Of a DNA stretch of 64,000 nucleotides, positions 1 to 64,000 are shown piece after piece. The notes under the pieces were generated by a model. That model was not told the origin of the DNA and searched no databases. It saw nothing but the letters and a program-made list of their open reading frames with translations. Position numbers and translations under genes: made by a program. Origin of the DNA: Mucilaginibacter sp. L294 (lineage in GTDB: Bacteria > Bacteroidota > Bacteroidia > Sphingobacteriales > Sphingobacteriaceae); assembly GCF_001636615.1 (NCBI RefSeq), contig NZ_LGEK01000018.1, positions 1 to 64,000 of the forward strand. The letters are read 5' to 3'. How positions within the stretch are numbered: position 1 is the first letter of the stretch; every line of letters begins with the position of its first letter.

Positions 1-19
1 AGATGTGTATAAGAGACAG
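1..19 (+). other. Tn5/Nextera mosaic-end adapter remnant
   Basis: The first 19 bases, AGATGTGTATAAGAGACAG, are identical to the Tn5 transposase mosaic end used in Nextera/tagmentation libraries. This is not genomic sequence but untrimmed adapter at the end of the assembled contig. True sequence begins at about base 20. Confidence 0.97.
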
Positions 20-1077
20 GGTATATCAAGGCCTACCAGGCTGGCATTGTAATTTTTGAACATTGGCAATACAGCCGAAGTGGCGAATAACGCGTCCTGC
101 TGCCTTAATGCCGGAGCCGATGCAACAAACCCGCTTGCAGATGGCGATTGCGGTGGTGATGAATTATAGCTTAAGCTATTTTGCGCCAATGCAACCCCGG
201 TAGATAGTTTTATATTTTTACTCAGCCTAAAATCTGATGTGAACCCCGCGCCCGCGTTTACCTGGTTAGCGCTGCCTTCGGCGTAGTTAAAATAGGTTGC
301 CGCATAAATGCTGAAATTTACCTTTTTGTCGTTTTGCTTATCAGGGTTTTTCTTTTTAGCAGGTTGATTCAGCTTTTCCTCAGCAAACATATCTGCCATT
401 GTTGTTGGTTGTTTTTTGGCTGTGCTGTTTATTAAAGCATTGTTGTTTGCCGGCGTTTGTACGTTTTGCGTTGTGGCCGCCAATTGCGGCTGATGGGCAA
501 TGCTGTTAATGATCTTTTGGCTATCGATAGCAGGCGTTAATGTTACAGCCTGTACGGGTTGCCCGTTTTGCGCACTGGTTGGTACAGCCGAATTAGCAAT
601 TGCCTGTTGCTGTGCTTGCATACCTGTATTTACATTTGTGTTTACCGGTATTATATTAGTGTTAATAGCAGGTGCTTGATAATGTATAGCAGGTGTTACC
701 GGGTTATTAAATACCGGAGTGCTATTTTTGGCAACGGCAGGCCGATCTGTTGTAACAGGTGTTATCGTATTTGGCTGGTTGTTATCTGTAGGTTTTGGCC
801 CGGCAATTATTGGCTGTTCTTTTTTTACAGTGGGTTTTACAGCAAGGTTATCTACAGTATTGGGTTTGCTATTATACCATATACCAATGCCCAGGAATAC
901 AATGATGATGGCCGCGGCGCTGCTCCACCAAAGCCAGGCAACTTTGTTGTTCTTCTGTTCGGCCGCCGGGAATTTCTTCCTTAACTGCTCCCAGCCATGC
1001 TCAACACCGGGGTGTTCGTAATTATCAAACACCTCCCTGATGTGGTTAGTTAGTTTTTTATCAAACTGCTCATCCAT
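20..1077 (-). CDS. Membrane-anchored anti-sigma-like / outer-membrane beta-barrel-like protein, truncated at contig end
   Basis: Open reading frame read from ATG at 1077 to the adapter junction, so the C-terminus is missing (352 codons visible). Residues 1-45 are a short cytoplasmic region, followed by one hydrophobic segment (about residues 48-66) and a long low-complexity linker rich in Asn, Gln, Pro and Thr (about 70-230). The final visible part has alternating hydrophobic residues with YAATYFNYAEG, GAGFTSDFRLS and KLSTGVALAQNS stretches that look like beta-barrel strands. The gene overlaps the end of the ECF sigma gene by 8 bases (1070-1077), so the two are probably translationally coupled. 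By position it is likely the sigma partner or anti-sigma factor, but no recognised anti-sigma domain is visible. Confidence 0.75.
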
Positions 1078-1624
1078 GGTTTTGTGTTTCGGTTGTTAAC
1101 AGGTGCCTCAATTTATCCTTGGCCCTGCTTAAATATACTCTTGATGAACTTGCAGGTAAATTCAATATTTTGCCAATTTCATCGTGATTGTAGCCATCTA
1201 TCTCGTACATGTTAAAAATTGTGAGCTGTATGTGCGGTAATTGCTTCATCAGCTTTAAAATATCCTGTGCATTTAAAGTATCAATTACTGTTGCATTATT
1301 GCCAACACCGTACGCATCTTCAATATCGGTGTTGGTTTGGTGTTTTATTTCTTTGCGACGCCTGTCAATAGCGGTGTTTACAACAATGGTGCGTAACCAG
1401 GCCCTGAATGGTTTATCGGTATTATAAGCGCTTATATTATTAAAAACTTTTATAAAAGCATCATTTACAACCTCTAATGCATCATCTTCGTTAAGGCTAT
1501 AACGCATACTTACACCCATAGCATAGCCATAGAACTGTTTGTATAGTAATTCCTGGTGTTTTACGCTGCCCGATTTACACTTACTGACTATCTCTTCTTC
1601 AGTAACGCGGTGAAGTAAATGCAT
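1070..1624 (-). CDS. ECF-type RNA polymerase sigma factor
   Basis: 184-residue sigma-70 family protein of the extracytoplasmic-function size class. Region 2 spans about residues 20-90 (LLYKQFYGYAMGVSMRY, then DALEVVNDAFIKVFNNI and PFRAWLRTIVVNTAIDRRRK). Region 4 spans about 120-175, with the helix-turn-helix GYNHDEIGKILNLPASSSRV. It directs RNA polymerase to a small regulon, and its activity is usually held by a membrane anti-sigma partner, here probably the overlapping downstream gene. A candidate own-class promoter lies about 40 bases upstream, suggesting autoregulation. The target genes cannot be told from this window. Confidence 0.93.
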   Translation of the reverse strand: MHLLHRVTEEEIVSKCKSGSVKHQELLYKQFYGYAMGVSMRYSLNEDDALEVVNDAFIKVFNNISAYNTDKPFRAWLRTIVVNTAIDRRRKEIKHQTNTDIEDAYGVGNNATVIDTLNAQDILKLMKQLPHIQLTIFNMYEIDGYNHDEIGKILNLPASSSRVYLSRAKDKLRHLLTTETQNHG

Positions 1625-1660
1625 TAATTATTATTAGTACTGCTCAGTCGATTAATAGAA

Positions 1661-1688
1661 TACGCACTAAAAGCTTAAACGTTACAAC
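1661..1688 (-). promoter_or_regulatory. Candidate ECF sigma promoter (autoregulatory)
   Basis: On the minus strand a TTGTAAC minus-35-like box (1681-1687) is followed after 16 bases by CGTA (1661-1664), with the sigma gene ATG 37 bases further on. AAC plus CGT(A/C) at 16-17-base spacing is the usual ECF promoter architecture. No transcript data are available. Confidence 0.5.
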
Positions 1689-1778
1689 CTTGCCGAAATT
1701 TTTTTATAAAAAGCAAATACCCATAACTTTAGCTATGCTAAACTACGGGTACTGCACTATTAAACATTAAAACAATAA

Positions 1779-2174
1779 TTAATTCGTCTTTTTTAGGTCG
1801 TATTGCAAGCTTAAGGTATCTCCTGATGTTCTCACCATCTGAAAAATACTACCATTGTAAATATACAGGTATTCGCCATCCAGATGAGTTTTTGCAGGCG
1901 TTCCGGTTTTAGCTAATGTGCTATCTGCAAATTTTATCCCGTTTCCGGTAAACGCATATAGGCCCCTGCTGCCGGCATGTAGGGTAGTAGTATCGCCCAG
2001 TACACGGTATCCTCCGGGCTCAATAATTAATTTAATATTAGCCCTCAAAGTATCGATAGATTGATCGGCCTTCCTGTGTATTCGTCTAAATTCGCCCGAA
2101 AACGTACCCGACGGCGCGGAAGCCGGTGAATTATAGTAATAATTACTGCCATCTTTAAGGCAACCAGCTGCCAA
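1779..2174 (-). CDS. Small lipoprotein of unknown function with apparent frameshift in the signal peptide
   Basis: About 131 residues from a TTG at 2174. No known domain is recognised; the body contains short beta-rich stretches such as YRVLGDTTTLHAG and YLYIYNGSIFQMVRTSG. In this frame the bases upstream of the TTG encode YILPLLLALAAGC, a clear lipoprotein signal ending in an AAGC lipobox, but the frame has no start codon and meets a stop (TGA, about 2208-2210). The ATG at 2211 with Lys at codon 2 lies in another frame. Removing one T from the run at 2198-2200 would join them into MKLSYILPLLLALAAGC. Either an assembly error or a recent frameshift is likely. The gene is followed, in the same orientation, by nothing obviously linked. 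Confidence 0.55.
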   Translation of the reverse strand: MAAGCLKDGSNYYYNSPASAPSGTFSGEFRRIHRKADQSIDTLRANIKLIIEPGGYRVLGDTTTLHAGSRGLYAFTGNGIKFADSTLAKTGTPAKTHLDGEYLYIYNGSIFQMVRTSGDTLSLQYDLKKTN

Positions 2175-2273
2175 CGCCAGTAAAAGTGGTAGTATATAAA
2201 GACAGCTTCATATCATTGAGCTACACTTAACATTACGTGAGCAATTTAAAAACGATACAACAGGTAAATAATA

Positions 2274-3077
2274 TTATACCTTTTTTGCTTCCTCCCAAAA
2301 TACATCCATTTCGGCAAGGTTCATATCATGCAGTTGTTTGCCATGTTCTTTGGCCTTACTTTCAAGGTATTGGAAGCGTTTAATAAACTTGCGGTTGGTT
2401 TTCTCCAGCGCATCCTCGGGGTTAATACCAATAAAGCGGGCATAATTAATTAAGGAGAACAGCAGGTCGCCAAATTCGCCTTCGGCTTTCTCATGATCTA
2501 TATCACTTTCATTAGCAACGTTATATTCATCTTTAAACTCCTGCAGCTCTTCCTCTACCTTGGCCCAAACCTGTTCTTTGTTATCCCAGTCGAAGCCAAC
2601 ACCGCGTGCCTTCTCCTGTATGCGTGATGCCTTTACCAATGCCGGTAGCGAGGCCGGTACGCCACCTAAAACAGATTTGTTGCCCTCTTTTAGCTTTATC
2701 TGTTCCCAGTTGCGCTTTACATCATCCTCGTTATTAACTACGGTATCGCTGTAAATATGCGGGTGGCGGTTTATCAGTTTATCGCAAATGCCGTTCAGTA
2801 CACCGGTAATGTTAAAGCTATCGGTTTCTGATGCTATACGCGAGTAAAACACCAGGTGAAGCATAATATCGCCCAATTCCTTCTTTATTTCGTCCATATC
2901 GCCGCTTAGTATGGCGTCAGCCAGCTCGTACGTTTCTTCAATAGTAAGGTGCCTCAGGCTTTCCAGCGTTTGCTTTTTATCCCATGGGCAGTTTATCCGC
3001 AGGTCGTCCATTATGGTAAGCAGGCGTTCAAACGCGCCGGATGGGGTGATGGCGGTAACAGGTGCAGTTATTGGCAT
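2274..3077 (-). CDS. mazG: Nucleoside triphosphate pyrophosphohydrolase MazG
   Basis: 267 residues from the ATG at 3077. MazG hydrolyses (d)NTPs to NMP and pyrophosphate, acting as a cytosolic house-cleaning and stress-response enzyme. Two MazG-type helical modules are visible: the first near residues 15-120, with CPWDKKQT, LTIEETYELADAI and KKELGDIMLHLVFYSRIA supplying the acidic metal-binding residues; the second near 160-240, with EKARGVGFDW and EFGDLLFSLINYARF. Length matches the two-domain E. coli-type family. The upstream in-frame TTG at 3098 is rejected because it overlaps the minus-7 box TACCTTTG (3096-3103). Confidence 0.93.
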   Translation of the reverse strand: MPITAPVTAITPSGAFERLLTIMDDLRINCPWDKKQTLESLRHLTIEETYELADAILSGDMDEIKKELGDIMLHLVFYSRIASETDSFNITGVLNGICDKLINRHPHIYSDTVVNNEDDVKRNWEQIKLKEGNKSVLGGVPASLPALVKASRIQEKARGVGFDWDNKEQVWAKVEEELQEFKDEYNVANESDIDHEKAEGEFGDLLFSLINYARFIGINPEDALEKTNRKFIKRFQYLESKAKEHGKQLHDMNLAEMDVFWEEAKKV

Positions 3078-3095
3078 AATATGTTGTATAATTAA

Positions 3096-3103
3096 CAAAG
3101 GTA
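3096..3103 (-). promoter_or_regulatory. Bacteroidota minus-7 promoter box for mazG
   Basis: TACCTTTG on the minus strand matches the TAnnTTTG consensus of the Bacteroidota housekeeping sigma factor and lies 18 bases before the mazG ATG. It fixes the mazG start downstream of it. Confidence 0.6.
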
Positions 3104-3166
3104 ATATATTCAGTTGGCAGTTATTAGTTTGCAGTTTGCTGCCTTGCTTTTGATAATAAGTAATTT

Positions 3167-3900
<734 letters not shown>

Positions 3901-4058
3901 ACAAACAAAAGAAAAAGCTGAAAGTTAAATTCTAATTTCTAAAATCGAAATCCTGAAAATGGAGTGTTTGCAGAGAGGAGGGGAGAAATAACGCTAAAAA
4001 AGGTAAGGAAGCCGGAGCAATTAACCAAACCACCGGCCTCCAATAACCAACCCTTTAA

Positions 4059-4391
4059 TTATGCCGTCATCGCCAGCAAGCGGTTTAGCTTGTTGCAATA
4101 ATCGGGCAGGCTAATATGGCCTTTATCGTAATCCGCAACCAGTTCGTCCAGTTGTTTTTCAACCAGGGTGCGGTCTGTTTTTCCGTCATGAGTGGCCATT
4201 TTTAAAGTATGCAGCTTCTGCTGGGCCGATTTCCTCATCAACATAGGCTGTACATCCTTCGCCTGTATCAAAACCTTGTTCAGTTTTTGCCTGTTTGCCT
4301 TATCAAACTTTAGTATCAGGTACACAATAACTGATCCGGCTACCATAAAGTAGAAAAAGCTGGCAGTTGATGTTGTAAAAATTTCGTTCAT
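4059..4391 (-). CDS. Small single-pass membrane protein, unknown function
   Basis: 110 residues from ATG at 4391. A hydrophobic segment lies near the N-terminus (SFFYFMVAGSVIVYLILKF, about residues 10-28), followed by a basic, helical cytoplasmic-type region with KANRQKLNKVLIQAKD and a C-terminal ADYDKGHISLPDYCNKLNRLL. The latter resembles a SHOCT-like short helical tail, but I do not claim membership. An earlier in-frame ATG at 4442 is possible; the 4391 start gives a membrane segment close to the N-terminus and is preceded by GAGGATAA. Confidence 0.6.
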   Translation of the reverse strand: MNEIFTTSTASFFYFMVAGSVIVYLILKFDKANRQKLNKVLIQAKDVQPMLMRKSAQQKLHTLKMATHDGKTDRTLVEKQLDELVADYDKGHISLPDYCNKLNRLLAMTA

Positions 4392-4597
4392 ATAAATTAT
4401 CCTCTTCTTATTCAATTTATAGTGACAAGTAGTCCGGTTCAATTATTACGCAGACGAGCGTGCCGGGGTTACGCTTTTTTTAAAATTGGCGCGAAAAGAG
4501 TATAGCAAAAAGGGGTAAGACTAAAAAAAAAGCGGCTGATGTGCAAAAAACGGGCATAAACATTATCAGCATGTTATGTTTTCAAAAACAATCCGCC

Positions 4598-4605
4598 TAC
4601 CTTTG
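4598..4605 (+). promoter_or_regulatory. Minus-7 box TACCTTTG close to the amidase start
   Basis: TACCTTTG matches TAnnTTTG and ends only 4 bases before the ATG at 4610. Transcription starting at the usual distance would give a leaderless or nearly leaderless mRNA. Confidence 0.55.
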
Positions 4606-4609
4606 CGGC

Positions 4610-5404
4610 ATGTTATCCGGGCACTACAAAACCACCTTACGCTACGCTGTTTTTTTCATACTGATGCTGTTCGCCTTGCCGGCGCTATCGCAAACTACAC
4701 CATCCTTTAAGTTTAAAACCATCGTTATCGATCCCGGCCATGGCGGTAAAGACCCCGGCGCGCATGGTGCATACTCTAACGAGAAAACCATAGCCCTCAG
4801 CATCGGCAAAAAACTAAAAGAAGTCATTAACGACGAGATCGGCGGCGTTGATGTGATCATGACGCGCAGCACCGATAAGTTTATTGAGCTGCACAAACGT
4901 GCCGAAATAGCCAACGATAATAAAGCCAACCTGTTTATATCCATCCACTGTAACTCATCGCCGGGCAAAGTTGGCAAGGGCAGGGGGGTACTGCTTTTGG
5001 TATACGGCTACCATCGCAAAGGCGAGCAACTGGAAGCCCTGCGCGAGAACGCGTCCATCTTTATTGAAAAGGATTATAAGAAAAAATACAACGGCTATGG
5101 CGAAGACGCCGCCGTAAATGAAATTGTACTGGCTGCCTTCCAGCAGCGCTACCGTAAGCAAAGCATCCATTTTGGCAACCTGCTTAACGAACAGTTTAAA
5201 GAAAAAGATGGCCGCAAAAGCCTGGGCGTGCGCGAGCAGGGCGTACTGGTACTACAACAAAGCGGTATGCCGGGCCTGCTGGTAGAAACGGGTTTTATCA
5301 ACAACCCGGCCGACGAGAAATACCTCAATTCATCCGAAGGGCAAAACGATATTGTACGCTCTATCATCGTAGCCATAAAAAAGTATAAAGAAGGGCTTGA
5401 ATAA
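4610..5404 (+). CDS. N-acetylmuramoyl-L-alanine amidase (Amidase_3 family)
   Basis: 264 residues from the ATG at 4610. It cleaves the bond between N-acetylmuramic acid and the stem peptide of peptidoglycan, acting in the periplasm. An N-terminal signal peptide (AVFFILMLFALPALSQ) precedes the zinc amidase domain: VIDPGHGGKDPGAHG gives the first His, SNEKTIAL the Glu, ISIHCNSS the second His and LLVETGFINNPAD the catalytic Glu. Length suits the AmiC-like Bacteroidota enzymes, which carry an insertion around residues 125-180. In-frame ATGs upstream (4541, 4571) would place the promoter box inside the gene, so 4610 is preferred. Confidence 0.92.
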   Translation: MLSGHYKTTLRYAVFFILMLFALPALSQTTPSFKFKTIVIDPGHGGKDPGAHGAYSNEKTIALSIGKKLKEVINDEIGGVDVIMTRSTDKFIELHKRAEIANDNKANLFISIHCNSSPGKVGKGRGVLLLVYGYHRKGEQLEALRENASIFIEKDYKKKYNGYGEDAAVNEIVLAAFQQRYRKQSIHFGNLLNEQFKEKDGRKSLGVREQGVLVLQQSGMPGLLVETGFINNPADEKYLNSSEGQNDIVRSIIVAIKKYKEGLE

Positions 5405-5423
5405 AAAAAGCCGGGGCTTTTTT
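5404..5423 (+). terminator. Intrinsic terminator after the amidase gene
   Basis: A 9-bp stem (AAAAAAGCC pairing with GGCTTTTTT) with a GG loop and terminal T-run directly follows the amidase stop codon. Confidence 0.8.
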
Positions 5424-5488
5424 ACTGCTGATACCATTACAGGTACAAAATTTGCGCGTATATTTAAATCTACCTAAAATATACCGCC

Positions 5489-6592
5489 ATGAAACCCATT
5501 GTTAAAACATCCCGCAGAGATTTTATACGTAATGGTTCAATAGCCGCAGGGGCGCTGGTGCTTGGCCCTGCTTTATCGCAGCTGGCTTTGGGCAAGCCCG
5601 GCAAGCGCCTGGGGATTGCCCTGGTTGGTTTGGGTGGATATGCCGGAGGGCAACTAGCCCCGGCGTTACAGCACACCAAAAACTGCTACCTGGCAGGTAT
5701 TGTTACCGGCACGCCCGCCAAAGCTGCCGATTGGGCTAAAAAGTACAATATTGCGCAAAAGAACATTTACAACTATCAAAACTTTGACCAGGTAGCCAAA
5801 AACCCCGATATAGATATTGTGTACGTGGTGCTGCCGGTATCAATGCATAAAGAGTACACCATCCGCGCAGCGCGGGCAGGTAAACATGTTATTTGCGAAA
5901 AGCCAATGGCACTGAATGCCGCCGAGTGCCGCGAAATGATAGCCGCCTGTAAAAAGGCCAACTGCTTGCTATCTATAGGGTATCGCCTGCATTTTGAACC
6001 GCATACTCAGGAAGTTATGCGCCTGGGCCAGAAACGGGTTTTTGGCAAAGTAACCCAAATTGATACCGGCAACGGGTTTACCTACAACGGCGACCCCAAC
6101 GCCTGGCGCTTGAAAAAAGCCATGGCCGGCGGCGGCGGTTTAATGGATATGGGTATTTACGCCATACAGGGCAGTCGATATACTTTAGGACAAGAGCCCA
6201 TAGCCGTTAAAGCCCGGCAGGAAAAAACCCGCCCGCAACTGTTTAAAGATGTTGATGAAACCGTTTTTTGGGAGCTGAAGTTTCCGGGTGGGCAAAAGGT
6301 TACCGGCAAAAGCAGCTATAACCACGATTGGAGCTACCTGCGCGCGCAAGCCGAAAAAGGCACCTTTGAGTTGCAACCAGCCTACGGGTATGACGGGCTC
6401 GACGGCAAAATAAATGGCAGACCCATGCAAATCCCCAATATTATACAGCAGGCCGCGCAGATGGATGATTTTGCCACCTGTGTTAACCTCAAAAAACAAA
6501 GCCGTGTACCCGGCGAGGAAGGGCTAAAGGATATGAAAGTGGTTGATGCTATTTACCGGAGCTTGGAGAGCGGTAAGTGGGAGAATATATAA
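5489..6592 (+). CDS. Gfo/Idh/MocA family oxidoreductase with Tat-type signal
   Basis: 367 residues. NAD(P)-dependent sugar or sugar-derivative oxidoreductase family, probably exported. The N-terminus has a twin-arginine signal (TSRRDFIRNGSIAAGALVLG, residues 8-27). The Rossmann fold starts with GIALVGLGGYAGGQLAPAL (about 42-60), the family motif VICEKPMALN lies near 140, and the C-terminal Gfo/Idh domain carries GYRLHFEPHTQEVMRL and GGGGLMDMGIYAIQGSRY. The sequence most resembles secreted glucose-fructose oxidoreductase-like enzymes; the substrate is not known. It stands alone between a terminator and a long repeat-rich gap. Confidence 0.88.
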   Translation: MKPIVKTSRRDFIRNGSIAAGALVLGPALSQLALGKPGKRLGIALVGLGGYAGGQLAPALQHTKNCYLAGIVTGTPAKAADWAKKYNIAQKNIYNYQNFDQVAKNPDIDIVYVVLPVSMHKEYTIRAARAGKHVICEKPMALNAAECREMIAACKKANCLLSIGYRLHFEPHTQEVMRLGQKRVFGKVTQIDTGNGFTYNGDPNAWRLKKAMAGGGGLMDMGIYAIQGSRYTLGQEPIAVKARQEKTRPQLFKDVDETVFWELKFPGGQKVTGKSSYNHDWSYLRAQAEKGTFELQPAYGYDGLDGKINGRPMQIPNIIQQAAQMDDFATCVNLKKQSRVPGEEGLKDMKVVDAIYRSLESGKWENI

Positions 6593-6613
6593 CGCAGTTA
6601 TTCACTCACCATC

Positions 6614-6718
6614 TTGTCATCGAAACGAGGTACGAGGAGAAATCCTGTTCAAACATGCAGGCGGCGAAATTGCATAATGAACAAGATTTCTCGTCGCTGC
6701 GCTTCCCTCGAAATGACA
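6614..6718. repeat. Dispersed inverted-repeat element, TGTCAT-TTCGA family, copy 1
   Basis: About 105 bases opening with TTGTCATCGAAACGAGGTAC and closing with CCCTCGAAATGACA, with GAGGAGAAATC on the left pairing with GATTTCTCGTC on the right. A near-identical arrangement occurs at 16101-16203. The arms can fold into a long imperfect hairpin. Confidence 0.8.
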
Positions 6719-6730
6719 GTTTAATCCATC

Positions 6731-7010
6731 CGTCATGCTGAACTCGTTTCGGCACGTATCATGCTTAGTATACCACTATAATCATCCGCCACTCATTGCC
6801 GCGGAGGCTACTTCTTTCTCTTGATAGAAAGAAGCAAAACCGAGCGTAGCGAGCTCATGAACACCAAAAACAAATAAAATAAGTGAATAAATCAAGACAG
6901 AAAAAAGCTTCCCCTCACAAGCCTTTACCTTTTGGTCGGCTTTTCTGTCAGGCCTTTACGCGCGTTCGTCACTTTGCATACCTAATTAGCGTTGGCTTTT
7001 AGCCAACGGA
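6731..7010. repeat. Composite long intergenic repeat, copy 1
   Basis: This stretch matches 62798-63070 in the same order: CATGCTTAGTA...CCACTAT..ATCATCCGCC, TTGCCGCGGAGGCT, ATCAAGACAGAAAAAAGCTT, ACAAGCCTTTACCTTTT, CTTTTCTGTCAGGCCTTTAC and the palindromic GTTGGCTTTTAGCCAACGGA. Interior segments differ in length. No gene is seen; it fills most of the 776-base gap between the oxidoreductase and hydrolase genes. Confidence 0.8.
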
Positions 7011-7127
7011 GTGCAGCACCGGCCCAACGGCACCTCCAACTGCGGCATAGTGTAACGCACGGTAACACTGAAACTGATAAAGCACTCACTTACAAAGTGC
7101 GTTACCAAGCCGCGACTTTTCTTTTGC

Positions 7128-7160
7128 GTTCTTTTTCTTTTGAGAGAAAAGAAAAAGAAC
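7128..7160. repeat. Perfect 14-bp inverted repeat
   Basis: GTTCTTTTTCTTTT (7128-7141) and its exact complement AAAAGAAAAAGAAC (7147-7160) flank a 5-base loop. It lies in the repeat-rich gap before the hydrolase gene and is not obviously a terminator for any gene. Confidence 0.8.
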
Positions 7161-7314
7161 ATCCACAGGCTTGGCGCACACTCACAACCCATTCCTAACG
7201 AAGCACTAACCAGCAACCTTACTATCGGGAGATTGCTTCGTAATCGCAATGACGCTTGGAGAAAGCTATTATGCGAGAAGAAAGGCGATCCGCGGCGAAA
7301 GAAAAATCCTCTCC

Positions 7315-7341
7315 ATCGTAAAAATCCGCGTAATCCCGGTT
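7315..7341. repeat. Short dispersed motif ending TAATCCCGGTT, copy 1
   Basis: ATCGTAAAAATCCGCGTAAT followed by CCCGGTT. Related copies are at 23655-23690, 27763-27790 and 63091-63118. This copy is the only one in front of a gene rather than at a gene end. Confidence 0.6.
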
Positions 7342-7368
7342 ATATTTACCACACAATACCACCAAACC

Positions 7369-8181
7369 ATGCATTTAAAAAAAATACTCCTGATGGCCCT
7401 GATACCCCAGCTTTTATCAGCATTTAGCTTCGCGCAAAAAATACCTTATGGCAAAAACCAGGCTGTGGGTAAGTATTACGATATACGCGGTATAAAACTT
7501 TATGTAGAAGAATATGGCAAGGGCGAACCTCTGCTTATGATACACGGTAACGGTGGCGATATGAGCGCCTTTAGCGAGAATGTACCCTATTTTTCAAAAA
7601 AGTACCGGGTGATATTGGTTGACAGCCGTTCGCAGGGTAAATCGGTTGATGCTAACCCCGCCATTACTTTTGAGCAGATGGCCGATGACTTTGCAGCCCT
7701 GCTGGCTGCCATGCATATACCAAAAGCCAATGTGCTGGGCTGGAGCGATGGCGGTATTAACGCCATTTTAATGGCTATTCGCCACCCCGATAAGGTAATA
7801 AAGTTTGCATCAACCGGGGCAAATATCACCCCCGATGCTTCCGCGTTTTCTGACCCTAAGGGATGGCCCGACTCAAAAAAATACTACGAGCAAAACAAGA
7901 ACAAAAAATGGCGCACCGCTGCAGAAAAGAACAGCTGGAAAATGTTTATGCTTGATTGGGAACAACCCAATATAAAGCTAACCGAACTGCATAAAATTAA
8001 ATGCCCGGCCTATATCATAGCCGGCGAGCACGATGTTATTGCCGATAAACATACCCGCCTGATACAGGCCAACATCCCCGGCAGTAAGCTATGGATAGTA
8101 AAAGGATCTGGCCATGGCACGCTGATAGAAAAGGCCGCAGAGTTTAATAAAAGAGTGGATGCTTTTTTTAAAGGTAAATAG
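7369..8181 (+). CDS. Secreted alpha/beta-fold hydrolase
   Basis: 270 residues from ATG at 7369, the start that puts a signal peptide (KKILLMALIPQLLSAFSFAQ, residues 4-23) at the N-terminus. The alpha/beta-hydrolase core shows the oxyanion strand LLMIHGNGGDMSAF, the nucleophile elbow LGWSDGGINA (G-W-S-D-G, Ser nucleophile), the acid in IIAGEHDVIA and the catalytic His in KGSGHGTLIE. The class includes esterases and haloperoxidase-like or proline iminopeptidase-like enzymes; the substrate cannot be told. An upstream in-frame ATG at 7249 would extend through repeat DNA and hide the signal peptide, so it is rejected. Confidence 0.85.
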   Translation: MHLKKILLMALIPQLLSAFSFAQKIPYGKNQAVGKYYDIRGIKLYVEEYGKGEPLLMIHGNGGDMSAFSENVPYFSKKYRVILVDSRSQGKSVDANPAITFEQMADDFAALLAAMHIPKANVLGWSDGGINAILMAIRHPDKVIKFASTGANITPDASAFSDPKGWPDSKKYYEQNKNKKWRTAAEKNSWKMFMLDWEQPNIKLTELHKIKCPAYIIAGEHDVIADKHTRLIQANIPGSKLWIVKGSGHGTLIEKAAEFNKRVDAFFKGK

Positions 8182-8201
8182 TTAATTTGTCATCCGTTTT
8201 T

Positions 8202-8229
8202 AAAAAAAGATGTTTAAACATCTTTTTTT
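8202..8229. terminator. 28-bp perfect palindrome, likely terminator
   Basis: Seven A, then GATGTTTAAACATC, then seven T form a perfect palindrome 20 bases after the hydrolase stop. The T-run favours a Rho-independent terminator, although the stem is weak in GC and has no free loop; an operator for the YceI gene is an alternative. Confidence 0.55.
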
Positions 8230-8252
8230 AAACTACATATCAAACCTTTATT

Positions 8253-8260
8253 TACCTTTG
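8253..8260 (+). promoter_or_regulatory. Minus-7 box for the YceI gene
   Basis: TACCTTTG matches TAnnTTTG, 36 bases before the ATG of the YceI family gene. Confidence 0.6.
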
Positions 8261-8296
8261 GCTCATACAAAAAATATTAAACTGAAATAAGCACAC

Positions 8297-8872
8297 ATGA
8301 AAAAGATCTTAACCTTAGCGGCAGTAGCATTATTTATGCAAACGGCTGTATTTGCACAAAGCACCTGGAAAGTAGACAAGGCGCACTCACACGTAAAATT
8401 TACCATCACTCACTTAGCGGTGTCAGACGTTGATGGTACTTTTAAAGATTTTGATGCATCAATTGTTGCTGCAAAGCCCGATTTTAGCGACGCTAAATAC
8501 ACTTTTACAGCCAACACTGCATCTGTTAATACCGAAAATGATAACCGCGACGGTCACTTAAAATCAGCAGATTTTTTTGATGTTGCTAAATTCCCAACCT
8601 TAACATTTGTTAGCACAAGCGTTGCTGCTGCCGGTACAAACAAATACAAAGTAACCGGTAACTTAACTTTACATGGTGTTACTAAACCGGTAGTTTTAGA
8701 TGTTGCTTACCGTGGTACTATTACCAACCCAATGACTAAAGGCCCTGATGCCGGTTTTAAAATTACCGGTACCATTAAACGTTCTGATTTTGGTTTTGGC
8801 AGCAAATTCAGCTCGCCAATGCTAAGCGACGAAGTTGAACTGAACGCAAGCGGCGAATTTTTGAAACAATAA
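8297..8872 (+). CDS. YceI family periplasmic lipocalin-like protein
   Basis: 191 residues with a cleavable signal peptide (ILTLAAVALFMQTAVFAQ). The mature part has the YceI pattern: STWKVDKAHSHVKFTITHLAVSDVDGTF at the start, FTANTASVNTENDNRDGHLKSADFFDVAKFP in the middle, YKVTGNLTLHGVTKPV and a final IKRSDFGFG. YceI proteins form a beta-barrel that binds isoprenoid or other amphiphilic molecules in the periplasm. Length is typical. It is probably monocistronic, with a minus-7 box upstream and a bidirectional terminator downstream. Confidence 0.93.
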   Translation: MKKILTLAAVALFMQTAVFAQSTWKVDKAHSHVKFTITHLAVSDVDGTFKDFDASIVAAKPDFSDAKYTFTANTASVNTENDNRDGHLKSADFFDVAKFPTLTFVSTSVAAAGTNKYKVTGNLTLHGVTKPVVLDVAYRGTITNPMTKGPDAGFKITGTIKRSDFGFGSKFSSPMLSDEVELNASGEFLKQ

Positions 8873-8897
8873 TAGTTTTTCGAATATATAATTGCAG

Positions 8898-8932
8898 AAA
8901 AGGCGGCCCTTGTGATTGGGGGCCGCTTTTTT
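8898..8932. terminator. Bidirectional terminator between YceI and DUF2147 genes
   Basis: AAAAGGCGGCCC and GGGGCCGCTTTTTT pair across a short loop with one bulged base. It sits between two convergent genes (stops at 8872 and 8935). Confidence 0.8.
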
Positions 8933-8934
8933 AT

Positions 8935-9396
8935 TTATAAGCCTATCCGTTTAAACGTAAGCGTACGGCCAATAAATTTAAAGTGCCAGTAGCCTTTTAC
9001 TTTTAGTTGGCCGTCTTTATTAATAGAGGCAGATGAGTTCCACTGCCGGCCGTGTTTGGCATCGTATATCATACCGTTTTCCCAGGTGTTGCTTGTTGGG
9101 TTATAGCTCAGGTTTTCAAGCACGTTCATGCCCAGTATTTTGCGGTTACGCAGGGTAGGGTCGGGGTTTAGGTTATCTGTCCAGTGATCAAGCTCCTGGG
9201 TATCATCGTGGTCATCAAACCATACAATTTTGGCTTTGTATTCGGCGCCCTCTTTGTAAACCTGTATCACCAGGCTTTTTTGGTCAAGCTCCCATTTACC
9301 GCAAACCCTATCGGCGGCAGCCATAGTTGTTGCATGATGGTTTGTACCACTATACAGCATAATTGCCAAAAAGCTACACAAAAAAAGTTTTGTCAT
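8935..9396 (-). CDS. DUF2147 family secreted protein, copy A
   Basis: 153 residues with an N-terminal hydrophobic signal. The DUF2147 pattern is clear: CGKWELDQKSLVIQVYKEG, AKIVWFDD, NPDPTLRNRKILGMNVLENL, WENGMIYDAKHGRQWNSSASI and QLKVKGYWHFKFIGRTLTFKR. The family is exported and has no established biochemical role. It is a tandem paralogue of the gene at 9470-9940 in the same orientation, separated by about 70 bases. Confidence 0.85.
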   Translation of the reverse strand: MTKLFLCSFLAIMLYSGTNHHATTMAAADRVCGKWELDQKSLVIQVYKEGAEYKAKIVWFDDHDDTQELDHWTDNLNPDPTLRNRKILGMNVLENLSYNPTSNTWENGMIYDAKHGRQWNSSASINKDGQLKVKGYWHFKFIGRTLTFKRIGL

Positions 9397-9469
9397 ACAA
9401 TTGCCATGGGTATAGCAATATACACAATAGCAATGCCAATTAAAATATCAGGAAATAATTAATATTTTT

Positions 9470-9940
9470 TTAAATGCGCTTGAATGCCATGGTTTTACCA
9501 AGCAGTTTAACCTTCCAGTAACCTTTTACTTTTAGCTGGCCGTTTTTATCAAGGTAGGCCGCTGCGCTCCAGTATTTGCCGCTTTGTACCTCATAGATCT
9601 TGCCGCCTTCCCACGAGTCTGATTTGGGGCTATACGTCAGGTTCTCTACCACATCAAGCCCAAGCACTTTGCGGTTGCGCAGGGCAGGGTCGGGGTTTTT
9701 AACATCAGTAATGGTTTCCATGGGTTTGGCTTTGGTAACACCGCCGCTAAACCATATCATTCTGGCCTTAAAGGTGTTTTTATAGGCATATACCTCAACC
9801 CTAAGGTTTTTCTCGGTCGATTCCCACTTGCCGCAAATGCGGTTGGCTTTAGCGGTGGCGTCATCATCGGGTGTATTAGTCGCCTTAGCGGTAGTGAACG
9901 AACAAAGTACGATCAGTAATAAAGTGTATAAATAACGCAT
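9470..9940 (-). CDS. DUF2147 family secreted protein, copy B
   Basis: 156 residues from ATG at 9940; this start gives the signal peptide YLYTLLLIVLCSFTTAKA. The mature part repeats the pattern of copy A: CGKWESTEKNLRVEVYAYK, ARMIWFSGG, NPDPALRNRKVLGLDVVENL, WEGGKIYEVQSGKYWSAAAYL and QLKVKGYWKVKLLGKTMAFKR. Function unknown. It lies upstream of copy A in transcription order and the two may be co-transcribed after local duplication. Confidence 0.85.
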   Translation of the reverse strand: MRYLYTLLLIVLCSFTTAKATNTPDDDATAKANRICGKWESTEKNLRVEVYAYKNTFKARMIWFSGGVTKAKPMETITDVKNPDPALRNRKVLGLDVVENLTYSPKSDSWEGGKIYEVQSGKYWSAAAYLDKNGQLKVKGYWKVKLLGKTMAFKRI

Positions 9941-10074
9941 GCAGGGGGAGTAATATAGCGCTGCTATAGCCACAGCTAAAAACATTAACGCATAAATACG
10001 TAATTGTTTGTGATAACTGTTAAAATTATTAATCCCGATACCAAAATTGTTTCTATTTTAGATGCTTAAACCTT

Positions 10075-10893
10075 ATGATGAAAAGAATTTTTACACTGCT
10101 GTTTATCCTGTGTTTGTGCGTTTCGCAATCGTGTGTCAAAAGCGGTGCTGATCCTTTTGGCGATGATAGTAACCTGCAGCCGGATGACCCTATAGCGGTT
10201 GAACTGCCAGAGGTGGATATCCCCCTGGTAAAAAGTATTGTTACGGCTGTTACTTTTAAAGATAACGGGCATGAATATAATACAGGCGGGCTTTTAGAAC
10301 AATTTGAGTATGATAAGAAAAACCGTATCATAAAGTACGATTATAACCGTGGAAACTATGTTTATACGTACAAATATGACGTAGCCAATAGGGTAATAGA
10401 AGTAAATGAATGGGATGGCGATCAAACAACAGTTTATCACTATAATTATTATAAAGGTCGCATTGTGGTAAAATCAAACCGCGATGGTTATTCAATTTTC
10501 CTGAAAAGTGATGGTACGATAGATTATACGATCCCATACGGCAGTTCATCAAAAACATTTTACGTGTACGATGCTAAAGGAAATATGACGGGTAAAACTT
10601 ACATAGATACCTGGGAATTGCCTGCCTATGGCACACACACTTTTGATGATCATCAAAACCCTTTTACCCGTGTTGCAGGTAATAACCTTCATTTTAAGTA
10701 TTTAGCATCAATAATGTTGATGCGCGAGCCAAAAGGGAACCCAAATAACTCTTTATTTGCTGATAAGCGTACAGGTGTAAGTTACGGTGTTAAAACATAT
10801 ACGTACAATACCGATGGCTACCCTGTAAGCTCTAAAACAGTTTATCCGGATTGGGTGCTGCCCGATACCGAGGTTTATGAATACACCCGTTAA
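10075..10893 (+). CDS. Lipoprotein with YD-repeat-like beta motifs
   Basis: 272 residues starting MMKR, with signal FTLLFILCLCVSQSC and the lipidated Cys at about residue 20. The mature part has recurring Tyr/Asp units (FEYDKKNRIIKYDY, YTYKYDVANRVIEV, YHYNYYKGRIVV, FYVYDAKGNMTG, YTYNTDGYPVS) that resemble RHS/YD repeats in short form. Such DUF-type lipoproteins are common and uncharacterised in Bacteroidota and probably sit on the cell surface or in the periplasm. The second of the two adjacent ATGs (10078) is an equally good start. Confidence 0.75.
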   Translation: MMKRIFTLLFILCLCVSQSCVKSGADPFGDDSNLQPDDPIAVELPEVDIPLVKSIVTAVTFKDNGHEYNTGGLLEQFEYDKKNRIIKYDYNRGNYVYTYKYDVANRVIEVNEWDGDQTTVYHYNYYKGRIVVKSNRDGYSIFLKSDGTIDYTIPYGSSSKTFYVYDAKGNMTGKTYIDTWELPAYGTHTFDDHQNPFTRVAGNNLHFKYLASIMLMREPKGNPNNSLFADKRTGVSYGVKTYTYNTDGYPVSSKTVYPDWVLPDTEVYEYTR

Positions 10894-10971
10894 GCAAATG
10901 GCAGGTGTTGCAACGAAAACGTAATAGTTAAATTATTCCCTGCCTGCAGGCTGTATCTGCATCGCAGTTTA

Positions 10972-10979
10972 TATATTTG
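10972..10979 (+). promoter_or_regulatory. Minus-7 box for the GH3 gene
   Basis: TATATTTG matches TAnnTTTG, 31 bases before the beta-glucosidase ATG at 11011. Confidence 0.55.
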
Positions 10980-11010
10980 AGATGTAAACCAATACATACC
11001 TCTCATCTGT

Positions 11011-13407
11011 ATGAAAAAACTGCCACTGCTGCTGCCCCTGCTTGGGCTGGCCATATCTGCATCTGCGCAACAAAAAAATATATACCACAAGGGCTGGGTC
11101 GATTTTAATAAGAACGGCCGTATGGATGTTTTTGAAGACCCGTCGCAAAATATTGAAAAACGCATTGCCGACCTGCTCAGCCAGATGACCGTTGAGGAAA
11201 AAACCTGCCAGATGGCTACCCTGTACGGTTACAAACGCGTGCTTAAGGATGAAATGCCCGTTGCCAGCTGGAAAAACGAGATATGGAAGGATGGTATTGC
11301 CAATATTGATGAGGAACTGAACAACCTTACCTCGCACACGGATGATGCGCCAACTCAATATTCATACCCCTTCAGCAAGCATGCATCGGCCATTAATACC
11401 ATACAAAAATGGTTTGTAGAAGAAACCCGGATGGGTATCCCCGTTGATTTTACCAACGAGGGGATCCACGGCCTTAACCACGACCGCGCCACCCCGCTGC
11501 CTGCCCCGATAGGCATTGGCAGCACCTGGGATAAGCAACTGGTGCGCCAGGCAGGCCAAACCGTTGGCCGCGAAGCAAAAGCCTTAGGCTATACCAACGT
11601 GTACGCCCCGATACTCGACCCCGCCCGCGACCAGCGCTGGGGCCGTGTAGTAGAGTGCTACGGCGAAAACCCATTCCTCATAGCCGAAATGGGCAAGCAA
11701 ATGGTGCTGGGTATCCAGGAGGAAGGGGTGGCATCAACCCTTAAACATTACGCGGTATACAGCGTGCCCAAAGGTGGCCGCGACGGCAGCGCCCGTACCG
11801 ACCCGCATGTGGCCCCGCGCGAGATGCACCAGGTTTACCTGTACCCGTTTCGCCGGGTGATCCAGGAGGCGCACCCCATGGGCGTAATGAGCAGCTATAA
11901 CGATTATGATGGCGTGCCAATAACAGGCAGCTATTACTTTTTAACAGAGTTGCTGCGCCAGAAGTTTGGTTTTCAGGGCTATGTGGTGAGCGATAGCGAA
12001 GCAGTAGAATACTTATACTCCAAACACAAGGTAGCTGCTGATTATAAAGAAGCCGTGCGCCAGGCAGTTGAGGCCGGGCTAAACGTGCGCACCAACTTTA
12101 CCATGCCGCAAACGTTTATACTGCCCCTGCGCGAGCTGATCAAAGAGAACAAGATCTCGATGAAGGTGATTGATTCGCGCGTGGCGGATGTGCTGCGGGT
12201 GAAATTTCGTTTGGGTTTGTTTGATAGCCCCTACGTGAAAGACCCAAAAGCGGCCGATAAATTAGTGCACACCGCCGCCGATGAGCAAATGAGCCTTAAA
12301 ATGAACCGCGAGGCCATGGTGCTTTTAAAGAACGAGAACAACTTATTACCGCTTGATAAAAGCAAATACAAAAACATATTGGTAACCGGCCCGCTGGCTG
12401 TAGAAAGCAATTACACCGTGAGCAGGTACGGCCCGTCGCATAACCCTATCACATCGGTATTTGATGGTGTTAAAAAGTACGTTGGTGCAGCCGGCAAAGT
12501 AAGCTACATAAAAGGCTGCGACATGGTTGATGCTACCTGGCCCGAGAGTGAAATTATTGAAACACCGTTAACCGCCGCCGAGCAAGCCGGTATTGATTCG
12601 GCAGTGGCGCAGGCCAGGCAGTCGGATGTGGTGATAGCCGTTGTAGGCGAGGATATCGACCGCGTGGGCGAGAGCCTTTCCCGCACCGGGTTGAACCTTC
12701 CCGGGCGCCAGTTAAAGCTGATACAGGCCTTGCAGGCAACAGGCAAGCCAGTAGTTATGGTGATGATAAACGGGCAGCCGCTCACCATCAACTGGGAGAA
12801 CAAATATGTGCCTGCTATTTTGGAGGCCTGGTTCCCGAGCACCCAAAGCGGGCAGGTAATTGCCGAAACCCTTTTTGGCGATAATAACCCCGGTGGTAAA
12901 CTGCCTATCACTTTCCCTAAAACAACCGGGCAAATAGAGTTTAACTTTCCGTTTAAGCCAAACTCGCAAGCGGGGCAGGGCGGTAAAAATAGCTGGGGAC
13001 ATACCAGCGTTAACGGCGCGTTATACCCTTTCGGTTATGGTTTAAGCTACACCAAATTTGAATACAGCAACCTGCAGGTATCGCCAGAGAGAGGGCAATC
13101 GCAAGGTGATGTTACCGTTACGGTTGACGTGACCAACACCGGCCAGCGCCGGGGTGATGATGTTGTGCAGCTTTATTTAAAAGACGATGTAAGCAGCGTA
13201 ACTACCTACGAATATGACCTGCGTGGTTTTGAGCGCATAAGCCTGAACCCCGGCGAAAAGAAAACCGTTACCTTTACCCTGCACCCTGACGACCTGGCCC
13301 TGCTTGATAAAAATATGAACTGGGCCGTTGAACCCGGTACCTTCCAGGTTTGGATAGGCAGCTCATCGCAGGATATTAAATTGAAGAAAGGGTTTACGAT
13401 AGAGTAA
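11011..13407 (+). CDS. Glycoside hydrolase family 3 beta-glucosidase-like enzyme, secreted
   Basis: 798 residues. Signal peptide LPLLLPLLGLAISASAQ, then an acidic loop D31-x-N-x-N-G-x-x-D39-x-x-E42 that looks like an EF-hand calcium loop. The GH3 N-terminal barrel follows, with MTVEEKTCQM, GIPVDFTNEGIHGL, APIGIGSTWD, DPARDQRWGRVVECYGENPF split over about 203-222, TLKHYAVY, and the nucleophile Asp328 in GYVVSDSEAVEYL. The C-terminal alpha/beta sandwich has VAVVGED and INGQPLTINW, and a fibronectin-III-like end carries PFGYGLSYTKFEY. It releases terminal sugars from oligosaccharides in the periplasm; the exact linkage is unknown. The downstream small membrane gene starts 12 bases after the stop. 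Confidence 0.94.
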   Translation: MKKLPLLLPLLGLAISASAQQKNIYHKGWVDFNKNGRMDVFEDPSQNIEKRIADLLSQMTVEEKTCQMATLYGYKRVLKDEMPVASWKNEIWKDGIANIDEELNNLTSHTDDAPTQYSYPFSKHASAINTIQKWFVEETRMGIPVDFTNEGIHGLNHDRATPLPAPIGIGSTWDKQLVRQAGQTVGREAKALGYTNVYAPILDPARDQRWGRVVECYGENPFLIAEMGKQMVLGIQEEGVASTLKHYAVYSVPKGGRDGSARTDPHVAPREMHQVYLYPFRRVIQEAHPMGVMSSYNDYDGVPITGSYYFLTELLRQKFGFQGYVVSDSEAVEYLYSKHKVAADYKEAVRQAVEAGLNVRTNFTMPQTFILPLRELIKENKISMKVIDSRVADVLRVKFRLGLFDSPYVKDPKAADKLVHTAADEQMSLKMNREAMVLLKNENNLLPLDKSKYKNILVTGPLAVESNYTVSRYGPSHNPITSVFDGVKKYVGAAGKVSYIKGCDMVDATWPESEIIETPLTAAEQAGIDSAVAQARQSDVVIAVVGEDIDRVGESLSRTGLNLPGRQLKLIQALQATGKPVVMVMINGQPLTINWENKYVPAILEAWFPSTQSGQVIAETLFGDNNPGGKLPITFPKTTGQIEFNFPFKPNSQAGQGGKNSWGHTSVNGALYPFGYGLSYTKFEYSNLQVSPERGQSQGDVTVTVDVTNTGQRRGDDVVQLYLKDDVSSVTTYEYDLRGFERISLNPGEKKTVTFTLHPDDLALLDKNMNWAVEPGTFQVWIGSSSQDIKLKKGFTIE

Positions 13408-13419
13408 TAAATATAAATA

Positions 13420-13932
13420 ATGGCGGCATCAGGACATTTTCTGTTTGAATTGATAAAAATTGCAATATTATCAATATGTTATGCAGGATTAATGATGCTG
13501 ATCGGTAGAATGCTATTTGGTCGCGGTTATTTAAAATTCGGCAAACTATTCTGCATTATCTATACTGCGCTATTCATTTTCATGTTTACTTACTATGGAG
13601 ATCATGGGCTTGGCGATGAGTCTAATCTGCCAATAGGACACTGGAAAATAGTAAAAGCTGGCGACGGTTATCCCTATTTTGAACCAACTGGCAATAAGAG
13701 ACAAATTCAATTAAAAAGTTTCCTTGTGAACAAAGAAACATTATGCGCACAAACTGGCGAAGGTTATATCGCTTATGACCTGGTTACAGATAAGTTAAGC
13801 ACTTTTTTAAATCAGTCTAATTATGATAGTTACGCAGCGATAAATAACTTGCCGTCATCACAGAGTTTTAAACTTTTTGATACACAATACACAAAATACT
13901 GGAGTGGATGGCGATTTTGGATGTTGCCTTAA
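13420..13932 (+). CDS. Two-pass membrane protein, unknown function
   Basis: 170 residues. Two hydrophobic segments (about residues 11-30 and 41-58) are followed by a soluble region of about 110 residues with no family I recognise. The gene starts 12 bases after the GH3 stop, so it may be co-transcribed, but its base composition is visibly more AT-rich than the GH3 gene. No functional link to the glucosidase can be seen. Confidence 0.6.
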   Translation: MAASGHFLFELIKIAILSICYAGLMMLIGRMLFGRGYLKFGKLFCIIYTALFIFMFTYYGDHGLGDESNLPIGHWKIVKAGDGYPYFEPTGNKRQIQLKSFLVNKETLCAQTGEGYIAYDLVTDKLSTFLNQSNYDSYAAINNLPSSQSFKLFDTQYTKYWSGWRFWMLP

Positions 13933-14032
13933 ATGTAGCTACTTTATGCTAAAAGAACATCTCCGCCCAGTCAAGCGTCCACGCTTACGGCTATTTTAAA
14001 CGTCAATGCTTGAACCGGCGGTTTAGGCATTG

Positions 14033-14040
14033 TATATTTG
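14033..14040 (+). promoter_or_regulatory. Minus-7 box five bases before the GNAT start
   Basis: TATATTTG matches TAnnTTTG and ends 5 bases before ATG 14046, suggesting a leaderless mRNA. Confidence 0.55.
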
Positions 14041-14045
14041 CCATC

Positions 14046-14549
14046 ATGCCAAAACGCTTCGACTGGATCCCATCAGGTTATAGGGAAAACCAAAGTATCA
14101 AAATCCGCACGGCTACTTTAGCCGATATGGATATCCTGCTGCAATTTGAGCAGGGTGTTATTACTGCCGAGCGCCCGTTTGACCCGACGCTGAAGGACGA
14201 ACACATCAATTACTACAACCTGCCTGAGCTGATCACCGCGCCGCATTGCCACCTGGTGGTTGCCGAACTGGCCGGCGAACTGATTGGCAGCGGCTACGCC
14301 CGTATAGAAACCTCAAAAGTTTACCTGAAACATCCGCAGTATGCTTATCTGGGATTTATGTTCGTATTGCCACAGCATCGTGGCAAAGGGGTGAATAAAA
14401 TGATAATAGCTGCCCTGCAGGATTGGGCTACCGGCCAGGGTATGAACGAACTGCGCCTGGAGGTTTACTACCAAAACGCTCCTGCCATTAAAGCTTACGA
14501 AAAGGTGGGCTTTATAAGCCACATGCTTGCCATGCGTAAAGGTTTGTAG
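14046..14549 (+). CDS. GNAT family N-acetyltransferase
   Basis: 167 residues from ATG 14046. The Gcn5-like fold is shown by IKIRTATLADMDILLQFEQG at the N-terminus, the central strand HLVVAELAGELIGSGYARIE, then YAYLGFMFVLPQHRGKGVNKMI (acetyl-CoA pyrophosphate loop Q-x-x-G-x-G/V around QHRGKG) and ELRLEVYYQNAPAIKAYEKVGF, the canonical C-terminal motif. It transfers acetyl from acetyl-CoA to an unknown amine. The upstream in-frame ATG at 14010 would place the promoter box inside the gene. Confidence 0.88.
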   Translation: MPKRFDWIPSGYRENQSIKIRTATLADMDILLQFEQGVITAERPFDPTLKDEHINYYNLPELITAPHCHLVVAELAGELIGSGYARIETSKVYLKHPQYAYLGFMFVLPQHRGKGVNKMIIAALQDWATGQGMNELRLEVYYQNAPAIKAYEKVGFISHMLAMRKGL

Positions 14550-14759
14550 AGGAAACTATCTGATACCCGCCTTGATTTTTGAATATATTTTAATGCTTGT
14601 ATGCTGTACCTGTAAAAACATCCGTTTGTTTTTGCTTTAATGATGGTGTAATCAATTTAAATTTTAAAAAGTTTTTCAACTTATTGTAGTTTACCGCATT
14701 ATTTATAATTTTATAGCAGAAACATAGGCCTAACTATTTAAAGGCACATCAAATACCGA

Positions 14760-15962
14760 ATGGAAATAAAAAGCAATGGTGTAAAAAGCGGCTGGTTAAA
14801 AAACATGATCATTAAGCGGCTGTATTTTGATAAAGCCATGTCGTGTGCGGGATTGAGCCAGCTTTTTGACAAGAGCATCCCATCAATAGCAAAAGCTATA
14901 AACGAACTGATAAAAGAGGGATTTGTGATTGAGCAGGGGTACGCTCCATCAAGCGGTGGGCGCAGGCCATTGATGTATGCCATTAATACCAACGCTATGT
15001 TTATCCTGGCGGTGGCTATGGATCAGCTTTCGGCCCGTATCCAGTTGATCGATCTTAACAATAACCCGGTTGCCGAAATGGCAACGGTTGAACTAAAACT
15101 GCATAATAACGAGCAGGCGCTTTCGCAGCTCATCAGCCATTTAAATAATTACGTGGAAGAGAGCGGCATCGCCAAAAAGAAAATTGCCGGTATTGGCATT
15201 GGTATGCCTGGTTTCATCAATGCTGTTGAGGGGATCAATTATACCTACCTTGATGCCGGTGGCGAAAGCCTGAGCAAGTACATTGCTAAAGAAACGGGTA
15301 TCACCACATATATTGATAACGATTCGAGCCTGATAGCCCTTGCCGAGCAAAAGTTTGGTATAGCACGCTCCGCGCAGGAAGTTATGGTAATAAACCTGGG
15401 CTGGGGCATAGGCCTGGGGATGATCATAGACGGAAAGATCTTCCGTGGATACAACGGTTTTGCGGGCGAGCTGAGCCACATCCCTTTATCAGACAATGGC
15501 GCTTTGTGCATTTGCGGTAAACGTGGCTGTTTAGAGGCCGAAGCATCTATGCTGGTTGTTGCCGAAAAAGCCGAAGAGGGTATTAAAAAAGGCCGTGTAA
15601 CCAGCCTTAAACCACACAATGGTCAATCCAAATTAATGGGCGAGGATTTGATGGAAGCCGCCAACCAGGGCGACCAGTTTGCCATTGAACTGCTTACCGA
15701 TGCCGGGTATAAAATTGGCAAGGCGCTGGCTATCCTTATCCACATCATGAACCCGGCAAATATTGTGTTGAGCGGCCGCGGCGCTAAAGTTGGTAAAATA
15801 CTGATGGCCCCTATACAACAGGCCCTGCATAAATATTGCATCCCGCGCCTTTCATCGGGTACCGAATTACTGATCTCTTCACTTGGTTTTGATGCCGAGC
15901 TAATTGGCGCCGCTGTATTGGTGATGGAGAACTTTGATAAAGAAGAACGGGCCGTGAAGTAG
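14760..15962 (+). CDS. ROK family transcriptional regulator / sugar kinase-like protein
   Basis: 400 residues. An N-terminal winged helix-turn-helix (AGLSQLFDKSIPSIAKAINE, about residues 30-50) is fused to a ROK domain. The ROK part shows IAGIGIGMPGFINAVEG, YIDNDSSLIALAEQKFG, INLGWGIGLGMIIDGKIFRG, the zinc cluster CICGKRGCLEAEAS and ILSGRG-like NIVLSGRGAK. Proteins of this NagC/XylR architecture repress sugar-use genes and lose DNA binding on binding the sugar. The sugar is unknown; the nearby GH3 gene is a possible target but is separated by two genes. The 210 bases upstream are AT-rich with no clear operator. Confidence 0.9.
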   Translation: MEIKSNGVKSGWLKNMIIKRLYFDKAMSCAGLSQLFDKSIPSIAKAINELIKEGFVIEQGYAPSSGGRRPLMYAINTNAMFILAVAMDQLSARIQLIDLNNNPVAEMATVELKLHNNEQALSQLISHLNNYVEESGIAKKKIAGIGIGMPGFINAVEGINYTYLDAGGESLSKYIAKETGITTYIDNDSSLIALAEQKFGIARSAQEVMVINLGWGIGLGMIIDGKIFRGYNGFAGELSHIPLSDNGALCICGKRGCLEAEASMLVVAEKAEEGIKKGRVTSLKPHNGQSKLMGEDLMEAANQGDQFAIELLTDAGYKIGKALAILIHIMNPANIVLSGRGAKVGKILMAPIQQALHKYCIPRLSSGTELLISSLGFDAELIGAAVLVMENFDKEERAVK

Positions 15963-16100
15963 AGATTAGTGAGTGGAGACTGGTTGCATAGAAAGTGGTT
16001 TATTCGTTTCAAGTTAATCCGTCATCATATAATATATGAAAGTATTGCTTTGGGCGCAATGGCTTGCGCCCGTTGTATTTAATTAAATAAGCAGCCCTGC

Positions 16101-16203
16101 TTGTCATTTCGAACGAGGTACGAGGAGAAATCTTTTACACTTTGCATCCGGCTTTGTATGTTCGATAAGATTTCTCGTCGCTACGCTTTCCTCGAAATGA
16201 CAA
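16101..16203. repeat. Dispersed inverted-repeat element, TGTCAT-TTCGA family, copy 2
   Basis: Begins TTGTCATTTCGAACGAGGTA and ends TTTCCTCGAAATGACAA, so the outer arms are exact complements over TTGTCATTTCGA. Interior GAGGAGAAATCTT pairs with AAGATTTCTCGTC. It lies in the 367-base gap between the ROK gene and the converging hydrolase gene; nothing else is seen in that gap apart from the terminator at 16268. Confidence 0.85.
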
Positions 16204-16267
16204 ATTGTTAGCCCATCCGCTGGCGCATGCATGCTACGTTTGCCACTATCAGCCAAAAATCAAATAC

Positions 16268-16307
16268 AAAAAAACTCCCATGCGCCACACACCGGCACAT
16301 AGGAGTT
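16268..16307 (-). terminator. Intrinsic terminator of the 16330 hydrolase gene
   Basis: On the minus strand AACTCCTATGTGCC pairs with GGCGCATGGGAGTT (two G-T pairs) around a 7-base loop and is followed by seven T, 23 bases after the hydrolase stop codon. Confidence 0.8.
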
Positions 16308-16329
16308 CCATCATCCTGCTTAAAATATT

Positions 16330-17130
16330 TTAGTTGCTTACCCGGCTGCTAATGTGGTATTTTACCGCTTTGTGATCTTGCAGCCAATCGGCAATGTAGG
16401 CGGCAACTTCCTGCCAGCCTTCCTGCCCGCAGATCCAGTGCCCGCGACCGGTAAATTCTTTATAATCGGATATACTTACCTCGTCACTATAAGCTTCCGC
16501 ATTGCGTTTGCACAGTTTTGCGGGGATTATCTCGTCCTTTTCGCCGCCAATAAACAACAGGGGCGAGTGTGGCATTTCTACATCAATTTCACCGTCTTCG
16601 CCCATGCAATCGCGCAGTACGTTGCGGCTATCGTGCGTAGCGGTTTCTTCAAACGCCACTTTGGTATCCTCCAGGCTCATGGTGTTACAAAACGACTCGT
16701 GAAAACTTTCCAGATCGGTATAAAAAGGTTCGTTGCCCTTAAACGGGTTAGAGATAAGCGCGCTGTTTTTCATAAAACCCCAGTCAAAAGCCAACATAGC
16801 ATTTGGCGCTACCGAATCTATAGCTACCCCCAAATCTGCAAGGCCTTTGGCAACCATTAGTTGTACAATTAACCCGCCTACCGAATGGCCTATTAAAATA
16901 GGTGGGTTATCCTGTACGCGTACCAGTGCTTCGATATTGTCAACCACGGTATGCAGGTGCATGTCGCCAAGGCCATTGGGCGGGTAATCACGCAGGTCCC
17001 GTGGTTCGCCTTCGTGTTTTGGCCAGGCGGGGGCAATGCAATTGTAACCCCTGTCGGTAAAAAAGGCTATCCAGTTATTCCAGCTTTTTGGGTTTTGGAA
17101 CATGCCGTGAACAAAGATGATAGTTTTCAT
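16330..17130 (-). CDS. Alpha/beta-fold hydrolase
   Basis: 266 residues from ATG 17130, directly before TIIFVHGMFQNPKSW (oxyanion-hole HG). The nucleophile elbow is ILIGHSVGGLIVQ (G-H-S-V-G), the acid is in LFIGGEKDEIIPA and the catalytic His in FTGRGHWICG. There is no signal peptide, so it is cytosolic. Similar proteins are annotated as lysophospholipase-like or serine hydrolases; substrate unknown. The longer start at 17163 adds a non-conserved stretch before the first strand and is less likely. The gene is the last of a minus-strand run with MBL and HAD genes upstream, each separated by 50-110 bases. Confidence 0.87.
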   Translation of the reverse strand: MKTIIFVHGMFQNPKSWNNWIAFFTDRGYNCIAPAWPKHEGEPRDLRDYPPNGLGDMHLHTVVDNIEALVRVQDNPPILIGHSVGGLIVQLMVAKGLADLGVAIDSVAPNAMLAFDWGFMKNSALISNPFKGNEPFYTDLESFHESFCNTMSLEDTKVAFEETATHDSRNVLRDCMGEDGEIDVEMPHSPLLFIGGEKDEIIPAKLCKRNAEAYSDEVSISDYKEFTGRGHWICGQEGWQEVAAYIADWLQDHKAVKYHISSRVSN

Positions 17131-17236
17131 AAAGTAGTTTAGTTTCAATAAATTCAACCCCAAAACATACCAAAGGTTTATTTTTTTGCGCTTAAGGCAA
17201 TAAATAAGTATTCTTGTAGGTTGATATTACTGTACG

Positions 17237-17896
17237 TCAGACAGTTATGCTGTCCCCAACTTTATAAATTTCATGAAACTTTATCCCTGCTTTGTTAAAA
17301 TGAAGGCTGTAGTTTTTGTAGCGCTGTTCAATAAAAAAGTCTTTTGCGTAGCCATCATGCACAGGTAATACCTGTTTTGGCATAACCCTGTCGGCAAAAC
17401 CGGCAATGCGCAGTTCATTAGCGAAGGGCGCCATAGTAACCAGCAGCAACAGTTCAATATTGGGGTATTTGGTTAACCGGGTTTCCATCGAATCAACGGG
17501 GTGCAGTACCTTATCGTTTATTAAAAAGCCGGTCATTTGTGGGATGGGGTTGTCCAGCAAAGGCTCGTGCTGCACCGGGAAAGCATCCAGCTTAAACGGC
17601 CCAATGTTATAAGTGCCTTGTTCCATCAGGTTGTAGGCCAAACCTTCTTTGGCAATAGTTTCGCCCACTTGGGTATTGGTGTAAATGGTGGCTTTACTTA
17701 GTGCAACTATCGCCTTCAGGTTTTCGGTATCCAAATGGTCCGGGTGTATGTGGGTGATGATAATGCTATCCACATCGGCAAACATTTGTGGGGTTACCTG
17801 CCCTTCGGCAAAGCTGAATTTGCCCGGGTCGAACAAAAGCTTATAGCCGTCAAGCTCAAAAACAAGGCAGGAGTGCAGGTATTTGGTGATTTTCAT
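17237..17896 (-). CDS. Metallo-beta-lactamase-fold hydrolase
   Basis: 219 residues of the MBL-fold superfamily, closest in look to the UlaG-like/YtkL-type group (short, one metal-site core). Signs are MKITKYLHSCLVFELDGYKLLFDPG at the start, the metal motif THIHPDHLD (about residues 47-55), and further ligands in FPVQHEP, HPVDSMET and LPVHDGY. Such enzymes hydrolyse esters or phosphodiesters; substrate unknown. Cytosolic, no signal peptide. Same strand as the HAD gene upstream (52-base gap). Confidence 0.85.
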   Translation of the reverse strand: MKITKYLHSCLVFELDGYKLLFDPGKFSFAEGQVTPQMFADVDSIIITHIHPDHLDTENLKAIVALSKATIYTNTQVGETIAKEGLAYNLMEQGTYNIGPFKLDAFPVQHEPLLDNPIPQMTGFLINDKVLHPVDSMETRLTKYPNIELLLLVTMAPFANELRIAGFADRVMPKQVLPVHDGYAKDFFIEQRYKNYSLHFNKAGIKFHEIYKVGDSITV

Positions 17897-17948
17897 AACA
17901 ACGGTAATTGTACATAGTAAACTTACCGTTTACAGAAAAAGTTTTTAC

Positions 17949-18593
17949 CTACAGCAGCTGTTTTAATTCGTCGAAGTTATTGATGGTGGCCACCTGCCCG
18001 CCCGCTACCTGCCCAAAGCCGTATGCGGCAAAAATGAAAGGTACGCCGGCTTTGGTTGCCGAGTCATAATCGCCGGTGGTATCACCTACATAAACCGGAT
18101 TTTGCAGGTTATGGTCGTTCACAATATCGCGTATATTATCAGCCTTTGGGTTACCCTTTGTGCCGTAACACTGGTGCGCTAAAAAATGCGGGTGCATGTT
18201 GTGCAGGTCTAAAAACAGTTCGATATAACCGCTTTGGCAGTTGCTTACAATGTAAAGCTTGTATTTTTCACCAAGGTAGGTAAGTGTATCAGTAAGGTTG
18301 GGGTACAGGGTACCACCCTGTTTGTGCAGTATATCCAATTCGGCAACCGAGCATAGCTGCTGCACTTCGGCGCGTTGTTCGGTACTTAAAGCAGGGAACA
18401 GTTTTTCGAAGATCTTATCATAGGTCATCCCGGTGATAGAGCGTACACGTTCGCGGGTCATTACCTCGTGGCCCATGTAAGGCGCTTTATCAAGCGCGGT
18501 TTGCCAGGCTTTGGTAATGGTTTCGGTGCTGTCCCAAAGGGTGCCGTCAAGGTCAAATATTATACTGTCGAGTTTATCTTTTAAGCTATTCAT
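17949..18593 (-). CDS. HAD-superfamily phosphatase, copy A
   Basis: 214 residues. Motif I IIFDLDGTLWDST (nucleophile and general acid Asp residues), motif II YIVSNCQ, the motif III Lys around GTKGNPK and motif IV VYVGDTTGDYDSA with the Asp pair. The cap domain is helical, as in the phosphoglycolate phosphatase/beta-phosphoglucomutase group. It dephosphorylates a small phosphorylated metabolite; which one is not visible. A clear paralogue is at 42619-43251, sharing the end motif PVYVGDT.GD and YGFGQ. Confidence 0.9.
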   Translation of the reverse strand: MNSLKDKLDSIIFDLDGTLWDSTETITKAWQTALDKAPYMGHEVMTRERVRSITGMTYDKIFEKLFPALSTEQRAEVQQLCSVAELDILHKQGGTLYPNLTDTLTYLGEKYKLYIVSNCQSGYIELFLDLHNMHPHFLAHQCYGTKGNPKADNIRDIVNDHNLQNPVYVGDTTGDYDSATKAGVPFIFAAYGFGQVAGGQVATINNFDELKQLL

Positions 18594-18610
18594 TACTGCG
18601 TTTTGTGCCG

Positions 18611-18618
18611 CAAAAGTA
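18611..18618 (-). promoter_or_regulatory. Minus-7 box for the HAD gene
   Basis: TACTTTTG on the minus strand matches TAnnTTTG and lies 17 bases before the HAD phosphatase ATG. Confidence 0.55.
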
Positions 18619-18654
18619 GCAGTTTATTTTTAGCGGATGGTTGCCAAAAAGTAA

Positions 18655-18807
18655 TTAATAGCCAGGGAAACGGCCAAATGAAAATAATGCGGTTAATGCC
18701 GGGATGGCCAGTAAAATAAATACCCTGGCCTGCTCTGCTTTGTCAGAATCGCCTTTAACAATTACGTGGTTAATATCGGTTATGATGGTGTTGATGAAGT
18801 TTTTCAT
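18655..18807 (-). CDS. Small membrane-associated protein, 50 residues
   Basis: ATG at 18807 to TAA at 18655. The product has a helical polar N-terminal half (KNFINTIITDINHVIVKGDS) and a C-terminal hydrophobic segment (VFILLAIPALTALFSF, about residues 29-44) ending GRFPGY. It has no family I recognise. The codon usage looks like neighbouring genes and the gap would otherwise be empty, which supports a real gene. Confidence 0.5.
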   Translation of the reverse strand: MKNFINTIITDINHVIVKGDSDKAEQARVFILLAIPALTALFSFGRFPGY

Positions 18808-18943
18808 GGTAAACATATTTATTACTTATGTGACCATGAATGATTTTAAAGGTTTAATGAATGAATGATTGTAAAACGGATGTTACGAATTTGTCTTACG
18901 CGAAAAAGTAGTTTGATTGAGTTTAACAACTTACGAGAAAAAG

Positions 18944-19036
18944 TTTCTCACGCAAAGACGCAGAGACGCAAAAGGATTATTAGTCAATTTTGGTATAGCT
19001 TCATACAATTGGATAAAATTGCGTCTTTGCGTGAAA
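18944..19036. repeat. Dispersed inverted-repeat element, CACGCAAAGACGC family
   Basis: TTTCTCACGCAAAGACGCAG at the left and TTGCGTCTTTGCGTGAAAT at the right are inverted copies. It is related in wording to the larger AACCACAGAG elements at 42423, 54141 and 54343, which also contain a gcgtcttagcgtgaaac arm. Confidence 0.75.
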
Positions 19037-19059
19037 TAATAATTATGTGAGTTTAATCC

Positions 19060-19263
19060 CTACTCATTATCATACAAAACCGTATTGTGGATATTCCAGT
19101 CCTCAATATCAATTAAACCCGGTTTGGTTTGATAGTGGCTGTCATCGGTGGGGCATTTTACTACATAGCCATCGTTATTAGCAAGGGCAATAATAGGGTG
19201 TGCGCCACACTGCTTGCAGGGCTTACAATAAATAGACTTGGGTATAGTTACATAGCCCTTCAT
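19060..19263 (-). CDS. Small Lar-like zinc-ribbon protein
   Basis: 67 residues. The pattern CKPCKQCGAHPIIALANNDG, then VVKCPTDDSHYQ, then IDIEDWNIHN resembles the zinc-finger layout of Lar-family restriction-alleviation-like proteins (C-x-x-C-G-x-x-P, a second Cys pair region, and a closing A/I-x-x-W-N). The second pair has one Cys and one His candidate. Metal binding is an inference; no anti-restriction role is claimed since no phage gene is near. Confidence 0.55.
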   Translation of the reverse strand: MKGYVTIPKSIYCKPCKQCGAHPIIALANNDGYVVKCPTDDSHYQTKPGLIDIEDWNIHNTVLYDNE

Positions 19264-19355
19264 ATCATGATATATGGGGTTTTACTCCCTGTGGTTGTAG
19301 GTTTAAAAGAGAACAGTTTGCCCTTGGGCAGTCAATTTGTTTTTTGCGCGGGGGA

Positions 19356-19838
19356 TTACTTTGCGTCGTTTATTTCTATCCAATAACCGTCGGGGTCCTG
19401 GATATATACCTGCGACACACCATCCACACGATGCTCTACCTGGCCGGTAACACCTTTCCAGTTGCTGTAGGGGATCTGCTTTTGGTTAAGCAGGGCAATA
19501 AAATTGTTGATAGAAGGTACACTGAAGCAAATATGATCGCCAATAAGCTTTTGAGCCGGCGAGCAGCCACCCTGTATAACATGCATAGCAATATTGGGGG
19601 CTATATTATACCAGGTGTGTACGGTATCTTTAAACGGGTTGGGGATTATCTTTAAATTTAATACAGAGGTATAAAAAGCGTTACTTTTTTTAAGATCTTT
19701 TGAGCAAAGGGCCACATGGTTAAAAACAACTTTTGCAGCGGTTTGCGCATGGCTTACCATCGGCGAACCTAATAACAGCAAAGCTGCTATTTTAAAAGCC
19801 CGGTTTGTTGTGTGCGTTAATTTAATAATGTTTAACAT
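19356..19838 (-). CDS. Secreted VOC/glyoxalase-fold protein
   Basis: 160 residues. The N-terminal hydrophobic stretch FKIAALLLLGSPMVSHAQ looks like a signal peptide, unusual for a glyoxalase-fold enzyme. The VOC fold follows: FNHVALCSKDLKKSNAFYTS, LNLKIIPNP, GDHICFSVPSINNFIALL, and the C-terminal YIQDPDGYWIEIND supplying the usual metal Glu; His residues in FNHVALC and GDHICF are the other likely ligands. The substrate is unknown. It reads against the next gene, with a 135-base divergent gap. Confidence 0.82.
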   Translation of the reverse strand: MLNIIKLTHTTNRAFKIAALLLLGSPMVSHAQTAAKVVFNHVALCSKDLKKSNAFYTSVLNLKIIPNPFKDTVHTWYNIAPNIAMHVIQGGCSPAQKLIGDHICFSVPSINNFIALLNQKQIPYSNWKGVTGQVEHRVDGVSQVYIQDPDGYWIEINDAK

Positions 19839-19973
19839 TTAAGGGATTGTTAAATAATGTTTTAAATATACACGTTGAGAAGTAGTAAAGTAATTATTTA
19901 GCATATTTAATTGTAAAAATTACGAATATACTTTTAGCCAAAATTGTACTTTAGTAAACCAACAATTCGCCCT

Positions 19974-20627
19974 ATGGATAGCACCGGTACAAAAAAGCCT
20001 GCGGTTATAGCCGTTAGCGCATTAATATCAGCACTTACCTGGTTTGCGCTGGTGATGCAGTTTTATTTATCCATGAACCTCTATATGGCCCAGGGCCGAA
20101 CCGTTGCCGGCGCCCTTACCGAGTTTTTCACCTACTTTACTATACAGTGTAATATTATTACGGCAGCGGGGCTTACGGCGGTGGCACTGGGCGGGTTTTC
20201 AAAAAGCTTTTTTTTTCGCCCGGGGGTTTTAACAGCCAGCGCGGTTTATATTAGTATTGTATTCCTGGTGTATAACATCGCGCTACGCGGCATTGCATAC
20301 CCCGAAGGCTGGGCACGTGTGGCCGACGAACTACTGCATGCCGTTTGCCCGCCATTATTCGTGATTTTTTGGCTGGCCCTTGTACCCAAGCAGAGTATTG
20401 TTTGGAAGGATGCCTTTAGCTGGCTTTGGTACCCGTTTTTTTACCTGGTTTATGCATTAATACGCGGCGCTTTATGCGTGCGGTACCCATACTTTTTTTT
20501 AAATGTTATTGAGTACGGCTATCCCCGGGTGTTTATTAATATAGCTATACTGATGCTGGTGTTTCTGGGCTTTAGTATGCTGTATGTTTTTATAGGCAAA
20601 TTGACGGGTAAAAAGGTGGCTGCCTGA
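19974..20627 (+). CDS. Pr6Pr family six-pass membrane protein
   Basis: 217 residues from ATG 19974 with about six hydrophobic segments (near residues 11-33, 50-75, 82-108, 125-142, 152-172, 186-208). The pattern LTEFFTYFTIQCNIITAAGL and RGIAYPEGWARVADELLHAVCPPLFVIFWL is that of Pr6Pr membrane proteins, which have no assigned function. The earlier ATG at 19944 adds ten residues before a polar start. A TACTTTAG sequence 30 bases upstream may be its minus-7 element. Confidence 0.8.
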   Translation: MDSTGTKKPAVIAVSALISALTWFALVMQFYLSMNLYMAQGRTVAGALTEFFTYFTIQCNIITAAGLTAVALGGFSKSFFFRPGVLTASAVYISIVFLVYNIALRGIAYPEGWARVADELLHAVCPPLFVIFWLALVPKQSIVWKDAFSWLWYPFFYLVYALIRGALCVRYPYFFLNVIEYGYPRVFINIAILMLVFLGFSMLYVFIGKLTGKKVAA

Positions 20628-20681
20628 TAAAGCTCAGTTACTTGCTCCCTGTTTTTACGCCCCGCATAATTCAACAAAAAG

Positions 20682-20705
20682 CTAATAAGCGTTATTGCTT
20701 ATTAG
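20682..20705. terminator. Hairpin downstream of Pr6Pr gene
   Basis: CTAATAAGC and GCTTATTAG pair around GTTATT, 55 bases after the Pr6Pr stop. There is no T-run, so termination is uncertain. Otherwise the 276-base gap to 20904 holds nothing recognised. Confidence 0.4.
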
Positions 20706-20903
20706 GGTGTAAATTGTTGCCTGTCGCGCTGCATTTGCGCTTAATCCCTGTATAATATGTGTTTAATAAAGGGCGCAGGTGTTCCCTTTTTTGCCAGTAG
20801 CTTGTGTAACATTTTTGTGAGGCTTATGGTGTGGATTAAACTTTGCCATACTACAGTAGTTTAATTTATATAAACAATAATTAAGTATTAAAAACATAAA
20901 GTT

Positions 20904-21053
20904 ATGAAAAAGGAAATAGTAAAATTGTTTGCGTTATTAGTATTTGGCGCAACAGTATTAAGCAGTTGTTCAATAGAAAACAGGGGCCATAGAGGCAGGC
21001 ATGACAATGGCCGTAATCACGATCGCCATGATAACCGTAACAGAGGTTACTAA
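20904..21053 (+). CDS. Small His/Arg-rich lipoprotein
   Basis: 49 residues, ATG 20904 to TAA 21053. A basic start (MKKEIVK) and hydrophobic stretch LFALLVFGATVLSSC give a lipoprotein signal with lipid-bearing Cys at about residue 21. The mature part is only about 28 residues and dominated by Arg, His, Asn, Asp and Gly (HRGRHDNGRNHDRHDNRNRG). No family is recognised; the His-rich tail could bind metal. It lies 42 bases before another small secreted basic protein gene and the two may form a transcript. Confidence 0.7.
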   Translation: MKKEIVKLFALLVFGATVLSSCSIENRGHRGRHDNGRNHDRHDNRNRGY

Positions 21054-21095
21054 CTAAATCATAAAGAAAAATTCTAACAGGAAATACAAACCATT

Positions 21096-21353
21096 ATGAA
21101 ATACTTAAAAGTATTAGCCGTAGCCGTAGTTGCCATGTTTGCCTTTGAAGGTGCAAAAGCACAAGTAGTAGTAAGTGCCCATATAGGCACACCGCCACCA
21201 ACCCGTACTGTTGTGGTTGAAAGACCGGTTGACCGTGTTGTGGTAGTAAACAGGCACTATCGCCGCCACCCGCGTTACCGCCGTACAGTTGTGGTAAACA
21301 GGCCGGGTTACTACCGCGAACATCGCAGGCGTGTAGTGGTTAGGCATTACTAA
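21096..21353 (+). CDS. Small secreted Arg/Tyr/Val-rich basic protein, copy A
   Basis: 85 residues. Signal peptide KVLAVAVVAMFAFEGAKAQ, then a highly basic mature part with repeats of VVV-x-RP and RR-H/Y (RTVVVERPVDRVVVVNRHYR, RRTVVVNRPGYYREHRRR). Function unknown; similar short basic exported proteins are common in this group. A second gene of the same design is at 30289-30609, and both are followed by near-identical terminators. Confidence 0.75.
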   Translation: MKYLKVLAVAVVAMFAFEGAKAQVVVSAHIGTPPPTRTVVVERPVDRVVVVNRHYRRHPRYRRTVVVNRPGYYREHRRRVVVRHY

Positions 21354-21366
21354 TATTATAATAAAT

Positions 21367-21401
21367 AAAAAGCCCTCCCGTAAATTCGGGAGGGCTTTTT
21401 T
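21367..21401. terminator. Bidirectional terminator between small basic protein and GH16 genes
   Basis: AAAAAGCCCTCCCG pairs with CGGGAGGGCTTTTTT over a 6-base loop, between convergent stops at 21353 and 21403. Confidence 0.92.
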
Positions 21402-21402
21402 G

Positions 21403-22230
21403 TTAGCGGGTTATCAGTACCCAATCTACATAATATTTGGCGTTACCCGCCTTTATCTGATCTACAGATGCCTGCGATAAACCGAAATAAGGCTTGCTTA
21501 CTTTATTCACCCCGTTTGGATAGCCGCCACCCAAAGCAAAATTCAATATCAGGAACTTAGGGTTATCAAATGCCCATTTACCATATTTCTCGGCCATGGC
21601 CCGGGTTACGGTGTAGGTTACCTTGCCGTCCACCTTAAAAGTTAAGCTGTTTTTTGTCCAGTCTACACTGTAAACGTGCCATTGGCTTGCATTGGTCCCC
21701 TTTGGGAAGTATGCGCGGTAAACCAGTGGTGTATTGCCAAAATAGCCCGGCCCGTGCAGGGCGTTGCTGATCCAGCCGGTGTTGCCCACGGTTTCCATAA
21801 TATCAATTTCGCCGGTGGCGGGCCATTGGCCTTTGCCCAGCGCCCAGAATGCGGGCCACATGCCATCGCCGCCGGTAACTTTTACCCTTGCCGATGCGCT
21901 GCCGTAGGTAAACATCACTTTATTGCGGGTATTGATGCGCCCGCTCACCAAATCGTACTTTTTGCCTTCATTACTGGTGTGGCCGGGCTTGTAAAGCGCT
22001 TTTAAGATCAGTACGCCATTTTCGGTGTATATGGTTGCTGCCGAATCGATGTAGGCCTGTTGCTCATCGTTTACGGTACGGCCGGTTATTTCAACATTCC
22101 ATTTACTGCGGTCGAGCGTTTTGCCTTTAAAATCGTCAAAAAACACCGTATCTGTTTTGGTTTGCTGCGCAAGGGCTGCCGTTGCCGAAAACCATAATAA
22201 AGCAGGCAGGGTTAATAAGCGTAATTGCAT
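21403..22230 (-). CDS. Glycoside hydrolase family 16 (beta-glucanase-like), secreted
   Basis: 275 residues with signal peptide LLTLPALLWFSATAALAQ. The GH16 catalytic motif E-x-D-x-x-E is at residues 141-146 (ATGEIDIMETVG), giving nucleophile Glu141 and acid/base Glu146. Other GH16 marks are FFDDFKGKTLDRSKWNVE, YGSASARVKVTGGDGMWPAFW, YSVDWTKNSLTFKVDGK and FLILNFALGGGYPNGV. The motif with the extra Met is that of laminarinase/lichenase-type endo-beta-1,3(4)-glucanases. It would cut beta-glucans in the periplasm or outside; no SusCD pair is adjacent. Confidence 0.93.
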   Translation of the reverse strand: MQLRLLTLPALLWFSATAALAQQTKTDTVFFDDFKGKTLDRSKWNVEITGRTVNDEQQAYIDSAATIYTENGVLILKALYKPGHTSNEGKKYDLVSGRINTRNKVMFTYGSASARVKVTGGDGMWPAFWALGKGQWPATGEIDIMETVGNTGWISNALHGPGYFGNTPLVYRAYFPKGTNASQWHVYSVDWTKNSLTFKVDGKVTYTVTRAMAEKYGKWAFDNPKFLILNFALGGGYPNGVNKVSKPYFGLSQASVDQIKAGNAKYYVDWVLITR

Positions 22231-22337
22231 AAAAGCTAAAATATTTGATAGCTAAAGTAGGTAATAACCTTTAAATCTGTGGTTTTACAATCCAATTACT
22301 TTAGCTTTTATATATTGCGACACAAAGCTTTAACATA

Positions 22338-23600
22338 ATGCACAGAGGCGGTTTTTTAAGATTTTTCCTGCTGTTAGCGGCAGTTACCCTATTGATGGAC
22401 TGGTACGTATTTAACGGGTTGCGCACTTTCACCGCCGACTGGCAATCGCGACCCATGCGGCTGGCCATTACCTGGGGCTTTTTGGTAATATCGGTAGGGG
22501 TAACGGTCGTGTTCCTGCTGGGCTTTGGCAGTTTTAGCACCGCAAAGGGCATGACGCCTTTCCACGAGTGGATGCTGAGCCTGTTCTTTACCTTTTTTGT
22601 GACCAAGCTTTTCTTTGTTATTGTACTTTCTTTAGGCGATCTGGGCCGTTTTGTTTATGGTATTGCCCATCACGTATCAAACGAGCAAAAGCCCGGCGAG
22701 GCCTATTTCCCCGCGCGGCGCAAATTTGTAAGCGAGATAGCCATACTGATAGCCGCCTTTCCGTTCACCTCATTTTTTTACGCCATGTTTCGTGGTAAAT
22801 ACGATTACAAGGTACACCGCCAAACCCTTTATTATGATGAATTACCCGAAGCTTTCGACGGGTTTACCATTACGCAACTCTCTGATATCCATTCCGGCAG
22901 CTTTGATAATGTAAAGGCCATGCAACGCGGTATTGACCTGGCTAAAGCGCAGAAATCAGACCTGTTTGTATTTACAGGCGATCTGGTTAACAACGCTGCC
23001 TGGGAGATTGAACAATACATCGACCGTTTTGGGCAGATAAAAGCGCCATACGGGCAGTTTTCCATATTAGGCAATCACGACTATGGCGATTACATTCAAT
23101 GGGATAGCGAGCAGGAAAAGCGGGATAACCTGGCCAAACTAAAACAACACCATGCCGAACTGGGCTACCGTTTACTGCTTGATGAGAACGTGGTGATAGA
23201 AAAAGGCGGACAAAAAATAGCACTAATAGGTGTGGAAAACTGGGGCGAAGGTTTTGTGCAAAAAGGCGACCTTGACCGCGCGCTGAAAGGTGCTGACCTC
23301 AATGCTTTCAAAGTACTGCTGTCGCACGACCCAACGCACTGGGAAAAGAAAGTGCGCTACCACCCGGTTGATGTACATTTAACCTTATCTGGCCATACGC
23401 ACGGCGCGCAGTTTGGTATTGAAGCAGCCGGCTTAAGATGGAGCCCGGTTAAATACCGCTACCTGGATTGGGCAGGCCTGGTTAATGAAAAGAACCGATA
23501 TCTGTATGTAAACCGTGGGTTTGGCTTCCTGGCCTTTTCCGGTCGTTTAGGCATCTGGCCTGAAATTACGGTGATAACGTTGAAGAAAAAAGGGGCATAA
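22338..23600 (+). CDS. Membrane-anchored metallophosphoesterase (YkuE-like)
   Basis: 420 residues. About four transmembrane segments occupy residues 5-25, 42-62, 78-100 and 132-150. The calcineurin-like phosphoesterase domain follows, with the two-metal site set by LSDIHSGSF (Asp183, His185), FTGDLVNN (Asp215), LGNHDYGD (Asn246, His247), LLSHDPTHW and LSGHTHGAQFG. It is closest to YkuE/YaeI-type proteins reported to act on membrane lipid phosphates, with the catalytic domain in the cytosol. Substrate not known. Length is typical of the membrane-anchored form in Bacteroidota. Confidence 0.9.
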   Translation: MHRGGFLRFFLLLAAVTLLMDWYVFNGLRTFTADWQSRPMRLAITWGFLVISVGVTVVFLLGFGSFSTAKGMTPFHEWMLSLFFTFFVTKLFFVIVLSLGDLGRFVYGIAHHVSNEQKPGEAYFPARRKFVSEIAILIAAFPFTSFFYAMFRGKYDYKVHRQTLYYDELPEAFDGFTITQLSDIHSGSFDNVKAMQRGIDLAKAQKSDLFVFTGDLVNNAAWEIEQYIDRFGQIKAPYGQFSILGNHDYGDYIQWDSEQEKRDNLAKLKQHHAELGYRLLLDENVVIEKGGQKIALIGVENWGEGFVQKGDLDRALKGADLNAFKVLLSHDPTHWEKKVRYHPVDVHLTLSGHTHGAQFGIEAAGLRWSPVKYRYLDWAGLVNEKNRYLYVNRGFGFLAFSGRLGIWPEITVITLKKKGA

Positions 23601-23604
23601 CCAA

Positions 23605-23647
23605 CACGTCATTGCTACGTCGCTACGCTCCTCGCAGCAATGGCGTT
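23605..23647. repeat. Short inverted repeat, CGTCATTGC family
   Basis: ACACGTCATTGCTACGTCGC followed by CTCCTCGCAGCAATGGCGT. It shares TACGTCGCTACGCTCCTCGC with the larger element at 45535-45631 and looks like a shortened copy. Confidence 0.7.
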
Positions 23648-23654
23648 CAGTGAA

Positions 23655-23690
23655 AATCGTATAATCCTAAAAACCTGCTTAATCCCGGTT
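23655..23690. repeat. Short dispersed motif ending TTAATCCCGGTT, copy 2
   Basis: AATCGTATAATCCTAAAAAC then CTGCTTAATCCCGGTT. Its last T is the first base of the complement of the ABC ATPase stop codon (23690-23692), so the motif abuts the gene end exactly. Confidence 0.7.
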
Positions 23691-24703
23691 TAACTCAACC
23701 ACTTCCCAAACTCGTAGAATTTTTTAATGCTGATGCCCACTTTGCTGCCAGCGGAGTATTTGCGGCGGGCGTGGTTAATTACACGCAGGGTAACTTCATC
23801 GCGCTCGATGATCAGTTCTTCAAAAAAGCCCTTAAAAAGCACTTGTTTAACCGTCCATTTGGCGCCCATGCCTAAAGGGGAAATGGTAATATGCTCGGCG
23901 TAAATAACTACGGTGCCACGTTTTGATTTGATGCCGCAAACTTTGGCCTGCGCGGCAGTAAGCTCGCTGCAGCTTACCAGTATTTTTGAGGTATAAAGTA
24001 GTTTTGGGTTATGGTAAAGCTCTTCAGGAGTGCTGTACTCCACTATCTCGCCTTCTTTTATCACGATGAGTTCATCAGCCATAGAAAGCAGTTCGGCAGG
24101 GTCATGCGATACCAGGATCACGGTAACGCCCCATTCCTTAACAATCTGGCGGATATCGTGCTGCAGGCTTTCGCGGTAGTTGGCATCAACCTGGTTAAAG
24201 GGTTCGTCCAGCATCAGTACCTCAGGGCGGTTTATCAGCGCTTTGGCAATGGTAACCCGTTGCTTTTCGCCGCCGCTTAGCTTGCCGAAGGGCAGGTCGC
24301 GCAGTTCATATATGCCCAGCAGGTGTAGCGCCTGGGTTGCTTTCTGAATTTTGTAGTTGGCATCTTCTGTTGGCAGGCCCCGGCCTACATTGTCCCAAAC
24401 GTTGGCGCTCATATCCATATCAGTGTGATCCTGGCTTACCATGGTAATAACGGTATGCGCGGCGGTAACATGAGCGGTACGTACAGGGAGGGGCTGGCCG
24501 TGAAAAAACACATCGCCCGAGTCAGGTTTCATAGTGCCTGAGAGTAGTTTGAGCAGGGTAGTTTTGCCGCTGCCGCTTTCGCCCACAATGGCGGTGATTT
24601 TGCCTTTGGGTATAAAAACTGTGATATTATTAACGCCGGAAGATTTATCGCCAAAAAAGTTTTTGGTAACCGATATGGTTTCCAGTATCAGATCATCTTT
24701 CAT
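23690..24703 (-). CDS. ABC transporter ATP-binding protein (orphan)
   Basis: 337 residues. Walker A GESGSGKTT (41-49), Q-loop TMVSQDH (about 87-93), signature LSGGEKQR (142-149), Walker B VLMLDEP (162-168), the D-loop in FNQVD and H-loop VSHDP. The C-terminal ~110 residues (KILVSCSELTAAQ onward) resemble the regulatory/TOBE-like tail of importers such as PotA or FbpC. It would power a transporter, but no permease or binding protein gene is next to it, so the partner is elsewhere or the protein has another role. Confidence 0.88.
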   Translation of the reverse strand: MKDDLILETISVTKNFFGDKSSGVNNITVFIPKGKITAIVGESGSGKTTLLKLLSGTMKPDSGDVFFHGQPLPVRTAHVTAAHTVITMVSQDHTDMDMSANVWDNVGRGLPTEDANYKIQKATQALHLLGIYELRDLPFGKLSGGEKQRVTIAKALINRPEVLMLDEPFNQVDANYRESLQHDIRQIVKEWGVTVILVSHDPAELLSMADELIVIKEGEIVEYSTPEELYHNPKLLYTSKILVSCSELTAAQAKVCGIKSKRGTVVIYAEHITISPLGMGAKWTVKQVLFKGFFEELIIERDEVTLRVINHARRKYSAGSKVGISIKKFYEFGKWLS

Positions 24704-24801
24704 TTTTAAACAAGGTTCTTAAGCGCCTAAAAATACAATTATCCTAAACCTATACGGCATCAATTTGCGCGATGTGATAAAAATATTTTTTGGTAACCGG
24801 A

Positions 24802-24893
24802 TGTCATCCTGAACGATAGTGAAGGATCTGATATTGAACAAGCATGAAACGATGTGGTGGTTAATAGATGCTTAGCTATCGCTCAGCATGACA
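24802..24893. repeat. Dispersed inverted-repeat element, TGTCATNCTGAACG family, copy 1
   Basis: Starts TGTCATCCTGAACGATAGTG and ends TTAGCTATCGCTCAGCATGACA. The arms are imperfect inverted copies. Related elements are at 25783-25861 and 44541-44636. Confidence 0.8.
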
Positions 24894-24976
24894 AGGAGGG
24901 CTTTTACGCTTTCCCCCGCAAACAATTTTGCCCAAATACACATTCCACTAATGAATCGATCTAATAAACCATCGTC

Positions 24977-25186
24977 ATGAACAAAACCATCGGGATAGTA
25001 CTCATCATTATTGGCGCGGTAATGCTGGTATGGACAGGCTTTACGTACACCAAAAAAGAAAAAATTGTAGATGCCGGCCCTATACAGATCTCGGCCGACA
25101 GGCAAAAAATAGTTAACTGGCCACCATACCTGGGCGGGATATTGCTGGTTGGGGGCATTGTTATTGTTGCCACCGCTAAAAAATAA
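24977..25186 (+). CDS. Small two-pass membrane protein
   Basis: 69 residues. Hydrophobic segments at about 4-22 (IGIVLIIIGAVMLVWTGF) and 49-66 (YLGGILLVGGIVIVAT) flank a short polar loop containing KKEKIVDAGPIQI. Proteins of this plan are common in Sphingobacteriaceae and have no known function. Confidence 0.7.
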   Translation: MNKTIGIVLIIIGAVMLVWTGFTYTKKEKIVDAGPIQISADRQKIVNWPPYLGGILLVGGIVIVATAKK

Positions 25187-25197
25187 TAGTACAGCTG

Positions 25198-25205
25198 TAT
25201 ATTTG
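25198..25205 (+). promoter_or_regulatory. Minus-7 box five bases before the YdeI start
   Basis: TATATTTG matches TAnnTTTG and ends 5 bases before ATG 25211, suggesting a leaderless mRNA. Confidence 0.55.
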
Positions 25206-25210
25206 CCCCT

Positions 25211-25765
25211 ATGGAGCCCACCTTTTTTAAAACCCCGGCCGATTTTCGTAACTGGCTGCTGCATCATGCTGATCAAAAAACCGAGTTGCTTGTGGGCTTT
25301 TATAAAACCGGTAGCGGTAAAGCAAGTATAACCTGGCCGCAATCGGTTGATGAAGCGCTTTGCTTTGGCTGGATTGACGGCGTGCGCAGATCATTAGGAC
25401 CCGAAAGTTATACTATCCGTTTTACGCCCCGTAAACCTACCAGCATCTGGAGTGGTATAAATATTAAAAAAGTAGCCGAACTAACCGAAAAGGGGCTGAT
25501 GCAACCCGCCGGGCTTGCCGCCTACGCCAAACGTAAGGAGGAAAGATCGGCCATATATAGTTTTGAAGTGGATGAAATGTTTTTGAAACCCGAATACGAA
25601 CAGCAATTTAAAGCCAATAAAATAGCCTGGGAGTTTTTTCAAAAACAGGCGCCATGGTATAAAAAAACATCCGTTCACCGTATTATGACGGCTAAGCAGG
25701 AGAAGACACAGTTAAGCCGGTTAGAAGCATTGATAAAAGTGAGCGAAAAAGGGGAGAGGAATTAA
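25211..25765 (+). CDS. YdeI/OmpD-associated (DUF1801-type) family protein
   Basis: 184 residues. The YdeI pattern is present: FKTPADFRNWLLHHADQ at the start, LLVGFYKTGSGKASITWPQS, VDEALCFGWIDGVRRSLGPE and IRFTPRKPTSIWSGINIKKV, and a C-terminal FFQKQAPWYKKTSVHRIMTAKQ. Members have been linked with resistance to polymyxin or cationic peptides through outer-membrane changes, but the biochemical role is unresolved. Cytosolic, no signal peptide. Typical length. Confidence 0.88.
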   Translation: MEPTFFKTPADFRNWLLHHADQKTELLVGFYKTGSGKASITWPQSVDEALCFGWIDGVRRSLGPESYTIRFTPRKPTSIWSGINIKKVAELTEKGLMQPAGLAAYAKRKEERSAIYSFEVDEMFLKPEYEQQFKANKIAWEFFQKQAPWYKKTSVHRIMTAKQEKTQLSRLEALIKVSEKGERN

Positions 25766-25782
25766 TTATCTATTAAACAACC

Positions 25783-25861
25783 TGTCATGCTGAACGATAG
25801 TGAAGCATCTATTCGCCGACACGCATAGCTGATAGATCCTTCACTATCGTTCAGGATGACA
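25783..25861. repeat. Dispersed inverted-repeat element, TGTCATNCTGAACG family, copy 2
   Basis: TGTCATGCTGAACGATAGTG at the left and CACTATCGTTCAGGATGACA at the right pair over about 22 bases with one mismatch; the loop is about 33 bases. It is the most regular copy of the family in the window and lies between convergent genes. Confidence 0.85.
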
Positions 25862-25885
25862 AAAGGCGTAGAATGGCAAATGCGC

Positions 25886-26245
25886 TTACACCAACTTCCC
25901 ATTCTGTAAAGCATCCTGCAATACGGCTACTTTAAACTTTGGTTTATAGCAATAACCCGCCAGTTTTTTTACCCAGGGGCGTTTGTAACCAAACATCAGC
26001 TTAAGCATCCTAACCCTTGCCGAGCCTTTTGGATAACCGTATTTATACCAGCTGAATTTGGAGTTATCCACCTTGAAATGTTCGGCAAATTCGGCTAAAA
26101 AAAGGTCTATTTCTATATCGTAGATATCCAGATCCAAGTCGATGCTGGTATTGGAGTGCAGGGTTGCAGGATCAACCCGGTACACTTTGTACCGGTTACA
26201 GTAATCAATTATAAAATCTTTTAACTGCGGTTGAATTTGCTCCAT
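25886..26245 (-). CDS. DUF1493 family acyl-carrier-like protein
   Basis: 119 residues. Helical N-terminal half with LKDFIIDYCNRYKVYRVDPATLHSNTSIDLDLDIYDIEID split over residues 8-47, then LFLAEFAEHFKVDNSKFSWYKYG. This is the DUF1493 pattern, thought to be fold-related to acyl carrier proteins. At the place where carrier proteins have D-S-L, this one has D-I-Y, so it lacks a Ser for phosphopantetheine. Function unknown. The basic C-terminal part (GYKRPWVKKLAGYCYKPKFK) is not part of the core family. Confidence 0.7.
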   Translation of the reverse strand: MEQIQPQLKDFIIDYCNRYKVYRVDPATLHSNTSIDLDLDIYDIEIDLFLAEFAEHFKVDNSKFSWYKYGYPKGSARVRMLKLMFGYKRPWVKKLAGYCYKPKFKVAVLQDALQNGKLV

Positions 26246-26410
26246 ACAATGCCTTAATAGTGAATAAAGGACACCGTTTTTTGCCCGGCGTTGCAGTTTA
26301 AAGTTAAGAAAAGGGATTTTAATTTGAAAAAATTTAACTTTTATTAACTCACCCCGACATTGTTATGCTTGTTCACCCTCTCTCCGTAAGCGGTAAGAGG
26401 GTGAAGAATT

Positions 26411-26920
26411 TTATACCGTCTTCTCCAGTTTAAACATTTCTACCGGCTGGTTTAAAATGCCGTTGCGTTCAGTGATCTGCAGGGGGATAACTTCGCCGGT
26501 TTTGGCGTAGCCACGGCGTTCGTACCAGTCTAACAGTTCGGTGCGGGTGGTAATAACCGTCATGGTGATGGTGTGATAATTAATACTGCGGGCGTAATCT
26601 TCGGCAGCTTTTAGCAGGCGCCTGCCCAGGCCATTTGCCTGTAGCGTTGGCAATACGGTGAGCATGCCCAGGTAAAGTTTTTCGCCACGTTTTTGCAGGT
26701 ACACACAACCGGTTAACTGGTTATCTTCATTGGTGTTTTTTAGGATAATGGCATTCGGGTCGCTCATTTGTTCGGTGAGGCCCTCATCGTCGATGCGTTG
26801 CCCACCTATCAGGGAAGCCTCAGTGGTCCATCCTTTTTTTGAGCTTTCGCCACGGTAGGCAGAGTTGATCAGTACAACAAGTTCAGGTACATCGGTAAGG
26901 GTAGCAGGTGTTATTGACAT
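26411..26920 (-). CDS. GNAT family N-acetyltransferase
   Basis: 169 residues. MSITPATLTDVPELVVLINSAYR opens the fold; GCVYLQKRGEKLYLGMLTVLPTLQANGLGRRLLKAAEDYA contains the acetyl-CoA loop Q-A-N-G-L-G, split here over residues 85-125; ITTRTELLDWYERRGYAKTGE is the C-terminal signature. Substrate unknown. Its minus-7 box ends 4 bases before the ATG. Confidence 0.87.
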   Translation of the reverse strand: MSITPATLTDVPELVVLINSAYRGESSKKGWTTEASLIGGQRIDDEGLTEQMSDPNAIILKNTNEDNQLTGCVYLQKRGEKLYLGMLTVLPTLQANGLGRRLLKAAEDYARSINYHTITMTVITTRTELLDWYERRGYAKTGEVIPLQITERNGILNQPVEMFKLEKTV

Positions 26921-26924
26921 GCTG

Positions 26925-26932
26925 CAAATTTA
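26925..26932 (-). promoter_or_regulatory. Minus-7 box four bases before the GNAT start
   Basis: TAAATTTG on the minus strand matches TAnnTTTG and ends 4 bases before the ATG at 26920. Confidence 0.5.
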
Positions 26933-27317
26933 TTAATTAGGAGCAAATGTTATAAGAAATTGTAAAGGGGAGCCTGTCGAACCACGATCAATATCACCTA
27001 AAACCGCCCTTGAAACGTCCAAAACCGCCCCTCAAACGCCCGAAGTGTTCACGTTCACTGCCGTGAACGCTGGTAATGATCTGATAATCAAATATTTCCT
27101 ATTATTTCAATGGCAATACACTGGTAGTCAGCAGTTTTCTGTTATTTGATACAGGCAATATTACGCCACTATGGGCAGTATACAAGGTTTGAACTGTTGT
27201 GTTGAACGAGCGTAAAGCATCTAACCGCTGATATGTATCCCCTCTTCCATGTCAATCCCTTTTTAAGTCCCGCCGGGGTTTTATAAGCCAAGCTGACAAA
27301 ATAAGGATTATATCCGG
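26933..27317. other. Intergenic region with short repeats and a TTCAC/GTGAA palindrome
   Basis: No gene is seen. It holds three AAACCGCCC(C/T)T-like units (about 27000-27036), the palindrome CGTTCAC-TGCC-GTGAACG (27052-27069) preceded by GTGTTCACG, and a fragment (GAACGAGCGTAAAGCATCTA) of the TGTCAT-CTGAACG repeat family at about 27202-27222. Confidence 0.6.
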
Positions 27318-27653
27318 CTACAAATTCCTGTAATCTTCCCGTACGGGGCTAAAAATATCTATCAGCTTGCAATTGGTAATGGCAACCCCGCTATGGCGCA
27401 CGTTTGATGGGATAACGGCAAACATGCTGGCATCCAACACCTGCACCTCGCCATTTACTGTTAGCTGGAATGTCCCCTCGAGTACAAAAGAAAGCTGCTC
27501 GTGTACGTGTGCATGATCGGGTACGCTGTTACCGGCCGCTACCTCAATAAAATTGATGGTGTTGTTGGCGGTATGGATCAGTTTAGAGAAAAAGCCGGGG
27601 GCTATTTCTTTGGTGTCGATGTCGGCGAATTGACGGAAGACGGTGGTGTTCAT
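27318..27653 (-). CDS. Cupin-domain protein
   Basis: 111 residues forming a single cupin barrel. Cupin motif 1 is around NSVPDHAHVHEQLSFVLEG (His residues and Glu for a metal) and motif 2 around FAVIPSNVRHSGVAI. Start ATG 27653 with MNTTVFRQFADIDTKEIAPG. Small cupins of this kind bind a metal and may be isomerases, dioxygenases or sensors; no substrate can be inferred. Confidence 0.83.
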   Translation of the reverse strand: MNTTVFRQFADIDTKEIAPGFFSKLIHTANNTINFIEVAAGNSVPDHAHVHEQLSFVLEGTFQLTVNGEVQVLDASMFAVIPSNVRHSGVAITNCKLIDIFSPVREDYRNL

Positions 27654-27762
27654 GGAGGGGAAATTACAAAAATCACACGTTATGTGGAATTTATTTCGGC
27701 ATCGTTCTGTCCGCTTTCGCCCGAAGCTGTTTTATCTGAGGGGAAAAAAGAAAAATCTTAAT

Positions 27763-27790
27763 AATCGTATAAATATGCTTAATCCCGGTT
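27763..27790. repeat. Short dispersed motif ending TTAATCCCGGTT, copy 3
   Basis: AATCGTATAAATATGCTTAA followed by TCCCGGTT. The last T (27790) is the end base of the acyltransferase stop codon, the same register as at 23690. Confidence 0.7.
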
Positions 27791-28878
27791 CAGCCAACAA
27801 TATATTTACTACCCGGCAAATAGGATAACAACTTTATGCCAACATAGGTCACCAAAAAAGTACTGATAGCCAGTACAGGGATAACCAGTACCACATCGTG
27901 CAGCCAGTTATTGATGATGGGGAACAGCTGTACCAGTACTAAAATATGCGCCAGATACATACCATAGGTAAGGCCCGATACTTTGGCGAAGAAGCTTTCG
28001 GCAGCGCCGCTTTTAAAGCTGATGATACGGAATATCATAAACAAGCCTGTAGCCATCAGCGCCACATTAATGGTAGGGAATGACCAGGATAGCTCCAGTT
28101 CGGGGATGTCTTTAGCGAATGGCAACTGGTGGGCAAAAACAAGGTTGGTGATGATGTACCCAATAATAACCATAACTACGCCCCATAAAAGCCCAACGGA
28201 TTTGGAGAGGGTTACATGCTCTTTGATATAATTACCCAGCAACAGGTAGCCTATATAACCCGAAAAGTAATAGCCGGTATGGTACTTGTTCCAGAAAGCT
28301 TCGCCTAAAACTTCGGGGTAAATGGTTTTAATATAGGGGAAACAAAGGGTGATAGCCCATACCAGTAAAAAGAATTGTTTAAACCGTTTTGAGGCCGTTT
28401 GTACCCATGGCGAAAATATGGGGATAAACAGGTAAACACCGATAAACATATACACAAACCAAAGGTGCCCCGCGCTTGGCGCAAAATTAATAGGGATGGT
28501 GTACAGATCATGCCACATTTGGCTTAGGTTAGATGTGCCCAGCAGGTAAGGTACCAATGCATACATAGCGCTCCAAAACAAAAACGGAACTAACAGGCGG
28601 GTAAACCGGCGTTTATAAAATACGTTTGCAGTTTCTTTAATGGGCAGCAACAAATAGCCCGAGATCATGACGAACAACGGTACGCATGCCCGCATAAAGC
28701 TGCCGTAATTATTTACCCAAACGTGGTTTTCGCGGATGATCTGCCCTTTATCGCCTATGTAAAAAAACTCGCCCGAGTGTACGGTGAGCACCATTAAACA
28801 GGCAAAAATTCTTAATATATTTAAATATGCGGTGGGGCTGCTTTTAAAAGCTACATTGGCAGGGGCAATTGTGGGCAT
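27790..28878 (-). CDS. Acyltransferase family 3 (OafA-type) integral membrane protein
   Basis: 362 residues with about ten hydrophobic segments. The Acyltransferase_3 mark R-x10-H is in LRIFACLMVLTVHSGEF (about residues 22-38). Other family features are SFMRACVPLFVMISGYLLL, FYKRRFTRLLVPFLFWSAMY and HLWFVYMFIGVYLFIPIF. Such proteins transfer acyl groups, often acetyl, to surface polysaccharide or lipid at the inner membrane. The acceptor is unknown, and no polysaccharide gene cluster is adjacent. Confidence 0.87.
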   Translation of the reverse strand: MPTIAPANVAFKSSPTAYLNILRIFACLMVLTVHSGEFFYIGDKGQIIRENHVWVNNYGSFMRACVPLFVMISGYLLLPIKETANVFYKRRFTRLLVPFLFWSAMYALVPYLLGTSNLSQMWHDLYTIPINFAPSAGHLWFVYMFIGVYLFIPIFSPWVQTASKRFKQFFLLVWAITLCFPYIKTIYPEVLGEAFWNKYHTGYYFSGYIGYLLLGNYIKEHVTLSKSVGLLWGVVMVIIGYIITNLVFAHQLPFAKDIPELELSWSFPTINVALMATGLFMIFRIISFKSGAAESFFAKVSGLTYGMYLAHILVLVQLFPIINNWLHDVVLVIPVLAISTFLVTYVGIKLLSYLPGSKYIVG

Positions 28879-28982
28879 AGTTTTTTTAATTGGTTGCCTA
28901 ATTTATGTAAAAACAACGTAAATTGTACAGCAAATAAAACTTAGAGCCGCTTTGCAGGTTTTGACAATACATCATTTAAGCT

Positions 28983-29894
28983 ATGGCATTTATTGATTAT
29001 TATAAGATACTGGGTATAGATAAGGGCGCGACTGAAAAGGAGATAAAAAGCGCTTACCGTAAAATGGCCCGCAAACACCATCCCGACCTTAACCCAAACA
29101 ACGCCGAGGCCGAAAAACAGTTTAAGCAGGTTAACGAGGCCAACGAGGTTTTAAGCGACCCCGAGAAACGCAAGAAATACGATAAGTATGGCGAAAACTG
29201 GCAGCACGGCGAGGCTTATGAGCAGCAGTCGCGTCAGCAGCAAAGCCAGCAGCGTAGTTATGGCGGCGGTGGTCAGCAGGATTTTGGCGGATTTGGCGGC
29301 GGTAGCGGCGGCGATTTCTCCGATTTCTTTAACTCGATGTTTGGCGGCGGGCCACCGGGGAGTGGGAGCGGCAGGGGGCAGCAGCGCTACCGCGGGCAGG
29401 ATATGAATGCCAGTCTGCAACTAAACCTGCGCGATATACTGGAATCGAAAAAGCAAACCATCACCGTTAATGGTAAAAATATTCGTCTTACCATCCCCGC
29501 GGGGATAGCGGACGGGCAAACCATAAAAATTGCTGGGCATGGCGGCCCGGGCAGCAATGGCGCACCCGCCGGCGACCTCTATATTAAATTTGCCATACCC
29601 GATGATGCCGAGTTTAAACGCGTAGGTAACGACTTGTACCGAAGCATTAACCTTGACCTGTATACCGCTGTTTTGGGTGGCGAGATAACTGCCGATACCA
29701 TTACCGGTAAGGTAAAGTTAAAAGTGGCGCCCGGTACGCAAATGGGTACCAAGGTGAAACTAAAAGGCAAGGGCGTACCGGTATACAAAAAAGAAGGCCA
29801 GTTTGGCGATTTGTACCTCACCTACAACGTACAATTGCCAACCACCCTTACCGAAAAACAAAAAGAGTTATTTGAAGAACTGGCTAAATCATAA
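28983..29894 (+). CDS. cbpA: DnaJ-like co-chaperone CbpA
   Basis: 303 residues. J domain at residues 4-70 ([20 protein letters not shown], then [13 protein letters not shown] with the HPD tripeptide that stimulates DnaK). A Gln- then Gly/Phe-rich linker follows (about 78-135), then C-terminal peptide-binding domains ([42 protein letters not shown]). The Cys-rich zinc domain of DnaJ is absent, which separates CbpA from DnaJ. It is followed after 6 bases by cbpM, as in E. coli. Confidence 0.93.
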
Positions 29895-29900
29895 ACCGAT

Positions 29901-30194
29901 ATGAGAACAGAAAATTTAATAACCGTGAACGATTTTTGTGTGTACCACAATGTGGAATACACCTTTATTGATTACCTGGCCGATGCCGGGCTGGTTAAGG
30001 TTACTACCGTTAACAAAACCAGCTGCATCCCGCTGGATGAGATACAAAAACTGGAGCGCCTGGTACGCCTGCATAACGAGCTGGAAATAAACGAACCGGG
30101 CCTGGCAACCATTAATAATTTACTGCAAAAATTGGAAGATATGGAACAGGAAATGAGTGTTTTACGTAGCAAGTTGAAGGTTTATGAAAGGTGA
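29901..30194 (+). CDS. cbpM: CbpM-type modulator of CbpA
   Basis: 97 residues, MerR-like N-terminal winged helix (ITVNDFCVYHNVEYTFIDYL, DAGLVKVTTVNKTSCIPLDE) and C-terminal coiled coil (NNLLQKLEDMEQEMSVLRSK). CbpM binds the J domain of CbpA and blocks its work with DnaK. The gene starts 6 bases after cbpA, a tight operon that supports the call. The sequence is somewhat diverged from proteobacterial CbpM. Confidence 0.85.
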   Translation: MRTENLITVNDFCVYHNVEYTFIDYLADAGLVKVTTVNKTSCIPLDEIQKLERLVRLHNELEINEPGLATINNLLQKLEDMEQEMSVLRSKLKVYER

Positions 30195-30288
30195 TATTCC
30201 TAAAAGGAGTGGTTTTTTATTAAACCTTAGCGCGGTTATAGGGTCATAGATACAAATGAAACGATAATTGTAACTAAAATTCACTACC

Positions 30289-30609
30289 ATGAAACTCATT
30301 AAAATTTCAATAATAGCCTTAGTATTAACCTGCAGCATGCAGTTGGCCAAAGCCCAGGTAAGGGTAGGTATAGGGATTAATCTTGGTACCCCGGTAAGAT
30401 ACGTTGACAGGCCTTATTATTATGACGATTACGACCGCGTGGTTTATTATGACCGCCCGGTACGCAGATATTACGGCCGCCCGGTTTATTACCGTAGCCG
30501 TTACTACGAACGCCCTGCATATCGCCAGGTAGCATACCGTGAGCACGGTTACCGCGGGCGTGGTTGGGGCCATGGTGGTGGTCACGGCAGAGGCCACGGA
30601 AGACACTAA
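30289..30609 (+). CDS. Small secreted Arg/Tyr-rich basic protein, copy B
   Basis: 106 residues. Signal peptide IKISIIALVLTCSMQLAKAQ, then a mature part packed with Tyr, Arg, Asp and Pro (RYVDRPYYYDDYDRVVYYDR, RPVYYRSRYYERPAYRQ) and a Gly/His-rich tail (GWGHGGGHGRGHGRH). It has the same design as the protein at 21096-21353. The His-rich end could bind metal. Function unknown. Confidence 0.75.
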   Translation: MKLIKISIIALVLTCSMQLAKAQVRVGIGINLGTPVRYVDRPYYYDDYDRVVYYDRPVRRYYGRPVYYRSRYYERPAYRQVAYREHGYRGRGWGHGGGHGRGHGRH

Positions 30610-30628
30610 TCCCGAAGATATATAAACA

Positions 30629-30664
30629 AAAGCCCTCCCAACGATTGTTGGGAGGGCTTCTTTG
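30629..30664 (+). terminator. Terminator after small basic protein gene B
   Basis: AAGCCCTCCCAAC pairs with GTTGGGAGGGCTT around a 4-base loop, followed by CTTTG. The stem is nearly the same as that at 21367-21401. Confidence 0.8.
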
Positions 30665-30691
30665 TTGAGGCCGCTTTAAGAAAGCCCGTCG

Positions 30692-30699
30692 TATTTTTG
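30692..30699 (+). promoter_or_regulatory. Minus-7 box for the GlxA-type regulator
   Basis: TATTTTTG matches TAnnTTTG, 27 bases before ATG 30727. Confidence 0.5.
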
Positions 30700-30726
30700 T
30701 TATGTTTGGCAGGCTATTAAATACTT

Positions 30727-31689
30727 ATGGTTAGTTTATCTGAAAAACCGGTACAGGCAGTTTTTGTGATCCCCCCGAGGGTACACCTGCTGGATATTAC
30801 CGGCCCGGCCCACGTTTTTTACGAGGCAACCGATTACGGGGCCAATCTTAAACTGCATTTCTGTAATATACATACCCACGAGAATAGCATCCAAAGCAGC
30901 AGCAGTTTGTTCTTATCAAACCTGGTTGATTATAACGACCTGGAATTAACCCCAAACGACCTGGTTTTTGTACCGGGGCTGGAATCGTCCCTGCTGATGG
31001 ATGATGAATTTCTGGCCTCATCAAGGGCGTTTCAATACTGGTTAAAAAGGCAGCACGATAAAGGGGTTAAAATATGTTCGGTTTGTACCGGCGCATTCAT
31101 ACTGGCCGAAGCGGGCTTGCTGGATAATAAGGAATATACAACCCACTGGAAATTCATCGACAGGTTTCAAAGCCGTTTCCCGAAAGCATTATTGCAAAAG
31201 AACAGGCTGTTTGTAAAGGCCGGTAACATTTACACCAGTGCCGGGGTATCTTCGGGCATCGACTTGTCCCTGTACCTGTTAGAGGAGATGTTTGGATCGG
31301 GCTTTGCCGTAAAAATTGCCAAAGAGATAGTGGTGTACACCCGCCGAACTGAGCACGACCCGCAGTTGAGCGCCTTTATGCAATACCGCAATCACATCGA
31401 CGAACGCATCCATACCGTGCAAGACCTGCTGGCGCAATCGTTAGATAAAAAACTAAGTATCGGATATCTTGCCGAACAGGTGTTTATGAGCCCGCGTAAC
31501 TTAACCCGCCTCTTCCGCAAAACCACACAAACAAGTATAGGCGATTACCTGAATAAGCTCCGCGCCGAACGTTCTGCCCAAATGCTGGCCGATGGCTATA
31601 CTATGCAGGCCGTTACGCAAAGCTGTGGCCTTAAAAGCACCAACCAACTGCGATCTATCATGAAAAGTGCTACCATCGTGTCCCGATAA
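30727..31689 (+). CDS. GlxA family transcriptional regulator (DJ-1/PfpI plus AraC)
   Basis: 320 residues. Residues about 10-190 form a DJ-1/PfpI-like amidotransferase-fold domain with VCTGAFILAEAGLLDNKEYT around the elbow Cys; residues about 215-315 form an AraC-type DNA-binding domain with two helix-turn-helix units (LSIGYLAEQVFMSPRNLTRL and the second in MQAVTQSCGLKSTNQLRSIM). Regulators of this kind sense small nitrogenous ligands or stress. The next gene, 66 bases downstream, encodes a DJ-1/PfpI protein with the same VCTGAFIL-x-x-AGLLDN motif and is the likely target. Confidence 0.9.
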   Translation: MVSLSEKPVQAVFVIPPRVHLLDITGPAHVFYEATDYGANLKLHFCNIHTHENSIQSSSSLFLSNLVDYNDLELTPNDLVFVPGLESSLLMDDEFLASSRAFQYWLKRQHDKGVKICSVCTGAFILAEAGLLDNKEYTTHWKFIDRFQSRFPKALLQKNRLFVKAGNIYTSAGVSSGIDLSLYLLEEMFGSGFAVKIAKEIVVYTRRTEHDPQLSAFMQYRNHIDERIHTVQDLLAQSLDKKLSIGYLAEQVFMSPRNLTRLFRKTTQTSIGDYLNKLRAERSAQMLADGYTMQAVTQSCGLKSTNQLRSIMKSATIVSR

Positions 31690-31755
31690 TGCGCAAGGCT
31701 GGCTGTATTAAGTTATATGGCCGGGGTAGCTTTGCACACAAACTAAATTATCATC

Positions 31756-32580
31756 ATGAAAAGCATCATCTTTCTGCTTGTTATATGTGTGCAGGTTGTT
31801 GTGTTAACAAACCACCTGTCGGCACAAACAAAAAAGGCGACCCAAACCCAAAAGGCGCAACCCCAAAGTAGCTATTATTGCCCGCCCTGTGGCGATTGTG
31901 ATAAAACGGCCTATAAAGCCGCAGGTAAATGCCCGGTATGCGGTATGGAACTTGTAAAGCAAACCGTTGCAGAGCATAATAAAAACGACAAGCGTTTAAA
32001 AGTGGCCTTTTACCTGCAGGATGGGGTAGAGGTACTGGATTTTGCCGGGCCTATGGAAGTTTTTGCTTACGCGAATTTTGATATTTTTACGGTATCGGCA
32101 ACCAAAGATCAGATAAAATCGCAGGGGATCTTAAAAATAACACCCGATTATAGCATTGACGATGCCCCGCATGCCGATATCCTGGTGTTTTTTGGAGGTA
32201 ATGCAGGCACTGCGGCCACCAACCCCAAGGTTATTGATTGGGTGAAGAAACAGGCCGATGTTGATTATTACTTTTCCGTTTGTACCGGTGCATTTATATT
32301 GGGTAAAGCGGGCTTGCTTGATAACTTAACCGCTACCACTTTTCACTTAAGTATTGATGACTTGCAAAGGGAGATACCTAAGGCCAAAGTTTTAAAGAAT
32401 GTACGTTTTGTTGATAACGGAAAAGTAATAACCACGGCGGGTATATCCGCAGGGATTGATGGTGCCCTGCACCTTGTGGGAAAAATACGGGGCACTGAAA
32501 CCGCCAAACAAATTGCCGCCTATATGGAATATGATAAATGGGTGCCCGCGCAAGGGTTGGTTATTGCCCAGGCAGAGTAA
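31756..32580 (+). CDS. Secreted DJ-1/PfpI protein with N-terminal heavy-metal-binding domain
   Basis: 274 residues. Signal peptide IIFLLVICVQVVVLTNHLSAQ; then a small Cys-rich module YYCPPCGDCDKTAY followed by GKCPVCGMELVKQ (about residues 37-67), matching the heavy-metal-binding (HMBD/YHS-like) pattern in its second half; then a DJ-1/PfpI domain (KVAFYLQDGVEVLDFAGPME, FSVCTGAFILGKAGLLDNL). The putative nucleophile elbow Cys lies in SVCTGAF. The first half of the metal module has C-P-P-C-G-D-C in place of the common C-P-M-H-P. A TAGCTTTG box (31727-31734) upstream may give it its own promoter. A periplasmic metal- or stress-related role is inferred. Confidence 0.82.
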   Translation: MKSIIFLLVICVQVVVLTNHLSAQTKKATQTQKAQPQSSYYCPPCGDCDKTAYKAAGKCPVCGMELVKQTVAEHNKNDKRLKVAFYLQDGVEVLDFAGPMEVFAYANFDIFTVSATKDQIKSQGILKITPDYSIDDAPHADILVFFGGNAGTAATNPKVIDWVKKQADVDYYFSVCTGAFILGKAGLLDNLTATTFHLSIDDLQREIPKAKVLKNVRFVDNGKVITTAGISAGIDGALHLVGKIRGTETAKQIAAYMEYDKWVPAQGLVIAQAE

Positions 32581-32584
32581 TGCG

Positions 32585-33358
32585 TTAGCCCTTCTTTAAA
32601 AAACCATTTAAAGCATGCTGTGTAAATTCTGATAAGACCAGTTCGCCGCTAATGGCTGCGCGTTCGGTTAATAGCTGGTCCCAGTTTTCGGTTCCCTCCC
32701 AAAGGATCTGTTTGAGGCCTGCAAGCGCTTCGGGGTGGTAGGAGGCGAGTTTTTGGGTGAGGTTGGATAAACCCTCATCTAACGATGAGATATCGGCATA
32801 CACCTCGTTATACAGGCCTTTTTCCATTGCCCATGTAGCCGATTGAAAATCGACAGCACGAATAGTAAGTTGCGAAAAAGCCGGCAGCCCTATTTTACGG
32901 ATCACTGCGGGTGATATTACAAAGGGCCCTATACCTATAGCCAATTCGCTTAGTTTGATGGAGGCGGCCTCGGTAGCCAGCACGTAATCAGCACCGGCAG
33001 CAAGGCCCACACCACCGCCAACGGCTTTACCCTGCACACGGGCTATGATAATTTTTGACGATTTACGGCAGGCGTTGATCACATTGGCAAAACCCGAAAA
33101 GAATATGGCACCCGCTTCCTTATCTTTTATTTGCAACAGCTCATCAAAGCTTGCCCCGGCGCAAAAGGTGCGCTCGCCGGCGCTTTGCAGTACAATCACT
33201 TTAGTTTGCGGGTTATTGCCTGCTTCGTTTATCTTATCGGTTAAGGCTTGTAGTAAATGAGCAGGTAATGAGTTTTGCGCAGGGTGGTAAAAACCTATGG
33301 TAGCAACGCCATCGGCGCTGGTATTAAGCACTACATTTCCGTTTTGGGTATCGGTCAT
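32585..33358 (-). CDS. Enoyl-CoA hydratase/isomerase family protein
   Basis: 257 residues from ATG 33358. Crotonase fold: GVATIGFYHPAQNSLPAHLL, ERTFCAGASFDELLQI (oxyanion-hole AGA), and KAVGGGVGLAAGADYVLATE with the second oxyanion Gly. Glu/Asp catalytic positions near KLSELAIGIGPFVISPAV are partly altered, so dehydratase activity is uncertain. It acts on CoA thioesters in fatty-acid, branched-chain or aromatic catabolism. It lies on the same strand, 65 bases after the kinase gene of the kai operon, and could be read through, though no functional link is evident. The alternative in-frame start at 33385 is less likely. Confidence 0.83.
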   Translation of the reverse strand: MTDTQNGNVVLNTSADGVATIGFYHPAQNSLPAHLLQALTDKINEAGNNPQTKVIVLQSAGERTFCAGASFDELLQIKDKEAGAIFFSGFANVINACRKSSKIIIARVQGKAVGGGVGLAAGADYVLATEAASIKLSELAIGIGPFVISPAVIRKIGLPAFSQLTIRAVDFQSATWAMEKGLYNEVYADISSLDEGLSNLTQKLASYHPEALAGLKQILWEGTENWDQLLTERAAISGELVLSEFTQHALNGFLKKG

Positions 33359-33423
33359 TATTGGTTGGTATAAAATGCAGGGCAATATCCGAACTATTTA
33401 ACGTACCTGCAAATCGGGAGCGG

Positions 33424-35076
33424 TTATACCACCGGCAATTCAAAATAAAACGTAGCACCCTGGCCGGGTTCGCTTTCAACACCAATGGTGCCTTTGTGGT
33501 TGCTGATGATCTCGTTAGAGATGTAGAGGCCCATGCCCAGGCCGCTGGTCATGTTTTTTTTATCTTCTACCCGGTAAAAGCGTTCAAATATTTTGCTTTG
33601 CTGGTCTTTTGATAAACCGATACCATTATCATGCACAGACACCCTTACGTTGTCGCCATGCTTTTGCGTAGCTATGGTAACTATCTTATTGTTTTGCGAA
33701 TATTTTACGGCGTTATTTACCAGGTTCATGATCACCTGTTCCAATCGCTCGGCGTTGCCTTTAACGGTATAAGGCTGCTGCGGTTCATACTCAAAAATAT
33801 AGGCGGGGTATACATGCTCTGCATTTTCTATACATTGGCTTACCAGGTCGGTAATATTTAATTCAGTAATAGCGTATTCTAACCTGCCTGCTTTTATCTT
33901 GCTTACATCAAGTAAATCGTTTATCAGCGTTTGCAGTTTGTTAATAGATACCCCCGCTTTACCAATATATTGTTTAATTACCGGTGGTAATTCTTCCTTT
34001 TTATAACTGGCTATCAATTGTAAGTACCCTTTTAAACTGGTGAGTGGCGTTTTAAGCTCATGACTGGCAATACCAATAAACTCGTCTTTTCGGTCCATTT
34101 CCTGTTTCTGGTCTTCAATATCGGTAGCGGTACCTACCCAAAATATAATATCCCCGTTATCATTCTTTAACGGTTTTGAGCGGTTAAGGTGCCAGCGGTA
34201 AACATCATCGTGCCTGCGGTAGCGATTCTCTACCTCAAAAATATCGCCTGTTTTAAGGGATAATTCATATTTGGCAATGGTTTCTTTCAAGTCGTCTGGA
34301 TGGACAACCATGTGCCATTCAAAATCGGCTATATCGTCTTTACTCAGGCCGGTATAATCATACCAGCGCTGGTTAAATGAGTTAACTATCCCTGTGGGCA
34401 GGTTAGTCCAAGTCATTTGCAGTATGTTGTTGGTAAGCAGCTTAAAGTGCTCGCGACTGATCAGCAGATCGCCGGTGCGCTCTTTTACCGTTGCTTCCAG
34501 TGTGTTGTTCAGTTTTTCGGTATTCGCGCGCGATTCTTCCAGTTGCTCGTTACGTTGCTGTAGCTGCTTTTCGGTTTCTTTTAGTACGCTTAGGTCAGTA
34601 ATAATAATGCTTAATGCTATGCCGCTATCCAGCTCAATGGTATTGCATGAGAACATGCAATGCATATCCGCACCGCCACCATCTTTCAAGATAATTTCCT
34701 GCCTGCAATCTTCCTCCCAACTGTTGCATATCATTTCCCGCAGTTTATCTTTCGAGCTTTCGGGCACAAAAGATTCCAAAGGCATACCGATGGTTTTTTC
34801 CAATGGGGTAGCGGCCATATCTGCAAAGCGGGTATTGCAGTATAAAATAATACCATCACGGTTTATAGTGACAGCGCCTTCACTCATCTTTTCAATAAAA
34901 ACGCGGTAGGTTTGGTCGGCAGTTTTTAGGGTGTACAATTGATGGCCGGTATTGTCCTTTACAATAAGGGCATCAACCTGGCCTGTACGTATAGCGTTTA
35001 TCGTATCGTGCGCTTCCTCTAACTGGTAGCGCAATTCCTGTATCTCGTTTAAAAGATCTTTTGAATTTTGCTCCAT
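33424..35076 (-). CDS. PAS-domain sensor histidine kinase of the kai operon
   Basis: 550 residues, no transmembrane segment. The N-terminus has LNEIQELRYQLEEAHDTINA and IRTGQVDALIV, a helical signature frequent in kinases encoded beside kaiBC. A PAS domain covers about 52-165, a coiled coil 167-205, a second PAS (PAC-type) 207-325. HisKA has phospho-acceptor His339 in GIASHELKTPLTSL; the ATPase domain shows N-box NLVNNAVKYS (451-460), DNGIGLS (483-489) and GLGMGLYIS (512-520). It starts 3 bases after the second kaiB stop, so it is co-transcribed and probably carries the KaiBC output. Its cognate response regulator is not in this operon; the receiver at 40516 is a candidate. Confidence 0.92.
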   Translation of the reverse strand: MEQNSKDLLNEIQELRYQLEEAHDTINAIRTGQVDALIVKDNTGHQLYTLKTADQTYRVFIEKMSEGAVTINRDGIILYCNTRFADMAATPLEKTIGMPLESFVPESSKDKLREMICNSWEEDCRQEIILKDGGGADMHCMFSCNTIELDSGIALSIIITDLSVLKETEKQLQQRNEQLEESRANTEKLNNTLEATVKERTGDLLISREHFKLLTNNILQMTWTNLPTGIVNSFNQRWYDYTGLSKDDIADFEWHMVVHPDDLKETIAKYELSLKTGDIFEVENRYRRHDDVYRWHLNRSKPLKNDNGDIIFWVGTATDIEDQKQEMDRKDEFIGIASHELKTPLTSLKGYLQLIASYKKEELPPVIKQYIGKAGVSINKLQTLINDLLDVSKIKAGRLEYAITELNITDLVSQCIENAEHVYPAYIFEYEPQQPYTVKGNAERLEQVIMNLVNNAVKYSQNNKIVTIATQKHGDNVRVSVHDNGIGLSKDQQSKIFERFYRVEDKKNMTSGLGMGLYISNEIISNHKGTIGVESEPGQGATFYFELPVV

Positions 35077-35079
35077 AAT

Positions 35080-35403
35080 TTAACTGTTATTGGTAAGGCC
35101 AAGCCCCTTTAAAACCCTTTCGGTATCGCTCATGTCGCCTATCATCCTGCGTTCGGGGTAGGGCGATTTTTTGATCATTAAAGGTACTGCTATAACGTCC
35201 TCGCCTTCGGCGAGCTGCGGTTGCTGGTGTATATCTATAATCTCAAGCTGGTACCTGCCTTTAAGATACTCCTCGCAAATAGCCTTTGTGTTTTCTACCG
35301 CGCGGATAGAGTTAGGGGATGCCCCTGTTATAAATAAGCGTAACACATAAGGCTCGGCCCCGGTATCCTTATCGTATATGTCAAAAACTCCATCCTCGGC
35401 CAT
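35080..35403 (-). CDS. kaiB: KaiB-domain protein, second copy
   Basis: 107 residues with a ~15-residue acidic N-terminal extension (MAEDGVFDIYDKDTGAEP). The KaiB thioredoxin-like fold is shown by YVLRLFITGASPNSIRAVEN, LKGRYQLEIIDIHQQPQLAE and the end MIGDMSDTERVLKGLGL. KaiB binds the CI ring of KaiC and, in cyanobacteria, switches fold to do so. Compared with the first copy, this one has drifted at the proline-rich loop (SPYPERR). It lies 17 bases after kaiB copy 1 and 3 bases before the kinase gene. Confidence 0.93.
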   Translation of the reverse strand: MAEDGVFDIYDKDTGAEPYVLRLFITGASPNSIRAVENTKAICEEYLKGRYQLEIIDIHQQPQLAEGEDVIAVPLMIKKSPYPERRMIGDMSDTERVLKGLGLTNNS

Positions 35404-35420
35404 AACTAATATTTATACAA

Positions 35421-35711
35421 TTAAGCCGGGCGAATGTTTAAACCGACAAGCACCTTTTCTTCGTTGGATAGGTCACCTATTATCTTACGGATAGGCTCCG
35501 GAACCTTACGTACAAGTGTGGGGATGGCCAGTATCTGGTCGCCCTCAGCTAATTGTGGTTTTTCTAAAAGATCGATCACCTCAATACGGTACTGGCCTTT
35601 TAAATGTTCCTCACAATATTTTTTAAGGTTAGTTAGGGCGGTAACAGATTTTGGTGTTTTCCCTGCTACATACAACCTTAATTCCCATTTTTTATCTACT
35701 CGCTTTACCAT
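35421..35711 (-). CDS. kaiB: KaiB-domain protein, first copy
   Basis: 96 residues, closely following cyanobacterial Kai[61 protein letters not shown] and [12 protein letters not shown]. The I-I-G-D-L-S-N segment, where the fold-switching region begins, is intact. KaiB is a KaiC partner in the cytosol. Its ATG overlaps the kaiC stop by one base (TAATG), indicating translational coupling and matched levels. Confidence 0.95.
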
Positions 35712-37456
35712 TATTTTTTGTTGGATGTTTTTGGTTTTTCGGCTGTTTCGCCCCTTCTAAGCCTGGTAACCTCTGCACGGTTCTTGTCTAAAATGTGTTT
35801 CTTCAGTTCCTCTTCCAGGTAAACCTTGTTCAGTTCTTCCTCTACAGATTCAAACTCCGTATGGAGGCTGGCTATTTTAGCTTCCAATACAGTACGTTTG
35901 CGGATTATCTCCCTGTCTTTACGGTTTAAAGCATTGCTGCGGATGGCTTCGCCGGTTTGTTCAAGCAGTACCTGTTGTTCACGGGCAGATCCCGTCAGGA
36001 TACCATCAGGGCCCAGATAAACATCTATCAGGTTAAGGCCGGTATTGGTTATTACAAACTCGCGTACCTGGTTAGAGTGTTTCATTCCGCGCGATTTCAT
36101 GACGTATAAGCCACGGTTGCGTTCGCCGTTAAACTCAATATCACGCACCAGTATCCAGGCATCTACCAGTGATGATACGCCCTCGTCGGTTTGTTCGCTC
36201 ACAACGGTGTTTAAGGATAGCGCGGTAAACATTACCGAGATGCCCTCCTCCTGTAAAAAGTCTATCATCCGCACCAGCATATTCTTAACCTCGCTTACCG
36301 AGCCTATGTTGATGAAGTTGGTTATCGGGTCAATAACCACTACGCTTGGTTTATATTTCCTGATGCACTTGTGCATGGCTACCAGGTGCATTTCCAAGCC
36401 ATATAAGTTTGGCCTCGATGCGTTAAAAATTAGCAGCCCCTTATCAATATGTTTTTGCAGGTCTATCCCTATCGACCGCATGTTGCGGATGATCTGGCTT
36501 GGCGATTCTTCCATCGCAAAATACACGCACTTTTCTTTTCGGTTGCAGGATTCGTTTGCAAATGATGCCGCCAAACTGGTTTTGCCCGTACCCGCTGTAC
36601 CCGATACCAATACGCTGCCGCCACGGTAAAGGCCCAGGCCGCCAAGCATGTCATCAAGTCCCTTTACACCGGTAGATACTCGTTCTGTAGATACAGTGTT
36701 AGCCATTTTAAGTGACGTAACCGGCAGTACCGAAATGCCGTCCTCATCAATCAGGAAAGGATACTCATTGGTGCCATGCACTGTGCCGCGGTATTTTATA
36801 ACGCGTAGCCTGCGGGTAGTTATTTGGTTAACCACGCGGTTATCAAGCAGTATCACACAATCAGATACATACTCTTCCAATCCCTGGCGGGTTAATGAAT
36901 TGCCCTCGCCGCGCTCGCCGGTAATAATAGCGGTTACGCCTTTTTCTTTTAGCCATCCAAAAAGCCTGCGCAATTCCATACGCAAAACGGCCTGGTTGTT
37001 TAAACCCGAAAAAAGGTTCTCCAGCGTATCCAACACCACGCGTTTAGCGCCAATGCTGTCAATAGCATACCCTAAGCGGATAAATAAGCCTTCCAGGTCG
37101 TACTCGCCTGTTTCTTCTATCTCGCTGCGGTCAATATGTACGTGGTCTATTTTTAATTTCTTTTGTTCCTGTAGTTTCTTCAGGTCGAAACCGAGGGAAG
37201 CTACGTTCATAGCCAGTTCGTCGCTCTTTTCTTCAAAAGCCACAAAAACGCCGGGTTCGTTATACTGTACAGCACCGCGTACAATAAACTCTAACGACAT
37301 CAGGGTTTTACCGCAGCCGGCCTCGCCGCATATTAATGTTGGCCTGCCCAGGGGCAAACCGCCTTCTGTAATTTCATCAAGGCCCGTAATACCGGTTAAG
37401 GCTTTTGGTAAAGTACCATACAGTACAGGGGCTTTCTTTATTTGAGATTTACTCAT
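35711..37456 (-). CDS. kaiC: Circadian-clock-type ATPase KaiC
   Basis: 581 residues, with two RecA-like domains. [22 protein letters not shown], Walker A GEAGCGKT (44-51), catalytic Glu75-Glu76, and [13 protein letters not shown]: Walker A GTAGTGKT (286-293), Glu316-Glu317, and [10 protein letters not shown]. The autophosphorylation segment [10 protein letters not shown] (423-432) aligns with T426/S431/T432 of Synechococcus KaiC, so the dyad is Ser428-Ser429 and the neighbouring Thr is kept. About 60 residues beyond the 519-residue cyanobacterial length form a charged coiled coil (495-568). First gene of an operon kaiC-kaiB-kaiB-kinase; no kaiA is present. It is expected to be a hexameric ATPase/autokinase; true circadian function is not implied. 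Confidence 0.96.
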
Positions 37457-37824
37457 AGGTATTCGTTTTCAGTAATTTCATAAAAGTATAAATTATACCT
37501 TATTACGCAATAGTATTACCTGTAACAGGCTTTATTTATTCAGTTATGTTGTAAAGTATCCTCTAAAATTATTTCACCTTAACTGCGTAGGATTTTAATT
37601 GTTTGGATTTTAGCATATTATTTACAATTCATTTATAAAAAATAACCCTTGAATAAAAACTTTAACATTCATTTAATTCCGGGTGGTGGCAAAAGCTGTA
37701 TGATAATTTATTCAGATGTATTAGCTATAATCAATCATAAAATTTAATATTGTATTACAATCTACCCGACAGCATATATTTGCCAATACTTGTTGAAATA
37801 TATTTATGTTTTTCTGCCTGAATA
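37457..37824. promoter_or_regulatory. Divergent intergenic region between kaiC and the five-PAS kinase
   Basis: 368 AT-rich bases with no gene. On the plus strand, TATATTTG (37775-37782) with TTG at 37750-37752 makes a Bacteroidota-type promoter candidate 43 bases before the kinase ATG. On the minus strand a TATACTTTTA stretch just before kaiC is a weaker candidate. Shared control of both operons from this space is possible. Confidence 0.5.
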
Positions 37825-40458
37825 ATGAAAAGCAACATTCACCCCGACGCGGAAAGCGAAAACGTATTTAAAATCATCATAGAGCAGTCGCCCTCGCCGG
37901 TTGGCCTTTATGTGGGGCGCGATATTGTGATAACGCTGGCCAATGATGCCATTTTAAAAGTATGGGATAAGGATAAAAGCATTATAGGTAAAACCTTTAG
38001 GCAGGCACTGCCCGAGTTGGAAGGCCAACCCTTTTTTGACCTGCTTGACAAAGTTTTTGCAACAGGCATAGCATACGAAGCCTACGCCGAACGGGTAGAC
38101 CTGCTGATAAGCGGGCAAATGCAAACCTTTTACTTCAATTTTATATATAAGCCACTAAAAAACGCTAATGGCGAGGTGTGGGGGATACTGAACACCGCCG
38201 ACGATGTTACCGAACTGGTGCTCACCCGAAAAAAGTTAGCCGAGGCCGAGGAACGCTCGCGCTTTGCACTTGATTCGGCAGAGTTAGGTGCGTGGGACAT
38301 GGACCCGGAAAACGAACGCGTTACCTGGGACGAACGTTGTAACCAACTGCATGGTTTTACCGAGGGTGAAGTAACCGTTTATAGCGATGTTTTAAAACAC
38401 ATCCACCCGGATGATCTGCAAAATATAACACAAAAGGTACAAAAAGCGCTTACCCCCGGGGGCGATGCTTATTACGACGAAACTTTTCGGATTATTTGCC
38501 CAAGCAGCACCAGGGTAAGGTGGCTGCGCAGCAAAGGCAAGGCTTATTTTAACGAGAAGGGGCAGTGTGTGCGCTTTGCGGGTACCACGCAGGATATTAC
38601 CGCCGAGATACGGGATAAGGAAGAACAGCGTAAGCTGATAACCCTGGTTGATCATACATCCGATTTTATAAGCCTCTCTGACCTTGACGGTAACGTTAGC
38701 TACGTAAATACTGCCGGCCGTAAAATGATGGGGATAGACGATGATGCCGAATTACCGCATAATTCGGAGTTTATTATGCCCGGAGAAAAGGATAAGTTGA
38801 AAAATGAGATAAACAAATCGCTGCAAACAACAGGCAAGTGGAGCGGCGAGATCCTTTACCGTAACTTTAAAACCGGCGAAGCTATCCTCGTTATGGGTAC
38901 AACCATGCTGATAGACGACCCAACCGGAAAACCGCAAGGCAGGGCAACCATAGCACGCGACCTGCGCGCCGAGATCGCAAACAAACAGGCATTGATAGAT
39001 AGCGAGCATTTGCTGCAAAATATAACCAGCGCATCGCCTACAGCGCTTTGGATGGCTGATGATAACGGCATGATAACCTACGCCAATAAAACCTGGACAG
39101 ACTGGACAGGGCAACCCACTAAAGATTTATTAGGTACAGGATGGCTGCATTGCATTTTGCCCGAAGACCGGGCCCGCGCAGCCGAAAAGTTTTTGATAGA
39201 CCTGAAAGCGCAAAAGCCGTACGAAGTTGATTTCAGGATCAGGCGCAAAAGTGGTGAGATCCGCTGGTGCATTGCCACCGGCCATCCACAGTATAACCAC
39301 GAGGGTAAATTTATGGGTTATATAGGCGCCTGTACTGATGTTACCGAAAAAACCATTACCGATATTGAGCTTCAGTTAAAGAACGGCGAACTTAACGACC
39401 AGATAAGGCAGTTTGAGTTTGTGACCGATTTTATGCCCGTACAACTCTGGACAGCTAAAACAAGCGGCGAACTGGATTATGTGAATAAGCAAACCATCGA
39501 TTTTTTTGGTTTGCCAATGGAAGCTGTTATTGGTGAAAAATGGATAAATAACGTACACCCGGATGACCGGCCCGGCTGCATCAACGCCTGGACAGCGGCT
39601 TTACAGAGCGGCACACTTTACCAGTACGAATTTAGGCTATGTGATAAAAAAGGCGAATATAAATGGCACCTTGCCCGCGCCCTGCCTTTTATAAACGATG
39701 GCGAGATAGTAAGATGGTTTGGTACCAATACCGATATTGACGAACAAAAACAAATGCAGCGCCAAAAAGATGATTTCTTGGGCATTGCCAGCCACGAGTT
39801 AAAAACACCGGTAACCAGTATAAAAGCCTACGCACAGGTGCTTGGCGCTATGCTGAGCAACGAGGGGGAAGAAAAGAAGGCGCAGATGGTGATGAAGATG
39901 GATGCGCAGCTAAACCGCCTCACCAACCTGATAGGCGATTTACTTGATGTTACCAAAATAAACTCGGGCCGGATACTGTTTAACAAGGTTTGGTTCGATT
40001 TTAATAAGGCTGTAGAAGAGTGTGTGCAGGATCTGCAACATACTACCAACAAGCACATACTGGTGATGGATTTTAAAGAAACAGGGAAGGTGTACTCAGA
40101 TAAGGAGCGGATAGGGCAGGTAATGACCAACCTGATCAGCAACGCGGTTAAATATTCGCCACACTCCAACCGAATCATCATTAGTACCGAGCGTGAGGAA
40201 AATATGGTTACTGTTTGCGTGGAAGATTTTGGTATAGGGATCCCCGACGATAAAAAAGAAAAGGTGTTTGAACAGTTTTACCGGGTAAGCGGCAGCAAGC
40301 AGCATACCTTCCCCGGTTTGGGGCTGGGGTTATACATTTCAAACGAGATCATCCGCCGCGAAGGGGGTAGGATGTGGGTAAACAGCACAGAAGGTAAAGG
40401 GTCTACTTTTTGCTTTTCGTTACCGGTTGCCGAAGTTAAAGAGCCCGAAGCAAAATAA
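37825..40458 (+). CDS. Multi-PAS sensor histidine kinase
   Basis: 877 residues, cytosolic, with five PAS-type domains (about 13-130, 143-260, 268-385, 392-508 and 524-640), recognisable by repeated GEIRW/EVRW-like strands and closing TDVTE/TDIDEQ motifs. The kinase core has His657 in FLGIASHELKTPVTS, N-box NLISNAVKYS (769-778), DFGIGIP (801-807) and GLGLGLYIS (831-839). It senses small-molecule, redox or light signals through the PAS domains; ligands are unknown. It is divergent from kaiC and is followed, after 57 bases, by a receiver gene. Confidence 0.92.
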   Translation: MKSNIHPDAESENVFKIIIEQSPSPVGLYVGRDIVITLANDAILKVWDKDKSIIGKTFRQALPELEGQPFFDLLDKVFATGIAYEAYAERVDLLISGQMQTFYFNFIYKPLKNANGEVWGILNTADDVTELVLTRKKLAEAEERSRFALDSAELGAWDMDPENERVTWDERCNQLHGFTEGEVTVYSDVLKHIHPDDLQNITQKVQKALTPGGDAYYDETFRIICPSSTRVRWLRSKGKAYFNEKGQCVRFAGTTQDITAEIRDKEEQRKLITLVDHTSDFISLSDLDGNVSYVNTAGRKMMGIDDDAELPHNSEFIMPGEKDKLKNEINKSLQTTGKWSGEILYRNFKTGEAILVMGTTMLIDDPTGKPQGRATIARDLRAEIANKQALIDSEHLLQNITSASPTALWMADDNGMITYANKTWTDWTGQPTKDLLGTGWLHCILPEDRARAAEKFLIDLKAQKPYEVDFRIRRKSGEIRWCIATGHPQYNHEGKFMGYIGACTDVTEKTITDIELQLKNGELNDQIRQFEFVTDFMPVQLWTAKTSGELDYVNKQTIDFFGLPMEAVIGEKWINNVHPDDRPGCINAWTAALQSGTLYQYEFRLCDKKGEYKWHLARALPFINDGEIVRWFGTNTDIDEQKQMQRQKDDFLGIASHELKTPVTSIKAYAQVLGAMLSNEGEEKKAQMVMKMDAQLNRLTNLIGDLLDVTKINSGRILFNKVWFDFNKAVEECVQDLQHTTNKHILVMDFKETGKVYSDKERIGQVMTNLISNAVKYSPHSNRIIISTEREENMVTVCVEDFGIGIPDDKKEKVFEQFYRVSGSKQHTFPGLGLGLYISNEIIRREGGRMWVNSTEGKGSTFCFSLPVAEVKEPEAK

Positions 40459-40515
40459 TTATTTAATAATCAGTTAAACTTGTACGCGGTTTTGTATTCA
40501 AAACTGTATAGTAAA

Positions 40516-40881
40516 ATGAGCCGGATACCGAAAAAAATAATGATAGCTGATGACGACCCCGGGATAGTGGACGCTGTAGAAATGCTGCTCGAATTTGAGG
40601 GCTACACCGTAACTTCAACCGTGGATGGCTCTACCGTGCTTGATATGAAGGATGAACTGCCCGACCTGCTTTTACTTGATATATGGATGAGCGGCGAAGA
40701 TGGCCGCGATATTTGCCGCCAGTTAAAAGCAACCCAGGCCACCAAAAATATCCCCGTGATCATGGTATCGGCCAGCAGGGATATTGAGCAATCGGCTATA
40801 GACGCCGGTGCCGACGATTTTTTAGCCAAGCCATTTGAGATGGATGAGCTGCTGGCGAAAATTGCAAAGTTGACGCGATAA
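40516..40881 (+). CDS. Single-domain response regulator
   Basis: 121 residues from ATG 40516. Receiver domain with acidic pocket IADDD (10-14), phospho-acceptor Asp55 in LLLLDIWMSG, the Ser in IMVSAS and the Lys in FLAKPFE. There is no output domain, so it likely relays phosphate or acts by protein contact. It follows the multi-PAS kinase gene and is the probable partner of that kinase and possibly of the kai-operon kinase. The longer start at 40480 precedes a non-conserved stretch. Confidence 0.92.
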   Translation: MSRIPKKIMIADDDPGIVDAVEMLLEFEGYTVTSTVDGSTVLDMKDELPDLLLLDIWMSGEDGRDICRQLKATQATKNIPVIMVSASRDIEQSAIDAGADDFLAKPFEMDELLAKIAKLTR

Positions 40882-40902
40882 GATTTGAAAGTCTGCAATC
40901 AA

Positions 40903-41003
40903 CTCACCCCGATCCCAACGATAGTCGGGACTGGTCGACCCTTTCTGCTTCGCAAAGAGGGTGAGAAACAAAACCCTCTTTCCGCGAAGCAAAGACCGGG
41001 TGA
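40903..41003. repeat. Inverted repeat, CTCACCC...GGGTGA
   Basis: CTCACCCCGATC at the left and GACCGGGTGA at the right are imperfect complements, and inner arms ACCCTTTCTGCTTCGCAAAG and CCTCTTTCCGCGAAGCAAAG are related. A small hairpin with the same CACCCTCT wording is at about 26374-26403. Confidence 0.65.
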
Positions 41004-41016
41004 ATAAACTCGAAAG

Positions 41017-41466
41017 CTATTCTTTTATTTGGGCGGGTTTTGCTTCAACCTTAGCGCTATCTTCCGCTCTCCACGGTTCGTAATTTAAACCCGGGGTTAG
41101 CCAGTACAACAACGCCACCCTCGAGTACCGGTAATTAAACGGCGACAATATAAATATCACGCCCAGTAATACCGCCACATATACCCACGGCGAATTAGAG
41201 CCCGTTAAAATATGCAGGCCTACCGCAAAGGTCACCATTTCGGCAACGTTAAAGGCATAGCTTACAAACATGGCCACATACCAGTATCCCGGTTCGCGCT
41301 CGTAGTGCAGGCCGCAGTGCGAGCAGCGTTCGTGCATTTTTTGCCCGCCAAAGCTGTAGGTAGGGGTGCTGTAAATATCGCCCCGGCGGCAGCGCGGGCA
41401 TTTGGCTTTTATAAAGGCCTCTAAAACGTGTACGTGTCCGGCGGGTTTTATATTATTCTGTGTCAT
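41017..41466 (-). CDS. DUF983 family membrane protein
   Basis: 149 residues. Zinc-ribbon-like N-terminus CPRCRRGDIYSTPTYSF with HERCSHCGLHYEREPGYWY (about residues 18-58), followed by two hydrophobic segments (about 64-85 and 93-110). This is the DUF983 layout, common in Bacteroidota and alphaproteobacteria, with no confirmed function; some members lie near cytochrome oxidase assembly genes. Its start overlaps the AraC gene stop by 4 bases (ATGA). Confidence 0.85.
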   Translation of the reverse strand: MTQNNIKPAGHVHVLEAFIKAKCPRCRRGDIYSTPTYSFGGQKMHERCSHCGLHYEREPGYWYVAMFVSYAFNVAEMVTFAVGLHILTGSNSPWVYVAVLLGVIFILSPFNYRYSRVALLYWLTPGLNYEPWRAEDSAKVEAKPAQIKE

Positions 41467-42338
41467 TGTGCTATGGGGTTTTTACGGAATTCCTCAGGGG
41501 TTAGTCCGGTATGTTTTTTAAAAAATTTGGTAAAGTAAGAGTTATCGGCAAAGTTGAGCTTGCCAGCAATTTCGTTAATGTTCATGTCCAGGTTTACCAG
41601 CAGGCGCTTGGCCTCCAGTATCACCCGGTTACGGATCACCTCGCCGGCCGGTATCCCCAGCATATCATTACATAAAGCATTTAAATGATTTGGGGTGATG
41701 TACAGCAGGGCGGCATAATCTTTTGGCAGGCGCAGCGTTGCAAAATTTTTATCGGTAAGCTTTTTAAAACTCTGCAGCAGGGTGTAATTGTACGTAGGCG
41801 CGGCTGTTTGCTGGCCCTGTTCGCTTTGGCGGGCTACCAGTATAAATAGTTGCAGCATCAGTGTACGGATCAGGTCCATGCCCATGCGCCCGGTTTGGCG
41901 GCTCTCCAGTATCAGTTGTTCAAACAAACCCACCACATGCTGATGAATATCGGGTTTTAGGTTTATCACCTCGTCATCTACGTTCCCGGTAAAAAAAGGC
42001 AGGGCCTCCAGGTAATCGGGCCGTAGTAAAAACGATTGGAAAAACTCGGCAGAAAAGTTGATGATATACCCATCAACAGGGCCTTCAAAGTTCCAGCGGT
42101 GTACCTGGCCGGGCGCCATAAAATAGATCTGGTATGGCTTTACCGGGAAACTTGTAAAATCGATAGAATGGTTACCGCCGCCATCTGTAAATAGTACCAC
42201 ATGGTAAAAGGTATGCTTATGCGGCAGGCTAAGATTCTGGTGTTTTTGCAGGTAAGGCGCAAAACGGCTGATAAGCAGGTCATTATGCTGATGGTCAGCC
42301 AATGAACATATATCATAAACCGGGAATGCCTTTTTCAT
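41463..42338 (-). CDS. AraC family transcriptional regulator
   Basis: 291 residues from ATG 42338. An N-terminal cupin-like ligand domain (LPHKHTFYHVVLFTDGGGNH, PYQIYFMAPGQVHRW) precedes the AraC DNA-binding domain: first helix-turn-helix LPKDYAALLYITPNHLNALC, second INEIAGKLNFADNSYFTKFF, then KKHTGLTPEEFRK. It may activate its own operon with DUF983. The alternative start at 42371 would overlap the minus-7 box (42343-42350). Confidence 0.9.
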   Translation of the reverse strand: MKKAFPVYDICSLADHQHNDLLISRFAPYLQKHQNLSLPHKHTFYHVVLFTDGGGNHSIDFTSFPVKPYQIYFMAPGQVHRWNFEGPVDGYIINFSAEFFQSFLLRPDYLEALPFFTGNVDDEVINLKPDIHQHVVGLFEQLILESRQTGRMGMDLIRTLMLQLFILVARQSEQGQQTAAPTYNYTLLQSFKKLTDKNFATLRLPKDYAALLYITPNHLNALCNDMLGIPAGEVIRNRVILEAKRLLVNLDMNINEIAGKLNFADNSYFTKFFKKHTGLTPEEFRKNPIAQ

Positions 42339-42342
42339 GAAA

Positions 42343-42350
42343 CAAAGATA
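42343..42350 (-). promoter_or_regulatory. Minus-7 box four bases before the AraC start
   Basis: TATCTTTG on the minus strand matches TAnnTTTG and ends 4 bases before ATG 42338, suggesting a leaderless mRNA. Confidence 0.55.
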
Positions 42351-42422
42351 CCCAACAATTACCAACCGCAATGGTGCGGAATGTGGTTGTTATGGTATTT
42401 TTTACTGATTGTAATCATTTTT

Positions 42423-42552
42423 TTAACCACAAAGAACACAGAGTGAAAAGCACAAAGAACACAAAGGAAGCTCGGTTATAAATGGCATCAGATAATAATC
42501 AACTAAAAAATCTCTGTGCTCTCTGTGAAAACTTTGTGCTCTCTGTGGTTAA
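42423..42552. repeat. Dispersed inverted-repeat element, AACCACAGAG family, copy 1
   Basis: Left arm TTAACCACAAAGAACACAGA, right arm CTTTGTGCTCTCTGTGGTTAA. Interior units repeat CACAAAGAACACA and CTCTGTGCTCTCTGTG. Related to 54141-54300 and 54343-54500. Confidence 0.85.
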
Positions 42553-42618
42553 TTGCCGGTTGATATATTGTGGTTAAACAAACTTTGCAGTTAAAAAACT
42601 AAAAGTTAATTTCACCCC

Positions 42619-43251
42619 ATGCAAAAACCCGACAGCCTTATTTTTGATATGGATGGCACCCTTTGGGATGCTGTTGACACCTACGCGCACTCCTGGAATG
42701 TTGTTTTTAACGACCTGGGGATAGATAAAACCATTACCCGCGATGTGCTGGCCGGGATGGTGGGCATGGAAGGTAAAAAGGTTATAGAAATTTTAATGCC
42801 CGAGTTTGATCATGATAAACGTGTAGAGATATACGGTTTGGTGAATGGCCGCCGCCATAACCTCATCAGCGAAAAAGGTGGTATTTTATATGATGGTGTT
42901 AAAGACGGATTAAAGCTGCTTGCCGAAAAATACCCGCTGTTTATATTAAGCAATTGCGCCAAAGGCATCATCCGCCAGTTTATTGACTGGGCCGGTATTG
43001 ACGACCTGATAAAAGATGAACTGGCACACGGTGTTAACTTTATGCCCAAAAATCATAACATTAAACTACTGATGGATAAACACGGGTTAAAGACCCCGGT
43101 TTACGTGGGTGATACCGAGGGTGATGGCCAGCAAAGCCGTTTGGCGGGCATCCCGTTTGTGTTTGTAAGTTATGGTTTTGGCCAAACGGATGATTATGAT
43201 CTGAAGTTCGATGATTTTAATTCGCTGGTGAATTATTTTGTGAACTTATAA
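42619..43251 (+). CDS. HAD-superfamily phosphatase, copy B
   Basis: 210 residues. Motif I LIFDMDGTLWDAV, motif II FILSNCAKG, and motif IV VYVGDTEGDGQQS, with helical cap between. It is a paralogue of the protein at 17949-18593, including the closing YGFGQ. It would dephosphorylate a small metabolite, phosphoglycolate-like or a sugar phosphate; the substrate is unknown. Confidence 0.9.
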   Translation: MQKPDSLIFDMDGTLWDAVDTYAHSWNVVFNDLGIDKTITRDVLAGMVGMEGKKVIEILMPEFDHDKRVEIYGLVNGRRHNLISEKGGILYDGVKDGLKLLAEKYPLFILSNCAKGIIRQFIDWAGIDDLIKDELAHGVNFMPKNHNIKLLMDKHGLKTPVYVGDTEGDGQQSRLAGIPFVFVSYGFGQTDDYDLKFDDFNSLVNYFVNL

Positions 43252-43294
43252 GCTGTTTTAATGTTAGCTTTATACATAAAATAATATATACACC

Positions 43295-43684
43295 ATGAGA
43301 GGCAGAGTTTTAACAATTATATTCCTGGTACTGGCGGTAGTAATTATCGGGACGGTTTACTATCGTTACTATTTTGTTTTTGGCGAAGGGACCAAGGCCG
43401 GCACCATGAATTATTTTGTTAAGAAGGGGTATATGTTTAAAACCTACGAGGGCCGGTTGATACAAAGCGGTATCCGCAGCCAAACGCAGGGTAATATTTC
43501 ATCAAACGAATTTATGTTTTCTGTTACCGACGCAAAGGTGGCCGATAAACTGAACCATAGCGCAGGCGCCATGCTTGAGCTGCATTACAAAGAATACATC
43601 CATACGCTGCCATGGCGCGGGGTGAGTAATTTTGTGGTTGATAGTGTGATGTCGGTTACACTGGTGTCGCCTACGGCGCCATAA
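43295..43684 (+). CDS. Single-pass membrane-anchored protein, unknown function
   Basis: 129 residues. One N-terminal hydrophobic segment (VLTIIFLVLAVVIIGTVYY, about 5-23) and a small soluble domain with GEGTKAGTMNYFVKKGYMFK, KTYEGRLIQSG and FSVTDAKVADKLNHSAGAML. Proteins of this type are frequent in Bacteroidota without assigned function. It starts 43 bases after the HAD gene and may be co-transcribed. A TAGCTTTA sequence 20 bases upstream is a possible minus-7 variant. Confidence 0.7.
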   Translation: MRGRVLTIIFLVLAVVIIGTVYYRYYFVFGEGTKAGTMNYFVKKGYMFKTYEGRLIQSGIRSQTQGNISSNEFMFSVTDAKVADKLNHSAGAMLELHYKEYIHTLPWRGVSNFVVDSVMSVTLVSPTAP

Positions 43685-43823
43685 TTAACATTTCAATGGT
43701 CTTAATTTAACATCCGCGTAACATTGGGAGGTTTAATGTGAACTTATTATTAAATTAAGCTTAACCGACTTGCTATGTGATGTTTAATGCACATTTTAGC
43801 TTTAGTAATTACCTAAACCTAAA

Positions 43824-44501
43824 ATGTTACGACAGGCGAAACAAGAGCGTACTTTAAAACAAAACCTTGCGCTGGCATCATCAACCGCGTTTGCGGCGGG
43901 TATTATAAATGTAGCCGGGCTGGTATCTTTCTTTGCGTTTACATCAAGCATCAGCGGGCATATGGCCAACCTGGCCAAGAACATGGTAACCCAGAATTTT
44001 TATGAAATAAGTGTATTTGCCATCTGGATGATGTTATTCTTTTTGGGCGCGTTTGTATCCAGTTTCACAGTTAAATCATTCGCTAAAAAGAATCAGTATA
44101 AAGCGCATGCTTTCCCGGTTGTACTGGAAATGCTGATCCTGTTAAGTGTTGCCATTTATGGCCACAATTTTTATAAAGAAACCAAGCTGGAGCGTGAGAT
44201 TGTGATAAGCCTTACCATTTTTGCTATGGGCCTGCAAACAGGGCTGGTATCTATCGTATCGGGCGGGTTGATCAAATCAACCAGTTTGGCCAGCTTATTT
44301 ACTGATCTGGGCAGCGAGTTTGCCGAGTACTTTTACTTCGGCACCAATAAGGATAGGGAGATCCGCAACCGCATATATGTAAGGCTTACTGTACTGGCCT
44401 TTTACTTTTTTGGGGGGCTTGCCGGTGGGTTCTACTTTAATAAATATGAATTTGGCGTATTTTATTTTGTGCCCGTAATATTGCTTGTAGTGTTATTATG
44501 A
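43824..44501 (+). CDS. YoaK/DUF1275 family membrane protein
   Basis: 225 residues with six hydrophobic segments. DUF1275 features are AGIINVAGLVSFFAFTSSISGHMANL near the start (split over residues 29-54), FLGAFVSSF and AMGLQTGLVSIVSGGLIKST in the middle. The family is widespread and its transport role is only supposed. TAGCTTTA 27 bases upstream may be the minus-7 element. The C-terminal end is hydrophobic to the last residue, as if slightly shortened. Confidence 0.82.
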   Translation: MLRQAKQERTLKQNLALASSTAFAAGIINVAGLVSFFAFTSSISGHMANLAKNMVTQNFYEISVFAIWMMLFFLGAFVSSFTVKSFAKKNQYKAHAFPVVLEMLILLSVAIYGHNFYKETKLEREIVISLTIFAMGLQTGLVSIVSGGLIKSTSLASLFTDLGSEFAEYFYFGTNKDREIRNRIYVRLTVLAFYFFGGLAGGFYFNKYEFGVFYFVPVILLVVLL

Positions 44502-44540
44502 AGTGATTAGATTGGCCGGTGGCCTACAGCAAAATAGCGT

Positions 44541-44636
44541 TTGTCATGCTGAACATCGTGAAGCATCTATTCGCCGATTTGCGTTGGTGGTAACACAGTT
44601 CGCTAACAGATCCTTCGCTATCGCTCAGGATGATAA
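44541..44636. repeat. Dispersed inverted-repeat element, TGTCATNCTGAACG family, copy 3
   Basis: TTGTCATGCTGAACATCGTG opens and TTCGCTATCGCTCAGGATGATAA closes. It shares AAGCATCTATTCGCCGA with the copy at 25783-25861. It sits just after the DUF1275 stop. Confidence 0.8.
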
Positions 44637-44650
44637 CCTCGTGAAATTTT

Positions 44651-44971
44651 CTAAAACAACGGATCTGCCTTGCCTGAATTTGGTACCAGTATCTTGCTCA
44701 AATTATATTGCCTTTCGGCTTCGTCGTCGCCTTTTATGAGGCCTTTATTAAACAAGCCTTCCAGTACTTCGCGGGTTTGTTGCAAGTGGGTAGCCTTATC
44801 CGTTTGCGGTTCAAATTCATCCATTTTGGCGGCAACCTGCGGCGCATTGGCATATTCCAGCTGCGCTAAAGCATAAACTACGTTATCTTGTAAAGAAGCC
44901 GCTGCATCGTACTTATGGGGTACGTGCAGGGGCTTGTAATTTTTAAAAAAATCCTGATCGGGGCTATCCAT
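44651..44971 (-). CDS. Winged-helix-like small protein, unknown function
   Basis: 106 residues, soluble. The run VVYALAQLEYANAPQVAAKM, then TREVLEGLFNKGLIKGDDEA and RQYNLSKI reads like a helix-helix-wing DNA-binding fold, but I recognise no named family. Its ATG is one base after the stop of the DUF2383 gene, so the two are co-translated; a joint stress-related role is a guess. Confidence 0.65.
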   Translation of the reverse strand: MDSPDQDFFKNYKPLHVPHKYDAAASLQDNVVYALAQLEYANAPQVAAKMDEFEPQTDKATHLQQTREVLEGLFNKGLIKGDDEAERQYNLSKILVPNSGKADPLF

Positions 44972-44972
44972 A

Positions 44973-45449
44973 TTAAGCTACTTGTTTAGATGAATCGCGC
45001 AGGGCTTTGATAGCATCGTGCGCTATTTTCAGGCCGCTCATATGCGTGTTTAGCAAAGCCACAACCTTTTCGTCTTCCCATATCAGCTCCTTATCATCTA
45101 AGGCTTTACGGTAGGCGCCTTTAGCAATATCTTCACCGTACTCGCAGTCACTTAATATGGAGTGGCTGTCTTTTTTAGTGAAAGTAGATTTTACATCCAT
45201 CCAGGCGTGGTAAAATTTGCCCGATAAGGTGGTGCCGTCGGTTGGTTGGCCGCCAAGCAGGTGAATATAGTCGTTCAGTTGGTTAATATAGCCCTTACTT
45301 TGGTCGGCATAGCCTTCAAAAACGCCCTTTAATGAAATGTCGTCCGTGCCCTCAATGGCTTTTTGGTAGCCTGCTATACGGTCGTTATTTATTTTGATCA
45401 GATCGTTCAGTGCCGAGATCTGGTGTTGTACATGTTGTAGTGTTCCCAT
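44973..45449 (-). CDS. DUF2383/PA2169 family four-helix-bundle protein
   Basis: 158 residues, almost wholly helical. The pattern SALNDLIKINNDRIAGYQKA, SLKGVFEGYADQSKGYINQL, GGQPTDGTTLSGKFYHAWMD and SDCEYGEDIAKGAYRKAL, then HMSGLKIAHDAIKALRD, is that of the ferritin-like PA2169/DUF2383 proteins. They are often induced under stress and have no proven activity. Heads a two-gene unit with the gene at 44651. Confidence 0.88.
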   Translation of the reverse strand: MGTLQHVQHQISALNDLIKINNDRIAGYQKAIEGTDDISLKGVFEGYADQSKGYINQLNDYIHLLGGQPTDGTTLSGKFYHAWMDVKSTFTKKDSHSILSDCEYGEDIAKGAYRKALDDKELIWEDEKVVALLNTHMSGLKIAHDAIKALRDSSKQVA

Positions 45450-45534
45450 AGTAGTTGATGTTTCTACATGCTCAACATACCGCTTGAGTTAAATGTTTTA
45501 AGTTTGTAGAAAATTTGAGGATGTTTTAATCGCC

Positions 45535-45631
45535 ACGTCATTGCGAGCGATAGCGCGGCAATCTTCGATAGAAAAGTTGGTGATAAGCATGTCGAAGATT
45601 GCCACGTCGCTACGCTCCTCGCAATGACGCG
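45535..45631. repeat. Dispersed inverted-repeat element, CGTCATTGCGAG family
   Basis: CACGTCATTGCGAGCGATAG on the left and CTCCTCGCAATGACGCGT on the right are inverted; GCAATCTTCGAT and GTCGAAGATTGC form an inner stem. Partial relatives occur at 23605-23647 and 62756-62790. Confidence 0.85.
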
Positions 45632-45642
45632 TGTTTTATTAT

Positions 45643-46419
45643 CTACTTATACTCCTCCTGCTCCTCCGTATAATAAGTCTTTCGCGAGGCCTCGTTAACC
45701 AATACAGGAGCGCCTTTTGGGCTGTGTTTCTTTTTTGAGTTATGGATCAGCATAAAATCGCGCACCTCGCCGGCAATAATATCCGGGTTGCTTTTGATGA
45801 TCTGTTTCTCGGCATCCTTTAAAACATGATGGATAGATTTGACCAGGTCGGCCACTTTATCCGCAGGGATCTTATTACTTACCGAGAATGGCGAAATGCC
45901 CGCATCCCAAAGGATCTCATCGGCGTAAGCGTTCCCAATACCCCGGATGATCTTCTGGTCCAGCAGTACGGTTTTAACATTGGTTTTCTTTTTGGCGAGG
46001 ATGCCTTTCAGGTAATCAACCCCTGCATCTGCAGACAAAGCATCCGGCGCATCTTTAGCTTCGGGATTAAGGGTGGGGGCGGCAATGCCCTGAAAATCCG
46101 TCAGCACCAGGCCGGTATCGTCAGTAAACAGCAATTCAATAATAGGGTATTTATGATCGCTTTTGCCTTCAAATAAAAATAGCTTACCATGCAGCATCAG
46201 GTGCAGGCCAAGCACATCGCCTTTGCTGAATTTAAAGAACAGCTCTTTCCCATCACGGTAAACCGAACTGAGTTTTTGCCCATGCAGGGTTTCTTGTAGC
46301 TCCTGGTGGGTTACATTAAGCTTGGGTGCTTTATGTACGGTAACCGTTTTAACGGTTTTGCCGCTTAGCTTTTTATTAAGGTTATGGCTAAAAACCTGCA
46401 GGTCGGGTAGTTCGGGCAT
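45643..46419 (-). CDS. Fpg/Nei family DNA glycosylase-like protein without zinc-finger cysteines
   Basis: 258 residues. MPELPD keeps the catalytic Pro2 and Glu3. The helix-two-turns-helix segment is seen as LLDQKIIRGIGNAYADEILW, with IRGIGNAYADE close to the family consensus. At the C-terminus, where most members have a four-Cys zinc finger, this protein has GAPVLVNEASRKTYYTEEQE and no Cys at all, although the Arg of SRKTYYT is kept. This matches the zincless-finger idea known from NEIL1-like enzymes. It likely removes oxidised bases from DNA by a bifunctional lyase mechanism, but activity should not be assumed. Confidence 0.83.
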   Translation of the reverse strand: MPELPDLQVFSHNLNKKLSGKTVKTVTVHKAPKLNVTHQELQETLHGQKLSSVYRDGKELFFKFSKGDVLGLHLMLHGKLFLFEGKSDHKYPIIELLFTDDTGLVLTDFQGIAAPTLNPEAKDAPDALSADAGVDYLKGILAKKKTNVKTVLLDQKIIRGIGNAYADEILWDAGISPFSVSNKIPADKVADLVKSIHHVLKDAEKQIIKSNPDIIAGEVRDFMLIHNSKKKHSPKGAPVLVNEASRKTYYTEEQEEYK

Positions 46420-46545
46420 GGTGTTGCTGTTTTGGTGTGCTAATGTAAAACCTTAGTGGTAAATAAAACAATAGTGTTTATTAAAAGTTGTCAACCAAAG
46501 CCAAACTTCTAACGTATCTGTTATAAAGGCTTCATAAAAAAAACC

Positions 46546-47604
46546 ATGCCACATATAGCAGCAGTAGCAAAAATCGATCTTCCGGATAAAACCGACCAGC
46601 AAGCCGTGAAGGAGCAGGCGCAGGCCATGTTTTCTGTAAACTTTCCGCAGGCTGCAAGGCTGATGCCCGCGTTTGACAATACCGGCATAGTTACCCGTAA
46701 TTTTGTAAAACCCCTTAGCTATTACGCCGAAACTACCACGTTTAAGCAGCGTAACGATGAGTACATCAGGCTTTCGCTGCAATACTCGGTTGAAGCTGTG
46801 GAAGCAGTTGTTGCAAAAGCGGGCATAAATAAAACAGACATCACCGATATCATCTTTATATCTACCACAGGTTTGGCTACCCCCAGTATGGATGCCCTGG
46901 TCATTAACCAGATGCAGCTAAACCAAAACATAAACCGTACGCCGGTTTGGGGCCTGGGCTGCGCGGGCGGAGTGGCTGGTATGGCAAAGGCTGATATGGC
47001 GGCCAGGGCAAACCCCGATGCTGTAGTGCTTTTGGTAGCGGTTGAACTTTGCTCGCTTACGCTGATCAAAAACGATTACAGTAAAAGTAATTTCATCGGG
47101 TCGAGTTTGTTCTCTGATGGGGTGGTGGCTTGTATTGTAAAGGGGGATAACCACCCCTTGCCAAAACAACAGGTGCAGTTTAAAGCCGCGGGCAGTAAAT
47201 TGTACTATGATTCGCTTGAGGTGATGGGCTGGGATTTTAGCGAAGATGGTTTCAAAGTTGTTTTCTCAAAAGATATCCCAACGTTTATCCACCAAAACAT
47301 CAGTGCCGATATTGATGTGTTTTTGGCGAAGCAGGGCTTACAGTTGAGCGATATTAAAAACTTTATCTTTCATCCCGGTGGGAAAAAGGTACTGGATGCT
47401 TACATTGATGCTTTGCAGATAGAAGGCGATTTTTTAAAGAACACCCGCGAGGTAATGAACGATTATGGCAACATGAGCAGTGTTACGGTGTTATACGTAC
47501 TGGAGAAATTCCTGGCCACAGGCTTTACAGATGGCTATGGCCTGATGCTGGCTATGGGCCCGGGCTTTAGCAGCGAAATGGTTTTACTGGATATGAAAAA
47601 CTAA
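46546..47604 (+). CDS. Type III polyketide synthase
   Basis: 352 residues of the chalcone-synthase superfamily. The catalytic triad is visible: Cys139 in GLGCAGGVAGM, His276 in FIFHPGGKKVLDAY, Asn309 in YGNMSSVTVL. The closing GPGFSSEMVLL is typical of the family. It condenses acyl-CoA starters with malonyl-CoA to give alkylpyrones or resorcinols. The methyltransferase gene 4 bases downstream matches the B. subtilis bpsA-bpsB arrangement, which makes methylated alkylpyrones; the same chemistry is inferred here. Confidence 0.94.
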   Translation: MPHIAAVAKIDLPDKTDQQAVKEQAQAMFSVNFPQAARLMPAFDNTGIVTRNFVKPLSYYAETTTFKQRNDEYIRLSLQYSVEAVEAVVAKAGINKTDITDIIFISTTGLATPSMDALVINQMQLNQNINRTPVWGLGCAGGVAGMAKADMAARANPDAVVLLVAVELCSLTLIKNDYSKSNFIGSSLFSDGVVACIVKGDNHPLPKQQVQFKAAGSKLYYDSLEVMGWDFSEDGFKVVFSKDIPTFIHQNISADIDVFLAKQGLQLSDIKNFIFHPGGKKVLDAYIDALQIEGDFLKNTREVMNDYGNMSSVTVLYVLEKFLATGFTDGYGLMLAMGPGFSSEMVLLDMKN

Positions 47605-47608
47605 ACCG

Positions 47609-48100
47609 ATGATATTCATCATTTTTATACTGTTCCTTATTTTTCAGCGCCTGGCCGAGCTGTACGTATCATCCAAAAACGAAAAGTGGTTGCTCAAAAA
47701 CGGCGCGGTAGAGTATGGTAAGGAACATTACCCGTTTATGGTAGCTATGCATACGCTGTTCATTATTTCAGTTATTGCCGAATACATCTGGCGCGACTAC
47801 ACCATTGTGAGCTACCCGCTTATCATATTTTTCTTTGTGCTGATTGTGATTAAGGTTATTGTGATATCAACCCTGGGGCATTACTGGAACACCAAAATTT
47901 ACAAAGTGCCCGGCACACGCCCAGTTGCTACGGGCATTTATAAATACATTAAACACCCCAATTATATGATCGTTATCTGCGAGATAGTGGTTATCCCGCT
48001 GGCGTTTGGGCTGTACTATACAGCTGTTGTGTTTACCATACTGAATGCCATTATGCTTACAGTGCGCATCAAAAAAGAGAACGAGGTTTTGGCGATGTAA
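47609..48100 (+). CDS. Isoprenylcysteine carboxyl methyltransferase-like membrane protein (BpsB-like)
   Basis: 163 residues with about five hydrophobic segments. The ICMT consensus appears in VATGIYKYIKHPNYMIVICE and the closing MLTVRIKKENEVL. It starts 4 bases after the type III polyketide synthase stop, so the two are coupled. In the bps system this family O-methylates the alkylpyrone product; the same role is likely. No other biosynthetic gene follows. Confidence 0.9.
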   Translation: MIFIIFILFLIFQRLAELYVSSKNEKWLLKNGAVEYGKEHYPFMVAMHTLFIISVIAEYIWRDYTIVSYPLIIFFFVLIVIKVIVISTLGHYWNTKIYKVPGTRPVATGIYKYIKHPNYMIVICEIVVIPLAFGLYYTAVVFTILNAIMLTVRIKKENEVLAM

Positions 48101-48233
48101 ATGTTTAACTGATTTGCAAATCAACGTTAATATATATCATAAACCTATCGTTATTTAACGCTAATTAATGGGTTATTTCACCCCGTTTCTTGCTGCTTGT
48201 TACTTGTAGATTTAATAAACTAATCTATAAATT

Positions 48234-48560
48234 ATGAAACAAATAGCATTATTAGTAAAATTTACTGATGACGTACAAATGAATGTACAATTTAAGGCTG
48301 ACACGGTATGTGCAATTTCTGTTAATAACGAAATTGCATACGAATTTAGCAGCGACGAACTCGGTAATGTGAAATTTTCACAAAAATTAAAATTCAATAA
48401 AAAGGCATTGGCGCTCATTACTGAGGTTAACAAAAGTGACTTTATTGAAAAAGACAGTGAAGGATTACAAAATTGCATTAACTGTGGTGGAATAACTTAT
48501 TGCATTACAAATGGCTGCGCAAACACACCGTGTGGCTGGATATGCGATAATTGTTGCTAA
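48234..48560 (+). CDS. Small protein with cysteine-rich C-terminus, possible RiPP-type precursor
   Basis: 108 residues. The first ~75 residues are Cys-poor and helix/strand mixed, including KLKFNKKALALITEV, which recalls the leader region of Bacteroidota natural-product precursors (K-L-x-L-N-K-x-x-I). The last ~30 residues begin QNCINCGGITYC and continue ITNGCANTPCGWICDNCC, giving eight Cys and a Gly-Gly near the border. The gene is visibly more AT-rich than its neighbours and is followed by a 19-bp perfect hairpin. No modification enzyme is adjacent. Alternatives are a metal-binding peptide or a disulfide-rich exported protein, although there is no signal peptide. Confidence 0.6.
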   Translation: MKQIALLVKFTDDVQMNVQFKADTVCAISVNNEIAYEFSSDELGNVKFSQKLKFNKKALALITEVNKSDFIEKDSEGLQNCINCGGITYCITNGCANTPCGWICDNCC

Positions 48561-48569
48561 TTAAAAATC

Positions 48570-48612
48570 ATTAACAAGTAAGCAAGAAATTCCTTCTTGC
48601 TTACTTGTTAAT
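48570..48612. terminator. 19-bp perfect hairpin after the cysteine-rich gene
   Basis: ATTAACAAGTAAGCAAGAA (48570-48588) and its exact complement (48594-48612) enclose ATTCC. There is no T-run after it, so it may be a processing or stability structure as well as a terminator. Confidence 0.7.
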
Positions 48613-48730
48613 TCTTGAATCCGACTCAAGATGAAAATCTTATAAAAAACAGGATAAAATAACAACGGGAATTACCCGCTGCCACACCAAATGAAAGACT
48701 TTTTAGGTTAATCAAGACGAAAATAATAGG

Positions 48731-48738
48731 TAGGTTTG
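48731..48738 (+). promoter_or_regulatory. Minus-7 box for the 48787 gene
   Basis: TAGGTTTG matches TAnnTTTG, 48 bases before ATG 48787. Confidence 0.5.
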
Positions 48739-48786
48739 TGTAACAAAGCAGTACAGTTACCATCAAAAACAAACAAACTAAAACAA

Positions 48787-49224
48787 ATGAAACTAAAAGT
48801 ATTAACCGCAGTAGCAGCAACCGCCTTGCTATCTGCTTTCACCATCGCCTCAACATCAGAGAAGGACCTGGTGGGTTCATGGAAAATTGACGAATCGCAT
48901 ATAAGCACCACCGTTAAAAAAGTTATCGATAAAGCGATTGAAGCTAACCCCGGTTCCGAAGACCAAATTGATGCGCAGAAAGATATGATCGTTGCTATGG
49001 TGCAGGGCATCAGGTTAAACATCAATGCCGACCATACTTACGCATCGGTAAGCCCGCAAGGCAGCAAATCGGGCAAATGGGCTCTAACTAACAGCGTCCG
49101 TACACTTGAGTTTACCAAAGAAGACGGTACCGTACGTAAAGACAGTGTTTTAGAATCATCTGCAACACGCCTTAAACTAATAAACCGCGACCTTGCCGAT
49201 ACCATCCTTTACGTTCACCCATAA
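48787..49224 (+). CDS. Secreted lipocalin-like protein, unknown function
   Basis: 145 residues from ATG 48787, which is preceded by an AAACAA-rich leader and gives a signal peptide (LKVLTAVAATALLSAFTIAS). The mature part has a lipocalin-like opening (KDLVGSWKIDES), a helical middle and beta segments TYASVSPQGSKSGKWALTNS and RTLEFTKEDGTVRKDSVLES. This resembles DUF4923/lipocalin-like small exported proteins of Bacteroidota, but I do not assign a family. The ATG at 48736 is upstream of the usual transcript start. Confidence 0.7.
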   Translation: MKLKVLTAVAATALLSAFTIASTSEKDLVGSWKIDESHISTTVKKVIDKAIEANPGSEDQIDAQKDMIVAMVQGIRLNINADHTYASVSPQGSKSGKWALTNSVRTLEFTKEDGTVRKDSVLESSATRLKLINRDLADTILYVHP

Positions 49225-49239
49225 TAGGTTATATTTAAA

Positions 49240-49276
49240 AAAAAAGCCCTGCCGGATATACCGGCAGGGCTTTTTT
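49240..49276. terminator. Bidirectional terminator between 48787 gene and DUF2723 gene
   Basis: AAAAAAGCCCTGCCGG pairs perfectly with CCGGCAGGGCTTTTTT around ATATA between convergent stops at 49224 and 49295. Confidence 0.93.
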
Positions 49277-49294
49277 GCTTTAGGGCTACTGTTA

Positions 49295-52200
49295 TTATTG
49301 CTGCCCTATTATAGGTGCAAACTTGGTTGCGTAATCTTTTAGCTGTGCTTCCAGTTTATTACTGATGGCGGTTTGCTTCGCGTCTTTGGCATATTCGGCC
49401 ATGCCGTTTAATACCTGCATGCTTATTTGCACGTCGCGTTGGTTTACGCGGTTCATGTCGTCTTTAAGTAAATAGGCGTTGTAGTCAAGCTGGTCAACCA
49501 AAAACTTATCAATGTTGTTCACAAATTTATTACCCAGCGCGGTATCATTAAGCTGGTAAGCTGTTTGCGCCAGGAACATTTTGCGTGCCGCTACATCAAT
49601 GTAGGGGTAAAGGTCCTCGGGTAATTCATCATCGCATTTATGCAATACTTTAAGCGCCATATCGGGGTGGCCTTCGTTTACCAGGTTATGCGCCAGGTCT
49701 AAAAACGTGGTTAGCAGCACCGGGTAAAACATATTGGTCGACTCATGATCAAGGAACTTGGCGGTTTTAAATTTACCGTATTTAAACTTGTTCATCATGT
49801 TGTCATACATCAGCATGCTGTTGGTTTTGCTCAACTGGTCGTGATTGGCGGTATCGGCCTTTAAAGGTAACAGGCGGTAGGTGAAGCCTTCTTTATACAG
49901 GTATGGCTGTAGCCCTATCAGGTTACTGGTGCCAATAGTGGTGGTAAAGCAAATAGGCCTTTTCCAGTTGTTATGCGCCAGGATATCTATCAGCGCCAGC
50001 TGATCTTTAGTTACATAGTTTGAGGTGTATTTCCACTCAATAGTACTTGCCAGTTTATCTCTTTGCTCGGGAGTTATCACCTTATTCTTCATTACATCAT
50101 CGGGGTTTACCGTGATCTTGAAGTTTTTGGTAGGCAGGTAATTTACGCTTTCGCCGCCCTGGTTTTGCCCCTGCATGCTCTTATCATCCGATGTGATAAA
50201 ATCAAACACCTCTTTCAGCTCAACCGAGCCCGCTATTTTGCTGTCATTAAAATAGATGATATCCCTTACCCCATCTTTATATTTATCATAAGGCATGGTA
50301 ATAGGCAAAGGCTCGGATGCGTTCATTTTTTTCTGCATCTGGCGGATGTACCAATCGCCGCTAAACAAGCTCAGGTTTACAATACGTACATCCGGGCGGA
50401 TACCTTCCACCTCCTGATCGTACCATAACGAGTAGGTGTCGTTATCGCCATAGGTAAACAATATAGCATTAGGAGGGCAGGATATCAGGTAATTATAGGC
50501 CATATCGTGCGGTGTCATCTTGGTAGAGCGGTCATGCCCCGGCCATTCTTTAACGGCCATCAGCACAGGCGCAACCAGCAGGCAAACACCTGTAGCAATA
50601 TATGCCGATGTGCGTGCATTCACCTTACGACGGATCCCATCAGCAATGGCAATAACCGACAGGCCAATCCAAATAGCAAACGCGTAGAAGGAACCCACGT
50701 ACGAGTAATCACGCTCGCGCGGCTGTACGCTTGGCTGGTTAACATATAACACTACCGCAAGCCCGGTAAAAAACCAAAGCAAGGCAATAATAAGCGCGTC
50801 TTTCTTTTTACGCTCTATCTGGTAAATCATCCCTATAACGCCTAAAATAAAAGGCAGGGCATAAAGCGGGGTATAAGCAGGGCTATCAACAACAGATTTT
50901 GGCAGGTGCCTGCCGCCATCCAATATGCCGCTGGTCCAGTTACCGTCAATGCTTTCGGTGCTTTGCTGGCCATCCTGGTCGTTATAGCGGCCAACATAGT
51001 TCCATAGAAAATAGCGGAAATACATCTGGTATATCTGCCAGCTAAACATCCATTTCATGTTATCGGCAAAAGTTGGCGCCTGGCCTTCGGGTATTTGCAG
51101 CCAGCCGCGGTAAAAGCCTACGTCGCCGGCATCAGTGCTGTACATGCGCGGCAAAATGGTGGTATGGTCATATTTATAGTCAGACCGTTTCCCCGCCACT
51201 TCATATTTATCTTTCCCTTTACGGTATATGGTGCTGCCATCGGTTTGGTCTACGATCTGCGCATCAAAGTATGGGCCTGTTAACAGCGGGTTTTCGCCGT
51301 ATTGGATACGGTTTAAGTAGCCGTAAAGAGTGAATGCATTATCGGGATGGGAGTTGTTGAGGTTGGTATTTGCCGATGCCCTGATGGGGATATAAGCGAA
51401 TGAGCCATAGCCAAAATAAATGAACGCGATACACAAAAACACCAGGTTCAGCGTGGGCTTATTTTTGCGGATGCTGTACATAATACCGGCAACAATGCAG
51501 GCAATAAGCAATATAAAAAAGAAGAATGCGCCGCTGCCAAAACCAAGCCCAAGCGAGTTGACAAAGAACAGATCAAAAAACGCCGCGAATTTAATAGTAT
51601 ACCCCCTTACGCCATACTGTACAAAACCAAGTATAGCAATACTGATAAAGAAAGCGATAAGGGCGCTTTTTACGGTAACGTTTTTATACCTGCGGAAATA
51701 ATACACCAGCCCAATAGCCGGTATGGTTAGCAGGTTTAACAGGTGGATACCTATTGAAAGCCCCATTACGTAAGCTATAAATATAAGCCATTTATCGGCA
51801 CCGGGCTCGTCGGCGTGAGCATCCCATTTTAATATGGCCCAAAATACTACGGCAATACAAAGTTGCGATAAAGCGAAAACGATGGTCTCTACAGCCGAAA
51901 ACCAAAAGGTATCGGTAAAGGTGAACGCCAGTGCGCCAACCAAACCTGCGCCCATAATAACAGTGGTTGTTGCATCGCCAAAATCTTTTTCGCGGTTGGC
52001 CAGTAGCTTTTTGGCCATGGCGGTAATCGTCCAAAACAAAAACATGATAGAGGTGCCGCTTGCAATAGCCGACCCCATATTGGTAAAGTAGGGTACTTTG
52101 GTGTTATCGCCCATGGATAACAGCGAGAAAACCTTGCCCAGCATGGCAAACAAAGGGTAACCCGGTTGGTGCGATACCTGCAGCCTGTAAGCGCATGAAA

Positions 52201-52315
52201 TAAATTCGCCGCAATCCCAAAAACTTACTGATGGTTCTAATGTTAAGATGTAGGTTGCTGAAGCTATAACAAAGCAAAGCCAGCCAAAAAGGTTATTAAT
52301 TTTATTGTATTGCAT
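49295..52315 (-). CDS. DUF2723 family membrane glycosyltransferase (GT-C type)
   Basis: 1006 residues from ATG 52315. The first ~560 residues contain about a dozen hydrophobic segments; the early loop LEPSVSFWDCGEFISCAYRL carries the acidic D-x-x-E pair typical of GT-C enzymes. The rest is soluble, with PNAILFTYGDNDTYSLWYDQ and a helical, TPR-like C-terminus (about 880-1000). In databases such proteins are listed as DUF2723 or glycosyltransferase family 117, related to protein O-mannosyltransferases. A role in Bacteroidota O-glycosylation of exported proteins is inferred. The longer start at 52396 would run through the probable promoter (GATATTTG, about 52340-52350). Confidence 0.88.
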   Translation of the reverse strand: MQYNKINNLFGWLCFVIASATYILTLEPSVSFWDCGEFISCAYRLQVSHQPGYPLFAMLGKVFSLLSMGDNTKVPYFTNMGSAIASGTSIMFLFWTITAMAKKLLANREKDFGDATTTVIMGAGLVGALAFTFTDTFWFSAVETIVFALSQLCIAVVFWAILKWDAHADEPGADKWLIFIAYVMGLSIGIHLLNLLTIPAIGLVYYFRRYKNVTVKSALIAFFISIAILGFVQYGVRGYTIKFAAFFDLFFVNSLGLGFGSGAFFFFILLIACIVAGIMYSIRKNKPTLNLVFLCIAFIYFGYGSFAYIPIRASANTNLNNSHPDNAFTLYGYLNRIQYGENPLLTGPYFDAQIVDQTDGSTIYRKGKDKYEVAGKRSDYKYDHTTILPRMYSTDAGDVGFYRGWLQIPEGQAPTFADNMKWMFSWQIYQMYFRYFLWNYVGRYNDQDGQQSTESIDGNWTSGILDGGRHLPKSVVDSPAYTPLYALPFILGVIGMIYQIERKKKDALIIALLWFFTGLAVVLYVNQPSVQPRERDYSYVGSFYAFAIWIGLSVIAIADGIRRKVNARTSAYIATGVCLLVAPVLMAVKEWPGHDRSTKMTPHDMAYNYLISCPPNAILFTYGDNDTYSLWYDQEVEGIRPDVRIVNLSLFSGDWYIRQMQKKMNASEPLPITMPYDKYKDGVRDIIYFNDSKIAGSVELKEVFDFITSDDKSMQGQNQGGESVNYLPTKNFKITVNPDDVMKNKVITPEQRDKLASTIEWKYTSNYVTKDQLALIDILAHNNWKRPICFTTTIGTSNLIGLQPYLYKEGFTYRLLPLKADTANHDQLSKTNSMLMYDNMMNKFKYGKFKTAKFLDHESTNMFYPVLLTTFLDLAHNLVNEGHPDMALKVLHKCDDELPEDLYPYIDVAARKMFLAQTAYQLNDTALGNKFVNNIDKFLVDQLDYNAYLLKDDMNRVNQRDVQISMQVLNGMAEYAKDAKQTAISNKLEAQLKDYATKFAPIIGQQ

Positions 52316-52489
52316 TCCTGAAAAGGTAAAATTAAGCGGGGCAAATATCAGTATTTTTTGCAGGTATGGTAATATAATAAACCGCACCCTAAGCAAATTT
52401 AACAGAATTTAACTGTTTATGGGGCTGGCAATACTTTAATTAGCCCTATAATTTTAATGTTACAATAAATAACACTTATTTTGTTGAGT

Positions 52490-54130
52490 ATGCAAAAAAA
52501 CTATACAAAGCTGGCAGGTAAAACTATTTTGCTATTGTGCGTAATCATCTTGTCGGCAGCGGCAAGTAAGGCGCAATCGGTTTATTTACCGCAATCGTAT
52601 CAGTTGTATCAAAAGTTTAATGCCGATGTATATTCAAAAGGCAGCAGCTTGCATACCTCGCTACGCCCTTTTTTGATGGATAGCGCCCTCAACAACAGGT
52701 ATAACCAACTGATGAGCGTTGGTGTGGATAGCACCCGCAGAAACTGGTTTCTGCGTAAAATATTTAACGAGCACCTGATAGATGTTAAAACCAAAGATTA
52801 CACCTTTTACGGCGATATACTATTAGAGAACACTTTTGGGAAAGATTTTAAGGATAAATCAACCGAATCGATAAACTTTAAACCTATTGGTTTTGGCCCA
52901 AATGCACGGATAGGTTTAAACACGCGCGGGTTTCAGTTTGGCGGTACGGTAGGTACAAAATTCTCATTCTACACCAGTGGGTTTGAGAACCAGGCTTCGT
53001 TCCCTGATTATTATACCGATTACGTAAAATCGATAAATTTTATACCAGGCCAGGCATATGACCGCGGCGCGATAAAAACTTACCGCGATTACTCATACAC
53101 TACCGCAATTATATCGTACACACCTATCAAACAGCTTAACATCACTTTAGGGCAGGATAAAACCTTTATTGGCGATGGTTACCGCTCAATACTATTGTCA
53201 GACTATGCCGCTAACTACCCTTTGTTGCGCCTTACCGCTAACGTAGGCAAAGTGCAGTATATGATGATGTGGGCTTATATGCAGGATATGAACCAGCCTA
53301 AGTTTGATAGCTTTGGCAGTAACCGCCGCAAATGGGGCCTGTTCCATTATTTAGACTGGAATGTAACCAACAGCCTGTCGTTAGGGTTCTTTAACGCGTA
53401 CATAGTACCCGAGGCCGACGACCTGGGCAACCGCCGTGGTTTCGACGTAAACTTTATTAACCCCATCGTTTTTGCAAGCGGGTTGGGCCCGTCGTCGCAA
53501 CCGGGCAATGCTTTGGTAGGGTTTACAGGTAAGTACAAAATATTTGATAAATCGGCTTTATACGGCCAGCTATTGATAGACCGCATAAAAAGCACAGATG
53601 TATTTAAAGGGAATACCAATGGTTACCAGGTGGGTATCCGCGGGGCCGATATATTCGGCGTAAAAGACCTTAACTATTTGTTGGAATACAATACGGTTAA
53701 ACCATATACGTATGCCGATACAAAATCTATCAGCGCGTACACTTATTTCAGTCAGCCACTGGGCGACCCATTTGGCGCCAACTTCAGGGAACTGATCGGC
53801 ATTATGAACTACTCTGCAGGCCGGTTTGATTTTCAGGGCCAGCTGATGTACGCCAAATACGGGCTGGATGCTACGGGCGAAAACAATGGCAAGGATGTTA
53901 CCAAACCATTAGTGCCTACCCTTACCACAACCAGCGTAGGGCAGGGCATCAATACCAACTTATACTATGCCGAGGGAACGGTATCCTTCCTGGTGAACCC
54001 TAAATACAACCTGCGCTTTGAGCTTGGCGGTATTTATCGTAAAGAATCAAACAGCATTGGTACAAAAAATGCCGCTATTATTTCCTTTGGGCTAAGAAGC
54101 AGCTTCAGGAACTTGTATCACGATTTTTAA
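52490..54130 (+). CDS. RemB/Wzi-like outer-membrane beta-barrel protein
   Basis: 546 residues from ATG 52490. Signal peptide TILLLCVIILSAAASKAQS, then a region with repeated aromatic-rich strands (YTFYGDILLENTFGKDFKDK, ARIGLNTRGFQFGGTVGTKF, LNITLGQDKTFIGDGYRSIL, LSLGFFNAYIVPEADD). This is the pattern of capsule-assembly Wzi-like and gliding-motility RemB-like proteins of Bacteroidota. The barrel is expected in the outer membrane, with a role in surface polysaccharide binding or motility. Divergent from the DUF2723 gene by 174 bases. Confidence 0.75.
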   Translation: MQKNYTKLAGKTILLLCVIILSAAASKAQSVYLPQSYQLYQKFNADVYSKGSSLHTSLRPFLMDSALNNRYNQLMSVGVDSTRRNWFLRKIFNEHLIDVKTKDYTFYGDILLENTFGKDFKDKSTESINFKPIGFGPNARIGLNTRGFQFGGTVGTKFSFYTSGFENQASFPDYYTDYVKSINFIPGQAYDRGAIKTYRDYSYTTAIISYTPIKQLNITLGQDKTFIGDGYRSILLSDYAANYPLLRLTANVGKVQYMMMWAYMQDMNQPKFDSFGSNRRKWGLFHYLDWNVTNSLSLGFFNAYIVPEADDLGNRRGFDVNFINPIVFASGLGPSSQPGNALVGFTGKYKIFDKSALYGQLLIDRIKSTDVFKGNTNGYQVGIRGADIFGVKDLNYLLEYNTVKPYTYADTKSISAYTYFSQPLGDPFGANFRELIGIMNYSAGRFDFQGQLMYAKYGLDATGENNGKDVTKPLVPTLTTTSVGQGINTNLYYAEGTVSFLVNPKYNLRFELGGIYRKESNSIGTKNAAIISFGLRSSFRNLYHDF

Positions 54131-54140
54131 GGTTGATTTT

Positions 54141-54300
54141 TTAACCACAGAGGTCGCAGAGGTTTTCACAGAGAGCGCAAAGAGAATAAATTTAATAACT
54201 CACGCTAAGGCGCAAAGTGTATAAAATTATTGCGTCTTAGCGTGAAACTCAAAAAAACCTCTGTGAACTTTGTGTTTTTACTCTGTGTTCTTTGTGGTTG
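54141..54300. repeat. AACCACAGAG family element, copy 2 (tandem left)
   Basis: Starts TTAACCACAGAGGTCGCAGA and ends TCTGTGTTCTTTGTGGTT. The middle has ACTCACGCTAAGGCGCAAAG and TTGCGTCTTAGCGTGAAACT as an inner inverted pair. It is followed after about 40 bases by a near-identical copy. Confidence 0.9.
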
Positions 54301-54342
54301 AAATTCTAAACCATTTAACTCAAAACCTTGCGATTAAAATTA

Positions 54343-54500
54343 TTAACCACAGAGGTCACGGAGGTTTTCACAGAGAGCGCAAAGAGAATAAATTTAATAA
54401 CTGACGCTAAGGCGCAAAGTGTATGAAATTATTGCGTCTTAGCGTCTTGGCGTGAAACTCAAAAAAACCTCTGTGAACTTTGTGCTTTTCCCTCTGTGGT
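54343..54500. repeat. AACCACAGAG family element, copy 3 (tandem right)
   Basis: Starts TTAACCACAGAGGTCACGGA and ends TTCCCTCTGTGGT. Over most of its length it equals the left copy apart from a few substitutions and a GTCTTG insertion in the inner arm. Together the two fill the 456-base gap before the DUF2130 gene; no gene is seen there. Confidence 0.9.
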
Positions 54501-54561
54501 AAAATTATAAAACCACCATATACCATTGTGGTTAAAATTCTAAAACCAACAAAAATCCCGC

Positions 54562-54569
54562 TATCTTTG
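54562..54569 (+). promoter_or_regulatory. Minus-7 box for the DUF2130 gene
   Basis: TATCTTTG matches TAnnTTTG, 17 bases before ATG 54587. Confidence 0.55.
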
Positions 54570-54586
54570 ATATTCTATTTTAAATT

Positions 54587-55837
54587 ATGGCTACAGAAGT
54601 TAAGTGCCCCAGCTGCGGACATGGTTTCCCTATTGAGGAAGTTATGGCCGAGGAATATAAGCAGCAGCTAAGGCTGAAAATGCAGGATTACACCCGCCAG
54701 AAAGAAGAAGAGTTTCAGAAAAAGGAGGCGGAGTTCACCAATCGCGAAAAGCAACAGCAGGTGGCTTTTGAAGAACGCCTGGCCGGCGAAAAGAAGGCCC
54801 TGCAGTTAACACTGGAAGAAAACCTGCGCAAATCCATCGCGTCCGACTTTGAGAACCAGTTGCTGATGCTGCAAAACTCTGTAAACGCCAGCGCCGAAAA
54901 GCTAAAAGAATCGCGCCAGAAAGAACTGGAGTTTTTACAGCGCGAGCAATCCCTCAAGCAAAAAGAAGAAGAGATGGAGCTTGCCCTGCAACGCAAGTTA
55001 CAGGAGCAGCGCGCCGAACTGAGCGAGCAGATACGCAAGCAGGAAACCGAAAAATACAGCATAAAAGATACCGAGCACCAGTTAAAGGTGAAGGAAATGG
55101 AAAAGCAGCTGGAAGACCAGAAAAAACTGGTTGACGAGATGAAACGCCGTGCCGAGCAGGGCTCTATGCAGTTACAGGGCGAGGCGCAGGAACTGATATT
55201 GGAAGAACAATTGCGCAGTTATTTTCCGTTCGATCTGATCAGCGAGGTGGGTAAGGGCGTTCGGGGGGCGGATTGTGTGCAAACCGTACGTAACCAGTTT
55301 GGGCAGGAGTGTGGTCGTATCATCTACGAAAGCAAGCGAACCACGGCGTTTGGCGGCGATTGGATAGACAAACTGAAAAAAGATATGCGCGCCCAGGCAA
55401 TTGATGTTGCCGTGATAGTAACCCATTGCTACCCAAAAGGCATGGACTGCTTTGGCGAAAAGGATGGCGTGTGGATATGTAGTTTTGATGAGGTAAAGGC
55501 TGTATCCTACATCCTGCGCGATGGGGTAATGAAACTGGCCAACCTGGCCAAAGCACAGGATAATAAGGGCGATAAAATGCACCTGCTGTACGATTACCTA
55601 ACCAGCAGCGAGTTTTCTGAACAGTGGAAAGCCATCCGCGAGGGGTATATGAGCATGCGTGTATCTATCCAGAAAGAACGCGACGCGATGGAGAAACTCT
55701 GGAAGGCACGCGAGAAACAGCTGGAAAAAGTATTGCTGAACGCAGCACACATCAAAGGATCGATAGAAGGTATTGCCGGTACTGATGTGATACAGTTAAG
55801 CCTGGGCGACGAGGACGATACTTTGTTGCTTGATTAA
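54587..55837 (+). CDS. DUF2130 coiled-coil protein
   Basis: 416 residues. A short zinc-ribbon half (VKCPSCGHGFPIEEVM) at the start, a long charged coiled coil (about residues 25-205, rich in E, K, Q), then the DUF2130 domain: EEQLRSYFPFDLISEVGKGV, GRIIYESKRTTAFGGDWIDK, VAVIVTHCYPKGMDCFGEKD and GVWICSFDEVKAVSYILRDG, ending with another short coiled coil. The globular core resembles restriction-endonuclease-like folds (E-S-K within YESKRT), so nuclease action has been proposed for the family, without proof. Cytosolic. Confidence 0.9.
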   Translation: MATEVKCPSCGHGFPIEEVMAEEYKQQLRLKMQDYTRQKEEEFQKKEAEFTNREKQQQVAFEERLAGEKKALQLTLEENLRKSIASDFENQLLMLQNSVNASAEKLKESRQKELEFLQREQSLKQKEEEMELALQRKLQEQRAELSEQIRKQETEKYSIKDTEHQLKVKEMEKQLEDQKKLVDEMKRRAEQGSMQLQGEAQELILEEQLRSYFPFDLISEVGKGVRGADCVQTVRNQFGQECGRIIYESKRTTAFGGDWIDKLKKDMRAQAIDVAVIVTHCYPKGMDCFGEKDGVWICSFDEVKAVSYILRDGVMKLANLAKAQDNKGDKMHLLYDYLTSSEFSEQWKAIREGYMSMRVSIQKERDAMEKLWKAREKQLEKVLLNAAHIKGSIEGIAGTDVIQLSLGDEDDTLLLD

Positions 55838-55972
55838 CAATGTACACGCAAATCAATTCATTTACTTCTTCATAATGCCAACCATAATATGTAATTTTAA
55901 GGCTTCATAGCTACTCATCCAATATACTTCCCGGTACTTTTATCATCCCGCTAAGTTTTTAGTATTCCTGTA

Positions 55973-56626
55973 ATGATTAAAATTATACTGGCCGAAGGTC
56001 ATAATGTTGTACGTAATGGTATAAAAGCCCTGTTAGAAAAAGAAAACGATATTGAAGTTATTGCCGAAGCAGGCAACGGCGAAAAAGTTTTAGAGCTACT
56101 TAACCAGGGTCAAAACCCCGATATTATCATAACTGCCATTAATATGGCGCCGGTTACAGGGTTCGAACTGTTAACCCGGGTTAAACAAAGCCATCCCCAT
56201 ATTAAAATCATCATCCTGTCGCGGATGGATGGTATTGATAACATCCTGCACGCTTTTAAATCGGGCGCAACGGGTTATATGTTAAAAAGCATTGAGGCCG
56301 GCGAGTTGATCTATGGCATCAGGCAAGTATCTGCTGCAAACGAAAGATACTTATGTAACGAGGTTGCCTTAACCTTGCTTGATAAGCTGCTGCATTCGGC
56401 AGTAAATAATTCTAATATCGATGCGTCCAATATCGATATGTCTAACCGGGAGATCGAAGTACTCTCCCTCGTATCCCAGGGCTTTACCAACCAGGAAATT
56501 GCCGATAAACTTTTTACCAGCAAACGTACCATCGAAAGCCACCGCCAAAACCTGGTAGAAAAAACGGGTACCCGTAACACCGCGGCGCTTATTCGCTATG
56601 CAGTTTTAAATCGGATCATCGGTTAA
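55973..56626 (+). CDS. NarL/LuxR-type regulator with degenerate receiver domain
   Basis: 217 residues. Receiver domain about 1-120 and LuxR-type helix-turn-helix about 150-215 (SNREIEVLSLVSQGFTNQEI, ADKLFTSKRTIESHRQNLVE). The phospho-acceptor is missing: where family members have Asp, Ala55 is found (IIITAINMAP); one of the two acidic pocket residues is Gly9 (ILAEGHN). The Thr/Ser and Lys positions remain (IILSRMD, YMLKSIE). The protein is therefore likely controlled without phosphorylation. The 135 bases upstream have no clear promoter box. Confidence 0.9.
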   Translation: MIKIILAEGHNVVRNGIKALLEKENDIEVIAEAGNGEKVLELLNQGQNPDIIITAINMAPVTGFELLTRVKQSHPHIKIIILSRMDGIDNILHAFKSGATGYMLKSIEAGELIYGIRQVSAANERYLCNEVALTLLDKLLHSAVNNSNIDASNIDMSNREIEVLSLVSQGFTNQEIADKLFTSKRTIESHRQNLVEKTGTRNTAALIRYAVLNRIIG

Positions 56627-56855
56627 TCCAATACTAAAGTGTTAATTTTAGCGAGTGTATTTATCTTAATAGGATAATTTAACGTATTTATACTGTTATT
56701 TATCGTATTTATACGTAGTGCGCGTGATATCCCTTTGTTGACATTTATACACTAATTAGTGGTATTGAAAAATGCCCGTTACCCGCTCATTAGTAATGAT
56801 CCCAATTTCTGCAGGGATTAAAAAGCATTAGCATAAAATATTAACCCGGTCCCAG

Positions 56856-57227
56856 ATGAATAAACGTTTACTTATTGTAGATAACGACGAAAATGTGCTT
56901 GATGTAATGAAGGAAGTTTTTGAATATGAGGGCTTTGAAGTAAAAACATTGCGGCGCACAGATGATATTTTTATAGATATAGCTGCATACGCCCCGCACG
57001 TGGTAATGATAGATTATATCCTGGAAGGTATAAACGGTGGCGAGCTATGCCATCAGATAAAGCATAATGAAAAAACCGCTCATTTACCGGTTATTATGGT
57101 ATCAGCATATTCAAATGTACTAAACTCGTTGGGGCATTATGGCTATGATAGTTTTATAGCGAAACCATTCGATATTAACGACCTGGTAGCCGAAGTGAAT
57201 AAATACTGTTTAAATATTACCGCATGA
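56856..57227 (+). CDS. Single-domain response regulator
   Basis: 123 residues. Receiver with LLIVDNDEN (acidic pocket D9, D11; the middle position is Asn), phospho-acceptor Asp53 in VVMIDYILEGINGGE, Ser in IMVSAYS and Lys in FIAKPFD. No output domain. It lies downstream of the degenerate LuxR regulator (229-base gap) and close in type to the receiver at 40516. The kinase partner is not identified. Confidence 0.9.
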   Translation: MNKRLLIVDNDENVLDVMKEVFEYEGFEVKTLRRTDDIFIDIAAYAPHVVMIDYILEGINGGELCHQIKHNEKTAHLPVIMVSAYSNVLNSLGHYGYDSFIAKPFDINDLVAEVNKYCLNITA

Positions 57228-57326
57228 AATACGTATTTAACACGTGTTTTAATGGTATTAATACTAAACATAGTATTTTTTGGAAAGACAAGTTTTGCTT
57301 AGCAAAATTTAGCGAAGGGACTATGA

Positions 57327-57677
57327 ATGCTTAGCAACTCCGGAATTAACAAAGTATTATTGCTTGGGCAGGTAACCGGCCACCCTTTTATAAATAAAAC
57401 TGATAAAACCGAAAGCTACCTGTGCTTTACATTAGTAACCAACGAACTTATAAAAAAGGGAGTGGATAATGTGGGGCATAACGAATATCATAAGATAAAG
57501 ATGCCCGAAAAGCTATTGCAGCAGGAAGGCCTTAACCTGGAAGAAGGGCATACGCTTTTTATTGAAGGGAAAATTCATACAACAACTATCATTGATGCCG
57601 AACGCATTAAGCGCTATAACCTGGAAATTATCGTCAGTAAAGTAGAACTGATCAGCATAGTGCCTGTTGCAGTATAG
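57327..57677 (+). CDS. ssb: Short single-stranded DNA-binding protein (OB fold)
   Basis: 116 residues. The OB-fold pattern of SSB is recognisable: INKVLLLGQVTGHPFINKTD, SYLCFTLVTNELIKKG, NEYHKIKMPEKLLQQEGLNL and GHTLFIEGKIHTTTI. The acidic C-terminal tip that standard SSB uses to bind partner proteins is absent; the protein ends in SIVPVAV. It is therefore probably a secondary or accessory SSB rather than the housekeeping one. Confidence 0.8.
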   Translation: MLSNSGINKVLLLGQVTGHPFINKTDKTESYLCFTLVTNELIKKGVDNVGHNEYHKIKMPEKLLQQEGLNLEEGHTLFIEGKIHTTTIIDAERIKRYNLEIIVSKVELISIVPVAV

Positions 57678-57749
57678 CAGCTGAATATTACTGGGTATTT
57701 TTGTAGGTTTGGGCAGATACAGCCGAAACTCAAAGAAAACAAATAATCA

Positions 57750-57777
57750 AAGCCGGGACAGCCCGGCTTATTTTTTT
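57750..57777 (+). terminator. Intrinsic terminator after ssb
   Basis: AAGCCGGG and CCCGGCTT pair around ACAG and are followed by a run of seven T. Confidence 0.9.
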
Positions 57778-57879
57778 GCCAAAATTATGCTTTTGTTGAC
57801 CTGAATAAGATGGTGACCATACTTTGCCAGTAGCTTAATTGTTAAATTGCTGATTATTAGTTATTTACTCATGTTCACG

Positions 57880-57905
57880 GTGTTCACGTCAGTGAACGTG
57901 AACAC
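57880..57905. repeat. Palindrome GTGTTCACG...CGTGAACAC
   Basis: A 9-bp inverted repeat with an 8-base spacer that itself contains TCAGTGAA. A related element is at 27045-27069. It could be a binding site; no partner is known. Confidence 0.7.
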
Positions 57906-57929
57906 TTTTAACCGCCATTCATTAACAAA

Positions 57930-58006
57930 TTGTCAGTCTGAGCTTGTCGAAGACCTGTCGAACCATTAGTGAAACAGGCAAGTTTTCGGCAAGCTCAAAC
58001 TTACAA
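57930..58006. repeat. Imperfect inverted repeat TTGTCAGTCTGAGCTT
   Basis: TTGTCAGTCTGAGCTTGTCG at the left and GGCAAGCTCAAACTTACAA at the right. It has the general form of the TGTCAT elements but is more diverged. With the palindrome at 57880 and the terminator it fills the 413-base gap between ssb and the argE-like gene. Confidence 0.65.
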
Positions 58007-58090
58007 TACGATTTAATCCATCCTTTGTTCCCTTACACCAAAAGCATTACTTTTGCCGTTCACTATTTGCGGGAACTATCCCGATAATCT

Positions 58091-59155
58091 ATGGCCGATA
58101 TATCAGCATTATCGCAACTGGCTTTACAGTTGCTGCAGCAACTCATTTCCATACAATCATTCAGTAAAGAAGAAGACCGCACCGCCGACCTAATAGACCA
58201 AACTTTGCAGCAGCACGGTGTAAAAACCCACCGCAAGCTTAATAACATCTGGGCGTGGAACAGGCATTTTGATGCGTCAAAGCCAACCATCCTGCTCAAC
58301 TCACATCACGATACCGTAAAACCCAACAGCGGCTACACCCGCGACCCATACGACGCCAAAATAGAAGATGGTAAACTATATGGCCTGGGCAGTAATGATG
58401 CAGGCGGTTGCCTGGTATCGCTCATAGCCGTGTTTTTGCACTATCACGATCAGGAGAACCTGAAATATAATTTTTGCTTAGCTACCACCGCCGAAGAAGA
58501 AATTTCGGGCGTAAACGGGCTGGAACTCATCATCCCCGACCTTGGCGAATTGAGTTTTGGCATAGTAGGCGAACCCACCCTGATGGACCTTGCCATTGCC
58601 GAACGCGGCCTGATGGTATTGGATTGCACCGCATACGGTAAAGCAGGCCACGCCGCCCGCGAGGAAGGCGAAAACGCCATTTATAAAGCCCTGGCAGATA
58701 TTGAATGGTTCCGCAATTTTAAATTCCCGAAAGAATCGGAAGTTTTTGGGCCGATAAAAATGTCGGTAACCATTATCAACGCCGGTTCGCAGCATAACGT
58801 GGTACCCGCTACCTGTACCTTTACGGTTGATGTAAGGGTAACCGATGCTTATAAGAACGAAGAAGTACTGGAGATCATCCGCCAGCATGTAAGCTGCGAG
58901 GTGAAGCCGCGTAGTATCCGCTTAAAACCATCATCAATAGACAAAAACCATCCATTTGTACAGGCAGGCGTATCGCTTGGCCGCAATACCTATGGCTCGC
59001 CCACTACGTCAGATCAGTCCCTGCTGGATATTTCCTCCATCAAAATTGGTCCCGGTGATTCGGCCCGTTCGCACATGGCCGATGAATTTATTTATGTGGA
59101 TGAAATAGGCGAGGGGATAGATCTGCATATCCAGATGCTGGATAAGATAGTTTAG
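58091..59155 (+). CDS. argE: M20 family deacylase, probable ArgE-type arginine biosynthesis enzyme
   Basis: 354 residues. Zinc peptidase M20 features are LLNSHHDTVKPNSGYTRDPY (metal His), LYGLGSNDAGGCLVS (bridging Asp), ATTAEEEISGVNGLE (catalytic Glu pair), FGIVGEPT, and the dimerisation domain MSVTIINAGSQHNVVPATCT. The near location of argH points to acetyl- or succinyl-ornithine/citrulline deacylation in arginine synthesis, as in the usual Bacteroidota arg cluster; exact substrate is not determined. A TACTTTTG box about 45 bases upstream is a promoter candidate. Confidence 0.85.
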   Translation: MADISALSQLALQLLQQLISIQSFSKEEDRTADLIDQTLQQHGVKTHRKLNNIWAWNRHFDASKPTILLNSHHDTVKPNSGYTRDPYDAKIEDGKLYGLGSNDAGGCLVSLIAVFLHYHDQENLKYNFCLATTAEEEISGVNGLELIIPDLGELSFGIVGEPTLMDLAIAERGLMVLDCTAYGKAGHAAREEGENAIYKALADIEWFRNFKFPKESEVFGPIKMSVTIINAGSQHNVVPATCTFTVDVRVTDAYKNEEVLEIIRQHVSCEVKPRSIRLKPSSIDKNHPFVQAGVSLGRNTYGSPTTSDQSLLDISSIKIGPGDSARSHMADEFIYVDEIGEGIDLHIQMLDKIV

Positions 59156-59628
59156 TGGGTGTCGTGTATTAAAACCCTGCCTCTTTTTTTTGTTAATCGT
59201 TTAACTATGCCACCGGCAATATTTAATATTAAAATAAATTGCGCGCTAACAGCTACAAAAAGCAGCATGGAATAAATAGCCCAATAGCTTGTTTTTGGTG
59301 ATTGCAACCTATCCTGAGGTGTAAAATTGTAATAAATTATAGCCGCCAGTATAGGTAATATGGTTGCAAGCGCGTGTGCCCATATTAGTTTTTTAGAGAG
59401 CAGGCGTTTTTTGATGAAAATATATAACAACCACATCAATAAAAGGAAAGCCGAGAGCACCTTGTAGACAATATTCCATGATATTTCGATGTGAATATCG
59501 TTAACACTAACGTTGGTACTTTTAGCAACTGAAAAAAATGAAAGTATAAACAATACTACAGACGTTAACACAAATATCTGGAATGGTCTTTTTTTAAGAT
59601 TAAGCGAATAATAGTTGGAAGCTTTCAT
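59152..59628 (-). CDS. Four-pass membrane protein, unknown function
   Basis: 158 residues from ATG 59628. Hydrophobic segments at about 17-34, 51-70, 81-98 and 115-140. No family is recognised. It converges on argE, and the two stop codons overlap within TTTAG (59152-59155). It breaks the argE-argH order and is on the opposite strand, so it is not part of the arginine operon. The TTG at 59640 in the same frame is a less likely start. Confidence 0.65.
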   Translation of the reverse strand: MKASNYYSLNLKKRPFQIFVLTSVVLFILSFFSVAKSTNVSVNDIHIEISWNIVYKVLSAFLLLMWLLYIFIKKRLLSKKLIWAHALATILPILAAIIYYNFTPQDRLQSPKTSYWAIYSMLLFVAVSAQFILILNIAGGIVKRLTKKRGRVLIHDTH

Positions 59629-59707
59629 AGATGCCGCCAAAGTAACGTTCTGGTATTAAGTTAAATGAAGCAAATAGTCAATATAATATTATGAAATGGC
59701 TGAATTT

Positions 59708-60157
59708 GATTTTAGATTTACGAGTTACGATTTTAGATTTAAGAAAAAACTCAAGTGAATAGGCAAGAGCTACTCTCGAGAACTAAGCAATATGCAATTG
59801 CAAACGCACGGTTAGTTCTTAGTATCCCGGTGAATATGGTTAATCGTAATTACTGCGACCAACTGGCACGAAGTGCAAGTTCAACCGGCGCAAATTACCG
59901 GGCGGCATGTAGGGCAAAATCGAAAGCTGACTTTATTAATAAATTAAAGATTGTTGAGGAAGAACTTGATGAAACAATGTTTTTCCTGGAGCTTTTGGTT
60001 GAATTGAATCCCGAACTAAAAGAAAAAATAACACCTATCTACAAGGAAGGCAACGAACTTCTTTCTATAATTGTATCGTCAATAAACACTTTGCGCGCAA
60101 AGTGAATTAGGTTTTAGATATTAAATCTAAAATCGTACATCTAAAAATTGTAAATCG
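59708..60157. repeat. Inverted-repeat-bounded cassette around the four-helix-bundle gene
   Basis: TACGATTTTAGATTTAA (59726-59742) and its perfect inverse (60121-60137) enclose the gene at 59755-60105. Outside each lies a second, related unit (GATTTTAGATTTACGAG at 59708-59724; CATCTAAAAATTGTAAATCG at 60138-60157), so each border has two copies of the motif. The layout resembles 23S rRNA intervening sequences that encode a four-helix protein between complementary arms. Confidence 0.75.
59755..60105 (+). CDS. Four-helix-bundle protein (S23/IVP family)
   Basis: 116 residues from a GTG at 59755; no in-frame ATG lies near the start. The pattern LLSRTKQYAIANARLVLSIP, ARSASSTGANYRAACRAKSK, FINKLKIVEEELDETMFFLE and a last helix LKEKITPIYKEGNELLSIIV matches the S23 ribosomal/intervening-sequence protein family, which also includes the Avd protein of diversity-generating retroelements. 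No reverse transcriptase or variable repeat is near. The gene is bounded by 17-bp inverted repeats, suggesting it came as a unit. Role unknown. Confidence 0.85.
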   Translation: MNRQELLSRTKQYAIANARLVLSIPVNMVNRNYCDQLARSASSTGANYRAACRAKSKADFINKLKIVEEELDETMFFLELLVELNPELKEKITPIYKEGNELLSIIVSSINTLRAK

Positions 60158-60158
60158 A

Positions 60159-61493
60159 ATGAGCAAGCTATGGCAAAAAACCACAAACGTTGATAAGCTG
60201 GTAGAAAACTTTACCGTTGGCCGCGACCGCGAGCTGGACAGGCAAATGGCCGCTTTTGATGTGCTTGGGTCACTTGCCCATACCAAAATGCTGGAATCTA
60301 TCGGCCTGATGGATGCCGCCGACCTGATGCTGGTGCAGCAGGAGCTAAAAAACCTTTACACCGAAATAGCGAACGATAATTTTGAGATAGAACCCGATGT
60401 AGAGGACGTGCATTCGCAGGTAGAGATGGTGCTTACCCGTCGCATTGGCGAAGCCGGTAAAAAAATCCATAGCGGCCGCTCCCGTAACGACCAGGTTCTG
60501 GTTGATCTGAAACTTTTCTTTCGCCACCAGTTACAGCAGGTAGTTAACGAGACAGATACCCTGTTTCGCCAATTGATACAGCTGAGTGAAGAACATAAAG
60601 ATGTGCTGCTACCCGGTTACACACATCTGCAGGTAGCTATGCCATCATCTTTCGGCCTGTGGTTTGGCGCTTATGCCGAAGGACTGGTTGACGACCTGGA
60701 AATGGTTTTGGCTGCCTGGAAGATCACCAATAAAAACCCATTAGGCTCGGCCGCGGGCTATGGCTCGTCGTTCCCTTTAAACAGAACGATGACAACCCAG
60801 CTTTTAGGCTTCGAGAGCCTTAACCATAACGTAGTTTACGCGCAGATGGGGCGTGGCAAAACCGAGCGGGTGATAGCCCAGGCTTTATCGTCTGTTGCGG
60901 CCACACTAGCTAAAATGGCTATGGACCAATGCCTGTACCTGAGCCAGAACTTTGCTTTTGTAAGCTACCCCGAAAACCTGACCACCGGCAGCAGCATTAT
61001 GCCGCATAAAAAAAATCCGGATGTTTGGGAAATTATGCGCGGCAAATGTAACCGCCTGCAAGCCCTGCCAAACGATGTAGCGTTGATGACCACCAACCTG
61101 CCATCGGGCTACCACCGCGAGCTGCAATTACTTAAAGAACTATTGTTCCCGGCCTTTGCCGACCTGATAGACTGCCTGCAAATGGCAACCTTTATGCTGC
61201 AAAATATCAGCGTGAATAAAAATATACTCGATGACCCTAAATACACCTACCTGTTCAGCGTAGAGGAAGTGAATAAGTCGGTGCTAAATGGTACCCCGTT
61301 CCGCGATGCTTACAAGCAAATAGGGTTGGATATTGAACAGGGTAACTTTAATCCCGATAAAACAGTTAACCATACCCACGAGGGTAGCATAGGCAACCTG
61401 CAAAATCAGCAGATAACCGAAGCGATGGATAAAGTGATCAGTAGTTTCGACTTTAAGAAAGTGGAAGATGCGATTAGCTGGTTGGTGAAGTAA
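60159..61493 (+). CDS. argH: Argininosuccinate lyase
   Basis: 444 residues. The fumarase/aspartase-superfamily signature GSSIMPHKKNPD lies near residues 282-293. Others are IHSGRSRNDQVLVDLKLFFR, LPGYTHLQVAMPSSFGLW, and GSAAGYGSSFPLNR. It splits argininosuccinate into arginine and fumarate, the last step of arginine biosynthesis. Length is typical. The start is 21 bases past the right inverted repeat of the cassette, so the insertion sits immediately upstream and may affect its expression. Confidence 0.96.
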   Translation: MSKLWQKTTNVDKLVENFTVGRDRELDRQMAAFDVLGSLAHTKMLESIGLMDAADLMLVQQELKNLYTEIANDNFEIEPDVEDVHSQVEMVLTRRIGEAGKKIHSGRSRNDQVLVDLKLFFRHQLQQVVNETDTLFRQLIQLSEEHKDVLLPGYTHLQVAMPSSFGLWFGAYAEGLVDDLEMVLAAWKITNKNPLGSAAGYGSSFPLNRTMTTQLLGFESLNHNVVYAQMGRGKTERVIAQALSSVAATLAKMAMDQCLYLSQNFAFVSYPENLTTGSSIMPHKKNPDVWEIMRGKCNRLQALPNDVALMTTNLPSGYHRELQLLKELLFPAFADLIDCLQMATFMLQNISVNKNILDDPKYTYLFSVEEVNKSVLNGTPFRDAYKQIGLDIEQGNFNPDKTVNHTHEGSIGNLQNQQITEAMDKVISSFDFKKVEDAISWLVK

Positions 61494-61501
61494 GTAAGAG
61501 T

Positions 61502-61756
61502 ATGCAGATTGAGAAAGGTACCAAAGTTAGATTAAAGACTTTTTCGGGAACATTGATTCCCAAAAAAGGAATAGACCCCTGTAATAACTATTGGAAGCTT
61601 ATTGGTGAAAAGGGCGAAGTAATAGATGACAAGTTGTACAATACAAGAGTTTTAGTGTTATTTGAAAAAGACTTAGACCCGTTTGAGGTTGCGAACCATA
61701 ATCCTACGATCAATTCACTTTGGATTCTGCCAACGGATCTGGAGTTAGATAATTAA
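61502..61756 (+). CDS. Small SH3-like protein, unknown function
   Basis: 84 residues. Starts 8 bases after argH. Beta-rich sequence with KGTKVRLKTFSGTLIPKKGI, YWKLIGEKGEVIDDKLYNTR and VLVLFEKDLDPFEV suggests a small barrel. No named family is recognised. The spacing suggests co-transcription with argH and the following YwbE gene. Confidence 0.7.
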   Translation: MQIEKGTKVRLKTFSGTLIPKKGIDPCNNYWKLIGEKGEVIDDKLYNTRVLVLFEKDLDPFEVANHNPTINSLWILPTDLELDN

Positions 61757-61764
61757 TAAAAACT

Positions 61765-61965
61765 ATGCAAGGACGTAACAGAGCAGACATATACCCCGGA
61801 CTGGAAGTAGATATCATCCTGAAAAAGGATCAACGCAGCGGTAAGCTTACACGCGGTGTGGTGAAAGACCTCCTCACCAGCGCGTCTTACCATTCCCGTG
61901 GTATAAAGGTGCGGCTGGAAGATGGACAAGTGGGCCGTGTTGCAGAAATAGTGGAAGAAGACTAA
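61765..61965 (+). CDS. YwbE family protein
   Basis: 66 residues. The sequence GRNRADIYPGLEVDIILKKD, QRSGKLTRGVVKDLLTSASY and HSRGIKVRLEDGQVGRV matches the YwbE family, a KOW/SH3-like beta-barrel with unknown function conserved across bacteria. It starts 8 bases after the preceding small gene. Length is typical. Confidence 0.9.
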   Translation: MQGRNRADIYPGLEVDIILKKDQRSGKLTRGVVKDLLTSASYHSRGIKVRLEDGQVGRVAEIVEED

Positions 61966-61968
61966 CTT

Positions 61969-62038
61969 AGTCCATAGACCATAGTCGATGGTTCATAGTA
62001 AAAATATACCATGGTCTATCGACTATTGACCATGTACT
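61969..62038. repeat. Imperfect 32-base inverted repeat with ATAGTCGAT core
   Basis: AGTCCATAGACCATAGTCGATGG... on the left and its imperfect inverse ending ATTGACCATGTACT on the right share the core ATAGTCGAT/ATCGACTAT. It ends 5 bases before the DUF1345 ATG, so it could affect that gene, or terminate the argH transcript. Confidence 0.75.
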
Positions 62039-62043
62039 AACAT

Positions 62044-62733
62044 ATGGAAAAAATAACCGAACCTAAAAAGAATTTCTTGCTTCGCCTTGATGCGAATTAC
62101 AGGCTATACCTATCGCTGCTGATAGGGGCTATCACCTTCTTTTTTGTAAGGCATAATCCATCCGTGCCTGCGGTTACCTTAATTACCTGGATAGCGGTTG
62201 CATCAAGCATTATTATATTAGATTGGGTAACCATCCTGTGGGCGCATCCTAAAGATATCCGTAAAATTGCCAGCTTGGAAGATAGCGGCCGGGTAATGAT
62301 ATTTGTTTTTGTGATGACGGCATCGCTGGTAAGTTTGGTAGCTATTTTACTGCTCCTCAAATCAACCAAAGGCGCATCAGATGAAACTGTTGCCGGTTAT
62401 GTTTTCCTGGCCATGACAGCGGTTATTGTATCCTGGTGGATGGTGCATACGGTATTCACCATGCGTTATGCCCATTTGTTTTACACTACCGATGAAGGCA
62501 AAAAAACACCCCTTGGCGGACTGGAGTTCCCCGGCGGCGAAAAAAGTCCGGATTACCTGGATTTTGTATACTTCTCTTTCGTTGTAGGGATGACCTTCCA
62601 GGTATCAGATGTGGAGATCTCCTCCAAACAGATCCGTCGCCTTGCCTGGGCGCACGGGCTTATCGCTTTTGCATTTAATACGGCTATTGTAGCCTTGAGT
62701 ATCAATGTAATATCTGGGCTGGTATCTAAGTAA
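62044..62733 (+). CDS. DUF1345 family membrane protein
   Basis: 229 residues with five to six hydrophobic segments (about 18-36, 42-65, 82-104, 113-132, 180-200, 205-226). The DUF1345 pattern is visible in TLITWIAVASSIIILDWVTI, VHTVFTMRYAHLFY and YLDFVYFSFVVGMTFQVSDV, with the polar loop GGLEFPGGEKSPDYLD. Function unknown. Confidence 0.88.
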   Translation: MEKITEPKKNFLLRLDANYRLYLSLLIGAITFFFVRHNPSVPAVTLITWIAVASSIIILDWVTILWAHPKDIRKIASLEDSGRVMIFVFVMTASLVSLVAILLLLKSTKGASDETVAGYVFLAMTAVIVSWWMVHTVFTMRYAHLFYTTDEGKKTPLGGLEFPGGEKSPDYLDFVYFSFVVGMTFQVSDVEISSKQIRRLAWAHGLIAFAFNTAIVALSINVISGLVSK

Positions 62734-62755
62734 GTGGTGTTTAACCTCCGAAACC

Positions 62756-63070
62756 GTCATTGCGAGGTACGAAGCAATCTTCGATAGGACAGGTGGCCGT
62801 CATGTTCAGCCTTCTCTCATGCTTAGTAGACCACTATGATCATCCGCCCGCTCAATTGCCGCGGAGGCTGTTAGTTTTTCGTAGTTTTATTTTATTTTAA
62901 GGTACTCAAGAGGGCTTCGCCGTTTTGTCTTGATACAAAAGTAACCAAAAGATCAAGACAGAAAAAAGCTTCCCCACACAAGCCTTTACCTTTTTGCCCG
63001 CTTTTCTGTCAGGCCTTTACCTGCGTTTGATACCTTGCACATTTCATTGCCGTTGGCTTTAGCCAACGGA
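62756..63070. repeat. Composite long intergenic repeat, copy 2
   Basis: Begins with a CGTCATTGCGAGGTACGAAG fragment of the TGTCAT/CGTCAT families, then (62798-63070) follows the same order as 6731-7010, ending with the palindrome CGTTGGCTTTAGCCAACG. It fills the gap between DUF1345 and the transporter. No gene is seen. Confidence 0.8.
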
Positions 63071-63090
63071 TTGCCTTCGAAAAATCTGGC

Positions 63091-63118
63091 AATCGTAAAA
63101 ATCTGCTTAATCCAGGTT
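63091..63118. repeat. Short dispersed motif ending TTAATCCaGGTT, copy 4
   Basis: AATCGTAAAAATCTGCTTAA followed by TCCAGGTT. The transporter stop codon (TTA on the plus strand, 63107-63109) lies within it, so the last codons of the gene are part of the motif. Confidence 0.65.
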
Positions 63119-64000
63119 ATCCTCTATCTTGGAATGCTTCTGCGTGTCGTTCATGGTAACATATATCACCAGCGATATCATAATACACCCTGTAACGTAC
63201 CAGAAAAACCAGTTCTCGTGGCCGGCTTCCTTAAACAGCAGGGCAATATATTCGGCCGAGCCGCCAAAAACAGATACCGCTATGGCATAAGGAAAACCAA
63301 CCCCCAACGCACGGATATGCGCCGGGAACAGCTCGGCTTTTACCACCGCGTTTATGGCGGTATAGTTGCTCACAATAAGCAAGGCCAGCATGATCAGGCC
63401 AAAGGCAACCCAAAAGTTATGCGTTACGCTTAAGTAGGTAAATATCGGTACGGTTGTCAGTGTACCCAAAATGCCAAATGTTTTTAGCATGGGCTTGCGG
63501 CCTATCCTGTCGGATACATAGCCATATAAGGGCTGTATCAGCATAAAAACAATCAGTGTAAGGCTCGATATCAGGGTAGCTTCGTTCTTGCTGAAGCCGT
63601 TAGTGTTCACCAAAAACTTTTGCATATAGGTGGTGAACGTATAAAAGGCCACGGTGCCGCCAATGGTAAGGCCAATAACTGTTAGCACGGCACGCGGATG
63701 TTCGGCCAGCGCCCGTAACGAGCCGCGGGCGTTTTTATGCTTATCTTCTTTTTTATCAATGGTTACCGATTCCTGCAAACTGCGGCGCAGGTACATCACA
63801 ATAATGGCCAGCGCGGCGCCAATACCAAACGGGATGCGCCATCCCCATGAATGAAGCTGCGCCTCGGTCAGGAAAACGCGTTGCAGCAATATCAGCACGG
63901 CAAGGGCAAGCAGTTGCCCCATAATAAGCGTAACGTACTGAAAGCTGGAGTAAAAGCCACGATCTTTTTTGGTGGCCATTTCACTGAGGTAGGTTGCGCT
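63107..64000 (-). CDS. MFS transporter of the metabolite:H+ symporter type, 5-prime end outside window
   Basis: The frame stays open to the right edge, so about the first 120-140 residues are missing. The visible part starts ATYLSEMATKKDRGFYSSFQ, the conserved P/ATYLSE loop between helices 4 and 5, then about eight hydrophobic segments. YGYVSDRIGRKPML is the mid-protein MFS repeat motif. The pattern is close to the ProP/ShiA/KgtP (MHS) family, which imports organic acids, proline or betaine with protons. The substrate cannot be told. The internal ATG at 63979 is not the true start. Confidence 0.88.
   Translation of the reverse strand, partial: SATYLSEMATKKDRGFYSSFQYVTLIMGQLLALAVLILLQRVFLTEAQLHSWGWRIPFGIGAALAIIVMYLRRSLQESVTIDKKEDKHKNARGSLRALAEHPRAVLTVIGLTIGGTVAFYTFTTYMQKFLVNTNGFSKNEATLISSLTLIVFMLIQPLYGYVSDRIGRKPMLKTFGILGTLTTVPIFTYLSVTHNFWVAFGLIMLALLIVSNYTAINAVVKAELFPAHIRALGVGFPYAIAVSVFGGSAEYIALLFKEAGHENWFFWYVTGCIMISLVIYVTMNDTQKHSKIEDNLD

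Follow-up and report, generated by a model that had tools for sequence, protein, structure and literature searches.

A KaiA-less kaiC–kaiB–kaiB operon of Mucilaginibacter sp. L294 and a candidate Kai-reading module on its histidine kinase

In cyanobacteria, the state of the Kai clock is passed on through the SasA-RpaA output, where a KaiB-like element lets a soluble kinase read KaiC. That kinases also follow kaiBC outside cyanobacteria is already known: clusters in which kaiC and kaiB precede a gene for a histidine kinase or a GGDEF/EAL protein have been described, with the kinases suggested as Kai partners (PMC3164672), and R. palustris has the order kaiC–kaiB–PAS kinase (PMC4794148). The former source also describes an "Nt_HK" family, which has a KaiB-like N-terminal domain and goes with kaiC genes lacking kaiB. 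Bacteroidetes are stated to encode only KaiB2- and KaiC2-like proteins (PMC5520375), and the conserved triple proline of KaiB has been tied to slow fold switching (PMC11551320). Among the closest described systems is the hourglass KaiC2 system of R. (Cereibacter) sphaeroides, which responds to ATP/ADP (PMC10076222); the KaiB named in its methods is that of the C. sphaeroides locus compared here (WP_002725098.1). The terms "histidine kinase", "operon" and "SasA" each have 0 occurrences in the main text of that structural work, and its passages considered here do not treat a kinase output.

Here we analyse a Kai locus within a window of 64,000 nucleotides of Mucilaginibacter sp. L294 (contig NZ_LGEK01000018.1, forward strand). 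Four genes in the order kaiC–kaiBa–kaiBb–HK1 occupy the minus strand, and a second kinase gene (HK2) and a receiver gene diverge from them on the plus strand:

35711–37456, minus: kaiC, KaiC2 type (SS phosphosites, long C-terminal extension), 581 aa; NCBIfam NF006799, PDB relative
36170–36175, minus: codons of the phosphosite pair S428/S429, from alignment to R. sphaeroides KaiC S413/S414
35714–35974, minus: KaiC C-terminal extension, residues 495-581, aligned to 8dba; equivalent of the hexamer-joining coiled coil in R. sphaeroides KaiC
35421–35711, minus: kaiBa, slow-evolving (Pfam KaiB 99 bits; tree, identity, triple proline)
35080–35403, minus: kaiBb, the second, faster-evolving KaiB (Pfam KaiB 87 bits; identity, triple proline)
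33424–35076, minus: HK1, operon histidine kinase, 550 aa; N-module, PAS, PAS, HisKA, HATPase (Pfam)
34861–35058, minus: N-module query region of HK1, residues 7-72 (alignment A1; model)
34582–34905, minus: first PAS domain of HK1, residues 58-165 (Pfam PAS_4/PAS_9; Foldseek matches to PAS/LOV structures)
33430–34089, minus: kinase core of HK1, residues 330-549 (Pfam HisKA and HATPase_c)
37457–37824, no strand: kaiC/HK2 intergenic region, 368 bases, from the gene coordinates
37825–40458, plus: HK2, five-PAS histidine kinase, 877 aa (Pfam by segment); probably outside the Kai system
40516–40881, plus: lone receiver (Pfam Response_reg), partner of HK2, which it adjoins in other genomes

The kaiC and kaiBa frames overlap by 1 base, and gaps of 17 and 3 bases separate kaiBa from kaiBb and kaiBb from HK1. 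Pfam finds two ATPase stretches in KaiC, the two KaiBs, two PAS domains with HisKA and HATPase in HK1, and, searched by segment, PAS in each of five segments of HK2 followed by HisKA and HATPase. The receiver frame is called at 40480-40881 (plus strand), the ATG at 40516 being the likelier start by eye. An earlier note on this DNA had reported a kaiC-kaiB-kaiB-kinase operon head-to-head with a five-PAS kinase and a receiver, and by these ORF calls and Pfam matches the genes are real and were placed correctly. Its statement that KaiA is absent also holds, as a genome-wide search gives 0 matches to KaiA (PF07688); the control search matches only in Synechococcus elongatus. The genome's KaiB search returns two matches, both in this operon, and thus reveals no kinase of the SasA type carrying a KaiB domain. 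In the 368-base region, a scan for sigma-70-like sites gave fewer than in shuffles, with a consensus unsuited to Bacteroidota. An enoyl-CoA-hydratase-like gene (32585-33385) lies after HK1; among the 58 congeneric loci at least 33 have it behind the operon, but only 5/80 related loci overall, all five from Mucilaginibacter, and we therefore take it as a local neighbour.

KaiC exceeds the cut-off of NF006799 (736 bits against 408) and stays under that of TIGR02655, circ_KaiC (355 bits against 546); with KaiA missing as well, this is not a canonical cyanobacterial KaiABC clock. Its closest PDB relative by far is 8dba, the KaiC of R. sphaeroides (E 1e-187); for KaiCs from elsewhere E is 4e-103 or weaker. 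The alignment extends to query residue 550 and so takes in a large part of the C-terminal extension. The protein retains the two Walker A motifs, the two catalytic EE pairs and the Ser-Ser pair S428/S429. The pair aligns with S413/S414 of R. sphaeroides KaiC, which are Glu-Glu in the phosphomimetic chain 8fwi. Among 86 compared KaiCs, the eight commonest motif variants account for 69 proteins (67 with SS, 2 with AS), and the C-terminus runs 68-96 residues beyond the GILTGSAR position. At the level of sequence, this KaiC thus matches the R. sphaeroides type: two Ser phosphosites, a C-terminal extension of ~50 residues, KaiA absent and KaiB present.

The two KaiBs differ in rate, with median identities of 75% for kaiBa and 51% for kaiBb across 70 related Bacteroidota loci, counting pairs with KaiC identity of 60-80%. 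The triple proline is kept in 79/79 KaiBa and 72/79 KaiBb proteins, including both of this operon, and both are accordingly predicted to be of the fold-switching kind. The predicted model of KaiBb (pLDDT 73) is in the fold-switched, thioredoxin-like state, with 4kun, 5jyt, 5jwo and 8fwj as best matches; it is one model, silent on fold populations. KaiBa falls, with weak support, beside C. sphaeroides KaiB in a tree of 72 rows and 108 columns with few supported forks, which we use only for the clustering of the a-copies and their slower evolution.

HK1 starts with a segment of ~50 residues (7-57), the N-module, followed by its first PAS domain. The module matches 0 families in Pfam and NCBIfam, and a PDB profile search returns only weak coiled-coil-like matches (best E 0.024). 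Its predicted model has a helix (residues 2-31) and a hairpin (36-49), with low confidence at residues 31-60, and Foldseek with this model returns generic PAS/LOV folds. L19, G32, D35 and R58 are invariant. By Pfam, HK1 has no KaiB domain, and hence not the N-terminal KaiB/thioredoxin-like domain that marks SasA. Across 2209 locus pairs, taken from 70 Bacteroidota loci and limited to pairs with KaiC identity of 60-80%, the median identity of HK1 is 59% in the module, 45% in PAS and 31% in the kinase core. In 25 genomes, including this one, the HK1 module stands at 75% and its core at 70%, whereas the HK2 core stands at 84% and its PAS domains at 52-68%. The N-module is therefore more conserved than the kinase core, the inverse of HK2. 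Alignment A1 omits near-duplicates, two loci whose called start cuts the module and a further six of the 56 listed; A3 omits six loci in which genes are short or split, and A4 two.

The kaiC–KaiB–KaiB–kinase arrangement is not chance, since in 80 related loci (the best KaiC matches of 547, skewed to close relatives) two KaiBs stand after kaiC in 78, with one KaiB in L060 and three in L072, and an N-module protein is present in 79, the contig ending first in L012. KaiB occurs in 81/120 congeneric genomes and 27/296 Bacteroidota genomes; operons were examined in 58 of these 81, and the four-gene core is there in 58/58. The same core turns up elsewhere in Bacteroidota and in Methanoperedens-type archaea, whose KaiCs are 63-66% identical to this one; such operons appear to have passed between remote lineages. 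That the core is unusual is therefore not supported: the same order is found in Bacteroidota and archaea, and C. sphaeroides has kaiC-kaiB-kinase.

Beyond these loci, the N-module was searched for in 296 Bacteroidota and 294 archaeal genomes with a profile trained on kai-linked copies, which a divergent unlinked version could escape; it is present in 32 genomes, every one of which has a copy next to KaiB. In Bacteroidota it occurs in 19/296, in each of the 19 with 39-292 bases separating it from a KaiB of the same contig, and in 0/269 KaiB-less genomes (E<=0.001; p=5e-24). In the archaeal phylum it occurs in 13/294, each of the 13 having 41-122 bases between a copy and a KaiB, and in 0/277 genomes without full-length KaiB (E<=0.001; p=2e-19), full-length meaning >60 bits (17 genomes; 22 pass the tool cut-off and 73 reach E<=0.001, the remainder being short partial matches). 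Thirteen archaeal operons were read (12 afresh, G413 as L073), and four by coordinates. The module is single-copy in each of 15 genomes drawn from the examined loci; 4/13 archaea have a second copy, which in G506 and G532 lies ~2.4 kb from KaiB on the opposite strand. Among 72,556 plasmids, KaiB is directly upstream in 13/14 records matched by HK1 residues 7-161 and in 13/13 matched by the C. sphaeroides version of the module. Against such a link, 8/27 KaiB-bearing Bacteroidota and 4/17 archaea with full-length KaiB lack the module, and L177 and L180 have a KaiC2-like KaiC (710-715 bits) and KaiB with no N-module kinase within the stretch read. Genes travelling as one operon co-occur even without physical contact.

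What follows the module varies, the outputs joined to it being HisKA, HWE_HK, HisKA_2, a HisKA-receiver hybrid and HD_5; the HD type is probably a c-di-GMP output. One archaeal gene (L199:4182-6104), separate from the ordinary operon of the same genome (L200), fuses KaiB, a degenerate module, two PAS domains, HisKA and HATPase. In the order of G623, KaiB passes the cut-off in 46/232 genomes and lies in a frame of >300 residues in G623, G885 and G887; the last two are alternative frames through kaiC and were rejected as KaiB-kinase fusions, so that one fusion stands. Single-KaiB operons also carry the N-module (C. sphaeroides, 8/19 Bacteroidota, archaeal L212-L215), and KaiBb therefore cannot be its sole partner.

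Based on the above data, we propose, with a probability of roughly 0.6, that these genes specify a timer or a sensor of energy state, of the KaiC2 type and independent of KaiA, together with an output kinase of its own, the reader head being on HK1; as an N-module protein directly 3' of a kaiB gene, HK1 falls into the proposed class of reader kinases. By analogy with the R. sphaeroides homologue, KaiC would form a coiled-coil-joined double hexamer and autophosphorylate at S428/S429 without KaiA, and with KaiB a changing ATP/ADP ratio would drive a slow phosphorylation cycle needing an outside push each round, as in an hourglass. From the comparison of loci, the N-module and first PAS domain of HK1 would dock on the KaiB-KaiC assembly and set the activity of the attached kinase, and the best reading of the N-module is that of a dedicated Kai-state reader head. 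In two-KaiB operons, KaiBb would be the likelier coupling partner, a separate subunit doing what the KaiB-like domain of SasA does in cis, and the same head would have been combined with different outputs in different lineages. More tentatively, and at somewhat less than even odds, the N-module with its PAS domain could be a Kai-state reader common to bacteria and archaea, a plug for exchangeable outputs, with the second KaiB as a dedicated adaptor in a split SasA-like form and the L199 fusion as the joined form. The earlier suggestion that a KaiA-less KaiC is read by soluble kinases of the same operon would then probably hold for HK1, in a genome where neither KaiA nor a SasA-type kinase was found, and is not supported for HK2.

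The case of HK2 bears on a wider reading, in which HK1, HK2 and the receiver all read one and the same KaiC and HK2 signals to the receiver at 40516. In its favour, an HK2 orthologue is head-to-head with kaiC in 25/58 congeneric KaiBC loci, nearly always directly adjoining (another gene intervenes in L125), and no receiver gene follows HK1 directly at this locus. At E<=1e-200, HK2 orthologues occur in 40/120 congeneric genomes, 29/81 with KaiB and 11/39 without (36% against 28%; Fisher p=0.54). This cut-off missed some HK2-like neighbours (G214, G314, G395, G403), and the search was therefore repeated at 1e-120, giving 54/120 genomes, 39/81 against 15/39 (48% against 38%; p=0.34); at about 1e-180 the counts are 32 and 12 (p=0.42). 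The odds ratio of 1.4-1.5 thus favours KaiB genomes at each cut-off, yet is not significant (p 0.54 to 0.32). HK2 and the receiver are moreover paired in three KaiB-less genomes and, in G375, paired but unlinked to the Kai genes, and HK2 has no N-module and an ordinary conservation pattern. We consider the six-gene wiring very unlikely: the lack of significant KaiB co-occurrence and the persistence without Kai genes speak against the pair as Kai parts, and they lie probably outside the Kai system, as what would be an independent two-component pair next door. The earlier note had named a lack of conserved co-occurrence among relatives as refuting it; HK1 withstands that check, HK2 does not co-occur significantly, and the two-kinase wiring is not supported.

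The linkage of the N-module to KaiB could also reflect block inheritance or transfer of the operon, the module being only a dimerising signal helix with a PAS cap. The model, a long helix and hairpin beside PAS, fits this, as does the apparent movement of operons between distant lineages. A generic helix would however be expected in unrelated kinases, where the searches of genomes without (full-length) KaiB found none, and the catalytic domains in these operons vary between lineages while the head is kept and more conserved; we regard this explanation as unlikely. HK1 might instead be an input, its two PAS domains sensing ligand or redox state and the head altering KaiC or KaiB, and Foldseek does place the first PAS among LOV and haem PAS sensors. 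The swapping of the catalytic part for differing signalling outputs under a constant head fits a reader with exchangeable outputs better, which makes an input role quite improbable. That KaiBC here is no daily timer but a growth or stress (ATP/ADP) integrator comes close to an even chance, given the patchy distribution of KaiB and the ATP/ADP response of the hourglass system; this overlaps our preferred explanation of a timer or sensor with its own output kinase, whose purpose stays unspecified.

Should the N-module be a reader, one could test at once how the best-studied primordial timer gives its output, because C. sphaeroides 2.4.1 has an N-module kinase (WP_011331301) directly after an already-purified KaiB. 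The module would also be a sequence marker by which output-bearing KaiBC systems could be recognised in uncultured bacteria and archaea, and it would exemplify a single sensing head on several unrelated output enzymes. The Mucilaginibacter locus resembles KaiBC of R. (Cereibacter) sphaeroides in its KaiC2-type KaiC with SS phosphosites and a C-terminal coiled-coil extension, in lacking KaiA (PMC10076222) and in the kinase with the same N-module directly after kaiC-kaiB; it differs in having two KaiBs instead of one and a HisKA instead of an HWE kinase core. The published kaiC-kaiB-kinase clusters share the gene order, and the passages on them in PMC3164672 and PMC4794148 do not mention a shared N-module; the Bacteroidetes KaiB2/KaiC2 section of PMC5520375 does not treat the two-KaiB order or the linked kinase. 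What is new here is the N-module and PAS at the start of HK1, tied to KaiB neighbourhoods in bacteria and archaea and joined to exchangeable outputs. The likeness to SasA-RpaA is closest in the archaeal L199 fusion, with its KaiB domain and kinase, whereas this locus has no KaiB-domain kinase and its presumed reader head is a helix-hairpin-PAS unit encoded inside the kai operon.

Gene calls and Pfam searches bear out the positions and domains that the earlier note assigned to its six genes, and the four-gene core on the reverse strand (kaiC, kaiBa, kaiBb and the histidine kinase gene HK1) is as tightly packed as described there: kaiC and kaiBa overlap by 1 base, followed by gaps of 17 and 3 bases. 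HK2, the divergent five-PAS kinase, lies 368 bases from kaiC. The source genome (5.25 Mb, 285 contigs, 99.95% complete) encodes two KaiBs, both in the operon by whole-genome search, and no KaiA was found in it, in line with the claimed absence. Hydropathy gives no membrane-spanning segment in either kinase (top 19-residue means of 1.56 for HK1 and 1.23 for HK2). No receiver gene lies directly 3' of HK1 in the window, where the following are found:

32585-33385, same strand as HK1: enoyl-CoA-hydratase-like gene, directly after HK1
30727-32580: regulator with DJ-1/PfpI and AraC-type domains (Pfam), then a second protein, DJ-1/PfpI-like by eye

At least 33 of 58 congeneric loci, and 5 of 80 wider ones, keep the hydratase-like gene 3' of the operon. 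Flavobacterium and several Chitinophagaceae have a weakly matching receiver gene immediately 3' of the operon kinase; fetched loci with a receiver at this place include L062-L065, L067, L076-L082, L084 and L085, among others.

The window KaiC, whose best relatives are those of Mucilaginibacter rigui (94% identity) and M. terrigena (92%), is closest among solved structures to R. sphaeroides KaiC (8dba, 8fwi, 8db3). The 8dba and 8fwi alignments reach query residue 550, covering much of the C-terminal extension, and the best solved KaiC from elsewhere trails in E value by about 80 orders of magnitude. The phosphosites are Ser-Ser; the protein passes the generic NCBIfam KaiC model (736 bits, cut-off 408) and fails the cyanobacterial circ_KaiC model (355 bits, cut-off 546). 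According to the available part of PMC10076222, KaiC of the R. sphaeroides type uses its C-terminal extension to form a dodecamer, needs no KaiA for autophosphorylation and behaves as an ATP/ADP-driven hourglass, and the accessible text of PMC5520375 gives Bacteroidetes KaiB2/KaiC2-like proteins only. We propose, with a probability of about 0.9, that the operon is a KaiC2-type, KaiA-independent KaiBC system with a dedicated kinase. Judged from sequence, a daily timer and a slow energy/stress integrator are both possible roles for it in the host.

Comparison of gene order in relatives upholds only part of the wiring proposed earlier. The kaiC-kaiB-kaiB-HK1 core is kept in all 58 congeneric KaiBC loci fetched, KaiB being present in 81 of 120 congeneric genomes (80 over the cut-off) and uncommon across Bacteroidota (27/296). 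Among the best 80 of 547 KaiC relatives, kaiC is followed by two KaiBs in 78 loci (L060 has one, L072 three) and a protein with the HK1-type N-module (query residues 7-72) is encoded in 79, the exception being L012, whose contig ends after kaiBb. The inclusion of HK2 and its receiver as Kai parts did not hold up. An HK2 orthologue lies head-to-head with kaiC in 25 of the 58 congeneric loci. A related receiver is likewise found in 25 loci, of which three lack HK2. At E<=1e-200, however, HK2 is present in 40 of 120 congeneric genomes, 29/81 with KaiB and 11/39 without (Fisher p=0.54), and laxer cut-offs (32 and 12, p=0.42; 39 and 15, p=0.34) give the same picture, so that co-occurrence lends no significant support to a possible functional link in the strains where the two are neighbours. 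Since the receiver still adjoins HK2 in three KaiB-less genomes (L183, L184, L185) and in L186, where HK2 is unlinked to kaiBC, the two are a cognate pair of their own, found next to the Kai genes in some members of the genus, and their membership of the Kai system is improbable.

Two Mucilaginibacter genomes (G335, G405; L165, L166) carry an extra lone KaiB beside genes for kinases or receivers; the stretches read contain no kaiC. The operon also occurs in Methanoperedens-type archaea (L072-L075), with KaiCs 63-66% identical to that of the window; this suggests transfer between domains of life, although binning errors in these MAGs are possible.

HK1 is most conserved near its start, with a mean top-residue frequency of 0.73-0.75 across operons at residues 26-75 vs 0.32-0.54 in 25-residue blocks of the kinase core. 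Residues 7-72 match no Pfam or NCBIfam family and residues 58-165 form a PAS domain; the predicted structure (pLDDT 83, 66 sequences) places a helix at 2-31 and a low-confidence hairpin at 36-49 before the PAS. Over 2209 locus pairs with KaiCs 60-80% identical, median identities are 59% for the module, 45% for PAS, 31% for the kinase core, 75% for KaiBa, 51% for KaiBb and 71% for KaiC. The control, HK2 in 25 genomes (window included), shows the usual ranking, with the core (84) more conserved than PAS (52-68); HK1 in the same genomes gives 75 for the module, 68 and 70 for PAS and 70 for the core.

The N-module tracks KaiB. It is single-copy in the source genome and in 15/15 genomes behind fetched loci. 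Of 296 evenly sampled Bacteroidota genomes, 19 have a single copy of it, always separated by 39-292 bases from a KaiB match of the same contig (two adjacent KaiBs in 11, one in 8), and 0/269 KaiB-less genomes have any (p=5e-24). Eight KaiB-positive genomes are without it (G005, G014, G078, G087, G177, G184, G217, G259); G177 and G217 have partial KaiB matches only, that of G217 at a contig end. Among 294 genomes of Methanoperedens' archaeal phylum, 13 carry the module, and all 13 have full-length KaiB (over 60 bits) at a distance of 41-122 bases from a copy; 4/17 with full-length KaiB lack it (G445, G455, G465, G706), and it was found in 0/277 others (p=2e-19). A second copy exists in four of these 13 genomes: in tandem (G517), on the other strand about 2.4 kb off (G506, G532) or in a fusion (G623). 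The G506 (L201:1782-5141) and G532 (L202) copies belong to divergent proteins across kaiC from the operon kinase, the latter detected by module search upstream of the called ORF start. Among 72,556 plasmids, HK1 residues 7-161 match 14 records, 13 of which have KaiB immediately 5'; the remaining record (Natronococcus, L172) matches in the PAS part, with no Kai gene annotated nearby in the stretch shown. The C. sphaeroides module retrieves the same 13 KaiB-linked records, and the 5 of 18 KaiB-bearing plasmids without a module all have KaiBs of 36-44% identity.

Output domains following the N-module in the proteins run through Pfam
HisKA and HATPase: window, L010, L017, L018, L048, L053, L069, L076, L090, L093, L105
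HWE_HK: L167 (Cereibacter), L169 (Rhizobium BG4), L170 (Falsirhodobacter)
HisKA_2: L073, L075, L204, L205, L206, L207
Hybrid HisKA-HATPase-receiver: L168 (Pararhizobium), L072, L074
HD_5/HD: L098, L100 (one Bacteroidota genus)
HATPase, no recognised dimerisation domain: L201 (both proteins), L202
No kinase domain found: one of two tandem L203 proteins

In L098 and L100, kaiC-kaiB is followed by N-module, PAS and an HD domain of HD-GYP appearance; an output from Kai to c-di-GMP is possible.

A tree of 72 KaiBs groups the 27 non-archaeal a copies (first KaiBs; one comes from a MAG titled Williamsia) in a single, weakly supported cluster adjoining C. sphaeroides KaiB and archaeal a copies; the b copies fall outside it and diverge more. 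Three prolines tied to slow KaiB fold switching in the part of PMC11551320 available are all kept in 79/79 KaiBa and 72/79 KaiBb, and the predicted KaiBb structure (pLDDT 73) is the fold-switched state. Two KaiBs also precede the module kinase in Pararhizobium and in nine archaeal operons (G413, G482, G506, G517, G532, G551, G623, G657, G711). Single-KaiB operons carry the module too, including four further archaeal loci (L212-L215, 23-55 bits); KaiBb therefore cannot be its sole contact. Archaeal G623 encodes, on a 2.9-Mb contig, a 640-residue fusion (L199:4182-6104) of KaiB (11-91), a degenerate module (117-172, 27 bits), two PAS domains, HisKA and HATPase; the 9 kb read there contain no kaiC, and the genome's ordinary kaiC-kaiB-kaiB-module-kinase operon (L200) lies about 0.7 Mb away. 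This single case hints at joint action of KaiB and the module kinase. HK1 is probably a signalling partner of KaiBC; that its N-module reads Kai directly and prefers KaiBb as the adaptor is a more tentative proposal.

The kaiC-kaiB-kinase order is itself already known, since the available portions of three papers describe such neighbours: a PAS protein in the C. sphaeroides kai operon (PMC6627678), a PAS kinase downstream of kaiBC in R. palustris (PMC4794148), and kinases or GGDEF/EAL proteins downstream of almost all non-cyanobacterial kaiC-kaiB clusters (PMC3164672). Searches of open-access literature, mostly at the level of listings, turned up no shared reader module of Kai kinases. Plasmid pB of C. 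sphaeroides 2.4.1 carries, in order, kaiC (WP_011331300), kaiB (WP_002725098, which the methods of PMC10076222 name as their KaiB) and an HWE kinase (WP_011331301) that contains the N-module at 48 bits, and the G623 fusion, a KaiB domain plus a kinase, resembles SasA in domain layout.
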